DNA of 44,192 bases from Oscillospiraceae bacterium. GTDB lineage: Bacteria > Bacillota > Clostridia > Oscillospirales > Oscillospiraceae. Positions 1 to 44,192 of the stretch are shown here, one piece after another; position 1 is the first letter of the stretch, and every line of letters starts with the position of its first letter. The DNA lies in assembly GCA_017621795.1 (NCBI GenBank), contig JAGASJ010000085.1:1-44192 (forward strand), in the 5' to 3' direction. A program made the translations under genes and the position numbers. Below the pieces are notes generated by a model. The model was not told the origin of the DNA. It did no database searches and was given only the letters and a program-made list of their open reading frames with translations.

Positions 1-1
1 G

Positions 2-76
2 GCAGGTGCCTCTATCTGCCTTGTTTTGGCATTATTATTCGCGCTTACATTCTGTTTCAGAAAGGTGGCGCGATAA
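2..76 (+). CDS. C-terminal end of a membrane protein (partial, start outside window)
   Basis: An open frame enters from the left edge and stops with TAA at 74-76, directly next to the trmO ATG at 77. The 24 visible residues form a hydrophobic stretch (LVLALLFALTF) followed by a short basic tail (FRKVAR), as expected for the last membrane helix of an integral membrane protein. The stop/start contact suggests translational coupling and one transcript with trmO. The family cannot be told from this fragment. Confidence 0.55.
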   Translation, partial: AGASICLVLALLFALTFCFRKVAR

Positions 77-772
77 ATGGACGATATCAAAATGCACGTT
101 ATTGCAAGAATCCAAAACGATTTTAAGGGAAAATTCGGTATACCACGGCAAAGCGGCCTTGTGGACGAAATGATCTCCACTATTATTTTTGAGCCGGAGT
201 ACCGGGTAGATGATGCACTGCGGGGATTGGAAGACTTTTCTCATCTGTGGATCATTTGGCAGTTTTCTCAGGCAGTACGTCCGGACTGGTCTCCCACTGT
301 TAGACCTCCCCGCCTGGGAGGAAATACACGCCTTGGTGTATTTGCAACCCGATCCCCGTTTCGTCCCAACGAAATTGGATTATCCAGCGTGCATATTGTT
401 GGCCTCGAAAAAACAAGTCAGTACGGAACTGTAATTTATGTTTCAGGTGCAGATCTGATGGACGGCACACCCATATTGGATATTAAGCCCTATATTCCCT
501 ACTGTGACTGTCACACAGATGCCACCGGAGGCTTTACAGACAGCGCTGATGACTTTATACTTCAGGTGTGCATTAGCGATGAAATGCGCCGTCAAATCCC
601 CGAAAATAAGCTTGAGGCGCTTGTCGGCGTTCTTTCACACGACCCGCGCCCCTCTTATCAGAAAGATTCTGACAGAATATACGGAATGGATTTTGCAAAT
701 CTAAATGTAAAATTCACAGTTGCAGGTAACACTTTAACAGTAATTGATATTCAAAAAAATGAGCCACAATAA
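77..772 (+). CDS. trmO: tRNA (N6-threonylcarbamoyladenosine-37) N6-methyltransferase TrmO (TsaA/YaeB family)
   Basis: 231 residues, the usual length for the TsaA/YaeB family. TrmO uses S-adenosylmethionine to methylate the t6A37 base next to the anticodon of some tRNAs. Family motifs are visible: PRQSGL near residue 24, SPFRPNEIGLS near 93-103, and DGTPILDIKPYIPY near 130-143, with a C-terminal SHDPRPSYQ segment. The start at 77 has an AAAGGTGG ribosome site 7-8 bases upstream and abuts the stop of the preceding membrane gene. The last codons overlap the 5' arm of a bidirectional terminator. The family is clear; the exact substrate tRNA is inferred from characterised TrmO proteins. Confidence 0.88.
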   Translation: MDDIKMHVIARIQNDFKGKFGIPRQSGLVDEMISTIIFEPEYRVDDALRGLEDFSHLWIIWQFSQAVRPDWSPTVRPPRLGGNTRLGVFATRSPFRPNEIGLSSVHIVGLEKTSQYGTVIYVSGADLMDGTPILDIKPYIPYCDCHTDATGGFTDSADDFILQVCISDEMRRQIPENKLEALVGVLSHDPRPSYQKDSDRIYGMDFANLNVKFTVAGNTLTVIDIQKNEPQ

Positions 773-797
773 GGGCTGTAGCCGCCCTTATTGTGGC
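763..797. terminator. Bidirectional terminator between trmO and yajC
   Basis: A perfect 14-base inverted repeat (GCCACAATAAGGGC at 763-776, loop TGTAGCC, partner at 784-797). A T-rich run follows on the plus strand, and on the minus strand a run of seven T follows. It ends both trmO and the queA-tgt-yajC unit. Confidence 0.88.
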
Positions 798-805
798 TTC
801 TTATA

Positions 806-1195
806 TTATTTCTCTTTATTCTTGTTCTTCTTTGCAGCCTTTGCCTTTGCGCGCTCTTCCGCAATGCGCTTCTTTTCGGCATTCGCTTTTTCCACTGCGG
901 TATCATTTGTAGACAGTGCCCACTTGCAGAACTCAATGCGAACCTGATCTGCACCGGTCTCGATCACAAACTTATCATCCTTAATGCTAACAATGGTGCC
1001 CACGATACCACCGATGGTGGTAATGCGATCGCCAACAGAAAGGTTCTTGCGCAATTGCTCAGCTTCCTTTTTGCGCTTGCTTTCGGGACGGATCATCAAA
1101 AAGTAAAAAATCAGAATAATGGGCAGGAACATCATCAGCATAGAGAGCAGTCCGCCGCCTGCAGGCTGGGTGCCACCTTCGGTTAAAAACATCAT
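806..1195 (-). CDS. yajC: Preprotein translocase accessory subunit YajC
   Basis: 129 residues. A Gly-rich N-terminus is followed by one membrane helix (about residues 17-35, LSMLMMFLPIILIFYFLMIRP), then a small cytoplasmic domain with the YajC signatures RPESKRKKEAEQL, LSVGDRITTIGGIVGTIVSI and DKFVIETG, and a highly basic, Ala/Lys-rich tail. YajC associates with SecDF-YidC at the Sec translocon. AGGAG at 1203-1207 lies 7 bases before the first of two ATG codons. It follows tgt, as in many bacteria, but a good promoter in the 68-base gap gives it its own start. Confidence 0.93.
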   Translation of the reverse strand: MMFLTEGGTQPAGGGLLSMLMMFLPIILIFYFLMIRPESKRKKEAEQLRKNLSVGDRITTIGGIVGTIVSIKDDKFVIETGADQVRIEFCKWALSTNDTAVEKANAEKKRIAEERAKAKAAKKNKNKEK

Positions 1196-1228
1196 AAATA
1201 AACTCCTTTTTCTTATGTTTACTCCGCT

Positions 1229-1256
1229 ATTATAACATTCATTTTATAAAAAGCAA
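1229..1256 (-). promoter_or_regulatory. Sigma-A promoter of yajC
   Basis: On the minus strand, TTGCTT (1256-1251), a 16-base spacer and a perfect TATAAT (1234-1229). It lies in the tgt-yajC gap. Confidence 0.75.
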
Positions 1257-1263
1257 GTAATAT

Positions 1264-2394
1264 TTAAATTCTGCGGCTTAACTTTTCAGAATATTCACTT
1301 CTGAACTGCTCAAAAGAGCCTTCATCCAGAGCATTACGAATTTTTTCCATCAATTTATTATAGAAATACAGATTGTGCATCACACACAGGCGCATAGCAA
1401 GCATTTCTTCTGCAACAAACAAATGGCGTATATATGCTCTGGAATATCTGCGGCACACAGGGCAATCGCAATGACTGTCAATGGGATTTAAATCTTTAGC
1501 ATACTTGGCGTTTTTCAGATTGATCGCGCCCTCCCAGGTAAACAGGCGGGCGTGCCGTGCATTTCGGGCAGGCATTACACAATCAAAAAAGTCTACGCCC
1601 CGCGCTACAGCCTCGATAATGTTTGTAGGCGTACCTACACCCATCAGATAGCGGGTCTTCTCCTTGGGCATATAAGATTCTACAGCCTCAATAATGTCGT
1701 ACATTTCCTCGGCAGTCTCGCCAACAGCCAATCCGCCGATCGCATAGCCCGGTAAATCCAAATCCGCAATGCGCTTCATGTGCTCTATGCGAATATCCTG
1801 ATAAGTACCGCCTTGATTGATGCCCCACAGCATTTGCTGAGGATTGACTGTGCCTTCAAGAGCATTCAGCCGTGCATTTTCCGCCTTGCACCGTACCAAC
1901 CAGCGATATGTCCGATCCACACTTTGCCGGACATAATCCCTGGGGGCAGGATTTTCAATACATTCATCAAACGCCATACAAATATCCGAGCCAAGATTAG
2001 ACTGGATCTGCATGCTCTCCTCAGGTCCCATAAAAATCTTATGTCCGTCAATGTGCGAGGCAAAGGTTACGCCTTCCTCTTTGATTTTACGCAAGGATGC
2101 AAGGGAAAAAACCTGAAATCCACCGGAATCCGTCAGAATCGGTCCGTCCCAGGTCATAAATTTGTGTAGACCTCCGCACTCCTTTACAAGCTCATCACCC
2201 GGTCTCAAATGCAGGTGATAAGTGTTTGAAAGCTCAACCTGGCAACCGATGTTTTTTAGATCCTCCGCGCTCAAAGCACCTTTTATCGCACCCTGCGTGC
2301 CCACATTCATAAATACAGGAGTTTGTACCGTTCCGTGAGCACAGGTAAACTCACCGCGACGGGCTTTCCCTTCTGTTTTCTTCAGTTCAAACAT
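1264..2394 (-). CDS. tgt: Queuine / preQ1 tRNA-guanine transglycosylase
   Basis: 376 residues, full length. Exchanges guanine-34 of GUN-anticodon tRNAs for preQ1, the key step of queuosine insertion. Visible motifs: DSGGFQVFSL near residue 90 (catalytic Asp), GGLAVGE near 220, the second catalytic region GVDFFDCVMPARNARHA near 267-283, and the zinc site CDCPVCRRYSRAYIRHL near 308-324 (three Cys, with a more distal His). GAGG lies 5 bases before the ATG. It is 7 bases downstream of queA, the next enzyme of the same pathway, so the two are co-transcribed. Confidence 0.97.
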   Translation of the reverse strand: MFELKKTEGKARRGEFTCAHGTVQTPVFMNVGTQGAIKGALSAEDLKNIGCQVELSNTYHLHLRPGDELVKECGGLHKFMTWDGPILTDSGGFQVFSLASLRKIKEEGVTFASHIDGHKIFMGPEESMQIQSNLGSDICMAFDECIENPAPRDYVRQSVDRTYRWLVRCKAENARLNALEGTVNPQQMLWGINQGGTYQDIRIEHMKRIADLDLPGYAIGGLAVGETAEEMYDIIEAVESYMPKEKTRYLMGVGTPTNIIEAVARGVDFFDCVMPARNARHARLFTWEGAINLKNAKYAKDLNPIDSHCDCPVCRRYSRAYIRHLFVAEEMLAMRLCVMHNLYFYNKLMEKIRNALDEGSFEQFRSEYSEKLSRRI

Positions 2395-2401
2395 AATTAC
2401 C

Positions 2402-3424
2402 TCACAAAATCGTCATTGCGTCACCAAAAGAGAAGAATCTGTATTGCTCTGTGACAGCCTCTTTATATGCGTTTAAAACATTTTCCCGTCCTGCAAAAGC
2501 AGAAACAAGCATTACCAGCGTACTTTCCGGCAGATGAAAATTTGTAATCAAACCATTCATCGCTCTAAAACGGTAACCGGGATAAATAAAAATATCAGTC
2601 CATTTTGAACCGGCCTCAAAAAAGCCGTTATCCAGCACCAGCGATTCCAGGGTTCTGCAGGAGGTCGTGCCCACACAAATGATCCGACCACCGTTTTTCC
2701 TCGTTTCGTTCAGAATATTCGCTGTCTCCTGACTGATCATACACAGCTCACTGTGCATGTGATGCTGGGAAATCTCTTCCGCTTTAACAGGTCTAAAGGT
2801 CCCAAGCCCCACATGCAATGTTACAAAAGCGGTCTTAACACCTTTTTGACGAATGCTTTCCAGCAAGGCATTTGTAAAATGCAAGCCAGCAGTGGGGGCA
2901 GCAGCGGAGCCAACTTCCTTGGAATAAACTGTTTGATAACGTTCCTGGTCTTGCAGTTCGGCTTTAATATAAGGGGGCAAGGGCATTTTCCCAAGGCGCT
3001 CAAGAACCTCCAGGAAAATACCTTCATAATCAAACTGAACAACTCTGTTGCCATCTTCCCGAACATCCGTTACCGTAGCGGTCAATTCCCCATCACCAAA
3101 GATGATCTGCTGACCGACCAAACACTTTCTGCCGGGCTTTGCAAGACACTCCCATTGCTTATTGCCCAAATCCCGCAACAACAGAAGCTCCACCGCACCG
3201 CCTGTAGGACGATGTCCCAAAAGTCTTGCAGGCAGCACACGGGAGTCATTCATAACAAGGCAATCACCGGGCTTTAAATATTCAATAATGTCGTAAAAAT
3301 GTCTATGTGTAACTGCACCGGTTTTACGATCAAGCACCATCAGTCTGGAGCAGTCGCGCTGCTGCAGTGGCGTCTGTGCAATCAATTCCTCCGGCAAATC
3401 GTAGTAAAAATCACTGGTTTTCAA
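2402..3424 (-). CDS. queA: S-adenosylmethionine:tRNA ribosyltransferase-isomerase QueA
   Basis: 340 residues. Transfers and rearranges the ribosyl part of S-adenosylmethionine onto preQ1-tRNA, giving epoxyqueuosine. The N-terminus ([26 protein letters not shown]), [22 protein letters not shown] and the C-terminal [15 protein letters not shown] are QueA hallmarks. The start codon is TTG (3424-3422), fixed by a perfect AGGAGG at 3437-3432 with a 7-base gap. It heads the queA-tgt operon from its own promoter. Confidence 0.96.
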
Positions 3425-3459
3425 GGATTCTCCTCCTAATGATACAGCATATCCAATAC

Positions 3460-3488
3460 AGTATAGACGATTTTAAGCCAATTTGCAA
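3460..3488 (-). promoter_or_regulatory. Sigma-A promoter of queA-tgt
   Basis: Minus strand TTGCAA (3488-3483), 17-base spacer, TATACT (3465-3460). It lies in the 110-base gap divergent from dapA. No equally good promoter for dapA was found there. Confidence 0.8.
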
Positions 3489-3534
3489 CACATAATTATC
3501 ATCTCAGGCATAGAATGTCACGGAGGTCGAGAAT

Positions 3535-4404
3535 ATGACGAAACCACTTTTTACCGGAGTATGTACTGCGTTGGTTACACCCTTTTTAGACGAAAAAGTA
3601 AATTATCCGATGCTGAAAGCACTGTTGAAACGACAGATAGAAGCAGGAATAAAAAGTGTCGTTGTTGCAGGCACAACAGGTGAATCGCCAACCCTTTCAG
3701 ACCAGGAAAAAATAAATATGATTCGATGCTGTAAAGCGCAAGCCGGGCAAGACTGTCTTATTATAGCAGGCACAGGCTCAAATTCTACGAAACACACCGT
3801 CGAATTAAGTAAGCAGGCTGCGGATGCCGGTGCAGATGCACTGTTGATTGTTTCTCCCTATTACAACAAAGCAAATTCAGATGGTTTATTTGCTCATTAT
3901 GTAACGGTAGCACATAGCGTTTCCATACCCATAATACTGTACAACGTCCCTTCACGAACAGGCGTAGACATTCCCGTATCTGTGTATAAAAGGCTTAGTC
4001 GAATTCCCAACATTGTTGGGGTGAAAGAAGCATCGGGAGAAATCAGCAAGATCACAAGGATCAAAAATGCCTGTCCCAACGACTTTCAGGTCTGGACCGG
4101 AAACGACGATATGACCGTCGCTTCCATGGCGTTAGGTGCATCAGGTGTTATTTCAGTAGCATCAAACATTTGCCCTGAGCAAATGGAGGCAATGGCATCT
4201 GCGGCTTTAAATGACGATTTTGAGACCGCATCGCAGGTTCAAAGAATTTTACAACCGTTAATTGACTTGCTTTTTTCTGAAACAAATCCAATTCCGGTTA
4301 AGGAAGCAATGAAATGTATTGGTTATGATTGCGGCGGCTATCGATTGCCGCTGTGTAATCCCTCAAAGGAAAACATCCAACGGATAAAGCAATTCTTCTC
4401 ATAA
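3535..4404 (+). CDS. dapA: 4-hydroxy-tetrahydrodipicolinate synthase
   Basis: 289 residues, the normal length. Condenses pyruvate with aspartate semialdehyde, the first committed step to diaminopimelate and lysine. Visible: GTTGESPTLS near residue 45 (substrate loop), YYNKANSDGL near 110, YNVPSRTGVDIP near 136-147, and GVKEASGE near 162 with the Schiff-base Lys. GGAGG at 3522-3526 precedes the ATG by 8 bases. It stands alone between divergent queA and convergent tyrS. The 110-base upstream gap is too short for a lysine riboswitch and I see none. Confidence 0.96.
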   Translation: MTKPLFTGVCTALVTPFLDEKVNYPMLKALLKRQIEAGIKSVVVAGTTGESPTLSDQEKINMIRCCKAQAGQDCLIIAGTGSNSTKHTVELSKQAADAGADALLIVSPYYNKANSDGLFAHYVTVAHSVSIPIILYNVPSRTGVDIPVSVYKRLSRIPNIVGVKEASGEISKITRIKNACPNDFQVWTGNDDMTVASMALGASGVISVASNICPEQMEAMASAALNDDFETASQVQRILQPLIDLLFSETNPIPVKEAMKCIGYDCGGYRLPLCNPSKENIQRIKQFFS

Positions 4405-4407
4405 AAA

Positions 4408-4438
4408 TTCGGCACAGAGTGATAAACCCTGTGCCGAA
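4408..4438. terminator. Bidirectional terminator between dapA and tyrS
   Basis: Inverted repeat TTCGGCACAG (4408-4417) / CTGTGCCGAA (4429-4438) with an 11-base loop. On the minus strand it is followed by TTTTTATG, serving tyrS; on the plus strand by ATATTT, serving dapA. Confidence 0.8.
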
Positions 4439-4442
4439 ATAT

Positions 4443-5663
4443 TTACGCCAATACAGCCTTGTGGAAAACCTTCTTGCCCTTGCGGATCTTTACACCATCT
4501 TTAAGCATCTGCTCAGTAACGGTAAAGGTATGATCGGCTACCTTCTCATCATTAACGAAGACGCCGCCCTGTTGTACCAAGCGTCTTGCTTCACCATTGG
4601 AAGCGGCCAGTTTGCAGGCGACCATCAGATTCAAAATACCAATCTTGCCATCTACGAGCTGCTCTGCAGAGATATCGGTAGAAGGCATATCTGCGGCATC
4701 ACCGCCAACGAATAATGCCTTGGCAGAAGCCTGCGCCTTTTGTGCCTCTTCCTCACCGTGAACAAGCTTTGTCAGCTCAAAGGCCAATATTTCTTTGGCA
4801 GTATTGAGCTGTGCGTCCTTCCACGAGTCCATCTCGTTGATCTGCTCCAGGGGCAGGAAGGTCAACATCCGGATGCACTTGAGCACATCGGAATCTTCAA
4901 CATTGCGCCAGTACTGGTAAAACTCGAAAGGTGTTGTTTTTTGGGGATCAAGCCAAACAGCGCCCTTAGCGGTTTTGCCCATCTTCTTGCCTTCAGAATT
5001 CAGAAGCAGTGTAATCGTCATTGCGTGGGCATCCTTACCAAGCTTCTTGCGAATCAATTCTGTGCCGCCCAGCATATTGCTCCACTGATCGTTGCCGCCG
5101 AACTGCATATTACATCCATAATTCTGGTACAGATGATAAAAATCGTAAGACTGCATGATCATATAGTTGAATTCCAGGAAGGATAGTCCCTTTTCCATTC
5201 TCTGCTTATAGCATTCTGCCCGAAGCATATTATTAACAGAGAAGCAAGCGCCTACTTCACGAAGCACATCCACATAGTTCAGCCCCAAAAGCCAATCGGC
5301 ATTATTGACCATCTGCGCTTTTCCCTCACCAAACTCAATAAAGCGCTCCATTTGCTTTTTAAAGCAGGCGCAGTTATGGGCAATGGTTTCTGTGGTCATC
5401 ATAGAACGCATATCCGTGCGTCCCGAGGGGTCACCGATCATTGCTGTGCCGCCGCCAATCAACGCAATAGGCTTGTTGCCGGCCATCTGCAGACGCTTCA
5501 TCAGGCAAAGTGCCATAAAGTGCCCAACGTGCAGAGAATCAGCGGTGGGATCAAAGCCAATGTAAAATGTGGCCTTGCCGTTATCGATCATTTCACGAAT
5601 TTCATCCTCATTGGTAACCTGGGCAATCAGTCCACGGGCAACCAGTTCATCATACAGTTTCAT
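4443..5663 (-). CDS. tyrS: Tyrosyl-tRNA synthetase
   Basis: 406 residues. Charges tRNA-Tyr. The class I HIGH motif reads HVGH (in DPTADSLHVGHF), the KMSKS loop reads KMGKT, and a C-terminal S4 RNA-binding domain (ARRLVQQGGVFVNDEKV) is present. The start at 5663 (MKLYDELVARG) is chosen because GGAGG lies 6-7 bases upstream. A longer in-frame opening begins at 5738, but it lies inside the T-box antiterminator/terminator and would not be translated. The gene is controlled by the T-box leader just upstream. Confidence 0.97.
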   Translation of the reverse strand: MKLYDELVARGLIAQVTNEDEIREMIDNGKATFYIGFDPTADSLHVGHFMALCLMKRLQMAGNKPIALIGGGTAMIGDPSGRTDMRSMMTTETIAHNCACFKKQMERFIEFGEGKAQMVNNADWLLGLNYVDVLREVGACFSVNNMLRAECYKQRMEKGLSFLEFNYMIMQSYDFYHLYQNYGCNMQFGGNDQWSNMLGGTELIRKKLGKDAHAMTITLLLNSEGKKMGKTAKGAVWLDPQKTTPFEFYQYWRNVEDSDVLKCIRMLTFLPLEQINEMDSWKDAQLNTAKEILAFELTKLVHGEEEAQKAQASAKALFVGGDAADMPSTDISAEQLVDGKIGILNLMVACKLAASNGEARRLVQQGGVFVNDEKVADHTFTVTEQMLKDGVKIRKGKKVFHKAVLA

Positions 5664-5676
5664 CTTTTTTCCTCCA

Positions 5677-5940
5677 AAATTAAAAATAACGTCCTCTGCC
5701 GTAAGACAGAGGACGCAGTAAGCGTGGTACCACCTCAAGTTCAGCCTTGCCTCACGACAAAGCCCTTTGTGTGTTTAAAACACAGCACGTTATCGGATGC
5801 AAGCCGTCTCCCCCTACTGTTTTCAGGCGAGCCACTCCGGGATGTATTTGGGTATGCTCCACGCTGTTTTGCACCAACCAACAGCTCTCTGTAATGGTTT
5901 GCAATACCTACTTCTTCCCATCAATGTGTTCTATATTTCT
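5677..5940 (-). promoter_or_regulatory. Tyrosine T-box leader of tyrS
   Basis: About 260 bases of untranslated leader. The conserved T-box element GGTGGTACCACG is at 5734-5723 on the minus strand. It is followed by an intrinsic terminator: GTCCTCTG arms at 5714-5707 and 5698-5691, then a T-rich run. Upstream, an AGAGAGCTG-type segment and a stem I region are visible. The likely specifier is UAC (5846-5844), in the context AAAUACAUC before CGGAGUGG, which codes for Tyr and agrees with the gene. In known T-boxes, uncharged tRNA pairs with the specifier and the T-box bulge and allows read-through. The 5' end is inferred from the promoter. Confidence 0.95.
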
Positions 5941-5945
5941 TATGT

Positions 5946-5974
5946 ATCCTAACAAAAGAAGTGGGATTTGTCAA
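5946..5974 (-). promoter_or_regulatory. Sigma-A promoter of the tyrS T-box transcript, overlapping the end of recN
   Basis: Minus strand TTGACA (5974-5969), 17-base spacer, TAGGAT (5951-5946). The -35 box overlaps the recN stop codon (5973-5971). Confidence 0.85.
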
Positions 5975-7626
5975 GTGGCGGCAAGCAGCATTTCTTCCGC
6001 ACTGCGCAGTGTGGTTTCCGTAATATTCGCCCCGCCGATGATTCGAGCCACTTCCCTTTTTCTGCCCTCCAGGTCCAGAGGGGTCACTGTGGTATAGGTT
6101 CTTCCCTGCCGTTCTTCCTTCGAGATGAGCAAATGTGTATCGCCCATAGCCGCAAGCTGGGGTAAGTGGGTAACGCAAAGCACCTGCTTGTTCTTTGCCA
6201 CACTGCGCAACTTTTCTGCAACCTTCTGTGCGGCACGGCCGGAAACACCGGTATCCACCTCATCAAAAATCAGTGTATTGATTTGATCCTGCTCTGCAAG
6301 AACATTCTTCATTGCCAGCATAATTCGCGCCAATTCGCCACCGGATGCCACCTTGCTCATAGGTTTCAGTGCCTCTCCGGCATTGGCTGACATATAAAAT
6401 ACCACCTGATCCATACCGATGGCAGACAATTCTGTCTCCGTAAAAGCACAGGAAAACTGAACCTTGGGCATATCCAATGCAGATAGCTCTTCAAGAATCT
6501 TCTGGGATAGCAAACGGGCTGCATTCTGTCTGCTCTTGCGAAGCAACAACGCCGCCGACGTTGCTTCCTGCTCTGCTTTATGGCATTTATTTTTCAGGCG
6601 TTCGATGTGTTCATCGGCAAACTCGATCTCATCAAGCTCCTGTTTTGCCCGTTCTAAATAGTCCAAAATATCCGCACAGGTTGCGCCATATTTTTTACGC
6701 AAGCGGTGAATAACATCCAACCGTGCCTCAATACTTTCAAGCTCATCAGCAGAATAGGAAAGCTCATCTCTTGCCTCACGGACTTCCTCGGCCAGATACT
6801 GAACCTGATACATCAGGTCTGCAATTCGTTCGTGAATGCCATTATAGCTCTCCGTAAAACGCTGTAATCTGGAAATTTCTCGTTCCGCCTGCTGTAATAA
6901 AGCTGCCGCACCATCTGAGTCATCAGAGCCGTATAAGCACTCCACCGCAGTATAGATGCCATCACTGATCTTTTCTGCATTTTGCAGAAGCTTTCTGCGT
7001 TCCTCCAGGGCGGTATCCTCCCCCACCTTCAAATCGGCTTTTTCGATCTCGTCGATCTGGTAGCGAAGTGTTTCCATACGGCGAAGCTTTTCGCCTTCGT
7101 CCATGGTTTTGCGCTTAATTTCCTGCCTTAATTGAGACAGTATGTTGTACTTTTCACTGTAGTCTTCCCGCAGGGACTGATTATCGGCATAAGCATCCAG
7201 ATACATCAGATGGTTTTCTTCATTAAATAAGGCGGCAGAATCGTGCTGACCGTGAATGTTGATCAGCTGAATGCCCAGCTGTCGAAGCATTGTAACATTG
7301 ATCGCTGTTCCGTTCACCTTGCAGATATTGCGTCCGTCAAGATAAATTTCACGGACGATGACTGTTTCCGGATCATAGGGCACATTATTGTCCTCAAACC
7401 AGGAAAACATCGGCACGTCAGTAAATACCGCCCGTACAGAAGCCTTATCTGCGCCTGTGCGGATCATATCCCGGTATGCCCGTTCCCCGATGATGGCCGA
7501 TATGCCATCTATGACAATGGATTTACCTGCACCTGTCTCACCGGTTAAAATATTAAAGCCTTTATGAAATGTGATGTCAGCACATTCAATGACCGCAATA
7601 TTTTCTATATGCAGAAGGCTCAACAT
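5971..7626 (-). CDS. recN: DNA repair protein RecN (SMC-like ATPase)
   Basis: 551 residues. RecN tethers DNA ends during double-strand-break repair. Walker A GETGAGKSI is near residue 30, followed by a long coiled-coil middle (about 150-360). The C-terminal head has a signature SGGELARIMLAMK (near 426) and Walker B LIFDEVDTGVSG. The start at 7626 is preferred over an ATG six bases upstream because GGGAG is then 9 bases away instead of 3. It is the last gene of the OLE-dxs-tlyA-nadK-argR-recN operon. No terminator follows before the tyrS promoter. Confidence 0.96.
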   Translation of the reverse strand: MLSLLHIENIAVIECADITFHKGFNILTGETGAGKSIVIDGISAIIGERAYRDMIRTGADKASVRAVFTDVPMFSWFEDNNVPYDPETVIVREIYLDGRNICKVNGTAINVTMLRQLGIQLINIHGQHDSAALFNEENHLMYLDAYADNQSLREDYSEKYNILSQLRQEIKRKTMDEGEKLRRMETLRYQIDEIEKADLKVGEDTALEERRKLLQNAEKISDGIYTAVECLYGSDDSDGAAALLQQAEREISRLQRFTESYNGIHERIADLMYQVQYLAEEVREARDELSYSADELESIEARLDVIHRLRKKYGATCADILDYLERAKQELDEIEFADEHIERLKNKCHKAEQEATSAALLLRKSRQNAARLLSQKILEELSALDMPKVQFSCAFTETELSAIGMDQVVFYMSANAGEALKPMSKVASGGELARIMLAMKNVLAEQDQINTLIFDEVDTGVSGRAAQKVAEKLRSVAKNKQVLCVTHLPQLAAMGDTHLLISKEERQGRTYTTVTPLDLEGRKREVARIIGGANITETTLRSAEEMLLAAT

Positions 7627-7645
7627 CAGCATTCACTCCCTTTTA

Positions 7646-8101
7646 TCATTTAAGCAGGTTTTTTATTTCACCGTAAAAAGCGGCGGCAGAATTATTATCA
7701 CGCATAATTATAACCAGGGTGTCATCTCCTGCCAACGTACCAACAACGGTGCTCAGACTCATCGCATCGATTGCAGAGCCGGCAGCAGAAGCAAGTGCAG
7801 GCAATGTATGCACGACCACAATATTCTGCGCATAATCCACTTTCACAACACATTCTCTGAAAATGGTATTCAAACGTCCAACAAAGCTTCGCTCAATTTC
7901 GTTCGTAGCTGCCGCCGCATAACGGTATGTGCCAAAGCTGGTTAGCTCCTTAACGATTCTTAGCTCCTTAATATCCCGGGAAATCGTTGCCTGCGTACCA
8001 CGAAACCCTTCCTGCTGCAAGGCTTCCAACAGTTGTTCCTGCGTCTCCACATTTTTTGCGGATATGATCTCCATGATCTTTGCCTGTCTTTGACTCTTCA
8101 T
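7646..8101 (-). CDS. argR: Arginine repressor ArgR/AhrC
   Basis: 151 residues. Arginine-responsive hexameric regulator of arginine genes. An N-terminal winged helix (RQAKIMEII, GTQATISRDIKELRIVK) carries the DNA-binding Ser-Arg pair; the C-terminal domain has GTLAGDDTLVIIMRDN, the arginine-binding and oligomerisation region. The start at 8101 has GAGG 8 bases upstream and gives the usual family length. A start 18 bases earlier would overlap nadK and lacks a ribosome site. Its place between nadK and recN is typical of Firmicutes and does not reflect a function in repair. Confidence 0.95.
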   Translation of the reverse strand: MKSQRQAKIMEIISAKNVETQEQLLEALQQEGFRGTQATISRDIKELRIVKELTSFGTYRYAAAATNEIERSFVGRLNTIFRECVVKVDYAQNIVVVHTLPALASAAGSAIDAMSLSTVVGTLAGDDTLVIIMRDNNSAAAFYGEIKNLLK

Positions 8102-8111
8102 ATATGAACCC

Positions 8112-8975
8112 TCAGCCATTCTTAAATTTCATATTAACCACATCGTAAAAGCTTCTGGATTTCAAACGCACCAATTTCGTAGTTAAATTGGACTTTTTGA
8201 TCTCCACGCTGTCTCCCATATTGATCTTTACAGCCTTGCCGCCATCAACGGATAAAAATGCACTTCGGCGGGCATTATGGGTAAGCGCAACAGAGATTAC
8301 TCGCTTATCAGATGTAACAATACAGCGGCTTTGCATATCGTGCGCGCACACAGGTGTTACTAAAATACTATGTGCTTCCGGTTCAATAATCGGGCCACCG
8401 GCAGACAGACTGTAAGCAGTAGAGCCGGTGGGTGTAGCAACAATCACCCCATCACCGCCACATTCCATAACCTGTACGCCGTCACATTTGACACGAAGAT
8501 GAACGATCCGCGCAACCGCCCCCTTTGTAATAACCGCGTCGTTTAAACAAATATCATGGTAAATAATACTGCGATCACGATAAACCGTAATATCCAGCAT
8601 CATCCGTTCATCTATGGTATAATCGTCCTTTGCGATACGGGCAAGCTGTTGCAGCTCAGCGCTCTCCAGCTCAGCCATAAACCCCATTGTTCCGATATTG
8701 ACACCCAGAATAGGCAAGCCGTACCTTGTAGCGGTTTTCCCCATATGCAAAATAGTGCCGTCACCACCGAAGCATATAATCATAGATGCTGAGGGCAGTT
8801 CTCTTTCCAATTTGGAAAAAAACAAATCTTTTGGTAATTCGTATGCTCTGTCAACCTCGAAAGGAAGGCACAATTTAACATCTAATCCGGCCTCTATAAG
8901 AATTTTGCGCGCTTCACGAACAGCATTAAAATTCTTGTCACGGTATGGATTCGGTGTGAGAATTATCTTTTTCAT
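8112..8975 (-). CDS. nadK: NAD kinase
   Basis: 287 residues. Phosphorylates NAD to NADP. The GGDG motif (FGGDGTILH, near residue 69), the N-D motif (LNDAVITKG near 143) and the Gly-rich TPTGSTAYSLSAGGPI (near 181) are complete. It starts 4 bases after the tlyA stop, with a GGGGTGA-type ribosome site, so it is co-transcribed and probably coupled. Confidence 0.96.
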   Translation of the reverse strand: MKKIILTPNPYRDKNFNAVREARKILIEAGLDVKLCLPFEVDRAYELPKDLFFSKLERELPSASMIICFGGDGTILHMGKTATRYGLPILGVNIGTMGFMAELESAELQQLARIAKDDYTIDERMMLDITVYRDRSIIYHDICLNDAVITKGAVARIVHLRVKCDGVQVMECGGDGVIVATPTGSTAYSLSAGGPIIEPEAHSILVTPVCAHDMQSRCIVTSDKRVISVALTHNARRSAFLSVDGGKAVKINMGDSVEIKKSNLTTKLVRLKSRSFYDVVNMKFKNG

Positions 8976-8979
8976 AGAG

Positions 8980-9786
8980 TCACCCCTTCAATGTTTCATG
9001 TGCATCCTGTACAAGCTTTGCAGTATCAATAACCGGCTCATCACCGCCTGCCAAAGTCAAATGCGCTAAAAACTCAATATTGCCTTCCGGTCCTTTTACG
9101 GGTGAGAAGGTCAAGCCCAGTATGGTAAATCCGATTCTATGAGCAAGAGCGATAAAGTCTTCTAAAACTTCCTGATGTACCGCCGGATCTCGTACAACAC
9201 CTTTTTTGCCTACTTTTTCCTTACCGGCTTCAAACTGAGGCTTGATCAGACAGAGCACCTGTCCTTGATCCGCCTTCAAAAAGGTTTTAACCACAGGCAA
9301 AACAATTTTTAAGGATATAAAGCTTACATCAATAACAGAAAGATCCAGCGGCTCTCCCAATTGTTCCGGGGTAACATACCGCACATTGGTTCTCTCCATA
9401 ACGACCACACGGGGGTCAGAACGAATTTTCCAGTCCAACTGCCCGTAGCCAACATCAATGGCAAAAACCTTTTTGGCACCCTGCTGCAGCAAGCAATCTG
9501 TAAAGCCGCCTGTGGATGCGCCGGAATCACTGCATACATAGCCGGTAGGATCCACGCCAAAGTTGCGCAATGCCTTTTCAAGCTTTAAGCCGCCTCTGCT
9601 TACATACGGGCAGACTGCACCGCGTACCTCCAATACCACGTGCTCTTCATAGGAAACTCCGGGTTTATCTGCCTTTTGTCCATCCACATATACATTTCCA
9701 CTCATTATGATCGCTTGTGCTTTTGTTCTGGAGTCCGCATATCCCTGTTCAACAAGCAAAACATCCAATCTCTTTTTAATTTTCAC
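8980..9786 (-). CDS. tlyA: TlyA-family rRNA 2'-O-methyltransferase / hemolysin A homologue
   Basis: 268 residues. An N-terminal S4 RNA-binding domain (residues 3-65, RLDVLLVEQGYADSRTKAQA) is followed by an FtsJ-like Rossmann methyltransferase domain with SGASTGGFTDCLLQ near residue 90 and IDVSFISL near 150. In characterised relatives TlyA methylates 16S and/or 23S rRNA, and the hemolysin label is historical. The reading frame overlaps the end of dxs by 11 bases. The dxs-tlyA-nadK-argR-recN order is the conserved one. Confidence 0.93.
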   Translation of the reverse strand: MKIKKRLDVLLVEQGYADSRTKAQAIIMSGNVYVDGQKADKPGVSYEEHVVLEVRGAVCPYVSRGGLKLEKALRNFGVDPTGYVCSDSGASTGGFTDCLLQQGAKKVFAIDVGYGQLDWKIRSDPRVVVMERTNVRYVTPEQLGEPLDLSVIDVSFISLKIVLPVVKTFLKADQGQVLCLIKPQFEAGKEKVGKKGVVRDPAVHQEVLEDFIALAHRIGFTILGLTFSPVKGPEGNIEFLAHLTLAGGDEPVIDTAKLVQDAHETLKG

Positions 9787-11644
9787 AGGAGTGCTCCTCC
9801 ATTACATAATTTACAATTGACTGTGCATCTATTTTGCAGGCCTTACGCAAAGACTGTAAACTGCCGTGGGTAATATAATCATCACCCAGGTCTATACCGT
9901 AAACCTTTGCTTTATAATCTCGTTTATGAAGCTCCCAAGCTAAGGCTTCCTTGATGCCGCAGCCTTCGCATACTTCCTCAATAAAGAAAAGCGGTGTATC
10001 TTTTTTAACAAGATGCAACAGCTCATCCACCGGCAATGGTTTTACCGTCATCAGGCGCAACACGCCTGCACTTACGCCCTGTTCTTCCAAAAGTCGAGCA
10101 GCTTCCATCACATAGTTTACAGCTGTACCGTAAGTGATCAGCATCACGTCATCACCGGAACGATGACTGCAAACAGAAAAACTGCCATCTGCGAGCCAAC
10201 CACTGTCCTGATATTCGCCATCTCCTCCACGGGGATACCGCACTGCCACGGGACCATCATAACGCAGTACAGACCAGCGAAGCATATCAGATAATTCCTT
10301 ACAGCTACCGGGACAAAGAATCCGAAGACCGGGAGCATGGCGCAAAAAGCCAACGTCGAAAACGCCGTGATGGGTCTCCCCGTCTTCTCCAACCAACCCG
10401 GCACGATCCACGGCAAGGACCGTGTGTAAATGCAGCATACAAATATCCTGCAAAATCATATCGTAGCTTCTTTGCAGAAATGTGGAATACACAGCTACAA
10501 CGGGAATCATCCCCTGTTTGGCAAGTCCTCCGGCCATAGATACTGCATGTTCTTCTGCAATGCCTACATCAAAGGTACGTTCGGGATACCGATTCATAAA
10601 ATCTAAAAGTCCCGTGCCGGCAGGCATTGCGGCAGTTATGGCGCAAACCTTTGGATCTTCCTCGGCAAGTCGAAGCATTTCTTCTCCAAATGTCTGTGAG
10701 AATGTAGGCTTATCGCTTGACTGTGTCTGGCCGGTCATTGCATCAAAAGCACCAACACCGTGGAATTTTTTGGGGTTGTCCTCTGCAGGCTTAAAGCCAC
10801 GGCCTTTTTGGGTAACCACGTGAATAAGCACAGGCTCCTGCATCGCCTTCGCGTTATGGAACAGCTCAATAAGCAGCTCTGTATCGTGACCGTCCACCGG
10901 GCCCAAATAGGTAAATCCCATACTTTCAAAAATATTGGAGGGAATCAACATCTGACGGATGCGGTTTTTAATTTTACTGGAAATCTTATATAGTGCCTTG
11001 CCGCCCGGGATGCGCTCCAAAACTCTTTTATAGCGCCGCTTCATGGTAATATAGTGGGGCTTTGCGCGAAGCTTACGCAAATGGAAAGCCATACCGCCCA
11101 CGTTGCGGTCTATAGACATCTCATTATCATTTAAAATGACCACCAGGGGCTCATTGCTGACAGAAGCATCACTAAGTCCTTCAAACGCCATACCGCCGGT
11201 AGCAGCACCGTCTCCAATGAGGGCAATCACATGATGATTCTGCTTTTGAATCGTTCTGGCACGGGCCATACCTAATGCAACAGAAATAGAATTAGATGCA
11301 TGGCCTGCCACAAACGCGTCTGTATGGCTTTCAGAGGGCTTTGGAAAGCCAGCCATCCCTCCGAATTGGCGCAAAGAATTAAAATCCGCCTGGCGACCTG
11401 TGAGCATCTTATGCACATAAGACTGATGCCCCACATCAAAAACCAGGCGGTCATTTTCCGTGTTGAATACAGTTTCCAGTGCAACGCTCAGCTCTACAAC
11501 TCCCAGATTTGATGCAAGGTGACCGCCGGTTCTGGAAATATTTGAAACCAGAAATGCTCTGATCTCATCACACAGCTGCAGCCTTTGATCCTTGTTTAAT
11601 TCTACCAAATCCCGATGGCCGTGAACATTTTCTAAGATAGACAC
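9776..11644 (-). CDS. dxs: 1-deoxy-D-xylulose-5-phosphate synthase
   Basis: 622 residues. A thiamine-diphosphate enzyme joining pyruvate and glyceraldehyde-3-phosphate, first step of the non-mevalonate isoprenoid route. Visible: SNLGVVELSVAL near residue 44, the GHASNSISVALG segment near 113, the diphosphate-binding GDGAATGGMAFEGLSDA...NDNEMSID block near 143-180, and the transketolase C-terminal domains. The start codon is GTG at 11644 with only a weak ribosome site (an AGG about 11 bases upstream). It lies directly downstream of oapA in the OLE operon. Confidence 0.96.
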   Translation of the reverse strand: MSILENVHGHRDLVELNKDQRLQLCDEIRAFLVSNISRTGGHLASNLGVVELSVALETVFNTENDRLVFDVGHQSYVHKMLTGRQADFNSLRQFGGMAGFPKPSESHTDAFVAGHASNSISVALGMARARTIQKQNHHVIALIGDGAATGGMAFEGLSDASVSNEPLVVILNDNEMSIDRNVGGMAFHLRKLRAKPHYITMKRRYKRVLERIPGGKALYKISSKIKNRIRQMLIPSNIFESMGFTYLGPVDGHDTELLIELFHNAKAMQEPVLIHVVTQKGRGFKPAEDNPKKFHGVGAFDAMTGQTQSSDKPTFSQTFGEEMLRLAEEDPKVCAITAAMPAGTGLLDFMNRYPERTFDVGIAEEHAVSMAGGLAKQGMIPVVAVYSTFLQRSYDMILQDICMLHLHTVLAVDRAGLVGEDGETHHGVFDVGFLRHAPGLRILCPGSCKELSDMLRWSVLRYDGPVAVRYPRGGDGEYQDSGWLADGSFSVCSHRSGDDVMLITYGTAVNYVMEAARLLEEQGVSAGVLRLMTVKPLPVDELLHLVKKDTPLFFIEEVCEGCGIKEALAWELHKRDYKAKVYGIDLGDDYITHGSLQSLRKACKIDAQSIVNYVMEEHSCEN

Positions 11645-11662
11645 TGAAACACAACCTAACTA

Positions 11663-12238
11663 TTATTTATTTTTCTTTTTTCTTGGATGCAATGCATAGA
11701 TGGTACGCCCCACCATGTGCACGATCTTGGTGCAGGAGCCAATTGCAAAGGTTTTGCCAATGGCCTTGCCGCCTACGGTCAATCCTGCAACCAGTGCTGA
11801 CATTGCCAGCTTGATGATTTGTGAAGTATCTCCGGAAAAGTCCACCAAAATCTGTGCCGCAATGGATGCGGAAGCAGAACCGGAAACAACGCCGCAAATA
11901 TCACCGATCACGTCATTGCAAATAGAACTGACCCTTTCAGCATTTCGAAGAAGAGAAATCGCCTCTTGTGCTCCGGGCACTTTACGGGCCGCCATAGAAT
12001 GAAAAGGCTTCTCATCGGCAGAGGTCACCGCAACACCGATAATATCAAATATAATGCCGATCAGCACGATCACAAAAAGCACAACAAAAGCTATTCCAAC
12101 AGAGCTGGAGGCCATCAATTCGTTGGATGCAAAAGAAAATGTGCCGGAAATAAGAATCGTAACAACAAAAATAGTAATAACCCAACGAATAGTTTTATTG
12201 CGTTCTTTTTTCGAAGAAGATGCGTCTGATTTAGACAC
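11663..12238 (-). CDS. oapA: OLE RNA-associated membrane protein OapA
   Basis: 191 residues, basic and hydrophobic. A charged N-terminal tail (KSDASSSKKERNK) is followed by a membrane helix at about 20-37 and a second at about 47-70. Next comes the strongly patterned FDIIGVAVTSADEKPFHSMA, which resembles the start of DUF21-type domains, and a C-terminal half with one or two further hydrophobic segments and a KKKNK tail. Lying between the non-coding RNA and dxs, it matches OapA, which in Bacillus halodurans binds OLE RNA and holds it at the membrane. GTG at 12238 is preferred to the TTG at 12244 because GGGAG is then 8 bases away, not 2. Identification rests on recalled family pattern plus locus. 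Confidence 0.88.
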   Translation of the reverse strand: MSKSDASSSKKERNKTIRWVITIFVVTILISGTFSFASNELMASSSVGIAFVVLFVIVLIGIIFDIIGVAVTSADEKPFHSMAARKVPGAQEAISLLRNAERVSSICNDVIGDICGVVSGSASASIAAQILVDFSGDTSQIIKLAMSALVAGLTVGGKAIGKTFAIGSCTKIVHMVGRTIYALHPRKKKNK

Positions 12239-12257
12239 GTACAAATCTCCCTTATGT

Positions 12258-12877
12258 TCAAAGTAAACGGTAGCAGGCAGGATAAATCTTACGGCTTAGG
12301 TCGGGTTGGTTTTCCCCATTCGAAACCTGCCGTTGCCGTGCAGGCTGTTTCCATTTAATCCAAAAGCTCAAGTGTTGCCAAATAATGAGTACCCGATTGC
12401 CACTGAGACCGTACTGTAATCCCCTGCCTGCCCAGTTACGACAGCCTAGGTGTTTTCCACCGCAAAACGATTCGATTCTTAGCCTCTTTTGCAAATATGG
12501 TTTCCAGGAGCAATAGCATAAAATGTCTGCGCACGACACCGTTATGCATGTTCCCCTTTCCCCGCATATTCACTCAAGGCAGGCTACACTGCATGTAGCA
12601 TCGCGATTCTGCGCACCACATTGCAGGTTCATACCAGGCTCGTACGCGATTGGGTCCTGTTTGCAGGATCTATACCACCGTCGCACAACACCAGGTCTCC
12701 ACGGAAAACGGGTCGTATACTCCATGCCATTGGAGTGCGCCCGAAATCCTTAACCCCCAGCACCCACCCTAAACTGGGCGTAAAAAGCAGGCACCACGGA
12801 CTTCATCGATATGCCCTTCATAGGATTTTTAGGCCCTACCTGGGAACCGACCATTTTGACTAGGATACTGCACCGTC
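12258..12877 (-). ncRNA. ole: OLE RNA (ornate, large, extremophilic RNA)
   Basis: A roughly 620-base stretch with no credible protein on either strand, placed between a strong promoter and oapA-dxs-tlyA-nadK-argR-recN. That is the known genomic setting of OLE RNA, which is about 610 bases long and forms a membrane-bound complex with OapA. Local hairpins fit a structured RNA: ACTCCA/TGGAGT with loop ATGGCA near 12720, GCTACA/TGTAGC near 12590, and CCTG/CAGG with loop CAAA near 12660. The 5' end is inferred from the promoter (G at about 12877). The 3' end is an estimate, before the oapA ribosome site at 12251. I could not align it to the family model. Confidence 0.88.
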
Positions 12878-12884
12878 AAAATGA

Positions 12885-12913
12885 ATATTATCATAGAATA
12901 TATGAATATTCAA
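12885..12913 (-). promoter_or_regulatory. Strong sigma-A promoter of OLE RNA and its operon
   Basis: Minus strand TTGAAT (12913-12908), 17-base spacer, TAATAT (12890-12885) in very A/T-rich DNA. Expected start of transcription is near G12877. An inverted repeat ATTTTGAC/GTCAAAAT (12853-12860 and 12875-12882) spans this start. Confidence 0.87.
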
Positions 12914-12960
12914 GCATTATTTCAATAATTATTCATTTGGAATACACCATAGCGCAAAAA

Positions 12961-12982
12961 ATCCTGCCGTTGACGGCAGGAT
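12961..12982 (-). terminator. Terminator of the gtrA-like gene
   Basis: Perfect 9-base stem ATCCTGCCG/CGGCAGGAT with loop TTGA in the + orientation, followed on the minus strand by six T. It touches the stop codon of the GtrA-like gene and separates it from the OLE promoter. Confidence 0.87.
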
Positions 12983-13402
12983 TTATTTTTGCGTAGTACT
13001 GTGTTTGAAAATCAGAACGCTTCCAACATAATTGATTATAATTACTGCAACAGAGACGATCGCCTTAACAGCAATGGCGTTATAGGCCATCATATCGACG
13101 AAAAACACCATTGCGGCAGATTCCAGTAAAAAGGATGTCAGGCGGCAGCAATAGAAGTTAAACGCCTCCCTAAGCACCACCTTCGCCGACCAGTCGTAGC
13201 TTTTGAAAACAAAAGGTTTATTTGTAATAAATGCAAAGAATACCGAAACCACCCACGCAAGTCCGTTATAAAGTGTAACCGGCTCACTGTTTCTAAAGGG
13301 CAGAAAAATCAACCAGTTGACCAAGGTCGTCAAAATGCCAAACAGAACGTATAGGACCATATTCCAGTGCTTTTTTGCAAAGCAAACAAGCTTGGCGGAC
13401 AA
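12983..13402 (-). CDS. GtrA-family small membrane protein
   Basis: 139 residues with four predicted membrane helices (about 12-32, 38-58, 76-100 and 108-128). The pattern YVLFGILTTLVNWLIF and the central FAFITNKPFVFKS are typical of the GtrA/DPMS_TM family, thought to help flip lipid-linked sugars used for glycosylating cell-surface polymers. The start is TTG at 13402: AGGAGG lies 8 bases upstream. A GTG at 13411 that would extend the frame is part of that same AGGAGGTG sequence, so it cannot be the start. Single-gene unit with its own promoter and terminator; no glycosyltransferase partner is adjacent. Confidence 0.88.
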   Translation of the reverse strand: MSAKLVCFAKKHWNMVLYVLFGILTTLVNWLIFLPFRNSEPVTLYNGLAWVVSVFFAFITNKPFVFKSYDWSAKVVLREAFNFYCCRLTSFLLESAAMVFFVDMMAYNAIAVKAIVSVAVIIINYVGSVLIFKHSTTQK

Positions 13403-13425
13403 ATCGAACACCTCCTATTAGGTGC

Positions 13426-13454
13426 ATCATATCATATATTGTCCGATTTTGCAA
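13426..13454 (-). promoter_or_regulatory. Sigma-A promoter of the gtrA-like gene
   Basis: Minus strand TTGCAA (13454-13449), 17-base spacer, TATGAT (13431-13426). It lies in the short gap after the aminotransferase gene. Confidence 0.8.
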
Positions 13455-13468
13455 GTTTTATAAGATTT

Positions 13469-14746
13469 TCATCCCTTTAAGAGCTTTTCTATGGCCGCTA
13501 TTTTAAGGCAGGTGCAGAACACATCCATTGCTTTTTCCAGTTCTTCCACAGGGGGCAGACTGGGCGCGATGCGGATATTGCTGTCATCGGGATCGATTCC
13601 GTAGGGATAAGTCGCACCGGCAGGTGTCATAGTAACGCCGGCCTCCTTGCAAAGTGCCAGTGCTCTTTTGGCAGTTCCGGGCATCGTGTAAAGGCTCACA
13701 AAATAGCCGCCCTTTGGTTCATTCCATCGGCCAAAGCCGCACGGCAAAATCATCCGGTGCAGAGACTCGGAAACAACTTTGAATTTCGGTCTAAGGATCT
13801 TGGCGTGCTTTTGCATAACCTTTAGTGTGTGCTCCTTATCTTTTAAATAAAGAACGTGACGCAACTGGTTAACTTTGTCGTTGGAGATCATCTGCACACC
13901 AAAGAGCTTGGAAAAGTATGCAACATTATCCTCAGAACAAGCAAGCACGCAAATACCGCTTCCCGGGAAGGTAATTTTTGAGGTGGAAGCAAACTCATAA
14001 ACCATATCCGGACTTCCAGCCTGTTCGCACAGTCGAATAATATCCGGGAAAGGCTTATATTCGCCTCTGAACTCGTGAACACAATAGGCATTATCCCACA
14101 TAATAGCAAAATCCGGTGCGGCAGGCTTCAAATGTGCAAAGCGCTGGATGGTTGCTTCGGAATAGACGATTCCATCGGGATTGGAATACTTGGGAACGCA
14201 CCAAATACCCTTAACACAGGGGTCCTTTACATACTCCTCCACCTGATCCATATCGGGACCTTCGTCAGTCATCGGCACCGTGATCATCTCGATGCCATAA
14301 AACTCTGTGATACGGAAGTGCCGATCATATCCGGGACTAGGGCACAAAAATTTTACCATCTCTTCCTTGCACCAAGGCTTCGGGCTGTGCAAAAGACCGT
14401 GCGTATAGGCACGGGAAATTACGTCAAACATCAAATTCAGACTGGAAACACCACCCACAAAGGTTTGTGAGGGCTTGCAGTCCAGCATATCCGCCCAGTA
14501 TGCTCTGGCACAGGGAAGGCCCTCCAATTCGCCATAATTGCGCACGTCAATGTCATCTGAGACGCATTCTTGGGCATCGTTCAAAGTCCTGAGCATATTG
14601 ATTACCAAATCCAGCTGATCGTTTGAGGGCTTTCCTCTTGCCATATTCAGCTTCAGATTCTGTTCCTTGCATGCTGTAAAGTGGGCATATTCTTTCTTAT
14701 ATTCCTCTTCCAGCTCTTGCGGGGTCATTGCGTAGTAGTTTGCCAT
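13469..14746 (-). CDS. Class I PLP-dependent aminotransferase (PF12897-type, aspartate aminotransferase-like)
   Basis: 425 residues. The N-terminus (TPQELEEEYKKEYAHF...LKLNMARGKPS) and fold-type I landmarks are clear: GGVSSLNLMFDVIS near 97, CPSPGYDRHF near 130, WDNAYCVHEF (PLP Asp and Tyr) near 210-220, and the Schiff-base Lys in FASTSKITFPGSG near 250. This pattern matches the aspartate-aminotransferase group formerly called MocR-like or alanine-glyoxylate type. Substrate is inferred as aspartate/glutamate but is not proven by the sequence. It is transcribed alone from a good promoter. Confidence 0.88.
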   Translation of the reverse strand: MANYYAMTPQELEEEYKKEYAHFTACKEQNLKLNMARGKPSNDQLDLVINMLRTLNDAQECVSDDIDVRNYGELEGLPCARAYWADMLDCKPSQTFVGGVSSLNLMFDVISRAYTHGLLHSPKPWCKEEMVKFLCPSPGYDRHFRITEFYGIEMITVPMTDEGPDMDQVEEYVKDPCVKGIWCVPKYSNPDGIVYSEATIQRFAHLKPAAPDFAIMWDNAYCVHEFRGEYKPFPDIIRLCEQAGSPDMVYEFASTSKITFPGSGICVLACSEDNVAYFSKLFGVQMISNDKVNQLRHVLYLKDKEHTLKVMQKHAKILRPKFKVVSESLHRMILPCGFGRWNEPKGGYFVSLYTMPGTAKRALALCKEAGVTMTPAGATYPYGIDPDDSNIRIAPSLPPVEELEKAMDVFCTCLKIAAIEKLLKG

Positions 14747-14782
14747 AAGATCGCCTCATATCTTTTCATTTTTCTTATAGTT

Positions 14783-14811
14783 ATTATATTCAATTTGTTA
14801 CATTATTGCAA
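14783..14811 (-). promoter_or_regulatory. Sigma-A promoter of the aminotransferase gene
   Basis: Minus strand TTGCAA (14811-14806), 17-base spacer, perfect TATAAT (14788-14783). The remaining A/T-rich stretch from 14812 to 14944, up to the dut terminator, shows nothing else I can support. Confidence 0.85.
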
Positions 14812-14944
14812 CCTCCAATGTCATTCTTCTGCATTTTTGTGATATTTTCGCCCATAGAAAAGAGAATAATGGTGCAAAATTCCAAAAACATTATTGTTTA
14901 TCATCATAATTTAAAAACCTCTATACGAAAACAAATATATATAA

Positions 14945-14976
14945 ACAGCGCAAGGAACAAAAATTCCTTGCGCTGT
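14945..14976 (-). terminator. Terminator of the PAP2-dut unit
   Basis: 13-base perfect inverted repeat ACAGCGCAAGGAA / TTCCTTGCGCTGT with a 6-base loop, just after the dut stop codon. A T-rich stretch (TTTATATATATTTGTTTT) follows on the minus strand. Confidence 0.87.
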
Positions 14977-14980
14977 ATGG

Positions 14981-15430
14981 TCACTTTCCTGTTGAACCGA
15001 AGCCTTTTTGGGCTCTTAACGTATCGTTCAGCTCATCGACTTGGCAAAACCCGGGGGTAAATACCGGCGTAATTACAAGCTGCGCAATACGGTCACCGTG
15101 GCAGACTATTCGTTTCTGCGCACCGTGGTTATGCAGTGCCACAATAAACTCGCCTCGATAGTCTGAATCAATGACGCCTACCTTATTTGCAGGTGCTAAA
15201 TCACTTTTGCAGGCCAAGCCGCTTCGTGCGTAAATCAGCCCTACGCAATTTTTAGGCAATTCCATAGCCAGTCCGGTGGGGATAAATACTGTCTCCCCTG
15301 CCTCAATTTCTACCGGCGCACTCAAACAGGCATACAAATCGGCACCGGCAGCTTCAGCTGATCCATAGGTAGGCAATATTGCCTGCTCTTTTAATTTTTT
15401 TACTTTGATCGGCTCCATATTACTCCTCAT
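14981..15430 (-). CDS. dut: Deoxyuridine 5'-triphosphate nucleotidohydrolase (dUTPase)
   Basis: 149 residues from the first ATG. Hydrolyses dUTP to dUMP, keeping uracil out of DNA and supplying thymidylate synthesis. All five trimeric dUTPase motifs are present: GADLYA; PTGLAMELP with YARSGLA; NKVGVIDSDYRGEF; GDRIAQLVI; and the C-terminal GFGSTGK arm. The ATG at 15430 overlaps the PAP2 stop as ATGA. An internal ATG at 15418 (MEPIKVKKL, GGAG 4 bases upstream) is an equally likely start. Confidence 0.95.
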   Translation of the reverse strand: MRSNMEPIKVKKLKEQAILPTYGSAEAAGADLYACLSAPVEIEAGETVFIPTGLAMELPKNCVGLIYARSGLACKSDLAPANKVGVIDSDYRGEFIVALHNHGAQKRIVCHGDRIAQLVITPVFTPGFCQVDELNDTLRAQKGFGSTGK

Positions 15431-16338
15431 TTTTTCTTCTCAAATTTTGAAAACCATTTAAAGGTCAGCGGCCATAAAATACCGGCTGTTACTGCAATAC
15501 AGAAATAGCGAAGAGCACGTCCGGGCATCTCACCAAAAAGTGCATTCAGCGGCGTTTTAAGTCCAACTTTAACTGCCATCACAAGACCTAATCCCACAAC
15601 GATTTTAATAAGCTGCGCCCACCAGACTGCGCAGACCGGATAATTGACCCATTTGCGGTCTACCATATCGACGACCACAAAGCCTGCCACTGCTCCCACT
15701 AGGGTATAGGCATTTTCAACGGCACTGTTTAGGTTATGCTGCTGAATATCTGCAGGGAACGGATAAAGCTCAACAAACAGCAAATATACTACAGACATTG
15801 CAAGCATGATCCACAGAATAAGGGGAATATATTTTCCATCGTGCCCCAATATTAAAGGACGCAAAACAAAAATCAACAGCAGCGCGATCGCCACCGAGGT
15901 AAACACATCCAAAGGAGTATGTACGCCCAAATACATGCGGGAAAAAGGCACGATCACACACAAGGTGATCATAATCGCTTTCAGAAGCTTCTCCTTCGTT
16001 AAGGTTGCGATCGCTCCAAAAGTACCCACCGAGTTCATTGTGTGGCCACTGGGAAAGCTATAATCATTGGCACCGGACTTTGCAGCCTCAACCGCTTTAA
16101 AATTGGGGTCTAAATCCCAGGGTCGTTTGATGCGGAACGTAATTTTCAAGAACTGGCAGATCCAGGTTCCAACAAAGCCAACACTCAGCACATAGTACGC
16201 CTGACGTTTATTGACGCACCAAAGCATGATCACTGCCGCCACCATAAACGCTTCAACAGAGCCCAAAAACGTAATGCATAGCATTAGCCCGTCCAAAAAC
16301 GCGTTACGCAGGCCCTCTAAAAAAATCAAAAAGTCCAA
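15427..16338 (-). CDS. PAP2-superfamily membrane phosphatase
   Basis: 303 residues, seven to eight hydrophobic segments. The three phosphatase motifs are intact: KITFRIKRP (near 67-75), PSGH (near 96-99) and SRMYLGVHTPLD (near 136-147, with His and Asp). Members remove phosphate from phosphatidic acid, undecaprenyl pyrophosphate or related lipids at the membrane; which one is not decidable here. The C-terminal half carries several extra membrane helices beyond the core. The start codon is TTG at 16338, with GGAGGT 6 bases upstream. Co-transcribed with dut through an ATGA overlap. Confidence 0.9.
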   Translation of the reverse strand: MDFLIFLEGLRNAFLDGLMLCITFLGSVEAFMVAAVIMLWCVNKRQAYYVLSVGFVGTWICQFLKITFRIKRPWDLDPNFKAVEAAKSGANDYSFPSGHTMNSVGTFGAIATLTKEKLLKAIMITLCVIVPFSRMYLGVHTPLDVFTSVAIALLLIFVLRPLILGHDGKYIPLILWIMLAMSVVYLLFVELYPFPADIQQHNLNSAVENAYTLVGAVAGFVVVDMVDRKWVNYPVCAVWWAQLIKIVVGLGLVMAVKVGLKTPLNALFGEMPGRALRYFCIAVTAGILWPLTFKWFSKFEKKK

Positions 16339-16363
16339 TATAATACCTCCTTATTCAGGAGAT

Positions 16364-16392
16364 ATTATATAACACTCTTGCAAATTTGTAAA
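16364..16392 (-). promoter_or_regulatory. Sigma-A promoter of PAP2-dut, interleaved with the divergent peptidase promoter
   Basis: Minus strand TTTACA (16392-16387), 17-base spacer, TATAAT (16369-16364). Its -35 box sits inside the spacer of the plus-strand promoter at 16378-16405. Confidence 0.82.
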
Positions 16393-16405
16393 TATGGGAT
16401 ATAAT
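16378..16405 (+). promoter_or_regulatory. Sigma-A promoter of the membrane zinc peptidase
   Basis: TTGCAA (16378-16383), 16-base spacer, TATAAT (16400-16405). The -35 box lies within the spacer of the opposite promoter, so the two cannot be filled at once. Confidence 0.82.
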
Positions 16406-16428
16406 AATGAAAAAAGGAGGTAATACTG

Positions 16429-17154
16429 TTGTTTTATTACTATGGCTTTGACTGGACTTATCTGGTTTTGGTGCTTCCATGCATTTTATTTGCTTCAATT
16501 GCCAGTATAAAGGTAAATTCCACATTCAAAAAGTATTCTCAGCAGCTTTCACGCAGAAGAATTTCCGGCGCTGAGGCCGCGCAAAGAGTTCTGAGTGCCC
16601 ACGGTGTCCGAGGTGTAAGAATTGAAAGGGTCAACGGAAATCTAACGGATCATTTTGACCCGAAAGCAAATGTGATCCGACTTTCCGAGGATGTGTACGA
16701 CAGCACTTCCACCGCCGCCATCGGTGTTGCCTGTCACGAAGCAGGACACGCTGTGCAGTACGCAACGGAATATGCTCCCATCAAGCTTCGTGCCGCTATT
16801 ATCCCGATTACAAATATCGGCTCCAAGCTGGCTATGCCTCTGATCCTGATCGGCCTGCTGTTAAACTACGGCGCAAGCCAGGCATCTTCCGATATTGCCT
16901 ATACGTTGGTCTGCATCGGCATTGCCGCATTCGGCCTTTCATTTGTATTCCAAATGGTAACGCTTCCTGTGGAGTTCAATGCAAGCCGCCGTGCGATCAC
17001 TACAATCAAAGAACAAGAAATCCTGACACCCGAAGAACAAAAAGGCGCTCGCAAGACCCTGACCGCTGCAGCAATGACCTATGTTGCCGCAACCGCTGTT
17101 GCCTTTGCTCAGCTTTTGCGTCTGATTCTGCTTTTTGCACGTCGGGACGACTGA
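16429..17154 (+). CDS. Membrane zinc metallopeptidase (Zn_peptidase_2, YugP-like)
   Basis: 241 residues. An N-terminal membrane helix (about 10-27) is followed by a cytoplasmic domain with SRRRISGAEAAQRVLSAHGV, HFDPKANVIRLSEDVY and the zinc motif in VACHEAGHAVQYA (HExxH near residue 104), then three further hydrophobic segments with LPVEFNASRRA. This is the pattern of PF04298 peptidases, common in Firmicutes and with no settled substrate. The TTG start is fixed by AGGAGG at 16415-16420, 8 bases upstream. Single-gene unit ended by the hairpin at 17167-17201. Confidence 0.92.
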   Translation: MFYYYGFDWTYLVLVLPCILFASIASIKVNSTFKKYSQQLSRRRISGAEAAQRVLSAHGVRGVRIERVNGNLTDHFDPKANVIRLSEDVYDSTSTAAIGVACHEAGHAVQYATEYAPIKLRAAIIPITNIGSKLAMPLILIGLLLNYGASQASSDIAYTLVCIGIAAFGLSFVFQMVTLPVEFNASRRAITTIKEQEILTPEEQKGARKTLTAAAMTYVAATAVAFAQLLRLILLFARRDD

Positions 17155-17166
17155 TTTTACCAAAAT

Positions 17167-17201
17167 AATCCTGCTGCGGTATTGACAACCGCAGCAGGAT
17201 T
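17167..17201 (+). terminator. Terminator of the zinc peptidase gene, fused to the next promoter
   Basis: Perfect 14-base inverted repeat AATCCTGCTGCGGT (17167-17180) / ACCGCAGCAGGATT (17188-17201), loop ATTGACA, followed by TTTTG (two more T and G after the arm). The loop contains the -35 box of the following promoter. Confidence 0.85.
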
Positions 17202-17210
17202 TTGTATACT
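17182..17210 (+). promoter_or_regulatory. Sigma-A promoter of the abrB-like operon
   Basis: TTGACA (17182-17187) in the loop of the terminator, 17-base spacer formed by the terminator's 3' arm, TATACT (17205-17210). Just after the expected start are two tandem GTATGAAAA copies (17218-17235) and a degenerate third (17236-17244). Confidence 0.8.
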
Positions 17211-17248
17211 TCTGTCGGTATGAAAAGTATGAAAAGTAGGAAAGGAAG

Positions 17249-17485
17249 ATGATTTTGGCCGGTGGAAAACACATTTTAGGAAAAGGTAATGCCCGACGTG
17301 TATTCGGAACTGCAAAGGTTGGAGATCGGGGCCAAATTGTAATTCCGAAAGAAGCACGGGAGCTTTTCAACATTGAACCCGGGGATACACTGCTCATCCT
17401 CGGAGAAGAAAACAAGGGATTGATCATTTCCCGCCCTGAGCTTTTAAAGAATTTGGCAGATCAAATATTCGAAACAGGTGATTAA
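17249..17485 (+). CDS. AbrB/SpoVT-type transcriptional regulator
   Basis: 78 residues with one swapped-hairpin AbrB domain: FGTAKVGDRGQIVIPKEARELFNIEPGDTLLIL at about residues 19-51. A C-terminal tail (SRPELLKNLADQIF) may aid oligomerisation. These small proteins bind A/T-rich promoter DNA, often acting as transition-state or local regulators. A GGAAAGGAAG stretch precedes the ATG; a TTG two codons later is an alternative start. It is followed after one base by the PLP lyase gene and then a transporter, so it may control that operon. Tandem GTATGAAAA repeats in its leader could be its own target. Confidence 0.88.
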   Translation: MILAGGKHILGKGNARRVFGTAKVGDRGQIVIPKEARELFNIEPGDTLLILGEENKGLIISRPELLKNLADQIFETGD

Positions 17486-17486
17486 A

Positions 17487-18770
17487 ATGGAGCAATTGAT
17501 GAATTTATATGTCGAAATGGGCATTTCTGAAAAAGTTTATGATTACGGAGAGAAGGCCATTAAGAAGCTGGAGGACCGCTTTGCTGTCATCGATAAAATC
17601 GCAGAATACAATCAAGCGAAAGTCCTTGCTGCTATGCAGAAAAACAAAGTTTCAGCTGTCTGTTTTGCTGCTACGACCGGTTATGGCTACGACGATGTAG
17701 GACGAGACAATTTAGAGCGTGTTTACGCCGATGTGTTTCACACAGAAGCCGCCCTTGTCCGTCCCCAAATTACTTGCGGTACACACGCGCTAACTGTAGC
17801 ACTTTCCGCCAACCTGTTGCCGGGAGATGAGCTGCTCTCCCCCGTGGGTTTACCTTATGATACATTGCAGGAGGTAATCGGGATTCGTCAGAGCCCTTGC
17901 TCCTTGGCCGAATACGGTGTCTCCTATCGTCAGGTCGACCTGCTGGACGATGGCACATTCGATTACGATGGTATCCGTGCCGCAATCAATGAAAAGACAA
18001 AGCTCATCACCATTCAGCGCTCTAAAGGATATGCTACCCGTCCCACATTCTCCGTCGCACAGATTGGCGAGCTGATCGCCTTCTGTAAATCCATCAAGCC
18101 CGATGTGCTGGTAATGGTGGACAACTGTTACGGCGAATTTGTGGAAACCATCGAGCCCTCGGATGTTGGTGCGGATATGGTCGTTGGCTCGCTGATCAAA
18201 AATCCCGGCGGCGGTCTTGCCCCCATTGGAGGCTACATTTGCGGCACGTCTGCCTGTGTCAGCCGTTGTGCATTCCGTCTTTCCGCTCCCGGACTGGGTC
18301 AGGAGGTAGGTGCAAATCTTGGTTTGATGCCCTCTTTGTATCAAGGCTTTTTCCTTGCCCCCACAGTTGTTGCCAGCGCAGAAAAAGGTGCAATTTTTGC
18401 CGCCAATCTTTACGAGCCGTTAGGCTTCCGTTGCGTGCCAAACGCCACAGAAAGCCGTCACGACATTATTCAGGCGGTGGAACTGGGCAGCGAGGAAGGA
18501 ATGATCGCCTTCTGCAAGGGCATCCAGGCCGCCGCGCCGGTGGATTCTTTTGCAACCCCTCTCCCTTGGGAAATGCCCGGATATAACGACAAGGTCATTA
18601 TGGCCGCCGGCGCATTTGTACAGGGCTCTTCCATCGAGCTCTCCGCAGACGGTCCGATTCGCCCCCCCTACGCCGTTTATTTCCAGGGCGGTCTGACTTG
18701 GCATCACGCAAAGCACGGTATTTTGTTAAGTCTGCAGAAAATGATCGATGCAGGTCTTGTAAAACTGTAA
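17487..18770 (+). CDS. Methionine gamma-lyase-family PLP protein (formerly aluminium resistance protein, YnbB-like)
   Basis: 427 residues. Pattern of PF06838: an N-terminal helix with YNQAKVLAAMQKNKV, then GYGYDDVGRDNLERVYADVF, RPQITCGTHALTVALSANLLPGDELL (PLP phosphate loop), DNCYGEFVE (PLP Asp) and SLIKNPGGGLAPIGGYI with the Schiff-base Lys. The family resembles Cys/Met metabolism enzymes but its reaction is not firmly known; the old aluminium-resistance name is weak evidence. The ATG at 17487 (MEQLMN) has AGGTGA 6 bases upstream; a GTG at 17478 is less likely. It lies between the AbrB regulator and an EamA exporter, hinting at handling of an amino acid or sulfur compound. Confidence 0.9.
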   Translation: MEQLMNLYVEMGISEKVYDYGEKAIKKLEDRFAVIDKIAEYNQAKVLAAMQKNKVSAVCFAATTGYGYDDVGRDNLERVYADVFHTEAALVRPQITCGTHALTVALSANLLPGDELLSPVGLPYDTLQEVIGIRQSPCSLAEYGVSYRQVDLLDDGTFDYDGIRAAINEKTKLITIQRSKGYATRPTFSVAQIGELIAFCKSIKPDVLVMVDNCYGEFVETIEPSDVGADMVVGSLIKNPGGGLAPIGGYICGTSACVSRCAFRLSAPGLGQEVGANLGLMPSLYQGFFLAPTVVASAEKGAIFAANLYEPLGFRCVPNATESRHDIIQAVELGSEEGMIAFCKGIQAAAPVDSFATPLPWEMPGYNDKVIMAAGAFVQGSSIELSADGPIRPPYAVYFQGGLTWHHAKHGILLSLQKMIDAGLVKL

Positions 18771-18789
18771 ATAGAAAGAAGGATATCAA

Positions 18790-19716
18790 ATGAACTGGTT
18801 ATTCTTTTCAATCGCTACTGCTATTTTGTGGGGCGCCGCCGAGCTGTTTTATAAGAAAGGCGCCCAACCTCACGAAAAATTCTCTCACCTGAAAATTTGT
18901 GTATGGGTAGGCATTGTTATGGGTGCCCATGCGATCTTCACCTTGCTGACGCAGGACATCAACTACAATCCCATAAACATCATTCGGTATCTACCCGTTT
19001 CTCTGTTTTACATCATCTCCATGGCCTTTTCCTACTTTGGAATGCGCTTCCTGGAGGAATCCATCTCCGATCCCATTGAAAACACTGCCGGTGTGATCTG
19101 TGCGCTTCTGTTTGTCATTTTCTTGAACGAAACGATCGCCCCCCTCACATGGGTAGCTATTGGAATTATTACCGTTGGTGTTTTGGGTGTCAGCTTCCTG
19201 GAAAACAAGGGTGATACTCCGAGAAAAAAGCGCTTGGGTAAAAAGCTGGCAATCATTGCATTCTGTATGCCTTTTGTTTACGCCCTGCTTGATGCGTTTG
19301 GCACATTCCTGGATGATGCGTTCTTCCTGATTGAAGATGTTGCCAATTCTCCCCTGGTAGATGTTACCACCGAGAACATCGAAGCCGTTGCCAACACAAG
19401 CTATGAGCTGACATTTGCCCTTTTCGCACTGGGACTGTTTATCTTTATGAAAGCTAAGAAGGTTAAATTTGGCCCAGTCCCCCAGCACAAAGACAAAATT
19501 CTTGCAGCTGTTTTTGAAACCGCAGGTCAGTTCACATACGTTTATGCCCTTGGTGGCGTAGACGCAGTCGCTGCCCCCATCCTTTCCTCTGTATGTGTTG
19601 TTTCCCTGTTGCTTTCCCGTATTTTCCTGAAAGAAAAGCTTTCCTGGAAAACATATATATTTATTGCCATTGTGATTATAGGTATTCTCCTGATGGCAGT
19701 AAGCGAAGAGCTCTAA
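18790..19716 (+). CDS. EamA/DMT-family transporter
   Basis: 308 residues with about ten predicted membrane helices in two EamA repeats (roughly 1-140 and 155-308). Typical pieces are ATAILWGAAELFYKKGA at the N-terminus, FLNETIAPLTWVAIGIITVGVLGV closing repeat one, and AAPILSSVCVVSLLLSRIFLKEKLSW near the end, with the conserved late Glu. The middle loop (about 170-205) is acidic and longer than usual. Members export or import small metabolites. Placed 19 bases after the PLP lyase gene, so probably in the same operon; the substrate is unknown. Confidence 0.9.
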   Translation: MNWLFFSIATAILWGAAELFYKKGAQPHEKFSHLKICVWVGIVMGAHAIFTLLTQDINYNPINIIRYLPVSLFYIISMAFSYFGMRFLEESISDPIENTAGVICALLFVIFLNETIAPLTWVAIGIITVGVLGVSFLENKGDTPRKKRLGKKLAIIAFCMPFVYALLDAFGTFLDDAFFLIEDVANSPLVDVTTENIEAVANTSYELTFALFALGLFIFMKAKKVKFGPVPQHKDKILAAVFETAGQFTYVYALGGVDAVAAPILSSVCVVSLLLSRIFLKEKLSWKTYIFIAIVIIGILLMAVSEEL

Positions 19717-19731
19717 CAGTAATATAAAATC

Positions 19732-19762
19732 GCCGGCGATCACCTGATAGGTGATCGCCGGC
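19732..19762. terminator. Bidirectional terminator between the EamA gene and pncB
   Basis: Perfect 14-base inverted repeat GCCGGCGATCACCT / AGGTGATCGCCGGC around a 3-base loop. It is flanked by A-rich DNA upstream and T-rich DNA downstream. Confidence 0.83.
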
Positions 19763-19769
19763 AGATTAT

Positions 19770-21236
19770 TTATTTCTGTGTGGGTTTTTTGCCGCCTAAT
19801 TTCAGCAGGCCGTATTTGATATCCCAAAGCTTTTGGGAGAGGTCCACATAATAGGTGTGGGGATTGTCAAAACGCTTGACCTCGTCCCACAGCGTATCGA
19901 TCTGTTCCATGCAATATGCACGAATGGTCTGCAAATCGGGGCACTCATACACCAGCTTGCCTTTTTCAAAAATCGGCACCATCAGGTTCTTGGCGGTAAA
20001 GTTATACACGATTTTCCGCTTCCAGGTTGCTTCCGGATCGAAAATCTCCATTTCTCCGCTGTCGTCCACCTGCTCATCATAAACACACAGGTAATCCGCA
20101 ATAGCTTTGCCTGTATCGTTGCCGTAGAAGCGGTAGAGCTTTTTAAAATGCGGATTGGTGATCTTTCCCACATTCTCGGAAATTTTAATTTTCGGCTGTA
20201 CAGTCCCGTCATCCAACTCCACAGCTGCAAGCTTATACACGCCACCAAATACCGGCTCACTCTTCGCTGTGATTAAGCGCTCACCGACACCGAACATATC
20301 AATCTGTGCCCCCTGGCGAAGCAGATCCTGAATAATGTATTCGTCCAGGGAATTGGAGACAGAGATCTCGCACTCGGTCCAGCCTGCGTCATCCAGCATT
20401 TTTCTTGCCTTCTGAGACAGATAAGCCATATCGCCGGAATCAAGACGGATACCGCACTTGGTAATGCCCAAGGGTTTTAAGACTTCATTAAAGGCCTTGA
20501 TGGCATTAGGTACGCCGGACTTAAGCGTATTGTAGGTATCCACCAGCAGTGTTGCGTTGTTGGGGTATAGCTCACAATATGCCCTAAAGGCCTCCAACTC
20601 GGTATCAAACATCTGCACCCATGCGTGGGCCATCGTGCCGCCTGCGTACACGCCAAAAAGCTGGTCGGAAATGGTGCAGGCAGTGCCGTTACAGCCGCCG
20701 ATATATGCCGCTCTGGAGCCCAGGATGGCCGCATCCGCACCCTGTGCCCGCCGTGAACCGAATTCCAAAACCCTTCTGCCCTGAGCGGCACGCACTACAC
20801 GATTTGCCTTGGTAGCGATCAGGCTTTGATGATTCACAGAAAGCAGAATAAAGGTTTCGATCAGCTGTGCTTCAATGGCAGGTGCCCGAATGGTCATGAT
20901 CGGCTCCTGGGGAAAAATAGGTGTGCCCTCAGGTACTGCCCAAATATCGCCTGTAAATTTAAAATCTGCCAAATAGCTCAAAAACTCTTCATTAAACAGC
21001 TTGCGGCCACGCAGATATTCAATATCAGCAGGATCAAAATGCAGATCCTGAATGTAGTCAATGATCTGCTGCAGTCCGGCGGCAATGGCAAAGCCGCCGC
21101 CGTCGGGACAGCGACGGAAAAATACATCAAAATAGCAGATGCGATCCTTATAGCCCTTTTGGAAATAGCCGTTTCCCATAGTCAGCTCGTAAAAATCACA
21201 AAGCATAGTCAGATTTAACTTGTCGTTGACGTTCAA
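19770..21236 (-). CDS. pncB: Nicotinate phosphoribosyltransferase
   Basis: 488 residues. Converts nicotinate and PRPP to nicotinate mononucleotide, the entry step of NAD salvage. The N-terminus (LTMLCDFYELTMGNGYF), FDVFFRRCPDGGGFAIAAGL, EFGSRRAQGADAA near 170 (with GSRR) and the phosphate-binding region CGIRLDSGDMAYLS near 280 are family landmarks. The TTG at 21236 is the likely start because AGAGG is 8 bases upstream. The GTG at 21245 that would lengthen the frame is part of that AGAGGTG ribosome site. Transcribed alone, divergent from a thioesterase gene. Confidence 0.95.
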   Translation of the reverse strand: MNVNDKLNLTMLCDFYELTMGNGYFQKGYKDRICYFDVFFRRCPDGGGFAIAAGLQQIIDYIQDLHFDPADIEYLRGRKLFNEEFLSYLADFKFTGDIWAVPEGTPIFPQEPIMTIRAPAIEAQLIETFILLSVNHQSLIATKANRVVRAAQGRRVLEFGSRRAQGADAAILGSRAAYIGGCNGTACTISDQLFGVYAGGTMAHAWVQMFDTELEAFRAYCELYPNNATLLVDTYNTLKSGVPNAIKAFNEVLKPLGITKCGIRLDSGDMAYLSQKARKMLDDAGWTECEISVSNSLDEYIIQDLLRQGAQIDMFGVGERLITAKSEPVFGGVYKLAAVELDDGTVQPKIKISENVGKITNPHFKKLYRFYGNDTGKAIADYLCVYDEQVDDSGEMEIFDPEATWKRKIVYNFTAKNLMVPIFEKGKLVYECPDLQTIRAYCMEQIDTLWDEVKRFDNPHTYYVDLSQKLWDIKYGLLKLGGKKPTQK

Positions 21237-21267
21237 TGTGAACACCTCTTTATCTTTATTTTTACTT

Positions 21268-21296
21268 ATTATAAATCAACAGTTTCAAAATATCAA
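21268..21296 (-). promoter_or_regulatory. Sigma-A promoter of pncB
   Basis: Minus strand TTGATA (21296-21291), 17-base spacer, perfect TATAAT (21273-21268). The -35 box is only eight bases from the -35 box of the divergent thioesterase promoter. Confidence 0.82.
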
Positions 21297-21304
21297 TATT
21301 TTTA

Positions 21305-21333
21305 TTGACCCAAATTCACTTTGAGGCTATAAT
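21305..21333 (+). promoter_or_regulatory. Sigma-A promoter of the thioesterase gene
   Basis: TTGACC (21305-21310), 17-base spacer, perfect TATAAT (21328-21333). The ATG at 21356 lies about 15 bases after the expected transcription start, giving a very short leader. Confidence 0.87.
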
Positions 21334-21355
21334 GGGTGCGAAAGGATGTGATTGT

Positions 21356-21742
21356 ATGGAGATCACCATAGGTATGAAGGGTGTTGTCCGCACAGATGTG
21401 GAAAAAGCAGATACCGCTTTGGAGGTTGGCTCTGGCAGTTTACTTGTTTATGCAACTCCCTGTATGGTCGCACTGATGGAAGGTGCCGCCTGTGAAGCCA
21501 TAGAACAGGCTATTCCGGAAGGTAAAACTTCGGTGGGCACATATCTTGAAATCAGCCATCTGTCAGCAACGCCCGTTGGCATGGAGGTTAGAGCAGAAGC
21601 TGAGGTCATTGCGGTGGAAGGAAGCATCCTCACATTTAAAGTAGAGGCCTTTGACGAAGCGGGTAAGATCGGTGAAGGTATACACAAAAGGGCTTTGATT
21701 CAGACTCAACGTTTTTTGGATAAGGCATACGCAAAATTATAA
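21356..21742 (+). CDS. Hotdog-fold thioesterase, FlK-like
   Basis: 128 residues. Single hotdog domain resembling fluoroacetyl-CoA thioesterase-type proteins: GSLLVYATPCMVALMEGAACEA, then TSVGTYLEISHLSATPVGMEV and the C-terminal GEGIHKRALI. The Thr-Pro in YATP, the following Glu in LMEGAA and the His of ISHLSATP sit where FlK-type enzymes keep catalytic residues. The natural acyl-CoA is not known, and fluoroacetate itself is unlikely. The ATG at 21356 is chosen because earlier in-frame starts lie inside the promoter; AAAGGA is about 9 bases upstream. Confidence 0.88.
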   Translation: MEITIGMKGVVRTDVEKADTALEVGSGSLLVYATPCMVALMEGAACEAIEQAIPEGKTSVGTYLEISHLSATPVGMEVRAEAEVIAVEGSILTFKVEAFDEAGKIGEGIHKRALIQTQRFLDKAYAKL

Positions 21743-21745
21743 AGC

Positions 21746-21776
21746 AATCCTCTGCTTGATCAGCAAGCAGAGGATT
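21746..21776 (+). terminator. Terminator of the thioesterase gene
   Basis: 13-base perfect inverted repeat AATCCTCTGCTTG / CAAGCAGAGGATT with loop ATCAG, followed by ATTTTTT. The tail overlaps the mutY stop codon on the other strand. Confidence 0.87.
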
Positions 21777-22821
21777 ATTTTTTGTCAGGAAGAAATATCC
21801 TGAAAGCTGTGGGAAGTGCCTCATCCTGTCGAATTTGCTCTAAGGTGCGCCAGTGAAAGCTTGGAAGTATACCGGATACTTCCAAATAGTAGCACCGCAT
21901 ATTCCACTGGATGTGGGTAAAAATGTGGGTGCGCTCCACCTGTTTTATAATATTTTTAACCTGTATGTTCTGCTTTTGCAGGTAGTTCGCCGCCTCAGTC
22001 GGGCTTAAAAAGCCTTCTGTATTGGGAAACTGCCACATTCCTGCAAGAAGGCCTTTTTCAGGTCTCTTGGTCATTGCGTACAGATCCTTTGCCCAAAGCA
22101 CAAACACTGTTTTTTCCTCTATGCGGCGCTGTTTTTTGGGAAGGCGGACAGGAAGCTCCTGTGCAGTACCGGCCCTGTGGGCTTTACAGAAAGAAGCGCA
22201 GGGACAGTTTGTGCAGTCCGGCATCCTATCCGGTCCGCAAACTGTAGCCCCAAGTTCCATTAGTGCCTGCGTAAAATCACCTGCATCCCGGGGATAGATC
22301 GCCTCCAGCGCCTGCGTGGCATTCTTTCGGAAGGCAGGCAAGTCAACAGAACGGGCGTCATTTGTCAATCTGCTCCAAAGACGCAAAACATTTCCATCAA
22401 CCGCAGGTGTTTTCTGATTAAAGGCAATGGAACAAATTGCACCCGCGGTATAAGGACCCACTCCGGGAAGGGCTAAAACATGCTCATACTTCTCGGGAAA
22501 TACCCCTTGATGCTTTTGCATGATCACCTGTGCCGCTTTATGCAGATTGCGTACACGCGTGTAATAGCCCAGTCCCTCCCAAAGCTTTGTCAGCCGTTCT
22601 TCTGAGGCATTTGCTAAATCTGCCACAGTCGGAAGGGCCTCCATAAAACGTTTATAATACCCTTTCACCGCTTCTACCCGCGTCTGCTGAAGCATAATTT
22701 CCGAAACCCATATATGGTACGGGTCTTGGTCCATACGCCACGGCAGTACACGCCGATGGGAGTAGTACCAGGGCAGAATGGCATCCGCCAAACTATTGAA
22801 TTCCAACTTATCCTTTTCCAT
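21775..22821 (-). CDS. mutY: A/G-specific adenine DNA glycosylase MutY
   Basis: 348 residues. Removes adenine mispaired with 8-oxoguanine. Seen: RRVLPWR near 24, VSEIMLQQTRV (catalytic Glu) near 39-49, the helix-hairpin-helix LPGVGPYTAGAI near 115, VDGNVLRL with catalytic Asp near 139, and the iron-sulfur Cys cluster CGPDRMPDCTNCPCASFC near 193-210. A C-terminal NUDIX-like domain (about 228-348, GLLAGMWQFPN) recognises 8-oxoguanine. The ATG at 22821 has AAAGG about 8 bases upstream; an ATG 9 bases earlier is too close to it. Confidence 0.95.
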   Translation of the reverse strand: MEKDKLEFNSLADAILPWYYSHRRVLPWRMDQDPYHIWVSEIMLQQTRVEAVKGYYKRFMEALPTVADLANASEERLTKLWEGLGYYTRVRNLHKAAQVIMQKHQGVFPEKYEHVLALPGVGPYTAGAICSIAFNQKTPAVDGNVLRLWSRLTNDARSVDLPAFRKNATQALEAIYPRDAGDFTQALMELGATVCGPDRMPDCTNCPCASFCKAHRAGTAQELPVRLPKKQRRIEEKTVFVLWAKDLYAMTKRPEKGLLAGMWQFPNTEGFLSPTEAANYLQKQNIQVKNIIKQVERTHIFTHIQWNMRCYYLEVSGILPSFHWRTLEQIRQDEALPTAFRIFLPDKK

Positions 22822-22843
22822 TACATACACCTTTATACACTAA

Positions 22844-22869
22844 GCCCCATCCTAATTGCAGGATGGGGC
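22844..22869 (-). terminator. Hairpin between the 22.9 kb membrane protein gene and mutY
   Basis: 10-base perfect inverted repeat GCCCCATCCT / AGGATGGGGC with loop AATTGC, after the stop of the membrane protein gene. The following minus-strand T run is short (TTAGTGTAT), so termination may be partial and mutY may be fed by read-through. Confidence 0.6.
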
Positions 22870-22875
22870 AACAAT

Positions 22876-23298
22876 TTATCCGGGGAAAACGCTGGTAAAC
22901 CAGAAAAACACAGGAAGCGTCAAGGAAAACATGCTCACCAGCCAAGGCAAACATACGCGACGGGAAATAAACATCATAATCAGAGCAATGACAGTAATGA
23001 GTACAGGGATAATGACCGCCTCTGTATGGCCAATGGTCGCCATAGATATTTTAATCAATCCGTCTGAAAACTTCGGAAAGTAAATACTTACTTCCTCAGG
23101 AAGTGCCGCAGCATTCCGCACAGCCAAAAAAATCGTGCCGAAAATAACAGGAATGGAAAGAAATACACTGCGCAGTTTATAAATCCACTGGCAGGTAACT
23201 TTGAAAAGATTACCTTCCTTTTGGGCATTTTCCTTGTCGGATTTAAATTCCTGCCGAGTGGCTTGGAATTTATTTTTTATTTTGGTAAAAATATTCAT
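22876..23298 (-). CDS. Unrecognised small membrane protein
   Basis: 140 residues. A charged, Lys-rich N-terminal region (about 1-38, KNKFQATRQEFKSDKENAQ) is followed by three hydrophobic segments, near 42-58, 80-106 and 113-135. I recognise no family. GGAGG is 7 bases from the ATG at 23298 (an earlier adjacent ATG is only 4 away). It has a clear promoter whose spacer is a palindrome, so it is probably a regulated gene. mutY lies 54 bases downstream behind a weak hairpin and may be co-transcribed in part. Confidence 0.75.
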   Translation of the reverse strand: MNIFTKIKNKFQATRQEFKSDKENAQKEGNLFKVTCQWIYKLRSVFLSIPVIFGTIFLAVRNAAALPEEVSIYFPKFSDGLIKISMATIGHTEAVIIPVLITVIALIMMFISRRVCLPWLVSMFSLTLPVFFWFTSVFPG

Positions 23299-23327
23299 CA
23301 TACCACCTCCGGCTCAAATCAGGTTAT

Positions 23328-23356
23328 ATTTTAGCATAATTCTTTGAATTATGCAA
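23328..23356 (-). promoter_or_regulatory. Sigma-A promoter with a palindromic spacer (candidate operator)
   Basis: Minus strand TTGCAT (23356-23351), 17-base spacer, TAAAAT (23333-23328). The perfect inverted repeat GCATAATTC-TTT-GAATTATGC (23334-23354) fills the spacer and reaches into the -35 box, where a repressor dimer would block polymerase. Confidence 0.7.
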
Positions 23357-23450
23357 GATTGTACGATAATTTTTCAAAAGTTTGTTTGTGTCCTCTTTAT
23401 TGTACCGAAAGGCCGTTATGATAAGGCCATAAAGAAAAGGAGGTAACACC

Positions 23451-23612
23451 ATGAAAACTCAAACCTTAAGTAAACGGGATTTTCCCTTCGCCCCTTATCC
23501 CAACGCCGCTACCCGTCGGGAGCTGATGCACAAAATGGTAGACCATTTGCTGATCATCGCCTGCTCTGCAGGTATTGCCTCGGCACTAATGCTTCTTGCG
23601 GTGATCGCCTGA
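23451..23612 (+). CDS. Unrecognised 53-residue single-span membrane protein
   Basis: A short frame with a perfect AAGGAGG (23437-23443) 7 bases before its ATG, so translation is likely. The N-terminal half is polar and basic (SKRDFPFAPYPNAATRRELM); the C-terminal half is one hydrophobic helix (LLIIACSAGIASALMLLAVIA, about 33-53) that ends at the stop codon, like a tail-anchored protein. No family recognised. A terminator hairpin follows, inside the end of the opposite gene. Confidence 0.7.
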   Translation: MKTQTLSKRDFPFAPYPNAATRRELMHKMVDHLLIIACSAGIASALMLLAVIA

Positions 23613-23623
23613 AATGTCCAGTT

Positions 23624-24121
23624 TTAGATCGGTTCTTCCAGATCCGCCTGCGTAATAATACGACAGGCGGATATTTTTTTATTCTCGGTTACAATGATCG
23701 CCGCTGTTCCACTGTAGCTTCCGCAGGTTCCGGGATTCACAATCCAAAGTCCATCATCCTCACGGTGACAATCACTGCGATGGGTGTGTCCGTAAAGTGC
23801 AGCCTGTGCACCCCGGCGGCGTGCCTCTGCGACTAGTCCACCAATGCCCATTTTTACATCATGCTGATGACCGTGGGTCATTAGCATTTTTACGCCGTCT
23901 ATTTCATAGCATAATACACGGGGCAGATCCGGATCGCAACGGTAACGGTCACAATTTCCGGGAACAATATGAAATGGGATATGAGTATACCCATCCTGCA
24001 GGCACTGGGCATCCTCATAGTAATCGCCTAAATGAATAACCTCGTCAGGCTTCACGCGGTCAATACACAATCGCATAAAGCTTAGCGCGGCGTGAGAGTC
24101 GGAAAGCACAAGAATATTCAT
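23624..24121 (-). CDS. YfcE/MJ0936-type metallophosphoesterase
   Basis: 165 residues. Two-metal phosphodiesterase fold with all motifs: LSDSH at the N-terminus, HLGDYYED near 31-38, PGNCD near 54, THGHQHDV near 82, and YGHTH near 110. Members hydrolyse phosphodiester bonds of small substrates; the physiological substrate is unknown. Two adjacent ATG codons (24124 and 24121) are possible; upstream GGTGGGTGA is a modest ribosome site. An extended -10 (TGGTATAAT, -10 hexamer at 24169-24164) lies upstream and may drive it. Confidence 0.9.
   Translation of the reverse strand: MNILVLSDSHAALSFMRLCIDRVKPDEVIHLGDYYEDAQCLQDGYTHIPFHIVPGNCDRYRCDPDLPRVLCYEIDGVKMLMTHGHQHDVKMGIGGLVAEARRRGAQAALYGHTHRSDCHREDDGLWIVNPGTCGSYSGTAAIIVTENKKISACRIITQADLEEPI
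23642..23672 (+). terminator. Terminator of the 53-residue gene, inside the convergent phosphoesterase gene
   Basis: 9-base perfect stem ATCCGCCTG (23642-23650) / CAGGCGGAT (23664-23672), 13-base loop with an inner CG pair possible, then ATTTTTTTATT. It lies within the last codons of the minus-strand phosphoesterase gene. Confidence 0.7.
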
Positions 24122-24247
24122 CATTCACCCACCATTCTATATTGCATATATTGTTTTGAGGTTATTATACCATACTTTTACAGGAAAAGCTATGAAACAT
24201 TTCACATATATTTTTAAAAGCAACCATCGTAGATAGGAGGTGTATAT

Positions 24248-24481
24248 ATGCATCAGAAGCCATCAAAACAGGATATTGAAAAAGCTATGCAGTTTGCAAA
24301 ATCACCTCAGGGACAAAGACTGATTCATATTTTGCAGCAAAAAGGCGGGCAATCGGTGGAAGATGCAAAAAAGCAAGCCGAAAACGGTAACTTTGCAGAT
24401 GCGCAAAAAACACTGTCTGCTGTTTTAAACGATGCGCAAATTCAAAAGCTTCTAAAGGAGATGAAAAATGGCAATGAGTGA
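24248..24481 (+). CDS. Unrecognised 77-residue soluble protein, first of a three-gene set
   Basis: Charged, helical, rich in Gln, Lys and Ala; contains KSPQGQRLIHILQQKGGQSVEDAKKQA and NFADAQKTLSAVLND, which read like amphipathic helices. No Cys, no membrane segment and no family recognised. AGGAGG (24235-24240) is 7 bases from the ATG. It overlaps the next gene by 14 bases, so the two are almost certainly translated together. Confidence 0.78.
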   Translation: MHQKPSKQDIEKAMQFAKSPQGQRLIHILQQKGGQSVEDAKKQAENGNFADAQKTLSAVLNDAQIQKLLKEMKNGNE

Positions 24482-24794
24482 ATTGGAAGATCAGATCTCT
24501 GCGGTAATGAATAACCCTGCACTGATGGAACAAATCATGTCTATGGCTCAATCTTTTGGTCAGCAAACACCGGAGCAAGAACCGCCCCCCGCAAACAACC
24601 CTTTAAAAGGCGTGGATCTACAGCTGCTTCAAAAGCTCTCAGGATTTGCGCAGAAAAGTCACATCGACAGTAATCAGCAAGCACTTCTGCACGCATTACA
24701 GCCGTACTTAAAGGGCAATCGAATCAGCAGGCTGGAACGGGCAATGCAGGCGGCAAAGATGGCCGGTCTTGCCACCTCTCTTTTAGGCAGGTGA
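24468..24794 (+). CDS. Unrecognised 108-residue helical protein, second of the set
   Basis: N-terminal segment ELEDQISAVMNNPALMEQIMSMAQ looks like a helix pair. A Gln/Pro-rich linker follows (about 30-45). The C-terminal part, DSNQQALLHALQPYLKGNRISRLERAMQAAKMAGLA, is a basic helical module of a type I have seen in short clostridial proteins but cannot name. AAAGGAG lies 7 bases before the ATG, inside the preceding gene. No membrane helix. Confidence 0.75.
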   Translation: MAMSELEDQISAVMNNPALMEQIMSMAQSFGQQTPEQEPPPANNPLKGVDLQLLQKLSGFAQKSHIDSNQQALLHALQPYLKGNRISRLERAMQAAKMAGLATSLLGR

Positions 24795-24798
24795 CAGC

Positions 24799-25101
24799 AT
24801 GTATAACCGATATATACCCAATCCGGACGGTTCTTATGCGCGTAACAGAATGCCGGACAATGTAAAAAACGGGAAACCGGATCACAATAGCTCCTTTGAA
24901 CAGCATTCGCAACTGCAGAATTTTACACCAAACGACCGACAGATATCAGATCATCCGCTAAGCTTTATAAGGCAATTATTTGGCAGCAGCTTTGATATGG
25001 GAGATTTGATCGTTATCTTGTTACTGCTGCTTATGGCCGGTGACTCGAAGGAAGAACGAAGCAATGCCCTCTTAACCATCGCACTTTACTTTATATTGTA
25101 A
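24799..25101 (+). CDS. Unrecognised 100-residue protein with hydrophobic C-terminus, third of the set
   Basis: A polar, Asn/Pro-rich N-terminus (MYNRYIPNPDGSYARNRMPD) is followed by FDMGDLIVILLLLLMAGDSKEERSNALLTIALYFIL, two short hydrophobic stretches separated by a charged turn, ending at the stop codon. AGGTGA is 5 bases before the ATG, 4 bases after the previous stop. This looks like a membrane-anchoring subunit for its two soluble neighbours, but that is inference. Confidence 0.75.
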   Translation: MYNRYIPNPDGSYARNRMPDNVKNGKPDHNSSFEQHSQLQNFTPNDRQISDHPLSFIRQLFGSSFDMGDLIVILLLLLMAGDSKEERSNALLTIALYFIL

Positions 25102-25126
25102 AAGGGACTGTTTTCACAGTCCCTTT
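25101..25126. terminator. Terminator between the small-gene set and trpS
   Basis: 11-base perfect inverted repeat AAAGGGACTGT / ACAGTCCCTTT with loop TTTC, flanked by A on the left and T on the right. It can act for both convergent units. Confidence 0.8.
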
Positions 25127-25129
25127 AAC

Positions 25130-26143
25130 TCATTTAGCAACAAATCCAAGCTTTTTATAGACCTTGCGCAGCGTCTTTTCCGCTACATAGGAGGCCTTCT
25201 GCGCACCATCACGGTACACACTCTCAAGATATGCCTTATCTTTCATAATGCGCAGTGTTTCCTCACGAATGGGACGAAGGGTCTCCACAACCGCCTCGCC
25301 TACCTTGGGCTTGAACGCACCGTAGCCCAGTCCGTCAAACTCCTGCTCGATCTGATCATAGGTCTTGCCGGTGCAGGCAGAATAGATGGTCATCAGATTG
25401 GCAACACCGGGTTTATTTTCCTTGTCATAGCGCACACAATTGGTAGTATCGGAATCGGTAATGGCACGCTTAAACTGCTTCATAATGACCTCAGGCGGGT
25501 CCATCACCAGCACTCGGCCTGTATCCTCATTTTCCGATTTGGACATTTTGGCCAGGGGGTTGGTCAAACTCATAATCCGTGCTCCAACCTTGGGCACAAA
25601 GGGCTCAGGGATCTTAAATACATCCCCGTACACCCCGTTAAAACGACGGGCAATGGTATGACAAAGCTCTACGTGCTGCTTCTGATCCTCACCAACTGGC
25701 ACCAAATCAGGCTGATACAGCAGAATATCCGCCGCCATTAAGCTGGGATAGGAAAACAGACCGCCGTTAATATTATCTGCATTTTTTGCGGATTTATCTT
25801 TAAACTGGGTCATTCTGCTCAGCTCGCCAAACATAGAGTAGCACTGTAAAGCCCAACCCAGCTCAGCGTGCTGATGCACATGGCTCTGAATAAATAAAGT
25901 ATTTTTTTCAGGGTCTAAGCCGCAGGCAATATACTGCGCAAGCTGCTCTAACGTTCTGCGGCGCAGATCCGCAGGATTCTGACGTACTGTAATGGCGTGC
26001 AGATCCGCCATAAAATAATAACAGTCGTATTCGTCGGCACGTTCTGCCCAATTCTTGATCGCCCCTAAGTAGGAACCCAGGGTCAGATCGCCGGAGGGCT
26101 TAATGCCGGAAAGCATTCTTTTCTTTTGTACTACTTCTTCCAT
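25130..26143 (-). CDS. trpS: Tryptophanyl-tRNA synthetase
   Basis: 337 residues. Class I synthetase. The N-terminal RMLSGIKPSGDLTLGSYLGA carries the HIGH-equivalent, and LAKMSKSENE (near 200) is the intact KMSKS loop. The start at 26143 (MEEVVQKK) has AGAGG 9 bases upstream; a longer frame beginning at 26179 has no ribosome site. The leader is only about 55 bases, so no T-box is present, unlike tyrS. Confidence 0.97.
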   Translation of the reverse strand: MEEVVQKKRMLSGIKPSGDLTLGSYLGAIKNWAERADEYDCYYFMADLHAITVRQNPADLRRRTLEQLAQYIACGLDPEKNTLFIQSHVHQHAELGWALQCYSMFGELSRMTQFKDKSAKNADNINGGLFSYPSLMAADILLYQPDLVPVGEDQKQHVELCHTIARRFNGVYGDVFKIPEPFVPKVGARIMSLTNPLAKMSKSENEDTGRVLVMDPPEVIMKQFKRAITDSDTTNCVRYDKENKPGVANLMTIYSACTGKTYDQIEQEFDGLGYGAFKPKVGEAVVETLRPIREETLRIMKDKAYLESVYRDGAQKASYVAEKTLRKVYKKLGFVAK

Positions 26144-26206
26144 AAATATATTCCTCTTTTCCCAAACTCTGCCGCGCAAGTAAAAGGCGGGAAGCTTCTT
26201 CCAAAT

Positions 26207-26235
26207 ATATTAGCATAATCCGCTAAAAAACGCAA
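26207..26235 (-). promoter_or_regulatory. Sigma-A promoter of trpS
   Basis: Minus strand TTGCGT (26235-26230), 17-base spacer, TAATAT (26212-26207). Back to back with the gltX promoter, seven bases away. Confidence 0.78.
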
Positions 26236-26242
26236 TGGGAAA

Positions 26243-26271
26243 TTGACTTATACCGTCAACCTGTGTTATAT
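26243..26271 (+). promoter_or_regulatory. Sigma-A promoter of gltX
   Basis: TTGACT (26243-26248), 17-base spacer, TTATAT (26266-26271). Confidence 0.75.
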
Positions 26272-26305
26272 TATATGGGAAATTTACACCAAAGAGGTGG
26301 ATGAT

Positions 26306-27952
26306 ATGGATTATACCGCATTAGCAAACCTACTTTTCCCCCACGTCAGCGAAACACCTGAGGAGATTGAAGCCCGCTTCCCCGACCGTAACACACCGGA
26401 AGGAGCAGTGATCACCAGAATGGCGCCCTCCCCTACCGGCTTCGTCCATTTAGGTAATCTGGTGCAAGGTCTGACCTCCGAACGTATGGCCCACAGAAGT
26501 GGCGGCGTACTGTTTCTTCGAGTGGAGGATACTGATGCAAAAAGAGAAGTTCCCGGCGCTGTTGAGGTGCTCATCAACACCCTGAAGCACTACGGCATCT
26601 CCTTCGATGAAGGCGCTACCGTAGATGGCGACAGCGGTGCCTACGGTCCCTACCGTCAGCGTCAAAGAGCAGCGATCTATCACGTATTTGCAAAGAAGCT
26701 GGTCAGCGAAGGCCATGCCTATCCCTGCTTCTGCACCGAAGAGGAATTGGCCGCCATGCGCGAAAAGCAGGAGGCCAACAAGGAAACCACCGGCTACTAC
26801 GGTCCCTATGCTGTATGGCGTGATCGTCCCCTGGAAGATGTACAGGCTCAGCTTCAAAAGGGTATGCCCTGGGTTCTGCGTTTCCGCTCCACCGGTTCTA
26901 TTGAAAATCAGTTTAAATTTGACGACCTGGTCAAGGGCAAACTTACCATTACCGAAAACAACGTTGACCACGTGCTGCTAAAATCCGACGGCATTCCCAC
27001 CTATCACTTTGCTCACGCGGTGGATGACCATCTGATGAAAACCACCCACGTTGTCCGCGGTGACGAGTGGCTGCCAAGCCTCCCCTTCCACATTCAACTG
27101 TTTAAAACCTTGGGCTTTAAGCTCCCCAAGTATGTACACATCGGACCGCTGATGAAAATGGACGGCACTTCCAAGCGGAAGCTGAGCAAACGTAAAGACC
27201 CGGAGTTGGCGCTGACCTTCTACAAGGCAGAGGGCTTCCCCGTAGAAGCAGTTTATGAATATCTGATGACCCTGCTAAACTCCAATTATGAAGATTGGCG
27301 CAGAGCAAATCCCGACGCCCCCTCTGATGAGTTTAACTTCAGCCCGAAGAAGCTGAATCCTGCAGGCAATCTTTTTGATTATGCCAAGCTTACAGATGTC
27401 AGCAAAAATGAGATCGCAAAAATGGATGCGCAGAAGGCATACACCTTGCTTACTGAATGGGCAAATGAATTTGACCCCGATTTTGGAGCAAAGCTTATCG
27501 CTGACAAGGATTATGCAGTTTCCATCCTATCAATCGGTCGCGGCGGCAAAAAGCCGAGAAAGGATCTTGCAACCTGGAAGGAAGCAAAGCCTTATATGGG
27601 CTTCTTCTACGACGAATACTTGGAAGCTCCTGTTTTTGATGAAGCCTTCTCCAAGGAAACCATCATCTCCGCACTGGAAAAATTCATCTCCGTTTATGAC
27701 GAAAATGACGATTCCGCTGTATGGTTTGATAAAGTAAAGGCTATTACCGAGGAGCTTGGCTTTACAACGGATATGAAGGCTTACAAGGCAGACCCCACCG
27801 CCTATCCCGGAACAGTTTCCCACATCTCCACCTTCATTCGTCAGGCTGTTACCGGCAAGACCAATTCCCCGGACTTGTACACCGTGATGCAGATTCTCGG
27901 CAAAGAACGTTCTATCGCAAGAATCCGTAATACTATTGAAAACCTCAAATAA
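26306..27952 (+). CDS. gltX: Glutamyl-tRNA synthetase
   Basis: 548 residues, longer than the 465-500 usual for the enzyme; a long N-terminal lead (about 40 residues, LFPHVSETPEEIEARFPDR) precedes the catalytic core. RMAPSPTGFVHLGNL carries the HIGH motif as HLGN, and the KMSKS loop reads KRKLSKRKD near 286. Whether it also charges tRNA-Gln (usual where a GatCAB route exists) cannot be judged here. The start at 26306 is set by AGAGG 8 bases upstream; a frame starting at 26243 would lie in the promoter. Confidence 0.95.
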   Translation: MDYTALANLLFPHVSETPEEIEARFPDRNTPEGAVITRMAPSPTGFVHLGNLVQGLTSERMAHRSGGVLFLRVEDTDAKREVPGAVEVLINTLKHYGISFDEGATVDGDSGAYGPYRQRQRAAIYHVFAKKLVSEGHAYPCFCTEEELAAMREKQEANKETTGYYGPYAVWRDRPLEDVQAQLQKGMPWVLRFRSTGSIENQFKFDDLVKGKLTITENNVDHVLLKSDGIPTYHFAHAVDDHLMKTTHVVRGDEWLPSLPFHIQLFKTLGFKLPKYVHIGPLMKMDGTSKRKLSKRKDPELALTFYKAEGFPVEAVYEYLMTLLNSNYEDWRRANPDAPSDEFNFSPKKLNPAGNLFDYAKLTDVSKNEIAKMDAQKAYTLLTEWANEFDPDFGAKLIADKDYAVSILSIGRGGKKPRKDLATWKEAKPYMGFFYDEYLEAPVFDEAFSKETIISALEKFISVYDENDDSAVWFDKVKAITEELGFTTDMKAYKADPTAYPGTVSHISTFIRQAVTGKTNSPDLYTVMQILGKERSIARIRNTIENLK

Positions 27953-27994
27953 TATAAATGTGCGTCCCCATTTTCGGGGACGCACATTTATATT
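27951..27994. terminator. Bidirectional terminator between gltX and addA
   Basis: 19-base perfect inverted repeat (arms 27951-27969 and 27976-27994) with loop ATTTTC and a GTGCGTCCCC core. The arms include bases of the stop codons of both convergent genes. Confidence 0.88.
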
Positions 27995-30900
27995 ACACAG
28001 AAATAAATTGTGAAATGCGGAAGAAATACAGGTAAGATGCCTGGATCTCTTTTCCAAAAATACGGGAAAGGGCGTTTGCATAGGCTTTCACCTGTAAACG
28101 GTAGGAATCGGTGACCTGTGCAAGAGTATCGCTGGTCACCCGGTCTGTTTTAAAATCCAAAACCGTGATTCCGCTCTCTTCGATGATTGCACAGTCCACA
28201 ACACCCTGCAGTAAGATCTCATCTCCATCGGACGCATCACCATACTTTTTCGCATCATCTAAAATAGAGAATTTAAACTCCCGCAAGACCTGCTTAGCAG
28301 AAATCAATTTTTTACCGATCTCTGAGTCAAAAAACCGCCAAAGCATCATCTCATCAACACTTTCTGCCGCCTGAGCATTGATCCACTTTTCATCGGTCAG
28401 CCGTTGAAGCTCCCGGGCGATCCCCTCTAAAGAACTACAGCATTTAAAGTCGATATGCTGCATCACGCTGTGTACCGCATTACCGAACGCCACAGAGGAT
28501 GTATGCTCCCCGCTGGCAAAGGAGGGTATACGTCGAGCAAAAAAATGCCTCTTTTCTATGGCGGCATCCTCCGCTGCCTCTTGATCCTTAAAACGGCCTT
28601 TCAGCTGGGTGGCTGTTTGCTTGGAAGGCATTGACGTGGAGCCGGTATGCGCGTATTGAAACGACAGGGTCTTTTCCAGCGGCGACACATCGGTTTCTTC
28701 CAACGGGGCATCCGCCTGAGCTTCAGGCAGCACCACAGGTGTTTGCTGCAGGTTATCCACCAGTGCAATATGCCATCTCTCATCAGAAAATACTAAGTCA
28801 TCACCCCGTGCTCCACCTGCAAAAAGGCATCCGCCCTCTGCTCTGCGTAAAGCACTGATCAGAACCCAATCTCCCATACCGCCTGCCTCCTGTAAAAGCA
28901 GGTCCTTCGCGCCGATGCGCATTCTGGAAATAATGTTCGATACCTTCTTCTCCAAATTCTTATGTGAGTAGGTCATAATCAGTCGGTCTTTTGCGCGGGT
29001 CATCGCCACATACAGTACGCGCATTTCCTCCGACATTACATTTTCTTCAATTTTCTGCTTAATACCCTTTTTAGCAAGTGTGGGATAGGTAATGCGCTTA
29101 CCCGTATCCACGCCCATCAGTCCGATCCCCAAATCCTTATCAAAAAGCACCGGTGCAGTGCCGTCTCTGAAATCAAAAGCCTTACTGAGGGCAGGTATGA
29201 TCACTACCGGATACTCCAAGCCCTTGGATTTGTGGATCGTTGTGATCGTAACCGCTCCGGGAAGTGCGGAATCCGAGGGGATCCGCAAGCCCTTCTTCTT
29301 GAGAGAAGCAACATATTCAATGAAGCTTGTTAGATCATTTCTGCCGGATTCATCAAAACGGCAGGCAAACTGATAGAAGGAACGAATATTTGCAGTTTTA
29401 ACCGCGCCGTCTTCAAATGCGCCAAATATTCTGTCGGCTTTTGTTCGATCGAATAACGCATCCAGCAATTGAGAAACAGACAGGTGCCGCGCATCCTGCC
29501 TTAACGCAGAAAGCATCTGAACAAAGGACCTTGCACCTTCCGATTCCCCGGCGCACAGCGCATCATAAACAGTCCCGAACTTGCGATTTGCCCGTAATTG
29601 CGCCAGTGCGTCTGCAGTGAAACCAAACACACGGCTTGCAAGAACGGTCAAAAGCGGAATATCCTGCATCGGATTGTTTACAACCTGCAAAAACGCATAA
29701 AGGAAATTGATCTCCTCTGTGGTCAGCAAATTGATATCCGTGCTGGAATTGACCTGGATCCCATGATCGTTTAACGCCTTTTGAAATACCGTTCCAAGAA
29801 CATTGCCTGTTCGAAGCAGTATTGCAATATCATCGGGCACAATCGATCTAAGCCCCTGGTCATCCCGTACATAGTGTGTGCCGTCGCACAGCTGCTTTAC
29901 CCGCTGTGCTACAAACTCTGCTTCCTCATCATACCCACGGTCAGCCATCTGAATCCCGTAAAACTCTACAGCAGGCTCGCCAAGTGCTATATGAGGCATT
30001 CCCTCATTAAGCCGTTCGTCCTCGCCGTAATATAGTCCGCCGATTTTGGGCGTCATACAATAGGAAAATACATCATTTGCCGCATCCAAAATGTTTTTGG
30101 CTGAGCGAAAGTTCCTGTTTAGTGTGATCTTGCGCCCCTGAGGGTCAATTGCATCCTCTGCGGGTGCATATTCGTGATACTTTTGCAAAAACAGGGTGGG
30201 ATCGGCCAGGCGGAACTGATAGATGGACTGCTTCACATCGCCGACCATAAAGCAGTTATTTTTTTGCTGGGTAATGGCACGGAAAATGATATCCTGCACC
30301 TCATTGGTATCCTGATATTCGTCTACCATTACCTCACAGTAACGGCTACCAACTTCCCGTGCGAGAAGTGTGGTTTCCATACGGCTTTTGCCGCAAAGCA
30401 GCTCTGCGGTATAGTGCTCCAAATCGCTGTAGTCTAAAATTCGTCTTGACCGTTTTAATCTTGTGTATTCCGTTTCGAACTGTTTTACAAGGCCGATCAT
30501 ACTTTTAATGGATGCTTTACAGGAACGAAGCCGGTGAAGTACTGCCTCACTGCGATCCGTAAACAGCTTCAGCCGTTCAGTCAGCTCTTTTTTGTTCCGA
30601 TTGCGGTTTTCCTTTATCAGATCCCGTAAATCTTCATCAATATCCTTTTTAGGAAATGAAAGCGTGCCGTAATCAATGTTGCTTCCGTCCACGATATCAT
30701 CCCATTTATTCATAGAACGAAGACGCATAATGCAAGACAGGGTGTTTTGCAGATTTGCTAAAGGATTAGTCATTCTCCCGTCGGCTTCAGCCAACTTTAT
30801 CAGCTTTTGATAACACTCGATCTGCGTGTCCAAATAGCTATGCATATCCTCGATCAGATACGCCCCCCACATAGTTTCGGAGGCATCCAAAACACCATCA

Positions 30901-31502
30901 GCGGCGCAGGCATCTGCACATTTTTCAAGCCATTGATGTGGATTGCAGTGGCATCTGGATTTATTGTAAACCTCCAATATCGTATTGGGTAATTCAAACT
31001 GATTACGCTTAAACTCGTGGGATTCCACCAGACGCAAAAAATCTTCATCGGGATGCTCGTATGCCTGCTCAAACACCGCCTCCACAGCCTGTACCTGCAA
31101 AGACAGGGTCTCGTCCTCCTCGCCGATACGGAAATCCGCAGGAATATCCAACCGATACGCATTTTGGCGCAACACATCGGAGCAAAACGAGTGCACTGTG
31201 GAGATTTTCGCCAAGTACAGCCGTTGAAGCTGGCGCTGGAGTTGCTTATTGTGGGGTTGCTCTGCCAAAAGCTCGTTGAGTTTTTTAGCAATTTTCGCGC
31301 GCAACTCCGATGCGGCGGCCTTGGTGTATGTAATGATCAGAAAATCGTCAATATTGATTTTTCCGCTTTCCTGCTTTAAATACAGCATTAGACGGTCCAC
31401 CAACACTTTGGTCTTTCCGGAACCTGCGGCAGCAGAAACCAGCAATCTCCCGCCTCGGTTTTCAACAGCCATTTTCTGTTGTTGTGTTAACTGTTCAGCC
31501 AA
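27993..31502 (-). CDS. addA: ATP-dependent helicase/nuclease subunit AddA
   Basis: 1169 residues. UvrD-type helicase plus nuclease subunit of AddAB, the Firmicutes counterpart of RecBCD that trims double-strand breaks for recombination. Walker A in VSAAAGSGKTKVLVDR (near residue 20), Walker B region VDEYQDTNEVQ (near 391), TIHKSKGLEYPVV near 755, VAMTRAKDRLI near 830, and a C-terminal RecB-type nuclease motif GVVDCAIIEESGITVLDFKTDR near 1112-1133. The start codon is TTG (31502), overlapping the addB stop by 8 bases with a purine-rich AAGGGGG ahead, so the two subunits are coupled. Confidence 0.96.
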   Translation of the reverse strand: MAEQLTQQQKMAVENRGGRLLVSAAAGSGKTKVLVDRLMLYLKQESGKINIDDFLIITYTKAAASELRAKIAKKLNELLAEQPHNKQLQRQLQRLYLAKISTVHSFCSDVLRQNAYRLDIPADFRIGEEDETLSLQVQAVEAVFEQAYEHPDEDFLRLVESHEFKRNQFELPNTILEVYNKSRCHCNPHQWLEKCADACAADGVLDASETMWGAYLIEDMHSYLDTQIECYQKLIKLAEADGRMTNPLANLQNTLSCIMRLRSMNKWDDIVDGSNIDYGTLSFPKKDIDEDLRDLIKENRNRNKKELTERLKLFTDRSEAVLHRLRSCKASIKSMIGLVKQFETEYTRLKRSRRILDYSDLEHYTAELLCGKSRMETTLLAREVGSRYCEVMVDEYQDTNEVQDIIFRAITQQKNNCFMVGDVKQSIYQFRLADPTLFLQKYHEYAPAEDAIDPQGRKITLNRNFRSAKNILDAANDVFSYCMTPKIGGLYYGEDERLNEGMPHIALGEPAVEFYGIQMADRGYDEEAEFVAQRVKQLCDGTHYVRDDQGLRSIVPDDIAILLRTGNVLGTVFQKALNDHGIQVNSSTDINLLTTEEINFLYAFLQVVNNPMQDIPLLTVLASRVFGFTADALAQLRANRKFGTVYDALCAGESEGARSFVQMLSALRQDARHLSVSQLLDALFDRTKADRIFGAFEDGAVKTANIRSFYQFACRFDESGRNDLTSFIEYVASLKKKGLRIPSDSALPGAVTITTIHKSKGLEYPVVIIPALSKAFDFRDGTAPVLFDKDLGIGLMGVDTGKRITYPTLAKKGIKQKIEENVMSEEMRVLYVAMTRAKDRLIMTYSHKNLEKKVSNIISRMRIGAKDLLLQEAGGMGDWVLISALRRAEGGCLFAGGARGDDLVFSDERWHIALVDNLQQTPVVLPEAQADAPLEETDVSPLEKTLSFQYAHTGSTSMPSKQTATQLKGRFKDQEAAEDAAIEKRHFFARRIPSFASGEHTSSVAFGNAVHSVMQHIDFKCCSSLEGIARELQRLTDEKWINAQAAESVDEMMLWRFFDSEIGKKLISAKQVLREFKFSILDDAKKYGDASDGDEILLQGVVDCAIIEESGITVLDFKTDRVTSDTLAQVTDSYRLQVKAYANALSRIFGKEIQASYLYFFRISQFISV

Positions 31503-34500
31503 TTTCTGCCACCCCCTTTTCTACCTGCTCCCAAAACTCGTTGGCATCGATTCGATAGACCTCGTGTACCTGCGTTAATCGTTCCGGACGGCAGATCATT
31601 CCATAGGGACAATAAGAGCAGGGCGATTCCTGTCCTTTTTTATACGGATATGCTTCCACATTACCGGTTGCCACCTGGTCAAAGGTCCTTGCAAGGAATT
31701 TAAAAATATACTGCTTCAGCGTCTCAAACTGCTCCGAAGAAGCCAAATTCCCCACATAATTTCCGTCTTTATCCATCTTGCAGGAAATTCTTTGCGGGTC
31801 GTCGCTGTGCTCCATTGCGTAGAGTACCCGATCATCTTTTAAAAGCAAACCGTTACGCCTGAAGTCGTTTTTATGGGCTCGCTCCGCTTCCTCTGCAGGC
31901 ACGTCTGCCTTCATAGAAACGAAAGGTACTTTTGCCGGAAAATACTGGATGCCGGAAACCTTGGGTCTTTCCCCAAACAGCTCCACACCTCCATCCTCTA
32001 ACGCATAAAGGTACAGCAGCATCTGCAAGCCGATGCCGTTGAGAATATCCACATAATCAAAGAGCTTTGTGCCGGTTTTATAGTCTACGACCCGTACATA
32101 GGGTTTTCCGTTTAGTTCCCATAAATCCACACGGTCCACAAAACCGTTCAATGTTGCAGAAACCTCCTGCCCCTTGATGGAGATCGCAGGCATACGCTGA
32201 CCCTCATCAAAATGAAGTTCATACTCCACAGGTTGGAAATCACATTCCTGCATTTCCTCCCACAATTCTTTGACGATCAGCTGTACTTCCTGCCAGTTAG
32301 ACTTGAACTGATAGTATAAACGTTCCGACTGCAGCTTGCTGAAACGTTCCTCATAATAGCGGTCAGAAACCTCTTTTGCAATTTTCAGCACCTCGTCATA
32401 AGGCACCGATCGAAAACCGCCTTTTTGTGTCACCACGCGCCCGCACTCTTCCAGCACTGCGTGTACATAGGTACCAAACTCCGACGCATCCAGCGTAATG
32501 GGTTTGCTCTCCCTGGCGTTCAGACCGTACTGGAAGAAATAAAACAGCTTACACTTTGCCATAACATCCACACGGGAGGCAGACATCCGCATATTCTCGC
32601 CGTATAGTCTTTGGGCATTCTCCTTAGATACAGAGCCCAGCTCATACTCCCTGCATTGGCTAATCGTTTTAAATTCTTCCGAAATCTGCAATTTGGATGC
32701 CCACTGTGCTTGCTCCTCGCGTACCAGCCGTGCCGCTGCCTCCCAGCGGTCTGCCAGCGCTGCGCCAAATTTGGGAGATACACTTTCGATTTTACCGGCC
32801 ATTTCCCCCAAACGTTTAAAGACAAAAGAAGGCTGGCCGTTGGAGCAGTATACATATACTTGCTCTGATGTTCCGACAAATACCTGCTGGATCTCCAAAA
32901 ACTGCGTTTGCAGTCCTTCCACTGCACCGGGGTTGATTGGAATACCGATTTTCTGTAATGCTGAACGTTCAAAGTCATTCAGCACGCCTGCGGAATTACC
33001 ATAAGCAGGAAATGCGCCCTCAGAAGCGCCTAAAATAAATAGATGCTTCATACGATGACAGCGCATAGTACTTACTGTACCCACTGTTACCGCATCCAAA
33101 ACCGAAGGAATGGTCCCCACGTCATACTGACTTAAAAGCAGTCTAAGCAGTTTTACAAAGGTCTCACTGCTCCAGGAGGTATCACCCAGCACATCATAGA
33201 GCTGTTCCAGTGCATTCATCAAAATATCCCAAAGCTGATTGAGGATCTGGGCATTTCTGAAGGCACCGCTCTGTTCCATCTGATTTGCAAGCGTTTCGAT
33301 TTTGGAAAACAGCCCAATTTCTTCAAAAAAGGCATAAAGCGCTAAAACCTGCTGTTTGACAGAAACTGCATCCCGAAATCCATCCCGCAGCTTTTCAAGG
33401 GGCGTAATCATTTTTTCCCGGGCGCAGTTAAGCTCTTGCAGGCGTTTTTCATCGTGGTGACTCCACTCATATTCCAGTCCTCTTGGATGGTTTTCCCACT
33501 TCTGCGTCCATTTGTTGCCGCCTATAGACCAAAGAACTGCATACTGCTCCACAATGTCGGATTGCTCAGTGGTTATAGGTGACAGTATGGACTTCATATA
33601 GCGGAACACATCCTTCTGATAAAAGCCGCCAAGTGCCACCTCTATGGCCTGTAAAATCGCATAGATGACGTTCTTTCCAAGGACGTTTTCCGTACCGGAC
33701 AGGTAAAGAGGAATGCCACCCCGCCCTAAAACCGTGTGGACAGGATTTTTATAAACGGACAAATTACAGCATACGATACCAATATCCCGATAACGTACGC
33801 CATCTTGTACCAACTGCAAGATTTTTTCCGTTACAGCTTCGCATTCTGCAAAAACAGTTTCAGCAGTATAAATATGCAGAAAATCCGATGCACTTCCCTT
33901 TTGGATCGTGCCCTGGAAAAGACGATCGGTAACCGCTAAAAGCTTCTCCTTGCGAGGCTCGACAGGTACAATACAGTAATCAATACCCATTCTCTTTGCA
34001 AAAGAAATCAGGTGGTTTGCAGTATCACCCGCTTTTTCGTAGGCAAGCAACTCGGAGGCAGGCTTATCGCAATTCAAGCTGATAACCACCTCAGGGGCAT
34101 TACAAATCAGGTGATGGACGATGTCCATATGTTGGCGGGAAAAATCAGGAAAAGCATCAAAATAAAATGTATGCTTTTGTGCAAAACTGCCGGCTTCCAA
34201 TTGCTCTAAAAGCCACGTCATTTGGTCACGTGGATCCTTTTTCCCCCGCGTACAAATAGCGTTATAAGTTTCATAAATCAGAGCAAGTTCTTCTAACTTC
34301 TGTGCTAAGCTTCCCTCTGTCTGTCTACTTGCCGCCATTAAATCATCGGATGTTATGGTACAGCGCTTGAACTCATCCACCGCATCCAGCATATCAGTAA
34401 GAAATTCCGGACGGGTCTCAACAGATGCGTAGGCCTTCAATTTGCTGTGAAGCATTCTGGTGGCTGCCGCCATTGCAACCACACGACCGCCCTTATCCAG

Positions 34501-34749
34501 ACATTCCTCCACAGGAAAATGCTCCTGCTCCGCAACACGGCGGACAAGACGCGTAAAAGAAAGCACCTCCGCATAAAGGCAGGCAGAATTACCTCCAACA
34601 CGGGCCAAAGTACGTTCTGTCGTATGGCTCACAAGCTCCGGTACCATTAAAATGCGATTCGGTTTTTTTTGTTGGATATCCCGAGCGATCATCTCCATAA
34701 CAGCATCGGTATTTGCCTTCCAATCGGTGCCAATCAATATTTTCAGCAT
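31495..34749 (-). CDS. addB: ATP-dependent nuclease subunit AddB
   Basis: 1084 residues. Partner of AddA. A C-terminal nuclease domain has GFVDRVDLWELN...VRVVDYKTGTK (near 887-912). The iron-sulfur cluster Cys are present: AKCKLFYF (near 756) and SPCSYCPYGMICRPERL near the end. The N-terminal ATP site normally read as GRSGSGKT is replaced by LIGTDWKANT, so ATP binding there is probably lost, as in RexB-type subunits. The start at 34749 (MLKILIG) has GAGG 6 bases upstream; a longer frame from 34785 would run into the ispE terminator. No strong promoter of its own was seen. Confidence 0.93.
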   Translation of the reverse strand: MLKILIGTDWKANTDAVMEMIARDIQQKKPNRILMVPELVSHTTERTLARVGGNSACLYAEVLSFTRLVRRVAEQEHFPVEECLDKGGRVVAMAAATRMLHSKLKAYASVETRPEFLTDMLDAVDEFKRCTITSDDLMAASRQTEGSLAQKLEELALIYETYNAICTRGKKDPRDQMTWLLEQLEAGSFAQKHTFYFDAFPDFSRQHMDIVHHLICNAPEVVISLNCDKPASELLAYEKAGDTANHLISFAKRMGIDYCIVPVEPRKEKLLAVTDRLFQGTIQKGSASDFLHIYTAETVFAECEAVTEKILQLVQDGVRYRDIGIVCCNLSVYKNPVHTVLGRGGIPLYLSGTENVLGKNVIYAILQAIEVALGGFYQKDVFRYMKSILSPITTEQSDIVEQYAVLWSIGGNKWTQKWENHPRGLEYEWSHHDEKRLQELNCAREKMITPLEKLRDGFRDAVSVKQQVLALYAFFEEIGLFSKIETLANQMEQSGAFRNAQILNQLWDILMNALEQLYDVLGDTSWSSETFVKLLRLLLSQYDVGTIPSVLDAVTVGTVSTMRCHRMKHLFILGASEGAFPAYGNSAGVLNDFERSALQKIGIPINPGAVEGLQTQFLEIQQVFVGTSEQVYVYCSNGQPSFVFKRLGEMAGKIESVSPKFGAALADRWEAAARLVREEQAQWASKLQISEEFKTISQCREYELGSVSKENAQRLYGENMRMSASRVDVMAKCKLFYFFQYGLNARESKPITLDASEFGTYVHAVLEECGRVVTQKGGFRSVPYDEVLKIAKEVSDRYYEERFSKLQSERLYYQFKSNWQEVQLIVKELWEEMQECDFQPVEYELHFDEGQRMPAISIKGQEVSATLNGFVDRVDLWELNGKPYVRVVDYKTGTKLFDYVDILNGIGLQMLLYLYALEDGGVELFGERPKVSGIQYFPAKVPFVSMKADVPAEEAERAHKNDFRRNGLLLKDDRVLYAMEHSDDPQRISCKMDKDGNYVGNLASSEQFETLKQYIFKFLARTFDQVATGNVEAYPYKKGQESPCSYCPYGMICRPERLTQVHEVYRIDANEFWEQVEKGVAEIG

Positions 34750-34786
34750 AAAAAACCTCGTTTCAAATCTACAAGCATTATTCAAA

Positions 34787-34822
34787 AAGGCTGTAAAGAA
34801 ACGACTGTTTCTTTACAGCCTT
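34787..34822 (-). terminator. Terminator of ispE
   Basis: 16-base perfect inverted repeat AAGGCTGTAAAGAAAC / GTTTCTTTACAGCCTT with loop GACT, followed on the minus strand by TTTGAATAATG, the stem's last T and these giving a short T run. Confidence 0.8.
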
Positions 34823-34826
34823 ACCG

Positions 34827-35684
34827 TCATACCGGCTTACAAATAAAGACTTGGGGATAATTATCCCGCAGCATATTACAAATCACAGCCGCATATTCAA
34901 AGCTTTCTACAATGCAGAATACCGCCGATCCCGAACCGGTCATTTGTTGTGCAACTGCGCCGTAGCTGTTGAAAATCGACTTGATATAATTCAGCTCCAA
35001 ATGTTCACGGGTCACGATGGGATCAAAAACGTTATAGATGTGCTCTGCGATCTTCCCCAAATCCCCTGCCAAAAGTGCACTTTCCATTTGCTGATGGTCA
35101 GGACGCTTTCCGATCGGTTCTTCGTCAATTTTACGATAAAGCTCAGGAGTCGATGATGAAAAATCAGGCTTGCACACCACCATAAAGCATTCGGGCATAT
35201 CGGGAAGCTTGCGCAGACGTTCACCTCGCCCCTCTACCATTGCAGTGCCGCAAAGCACACAAAAAGGAACATCAGAACCCACCTGCGCGCCCAATTCAGC
35301 AAGCGCCAAAACAGAAAAAGGTGCATCATAATGCCTGTTCAGTGCGCGCAGGACCGCTGCGGCATCGGCACTTCCACCGCCAAGACCGGCTTCTGTGGGA
35401 ATGCGCTTTACAATGCGGATCTCAATGCCATCCGGGTCTTTTCCTGTAGTATCAAAAAATACCTTTGCCGCCTTCCAGGCTAAATTCCGTTCGTCACAAG
35501 GAATCCCCTCTTTGTCACAAACAAGCCGCCAGGGCGCACCTGTTCCAATGTCAATTTCAATATCGTCACGAATGGAGACGGTTTGCATCACACTTTTCAG
35601 ATTATGATATCCGTCGGGACGTTTGTCCAGCACATCCAGTGTCAGGTTGATTTTTGCAAATGCGCCTTCGTATAGTGTTGTCAT
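34827..35684 (-). CDS. ispE: 4-diphosphocytidyl-2-C-methyl-D-erythritol kinase
   Basis: 285 residues. GHMP kinase of the non-mevalonate isoprenoid pathway. AKINLTLDVLDKRPDGYHNL at the N-terminus, the Gly-rich ATP loop PTEAGLGGGSADAAAVLRAL near 93-112, and the C-terminal QMTGSGSAVFC are all present. The start at 35684 is chosen because AGAGGA is 6 bases upstream; an ATG 6 bases earlier abuts it. Same pathway as dxs elsewhere in the window. Confidence 0.96.
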   Translation of the reverse strand: MTTLYEGAFAKINLTLDVLDKRPDGYHNLKSVMQTVSIRDDIEIDIGTGAPWRLVCDKEGIPCDERNLAWKAAKVFFDTTGKDPDGIEIRIVKRIPTEAGLGGGSADAAAVLRALNRHYDAPFSVLALAELGAQVGSDVPFCVLCGTAMVEGRGERLRKLPDMPECFMVVCKPDFSSSTPELYRKIDEEPIGKRPDHQQMESALLAGDLGKIAEHIYNVFDPIVTREHLELNYIKSIFNSYGAVAQQMTGSGSAVFCIVESFEYAAVICNMLRDNYPQVFICKPV

Positions 35685-35711
35685 AAACATTCCTCTTTTA
35701 GTTTTTTTATT

Positions 35712-35740
35712 ATTATACAAAAAGAACATACCATTTGCAA
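35712..35740 (-). promoter_or_regulatory. Sigma-A promoter of ispE
   Basis: Minus strand TTGCAA (35740-35735), 17-base spacer, perfect TATAAT (35717-35712). Confidence 0.85.
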
Positions 35741-35814
35741 TACGCGTTTTGAATAGGATTGCATTTTTGTGGAATTATAGCACTGTCGAAGATTATAAAA
35801 CGGAGGTTTAAAAT

Positions 35815-36021
35815 ATGGACACTTTGGCATTGATTTTATCCATTATTGGTTCAATTAACTGGGGACTGGTCGGTATTTTCCAATTTGACCTTGTCGCCTG
35901 GATCTTCGGTGGACAGGATGCTACCGTCAGCCGCATCATCTATACAGTGGTTGGGCTGGCCGGTCTTTGGTGCATCACGATGCTGTTCCGCAGAAGTAAG
36001 CCTAAGATCGATCTCGAGTAA
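35815..36021 (+). CDS. DUF378-family small membrane protein
   Basis: 68 residues. Two membrane helices (about 3-25 and 38-58) with the family's conserved LSIIGSINWGLVGIFQFDLVAWIFG. DUF378 proteins are widespread in Firmicutes, with no known function. A CGGAGG ribosome site is 9 bases before the ATG. It forms a single-gene unit, divergent from ispE. Confidence 0.9.
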   Translation: MDTLALILSIIGSINWGLVGIFQFDLVAWIFGGQDATVSRIIYTVVGLAGLWCITMLFRRSKPKIDLE

Positions 36022-36044
36022 TTTTTCCAATCGCGTAATGTAGC

Positions 36045-36074
36045 AACGGGGCTGTCAGAACTGACAGCCCCGTT
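36045..36074. terminator. Terminator between the DUF378 gene and the zinc-ribbon gene
   Basis: 14-base perfect inverted repeat AACGGGGCTGTCAG / CTGACAGCCCCGTT; the two-base centre means the real loop opens a few pairs. The downstream T run is short (TTCAATTT). Confidence 0.75.
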
Positions 36075-36078
36075 CAAT

Positions 36079-37308
36079 TTATCCGTTAACAGTGCGGAAG
36101 TAACAGTAGATCGTTATACCGTTATAAACAGTTTTTAATTTTACATTGGTTTTGGAAGATGTTGCAGTAATCCAGTTGTTTTCCAATGTGCAGCTCTCTG
36201 CGCCTTCCACGATCTCCCAAACAGTGTCCAGTGAAGTGCTGTTTTTATCACGCAGATCCAAGCCAAACTCCTGCCCGACCTGAATGGTCAGATCGTAGCA
36301 CTGCATCTCCGGGCTGTCGTTATAAGGCGCACGGGTATTGTAGGGCTTTATGGCAAGAATAAAGTCATCGGGGTCAAACACGCCCGGCTCCTCCGGCACG
36401 ACCGTGCCGCCTTCATTGATATTGGATGTGGGCTGCTCCTGTGTAAAGGTGCATTCGATCTGGCAGGGCTCAGAATTGCGTCCCTCATAAACTGCATAAA
36501 TGGTAGTTTTTCCTTCGCTTACTGCAGTGACCACACCGTTTTCAAAGGTTGCTACAGAAGGATTTTCACTGACCCATGTGATCTCAGAGAGAGGAATGTC
36601 TCCTGCATACACCGTCCAGGATTCTCCTACATCAAAGAACTGGATGGATCTGCGGTTCAACTGGATAACCGTGGGCGGAACAGTAGGCAGCTGTGTTGTT
36701 TCTGTGGGAATGGTACAGTAAACGGTGCAGGTCACACGCTGCTCGCCGCAGGAAACCGTAATAACAGCAGTGCCTTCTCCCACACATTCCACTTTTCCAT
36801 TCTCATTGACCGTAGCTACCGCTGTATTATCGGACTCAAAGTTAAGAACATCAGTGGTATTGGAAGGTACACGCGTCACGTCAAGCATCCAAACATCACC
36901 TACTGCATCAAAGGAAATGGAGGAAATGGAAGGTTTCAAAGACGTGCAGGGTACATCCCGCTGCTCTGTAACAGAAGTATTCCCATCATCATCGTTGCTT
37001 AAAAGCTTAAAGGCAAAGAACGCGGCCATTGCCAAAAACAGCACAAAGATGATTGCAAGAACAATAAAAAGGCCCCGTTTCTTTTGGTTGTCTTTTTGCG
37101 CGGTCTGTTGAACAGGTTTGCCCCCATTGCGTTTTTTAACGTTGTTTTTGGAAAAGCGGCCACCCTTGATATATGTAAACTCCTTCTTATCCTCCGGTGC
37201 ATCCGCTACCACAGGTGCATCCGCAGGGCGGACACAGCCGCAAATCGGACAACGGGCCTCTGTATCCGGGTAGGACATCCCACATATGTTACAAATAATC
37301 TTGCTCAT
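36079..37308 (-). CDS. Zinc-ribbon membrane protein with bacterial Ig-like (Big_2) domains
   Basis: 409 residues. An N-terminal zinc ribbon (CNICGMSYPDTEARCPIC, Cys at 6, 9, 20, 23) and a basic linker precede one membrane helix (about 78-100, LFIVLAIIFVLFLAMAAFF). Outside are two Big_2 repeats: about 145-205 (SDNTAVATVNENGKVECVGEGTAVITV) and 220-290 (SENPSVATFENGVVTAVSEGKTTIYAV). A C-terminal domain follows with paired Cys. Topology suggests ribbon inside, Ig-like domains outside. ATG at 37308 has GGAGG 8 bases upstream; GTG at 37311 is possible. Divergent from a pseudokinase of the same layout. Function unknown. Confidence 0.85.
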   Translation of the reverse strand: MSKIICNICGMSYPDTEARCPICGCVRPADAPVVADAPEDKKEFTYIKGGRFSKNNVKKRNGGKPVQQTAQKDNQKKRGLFIVLAIIFVLFLAMAAFFAFKLLSNDDDGNTSVTEQRDVPCTSLKPSISSISFDAVGDVWMLDVTRVPSNTTDVLNFESDNTAVATVNENGKVECVGEGTAVITVSCGEQRVTCTVYCTIPTETTQLPTVPPTVIQLNRRSIQFFDVGESWTVYAGDIPLSEITWVSENPSVATFENGVVTAVSEGKTTIYAVYEGRNSEPCQIECTFTQEQPTSNINEGGTVVPEEPGVFDPDDFILAIKPYNTRAPYNDSPEMQCYDLTIQVGQEFGLDLRDKNSTSLDTVWEIVEGAESCTLENNWITATSSKTNVKLKTVYNGITIYCYFRTVNG

Positions 37309-37342
37309 CACTCATTCCTCCGTTCAAAGCATCTTTTTTAAA

Positions 37343-37348
37343 ATTATA
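37343..37348 (-). promoter_or_regulatory. Extended -10 promoter of the zinc-ribbon gene
   Basis: Minus strand TGATATAAT, an extended -10 with perfect TATAAT at 37348-37343. No good -35 box at the usual distance; TTGTTG lies 20 bases upstream. Confidence 0.6.
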
Positions 37349-37382
37349 TCACTTATTATCTAATAAAACAACAACAAACTTG

Positions 37383-37411
37383 TTGCTTTTTTCAGAATTT
37401 TATTTTATCAT
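37383..37411 (+). promoter_or_regulatory. Probable sigma-A promoter of the pseudokinase gene
   Basis: TTGCTT (37383-37388), 17-base spacer, TATCAT (37406-37411), about 30 bases before the GTG start codon. Confidence 0.65.
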
Positions 37412-37440
37412 ATAAATATTAGTAAAAGGAGGCGATTATT

Positions 37441-40400
37441 GTGTCTATCCCGAAATCCGTTTCCCCCCTATTAGACAACATTTTGATTGGTGATGCCATT
37501 TCTGAACATCACGGTATTCGCTGTTATCCTGCAATGCACAAGGATACCGGCGATAAATATATTGTTAAGGTCATTTCTCTCCCCCCGTCTCAGACGCAGG
37601 TCGATGCTCTGAAGCTTGCCGGCGTGGTTTCCGACGACGATTCCATCCGTCAGTATTTCCAGGCTCGCTCTATCGAGACCATCACCGAAATTGAAACACT
37701 TCAGTCCCTTTCCCGTCACGAGGGCTTTTTGCCTTGCGAGGGCTATCAGCTGGTACCCTCCGAAGACGGTTTGGGCTTTGATATTTATATGCTCTCTCCC
37801 TACAGGCGCTCCCTGGAGAGACAGTTTACAAAAAGACCGTTCACGCAGCTCGATGCCATCAATTTAGGTATGGATATTTGCTCTGCGCTGGTGGCCTGCC
37901 GCCGCAACGGCTATCTGTTCGCAAACCTGAAGCCCAACAACATTTATCTCACCCCCAACGGTGAATTTAAAATCAGTGACCTGGGCTTCTTAAATATGGG
38001 CAGTCTGAAATACGCTACCATTCCCAGTCAATATATCAGCGACTACACCGCCCCTGAATTGAAGGACGCCTTTGCAACCCCCAACACATCCATTGATATT
38101 TATGCACTGGGTGCAATTTTGTACAGTATTTTTAGCGGCGGCACCCTTCCCGCGGTAAATGCAACCGAACTGCCGGCACCTCAATATGCCGACGAGGAGC
38201 TTGCGGCCATCATTCTGAAGGCCTGCAGTCTAAACCCTGAGGATCGATGGGAAGACCCTGCTCAAATGGGCCAGGCTCTGGTAAATTATATGCAGAAAAA
38301 CGGTGCAGAGGACCTGCCAATTGTCCCCCCTGCTCCCACCGAACCGGAAGCGCCTGCATCTGACGAACAGGATACAGACAGAGAAATTCAAAACATTGCC
38401 GCGCTTATCGCCGATGTTGAGGATGAACCTGTAGCTGCAGAAGAAGCGCCCGAAGCTGTTGCCGTGTCTGAAACAGACGATGCTCCCATTGCAGAGGAAC
38501 CCGCTGTTGAGCAGACCGAGCAGCTGACGCAAGAACCTGCTATGGAAGAAACAGCACAGTTGACACAAGAGCCCGCCGTTGAGCAGACCGTACAGCCGAT
38601 AGAAGCATCCGACGCCGAAGACCCCGCAATGGATATTGCCGCCTTTGTCTCCGATGCACTTTCCGCCAACGATGAAGTGTCTACAGATGATACCGCAGAA
38701 GAAGCACCTTCTGAAGAAGCTGCGACAGAAGCTGTCGAAGAGCAAAGCACTGAGTTGGAAGCCACAGTAAATGAAGACACCCCTGAGACGCCGGAAACAG
38801 AGCCTGAGGACGCCCCCGCATCCGAAGATGAAACCGGTGACGACATTGACGCAATTATTGCTCACGCCGATGCTCTTGCGGCGATGGAAGTCCCCAGTCC
38901 TGTAGTTCCTGCCGAGCCCACAGATTTATCTGAGCTTGAAGCTGCGTTGTCTACTGATGCGGCCGCAAACAACATTGAAGAAGTATCCGCAGAAGATACC
39001 GAAGAGCTACAGCCAACAGCTTCTGCAGACGATTCCGAGGATGATACAGAAGAATACGAGGAAGACGAGGAGCAGCCCCGCCGCCGTTCCACTGTTCTTA
39101 AGATTTTACTTGCTGTTTTGATCGTGCTTTTACTGGCCGCCGGCGCGTTCTGCTTCTACAAGTTCTACTATATGAAGACCGTTGACGACATCCAGTTGGA
39201 AGGAACACGGGACCGTCTGACTGTGTTTGTAAGCTCTGAAGCTGAGGACAGTCTGTTCAACGTTACCTGTACCGCCTCCGACGGCACAAAGACCGTTGTT
39301 CCCCTCACCAACGGTATGGTAGAATTCTCCGGCCTGGCACCGGATACTGAATACACCATCACAGTGGGGGTAAACGGCTTCCATGGCATAAACGGTGATA
39401 TAACAGATACATACCATTCCCCGGCAGAAACAGAAATCGTGGACTGCACAGTGGTCACCGGCAATATGCTCGGCAGCGCTGTAGTCAGCTTTAATGTTGA
39501 AGGCCCTGATTCTGAGCACTGGATGCTCACCTATAAGGCTGAAGGCGACACACAGGAGCAAACCGTTACCTTTGCAGGTCATACGCATACCCTGATGGGT
39601 CTTGAAAAGGATGTTGTTTACACAGGCGTGATTACCCCTGTTGATGAATTATATCTTGTGGAAAGCACCCCCATTTCCTTCACCACGACCGATCTGATCC
39701 AGGCCGACAACCTGCACATCTCTGCTTTTGAAGACGGTGCTTTAACTGCCCAGTGGACAACTCCCGAGGAATTTACCGTTGCAGGCTGGACTGTTATTTG
39801 CACCAACGACGCAGGATACAAAAAAACACTCGAAACTGCTGATACCACCGCCACCTTTACCGATTTGGATATGTCCAAATCCTACAGCGTGGATGTGATC
39901 GCAGTTGGTCAGAGCATGAAGCAAACCGTTTCCATCGGTGCCAACGCGGTTACCGTGAAAAACATTCAGGCTGACAGCTCTAAAACAGGTGTTTTAAGTC
40001 TGACCTGGGAAGCTACCGCTATCCCCAACGGCGGCTGGATTGTAGAATACACCGTAGGCGATTGTCCCACCGTATTCACACAAGCCTGCAGTGACAACGC
40101 GGTTTCTATTATCCCTGTCATTCCCGCTGAAAAATACGATATCGTCATTAAGGCTGCAGACGACTCTGCTGTAGCCTGCCCTCTTTACACCTGCACTACA
40201 CCTGACGCGGTCAGCTTCTCTGCAGTATACAGTGGCGATTCTGTCAGCAGCAGCAATCTGCAATTTTCCATGTGCAAAACACCCGCTAAAGCAAACTGGG
40301 AACACAGCGATGTGAAGGGCTCTGATTACACCACCCGATTCAGCGTTGGTCAGAAGGCATCCTTTGTTGTATTCCTAAATAAGGTCTACGGCAAAAACTA

Positions 40401-40614
40401 CGATGACTTCTATATTTCCTACGTTGTAAAGGGCGAAGACGGAAGCATCATCGACATATCTTCTGTGAAGACAGCCTGGACCAATATGTGGTACAAGAAT
40501 TATTGCGAGCTGGATATGCCGTTTATGCCCGCAGATGCCGGAAAGTATACCGTTTCCATCTATTTCAACGGACAATTCGTAACCACACAGAGCTTTAATA
40601 TTGTGTCTTATTAA
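37441..40614 (+). CDS. Membrane-anchored protein with an N-terminal pseudokinase domain and fibronectin-like outer domains
   Basis: 1057 residues, GTG start with AGGAGG about 9 bases upstream. Residues about 10-290 are a Ser/Thr-kinase fold: the ATP-site Lys is kept (YIVKVIS, K43), as are LKPNN (K164, N167) and DLG (D180), but the catalytic-loop HRD reads FAN, with Asn162 in place of the catalytic Asp, and the Gly-rich loop is lost. A long acidic Ala/Glu/Thr region (about 295-545) contains three 12-residue repeats. One membrane helix follows at about 551-573, then several beta-rich, fibronectin-III-like modules to the end. Inferred: an inside sensor or scaffold joined to an outer binding part. 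No cognate phosphatase gene is near. Confidence 0.85.
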   Translation: MSIPKSVSPLLDNILIGDAISEHHGIRCYPAMHKDTGDKYIVKVISLPPSQTQVDALKLAGVVSDDDSIRQYFQARSIETITEIETLQSLSRHEGFLPCEGYQLVPSEDGLGFDIYMLSPYRRSLERQFTKRPFTQLDAINLGMDICSALVACRRNGYLFANLKPNNIYLTPNGEFKISDLGFLNMGSLKYATIPSQYISDYTAPELKDAFATPNTSIDIYALGAILYSIFSGGTLPAVNATELPAPQYADEELAAIILKACSLNPEDRWEDPAQMGQALVNYMQKNGAEDLPIVPPAPTEPEAPASDEQDTDREIQNIAALIADVEDEPVAAEEAPEAVAVSETDDAPIAEEPAVEQTEQLTQEPAMEETAQLTQEPAVEQTVQPIEASDAEDPAMDIAAFVSDALSANDEVSTDDTAEEAPSEEAATEAVEEQSTELEATVNEDTPETPETEPEDAPASEDETGDDIDAIIAHADALAAMEVPSPVVPAEPTDLSELEAALSTDAAANNIEEVSAEDTEELQPTASADDSEDDTEEYEEDEEQPRRRSTVLKILLAVLIVLLLAAGAFCFYKFYYMKTVDDIQLEGTRDRLTVFVSSEAEDSLFNVTCTASDGTKTVVPLTNGMVEFSGLAPDTEYTITVGVNGFHGINGDITDTYHSPAETEIVDCTVVTGNMLGSAVVSFNVEGPDSEHWMLTYKAEGDTQEQTVTFAGHTHTLMGLEKDVVYTGVITPVDELYLVESTPISFTTTDLIQADNLHISAFEDGALTAQWTTPEEFTVAGWTVICTNDAGYKKTLETADTTATFTDLDMSKSYSVDVIAVGQSMKQTVSIGANAVTVKNIQADSSKTGVLSLTWEATAIPNGGWIVEYTVGDCPTVFTQACSDNAVSIIPVIPAEKYDIVIKAADDSAVACPLYTCTTPDAVSFSAVYSGDSVSSSNLQFSMCKTPAKANWEHSDVKGSDYTTRFSVGQKASFVVFLNKVYGKNYDDFYISYVVKGEDGSIIDISSVKTAWTNMWYKNYCELDMPFMPADAGKYTVSIYFNGQFVTTQSFNIVSY
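38500..38607 (+). repeat. Three tandem 36-base coding repeats in the pseudokinase gene
   Basis: Three in-frame units (38500-38535, 38536-38571, 38572-38607) encoding PAVEQTEQLTQE, PAMEETAQLTQE and PAVEQTVQPIEA, in the acidic cytoplasmic linker. Units one and three share the longest identical DNA, so the array probably grew by slippage or unequal exchange. Confidence 0.85.
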
Positions 40615-40636
40615 CACTAAAAAAGCAAAATTCCCC

Positions 40637-40665
40637 TTGCAATACCCATTAAACTATGCTATACT
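40637..40665 (+). promoter_or_regulatory. Sigma-A promoter of the aro operon
   Basis: TTGCAA (40637-40642), 17-base spacer, TATACT (40660-40665). It starts only 23 bases after the pseudokinase stop codon, with no clear terminator between them. Confidence 0.85.
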
Positions 40666-40695
40666 TGCCATAATCTCACAAAAGAGGTATTACTT

Positions 40696-40761
40696 ATGAT
40701 GAACTGCAACGCAAGTGCACAGTATTTTTATGGCTATTACTTTTTTGCTAAAAGAAAGTAA
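40696..40761 (+). CDS. Tyr/Phe-rich leader peptide of the aro operon
   Basis: A 21-residue frame with AAAGAGG (40681-40687) 8 bases before its ATG, sitting between the promoter and a terminator. Residues 10-17 read YFYGYYFF: four Tyr and three Phe codons in eight positions. It ends with TAA TAG. A run of codons for the amino acids made by the downstream operon is the mark of an attenuation leader peptide. It is too short for standard gene finders. The sensed amino acids would be tyrosine and phenylalanine. Confidence 0.85.
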   Translation: MMNCNASAQYFYGYYFFAKRK

Positions 40762-40766
40762 TAGAT

Positions 40767-40842
40767 ATTTGTGCTGCATATTATCGGTAATGCGTATATA
40801 ATCACCTGCCGCACAGATTCCAATCTGTGCGGCATTATTTTT
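40767..40842 (+). promoter_or_regulatory. Attenuator of the aro operon (antiterminator and terminator)
   Basis: The terminator is a perfect 10-base stem GCCGCACAGA (40808-40817) / TCTGTGCGGC (40824-40833), loop TTCCAA, then ATTATTTTT. The upstream segment ATATTTGTGCTGC (about 40766-40779) can pair with the terminator's 5' arm (about ten pairs with one mismatch), giving an antiterminator. The same GTGC core can pair with GCACAG inside the leader-peptide codons (about six pairs). This is the three-way choice of classical ribosome-mediated attenuation: a ribosome stalled at Tyr/Phe codons would free the antiterminator and let aroF be transcribed. Confidence 0.78.
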
Positions 40843-40855
40843 AGGAGAATTCATT

Positions 40856-41857
40856 ATGATTGCTGTATTAAAAAGTGATACGACGCCACAACAGAAAGAG
40901 CACCTGTTAAACTGGCTTAAAAATATGGGACTGGATGTGCACGTATCCGAAGGCAAAGAAAAAACCATTTTTGGACTGATCGGCGACACAAGCCGCGTGG
41001 ATATGGAGCTGCTGAACAGCCTGGAGATCGTCTCCAGCGTTCGACGCATTTCTGAGCCCTTTAAACAGGCAAGCCGAAATTTCCATCCCGAAGATACTGT
41101 AATTCCCGTAGGAGATGTGAAGATCGGCGGCGGTCATTTTGCCATGATTGCAGGGCCGTGCTCTGTGGAAAGCGAAGAGCAAATTATTGAGGTGGCACTG
41201 GCGGTCAAGCAGGGCGGCGCAAACATCCTTCGCGGCGGCGCTTTTAAGCCACGTACCTCTCCCTATGCATTCCAGGGTCTGAAGGATGTAGGCATTCAAA
41301 TGCTTTTGGAGGCAAAAAAGGCCAGCGGGCTTCCCATTATTACAGAGATAATGAATGTTCGTTCCCTGGACCTTTTCCAGGATGTGGATATTATTCAGGT
41401 CGGTGCGCGGAATATGCAGAATTTTGATCTTCTGCAGGAGTTGGGCAAGACTGACAAGCCGATCTTGTTAAAACGCGGTCTTGCAAATACGCTTCAGGAA
41501 TTGCTGATGAGCGCTGAATACATTATGAGCGAGGGCAACGAGCAGATTATCCTTTGTGAGCGAGGCATCCGCACATACGAGCACTATACCCGCAACACGC
41601 TGGATCTTTCTGCTGTACCTGTGCTGCACGAAATCACCCATTTGCCCGTTGTGGTTGATCCCAGCCACGCCACCGGCAGAGCATCCTTAGTGCCCTCTAT
41701 GGCCGTTGCCGCCGCCGCCTCCGAAGCAGACGGCATTATGGTGGAGGTACACAATAATCCCTCTCGTGCGTTGTGCGACGGTGCTCAATCCCTGACACCC
41801 GCACAGTTTAGCGCACTGAATGAAAAGGTCCGGCGCGTTCGGGAGGCGATCCGATGA
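40856..41857 (+). CDS. aroF: 3-deoxy-7-phosphoheptulonate (DAHP) synthase, type I-beta with regulatory domain
   Basis: 333 residues. Joins phosphoenolpyruvate and erythrose-4-phosphate, first step of the shikimate pathway. An N-terminal ferredoxin-like domain (about 1-70, with TPQQKEHLLNWLKNMGLDVHV) resembles the feedback domain of Thermotoga-type enzymes that bind Tyr/Phe. The catalytic barrel has MIAGPCSVESEEQI, RGGAFKPRTSPYAFQG, QVGARNMQNFDLLQE, LKRGL, CERGIRTYE and VDPSHATGRASLV. AGGAG is 8 bases before the ATG, directly after the attenuator. The start of tyrA overlaps its stop as ATGA. Confidence 0.96.
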   Translation: MIAVLKSDTTPQQKEHLLNWLKNMGLDVHVSEGKEKTIFGLIGDTSRVDMELLNSLEIVSSVRRISEPFKQASRNFHPEDTVIPVGDVKIGGGHFAMIAGPCSVESEEQIIEVALAVKQGGANILRGGAFKPRTSPYAFQGLKDVGIQMLLEAKKASGLPIITEIMNVRSLDLFQDVDIIQVGARNMQNFDLLQELGKTDKPILLKRGLANTLQELLMSAEYIMSEGNEQIILCERGIRTYEHYTRNTLDLSAVPVLHEITHLPVVVDPSHATGRASLVPSMAVAAAASEADGIMVEVHNNPSRALCDGAQSLTPAQFSALNEKVRRVREAIR

Positions 41858-42684
41858 AGGTAGGCGTTTTGGGTTTGGGGCTGATCGGCGGCTCATTAGC
41901 CCGAGCCTACAGCAAGGCAGGGCATACAGTCTATGTACACGACAAAGATACATCCACTGCTGATTTTGCGGAGCTGGCAGGAATATCCAGCGGGAAACTC
42001 AATGCCGAAACGATCCCTACCTGCGATTTAATCCTGTTGGCTGTTTATACCGGCGCCGCTATCCGTTGGTTGGAAGAAAACGCCGAGTTTTTTCAAAGTG
42101 CGTGTACTGTAATTGACTGCTGTGGCATCAAAAGTGAAATCTGTGAATGCGGCTTTCGCCTTGCAAAGCAGTACGGCTTTACCTTTGTTGGCGGTCACCC
42201 GATGGCGGGATCTCATTTTTCAGGCTTTAAATACAGTCGTTCCAATCTGTTTCAGGGTGCCCCAATGGTGCTTGTACCGCCCCGCTATGACGACCCGGAA
42301 CTGCTTAGTAATCTGAAAAGCCTTCTTGCGCCCTGCGGCTTTGGCTCTTTCTCTGTGACCACCGCACAGGAGCACGACAATATGATCGCCTTTACCTCCC
42401 AGATGCCGCACATCATCAGCAACGCCTATATTAAATCCCCTACCGCCTTAGCCCATAAGGGATTCTCTGCAGGCAGCTATAAAGATCTTACCAGAGTCGC
42501 CTGGCTGAATCCACAAATGTGGGCAGAGCTTTTTCTTTCAAACAAGGAAAATATCCTTAAAGAAATAGAGCTATATATAAACAATTTGACAAAATACAAA
42601 GCGGCTATCGCCGCCGGTAACGAACAAGAACTGATCGCCCTTTTAGACGAGGGCAGAAAACGCAAGGAAGAGGTTGACGGATGA
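41854..42684 (+). CDS. tyrA: Prephenate dehydrogenase
   Basis: 276 residues, so without the C-terminal ACT regulatory domain of longer homologues. Oxidises prephenate to hydroxyphenylpyruvate for tyrosine. NAD-binding GLGLIGGSLARAYSKAG at the N-terminus; catalytic His region FVGGHPMAGSHFSGF near 110-124; TSQMPHIISNA near 179. It overlaps aroF and aroB by four bases each. With no ACT domain here, feedback would have to act through the aroF domain and the attenuator. Confidence 0.95.
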   Translation: MKVGVLGLGLIGGSLARAYSKAGHTVYVHDKDTSTADFAELAGISSGKLNAETIPTCDLILLAVYTGAAIRWLEENAEFFQSACTVIDCCGIKSEICECGFRLAKQYGFTFVGGHPMAGSHFSGFKYSRSNLFQGAPMVLVPPRYDDPELLSNLKSLLAPCGFGSFSVTTAQEHDNMIAFTSQMPHIISNAYIKSPTALAHKGFSAGSYKDLTRVAWLNPQMWAELFLSNKENILKEIELYINNLTKYKAAIAAGNEQELIALLDEGRKRKEEVDG

Positions 42685-43733
42685 AAACCATTGCAGTAAA
42701 AGCTTCAGTACCTTACGAAGTCATTATTGGAGATCAACTTATGGAAAATGCAGGCACCTACATTGCCCGTGTCTGCAATCCTTCTACCTGCGTGATCATC
42801 AGCGATTCCAATGTTTTTCCCTTATACGGAAATATACTGGCCGACGCGCTGAAAAGTAGTGGATATCAGGTTTATACCTTCGTTTTTTCTGCAGGTGAAA
42901 CATCCAAAAACGCCAAAACATACATTGAGATCTTAGAGTTTCTCGCATCTAAAAAAATCACCAGAAGCGATCTTTTGATCGCACTGGGCGGAGGCGTAGT
43001 CGGAGACATTACCGGATTTGCCGCCGCTACATATCTCAGAGGAATTCCCTATGTGCAGATCCCCACTACACTGCTTGCAATGGTGGATTCCTCCGTCGGG
43101 GGCAAAACCGCCATTGACCTGCAGGCAGGCAAAAATCTTGTAGGTGCTTTTTATCAGCCCAAGGTAGTGCTTTGCGATCTACGTGCACTGGACAGTCTTT
43201 CCCCTGCCGTGTTTCAGGATGGTTGTGCTGAGGTAATCAAATACGGTATGCTGTATGACCCGATCCTATTTGATCACCTTGCTGAGCACAACGTAAATTT
43301 TTCAAGAGAATATGTAATCGCCCGCTGTGTTGAATTAAAGGCAGATGTGGTTTGCCATGATGAATTCGACCGTGGGGAAAGACAAAAGCTGAATTTGGGA
43401 CACACCATCGGTCACGGCATCGAATCTGCCAGCAGCTATAGGATCTCCCACGGTCAGGCGGTTGCCGCCGGTATGGCTATTATCACAAAAGCTGCCTGCT
43501 CCATCGGCGAATGCGATTTTACTGTTTATCAGCTTCTTTGCAGGGTTTTAGAGCACTTCTGTCTCCCCTGTTCTACCGATTATTCATCGGATACTCTTTT
43601 TGAAAGCGCTCTTTCCGATAAGAAGCGTTCCGGTAAAACTGTAAATCTGATTATTCCAAGAGAAGTTGGAAATTGCATAATCATGCCCACACCCATCAAC
43701 CGGGTACATTCCATCATTGAGGCAGGTCTTTAA
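42681..43733 (+). CDS. aroB: 3-dehydroquinate synthase
   Basis: 350 residues. Second shikimate step, closing DAHP to 3-dehydroquinate with NAD and a metal. The core motif GGGVVGDITGFAAATYLRG (near 98) and PTTLLAMVDSSVGGKTAID (near 124) are present. Metal-binding residues are in CAEVIKYGML (Glu, near 185), LNLGHTIGHGIE (His, near 238) and SHGQAVAAGM (His, near 257). Its ATG overlaps the tyrA stop; aroA starts one base after its own stop. Confidence 0.97.
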   Translation: MKTIAVKASVPYEVIIGDQLMENAGTYIARVCNPSTCVIISDSNVFPLYGNILADALKSSGYQVYTFVFSAGETSKNAKTYIEILEFLASKKITRSDLLIALGGGVVGDITGFAAATYLRGIPYVQIPTTLLAMVDSSVGGKTAIDLQAGKNLVGAFYQPKVVLCDLRALDSLSPAVFQDGCAEVIKYGMLYDPILFDHLAEHNVNFSREYVIARCVELKADVVCHDEFDRGERQKLNLGHTIGHGIESASSYRISHGQAVAAGMAIITKAACSIGECDFTVYQLLCRVLEHFCLPCSTDYSSDTLFESALSDKKRSGKTVNLIIPREVGNCIIMPTPINRVHSIIEAGL

Positions 43734-43734
43734 A

Positions 43735-44192
43735 ATGGACATCACTGTATATCCCCGGCTTTTAAACGGCGCAATTCAATCCATACCTTCCAAATCTCAG
43801 GCGCACCGTCTTTTAATATGCGGTGCATTGTCCGATGCGCCGTTTCATCTATACTGCCCCTCTGTAAACGATGACATCGAAGCAACCGCAGACTGTCTCA
43901 ACGCCATGGGTGCACATATTGTGACCACCGAAGGCGGCTATTGGGTAGAACCCATTGGGCATCTTCCCCAGAAAGCATCCCTTTACTGCCGTGAAAGCGG
44001 GTCTACACTTCGTTTTTTACTCCCTGTGGTTGCCGCCCTTGGGATAGAAGCCACCTTTTTTATGGAAGGAAGACTTCCCGAGAGGCCCTTATCTCCCCTA
44101 CGGGAAGAGCTTCAGAAAATGGGCGCTGTATTATCTCGCCCAAGCAAAAACACCATCTTATGCACCGGGAAGCTGCGCAGCGGTCATTACAC
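43735..44192 (+). CDS. aroA: 3-phosphoshikimate 1-carboxyvinyltransferase (EPSP synthase), 5' part
   Basis: 152 residues are visible before the window ends. Adds the enolpyruvyl group of phosphoenolpyruvate to shikimate-3-phosphate. The N-terminal PSKSQAHRLLICGAL (PSKS with following Arg), DDIEATADCLNAMGA and the ESGSTLRFLLPVVAALG segment, with a LPERPLSPLREELQKMG stretch, are the family's first-domain landmarks. The ATG is one base after the aroB stop, with GAGG inside the end of aroB. Partial: the rest lies beyond the right edge. Confidence 0.95.
   Translation, partial: MDITVYPRLLNGAIQSIPSKSQAHRLLICGALSDAPFHLYCPSVNDDIEATADCLNAMGAHIVTTEGGYWVEPIGHLPQKASLYCRESGSTLRFLLPVVAALGIEATFFMEGRLPERPLSPLREELQKMGAVLSRPSKNTILCTGKLRSGHY

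Follow-up and report, generated by a model that had tools for sequence, protein, structure and literature searches.

The intergenic stretch before a gene for a 191-residue protein in an Oscillospiraceae genome encodes a full-length OLE RNA, and together the two form a well-supported, ordinary OLE-OapA locus of an already known class. OLE is among the largest of the bacterial RNAs without a known biochemical function. The locus lies in a 44,192-nucleotide stretch of DNA (the window; contig JAGASJ010000085.1 of assembly GCA_017621795.1), and its features are collected in Table 1. As a family member, the host OLE is ordinary; its value lies in the genus, where natural losses of ole-oapA with the promoter kept, and a switch of the palindrome in the P9 loop, can be compared.

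An earlier reading of the window made from its letters and open reading frames (the sequence-only reading) had proposed that the gene-free stretch is OLE RNA. The Rfam covariance model of OLE (RF01071), run on the minus strand, bears this out with a match at 12892-12251 (-) that covers model positions 1-616 at 432.4 bits (E 8.2e-124), the gathering score being 50 bits. The sole open reading frames listed between gtrA and the 191-aa ORF are overlapping ones of 61-93 aa. With the same model, no second OLE was found in the host genome (G000; a 2.03-Mb assembly in 105 contigs, 89% complete), the copy at 12892-12251 being the sole match. The RNA, of about 600 nt, is of the full-length type rather than variant 1 or 2, with P7, P8 and a long P9 present, the P9 region comprising 85 nt between its flanks, and no helix of the model is missing. 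As for the suggestion that this might be a divergent member, the host copy is not very divergent: the other full or nearly full OLE copies of the same genus score 409-451 bits, a range that includes it.

Table 1. Features of the ole-oapA locus and its surroundings in the window
Feature	Position	Strand	Evidence or remark
gtrA	12983-13411	-	Pfam 52.2 bits
Inverted repeat and T run resembling a terminator, located between gtrA and ole promoter	12956-12984	-	sequence scan
ole promoter: -35 TTGAAT (12913-12908), N17 spacer with TG before the -10, -10 TAATAT (12890-12885)	12885-12913	-	same-genus comparison
OLE RNA	12251-12892	-	full-length RF01071 match
P4 and A-rich loop L4 (CUAAAAAUCC)	12823-12836	-	kept in 17 aligned OLE sequences
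P5 loop (ACGCCCAGU)	12773-12781	-	core ACGCCCAG kept in alignment of 17 OLE sequences
P6 loop (CAAUGGCAUG)	12722-12733	-	kept in alignment of 17 OLE sequences
Insert at P7 tip, could fold as a small hairpin	12652-12670	-	19-nt insertion relative to the Rfam model
P9 tip, self-complementary loop GUGCGCA, palindrome UGCGCA	12523-12539	-	loop sequence
Hairpin CUGCACGGCAACGGCAG in the region where OapB is published to bind (P13)	12327-12343	-	present in model alignment
oapA, 191 aa, GTG start, Shine-Dalgarno AAGGGAG (12253-12247)	11666-12238	-	homologue in 45/60 relatives
dxs, gene after oapA in the presumed operon	9776-11644	-	TIGR00204, 667 bits
tlyA	8980-9786	-	TIGR00478, 272 bits
nadK	8112-8975	-	NCBIfam NAD kinase models, below curated cut-offs (230.9 vs 299 bits)
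argR	7646-8119	-	TIGR01529, 133.1 bits (cut-off 130.45)
recN	5971-7632	-	TIGR00634, 540.7 bits

OLE had also been credited with its own promoter, a start at about 12877 and a length of about 610 nt, and comparison within the genus agrees on each point. All 26 same-genus loci examined have TTGWWT-N17-TANNNT, its -10 preceded by TG, at the same place (shuffled rate 0.7%; 27 loci were given, one of which was too short, and two of the genus total of 29 OLE loci, with cut-off OLE, were left out). In the host, this conserved site at 12913-12885 predicts a start near 12878, and with it an RNA of about 610 nt; the mature OLE RNA probably extends from about 12878 to 12267. A simple promoter scan, which returned 7 promoter-like sites against 4.1 expected and so proves little on its own, preferred TTGAAA/TATATT at 12925-12897; this candidate was rejected because the relatives conserve 12913-12885 instead.

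The GTG start of oapA lies 13 nt past the end of the OLE match, in tandem with it. Identification of the 191-residue protein as OapA, as proposed, is confirmed by homologues that directly follow OLE in loci of Bacillus, Clostridium rectalis and Sporobacter. No Pfam or NCBIfam model matched the protein above cut-off, neither collection having a curated OapA model, and no relative was found in the PDB (best E 0.58). The protein is homologous to those of Bacillus-type loci, L249 and L267 among them. With the OapA of Bacillus sp. JCM 19034 (L249), before which OLE also lies, it shares homology along the protein, the position after OLE and a pair of aspartates, whereas its N-terminal tail is longer than in Bacillus-type OapA; identity to the Bacillus-type loci listed as nearest is 45-48% (48% for L249). 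Asp109 and Asp113 of the host protein do not vary in either of two alignments, one of 20 and one of 39 sequences, and the L249 protein has the motif CNDVIGDI, with its two aspartates at exactly 100 and 104. With the numbering taken from this Bacillus-type protein, the host pair apparently matches D100 and D104, the residues changed in a published OapA mutant of H. halodurans (PMC9723947). As had been noted, the protein is basic (21 K+R against 12 D+E); a simple hydropathy scan gives three strong hydrophobic stretches (20-38, 49-67 and 114-132), where four helices had been supposed.

The published dimer contacts L4, L5-L6 and the P9 palindrome are present in the host OLE, as judged by sequence. 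L4 corresponds to the published dimer bridge B1 (PMC12286853), the P5 loop on one side and the P6 loop on the other make up the published intermolecular contact L5-L6 (PMC12286853, PMC12265935), and the P9 tip is bridge B3 (PMC12286853). The L4, L5, L6 and P9 elements are shared with the OLE RNAs of RF01071 (H. halodurans, Clostridium acetobutylicum), as are 616 of the 616 model positions; by contrast, the palindrome of the P9 loop is UGCGCA where GGCC is usual, and the P7 tip carries a 19-nt insert. Inserts at this tip are also seen in G016 and G029, with other letters and, by eye, with pairing also possible. The hairpin at 12327-12343 appears to be P13, an assignment inferred from the papers' description. 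Published background on OLE is taken here from PMC12286853, PMC11332333, PMC12265935, PMC12054373 and PMC9723947.

Cryo-EM showed OLE dimers whose P9 loops kiss via the palindrome GGCC, with switches to GAUC or AGCU (PMC12286853), and the evolution of the P9 loop can serve as a test of this dimer; the main text of that paper does not mention GCGC. We surveyed 102 OLE sequences, those of 42 relatives and 60 more chosen from the phylum list, mostly one per family and the best-scoring of the listed matches, so that weak or variant OLEs are under-represented. Nine sequences with a short P9 were left out, and GGCC is found in 80 of the remaining 93 full-length P9s. A palindromic tetramer is held by 10 of the 13 other loops, for which the chance is about 1e-4 if base composition is taken as even and the sequences as independent; two pairs among them, G000 and G029, and G144 and G440, are close kin. 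The tetramer is GCGC in the host, G029, G063, G149 and G184, GCGC/CGCG in G419 and AGCT in G054, G144 and G440; the loop of G016 can be read in two ways, as TATA or as a UGUAUA that includes two G-U pairs, and the full-length P9 loops of G041, G061 and G072 showed no self-complementarity. Since a self-pairing loop requires it, the step from GGCC to GCGC needs a joint change of both middle bases. A matched change in the two halves of the palindrome, with self-complementarity kept, apparently supports the published OLE dimer, and it is in this respect that the locus is useful for testing the structure model, as the sequence-only reading had hoped.

Candidates for the partner proteins are found elsewhere in the host genome. 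The names map, infA, rpsL, rpsG, fusA, tufA and mfd are used here for unnamed ORFs identified by eye. A candidate OapC/YbxF-like gene precedes the presumed rpsL, its best PDB match being YbxF-type proteins (E 5e-16), and bS21 is present (E 4e-21). OapB is expected between map and infA, and a weak candidate, a 102-aa ORF, lies between the ORFs read as these two genes. Its best PDB match is OLE-associated protein B (7k9b; E 0.0013), followed by a designed protein (0.005); a KOW model run over the host genome did not find this candidate and matched only two other genes.

Taken together, the full-length match at 432.4 bits, the presence of OapA with all 42 OLEs of the relatives, the aspartate pair, the promoter conserved in 26 of 26 loci, the OapC-like, bS21 and weak OapB-like proteins and the P9 self-complementarity kept in 10 of 13 loops make it very probable that this is a genuine ole-oapA pair that works as follows. 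A transcript would start near 12878 from the conserved promoter and continue through OLE and oapA into the remaining genes of the operon, and an OLE RNA of roughly 610 nt would be cut out of it. Contacts at L4, at L5-L6 and between the self-complementary P9 loops would join two such RNAs, OapA would anchor the dimer in the membrane, and OapB, OapC and bS21 may help to fold or complete the particle. In published work on H. halodurans, the OLE particle helps against cold, alcohol, excess Mg2+ and poor carbon sources. That the locus is instead a decaying relic, in which the RNA still scores well after its function has gone in a gut lineage, seems to us extremely unlikely: two nearby species did lose ole-oapA, and lineages of MAGs with reduced OLE have been published (PMC11332333), but here the match is full length with intact helices, the promoter is conserved, OapA is intact with its invariant residues kept, the dimer loops are retained and the change in the P9 loop preserves self-pairing.

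The mesophilic, gut-type setting proposed for the organism is in line with the nearest relatives of its OapA, which among the best 80 listed come from animal-gut MAGs of the Oscillospiraceae; the closest genus-named protein among these 80 matches is that of Candidatus Faecousia intestinigallinarum (69% identical). The idea that OLE is out of the ordinary in such a host is not upheld, given that a sample of 398 genomes from the phylum contains 284 with OLE. A published survey reports it in 2,822 Bacillota genomes, some of which are gut MAGs (PMC11332333); our literature search found no paper that pairs OLE RNA with Oscillospir- taxa. Among the 60 nearest genomes, the host included, 42 have OLE (29/37 of the genus and 13/23 others of the order); G128, a genome of another genus of the family in the phylum sample of 398, had none that we could find. 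OapA is present in 45 of the 60, including all 42 with OLE. The other three (G004, G005 and G025) were rejected as cases of OapA without OLE, oapA being at a contig edge in each, and the incomplete genomes G008, G028 and G034, which also showed no tlyA, were set aside. In G037, OLE and oapA are on different contigs rather than in tandem (L069 on C53, L074 on C30); OLE is followed there by a 1150-aa ORF that appears mfd-like by eye, and oapA stands before dxs on the other contig. In G041, one oapA copy (C41) follows OLE, and a second (L075, C94) precedes dxs, the sequence upstream of it showing no OLE up to where the contig stops.

In two related species, G001 (99% complete) and G035 (98%), dxs-tlyA-nadK-argR-recN is present without ole-oapA, the site being assembled and no OLE being found within 18 kb around the locus. 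The ole promoter pattern stands directly before dxs in both, and in G001 it is preceded by the NUDIX-like gene that lies before ole in 17 other same-genus genomes. The simplest reading is that ole-oapA was cleanly deleted, the promoter being left to drive dxs, and this apparent clean loss could help to test OLE function. A hairpin-forming leader lies between the kept promoter and dxs in both species (L086 about 7590-7732, L087 about 7330-7452). The persistence of the promoter would also fit the notion that it is conserved for the housekeeping operon only and that OLE is a mere leader; we regard this as very unlikely, considering that the complex structure of OLE and its partner gene are kept and that in G037 OLE, apart from dxs, has a promoter-like stretch of its own. 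On a tree of five downstream proteins, G001 is placed beside G017 (0.96) and G035 beside G010 (1.0), and G017 and G010 each have both OLE and an MpfA-type protein, which suggests two separate losses of ole-oapA.

MpfA-type proteins, published as Mg2+ exporters that overlap OLE in Mg2+ handling, were recognized by a strong CNNM match (E < 1e-39) in open frames of 338-522 aa in 19 of the 60 relatives. Among relatives at least 90% complete, they are present in 11/11 without OLE versus 4/22 with OLE (Fisher p 7e-6, uncorrected for kinship), and outside the genus in 9/9 near-complete genomes without OLE versus 0/13 with OLE; no MpfA-type protein was found in G040, a tenth OLE-lacking genome outside the genus, which is 55% complete. 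This pattern agrees with a published anticorrelation of OLE and MpfA (PMC11332333). In seven same-genus genomes (G010, G013, G017, G018, G020, G021 and G025), an MpfA-type protein coexists with OLE or with an OapA at a contig edge, and MpfA-type proteins and OLE are therefore not exclusive. The MpfA tree departs from the species tree, joining G001 with G020 and G010, and G035 with G052, G017, G013 and G021, which suggests that these proteins were repeatedly gained or lost in the genus. At least three groups can be told apart among the MpfA-type proteins of the genus (L123, L124, L082, L084, L085, L270-L287). In the host genome (89% complete), the CNNM search found no CNNM/MpfA-type protein; 12 of 14 control genomes were positive in this search. 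The CNNM model of the MpfA/CorC family (PF01595) does weakly recognize OapA in 15 relatives, in that 15 of 18 weak matches fall on OapA genes, above cut-off in two (G047 and G056), with no match to the host OapA at E 1e-3; MpfA/CorC proteins differ from OapA in their longer open frames and the strength of the match.

The order of events suggested by these genomes, without proving it, is that the gain of MpfA preceded the loss of OLE. Conceivably, then, OLE-OapA is in this genus an exchangeable module for Mg2+ and membrane stress, such that an MpfA-type protein was gained first and ole-oapA was then cleanly deleted with the promoter kept for dxs, G001 and G035 being natural knock-outs that arose twice with different MpfA groups; we put this forward tentatively, as a real possibility that stops short of being probable. 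If true, it would provide pairs of sister species in which the job of OLE could be read from what changes. It is also possible, if somewhat doubtful, that the opposite patterns of MpfA and OLE reflect kinship and chance with no takeover of the job of OLE by MpfA: closely related genomes are not independent, the three or more same-genus groups off the species tree fit unrelated gains, and the two systems co-occur in the seven genomes named above. Against this, the two separate losses suggested by the tree both occur in species with an MpfA-type protein, of different groups, and near-complete genomes of other families show the same division without exception. Because all the near-complete relatives examined that are without the OLE particle have an MpfA-type protein, we think that the shared core role of the particle may be the handling of Mg2+ and membrane stress. 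Losers of ole-oapA beside keepers, with MpfA-type proteins in the losers, make a small comparison for the idea of replacement.

The genes around ole-oapA are largely those of known loci. Like the OLE RNAs of RF01071, that of the host is followed by oapA and then by dxs-tlyA-nadK-argR-recN, the order that the sequence-only reading had given, all of these five being above curated NCBIfam cut-offs except nadK. Upstream, a GtrA gene is found in place of the ispA and xse of known loci, also as had been read, and the inverted repeat with a T run behind it is indeed present, although the claim that it is the terminator of gtrA gains little from the number of such sites in the region, which is not above chance (3 against 2.6 expected). 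A gtrA gene before ole was seen only in the host, G016 and G029 (44-45%), some loci being too short to tell, and G016 and G029 are the nearest relatives of the host on the tree of five downstream proteins. The gene directly before ole is one for a polyprenyl synthase in the same-genus genome G010 and, at the least, in G038, G042, G043, G045, G048, G054 and G059, and xse/ispA-like ORFs, read by eye, lie upstream of OLE in L249, L267, L222 and L218; the classic ispA/xse order is therefore ancestral and was altered within the genus. The names ispA, xseA, NUDIX and polymerase IV are our presumptive ones, given by eye to unnamed ORFs. A polyprenyl synthase was not found in the 89%-complete host assembly, where dxs is present; since 50 of the 60 relatives have the gene, it is probably missing from the incomplete assembly. 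Farther downstream, a T-box leader (RF00230, 119.5 bits) lies at 5933-5706 (-), directly before tyrS.
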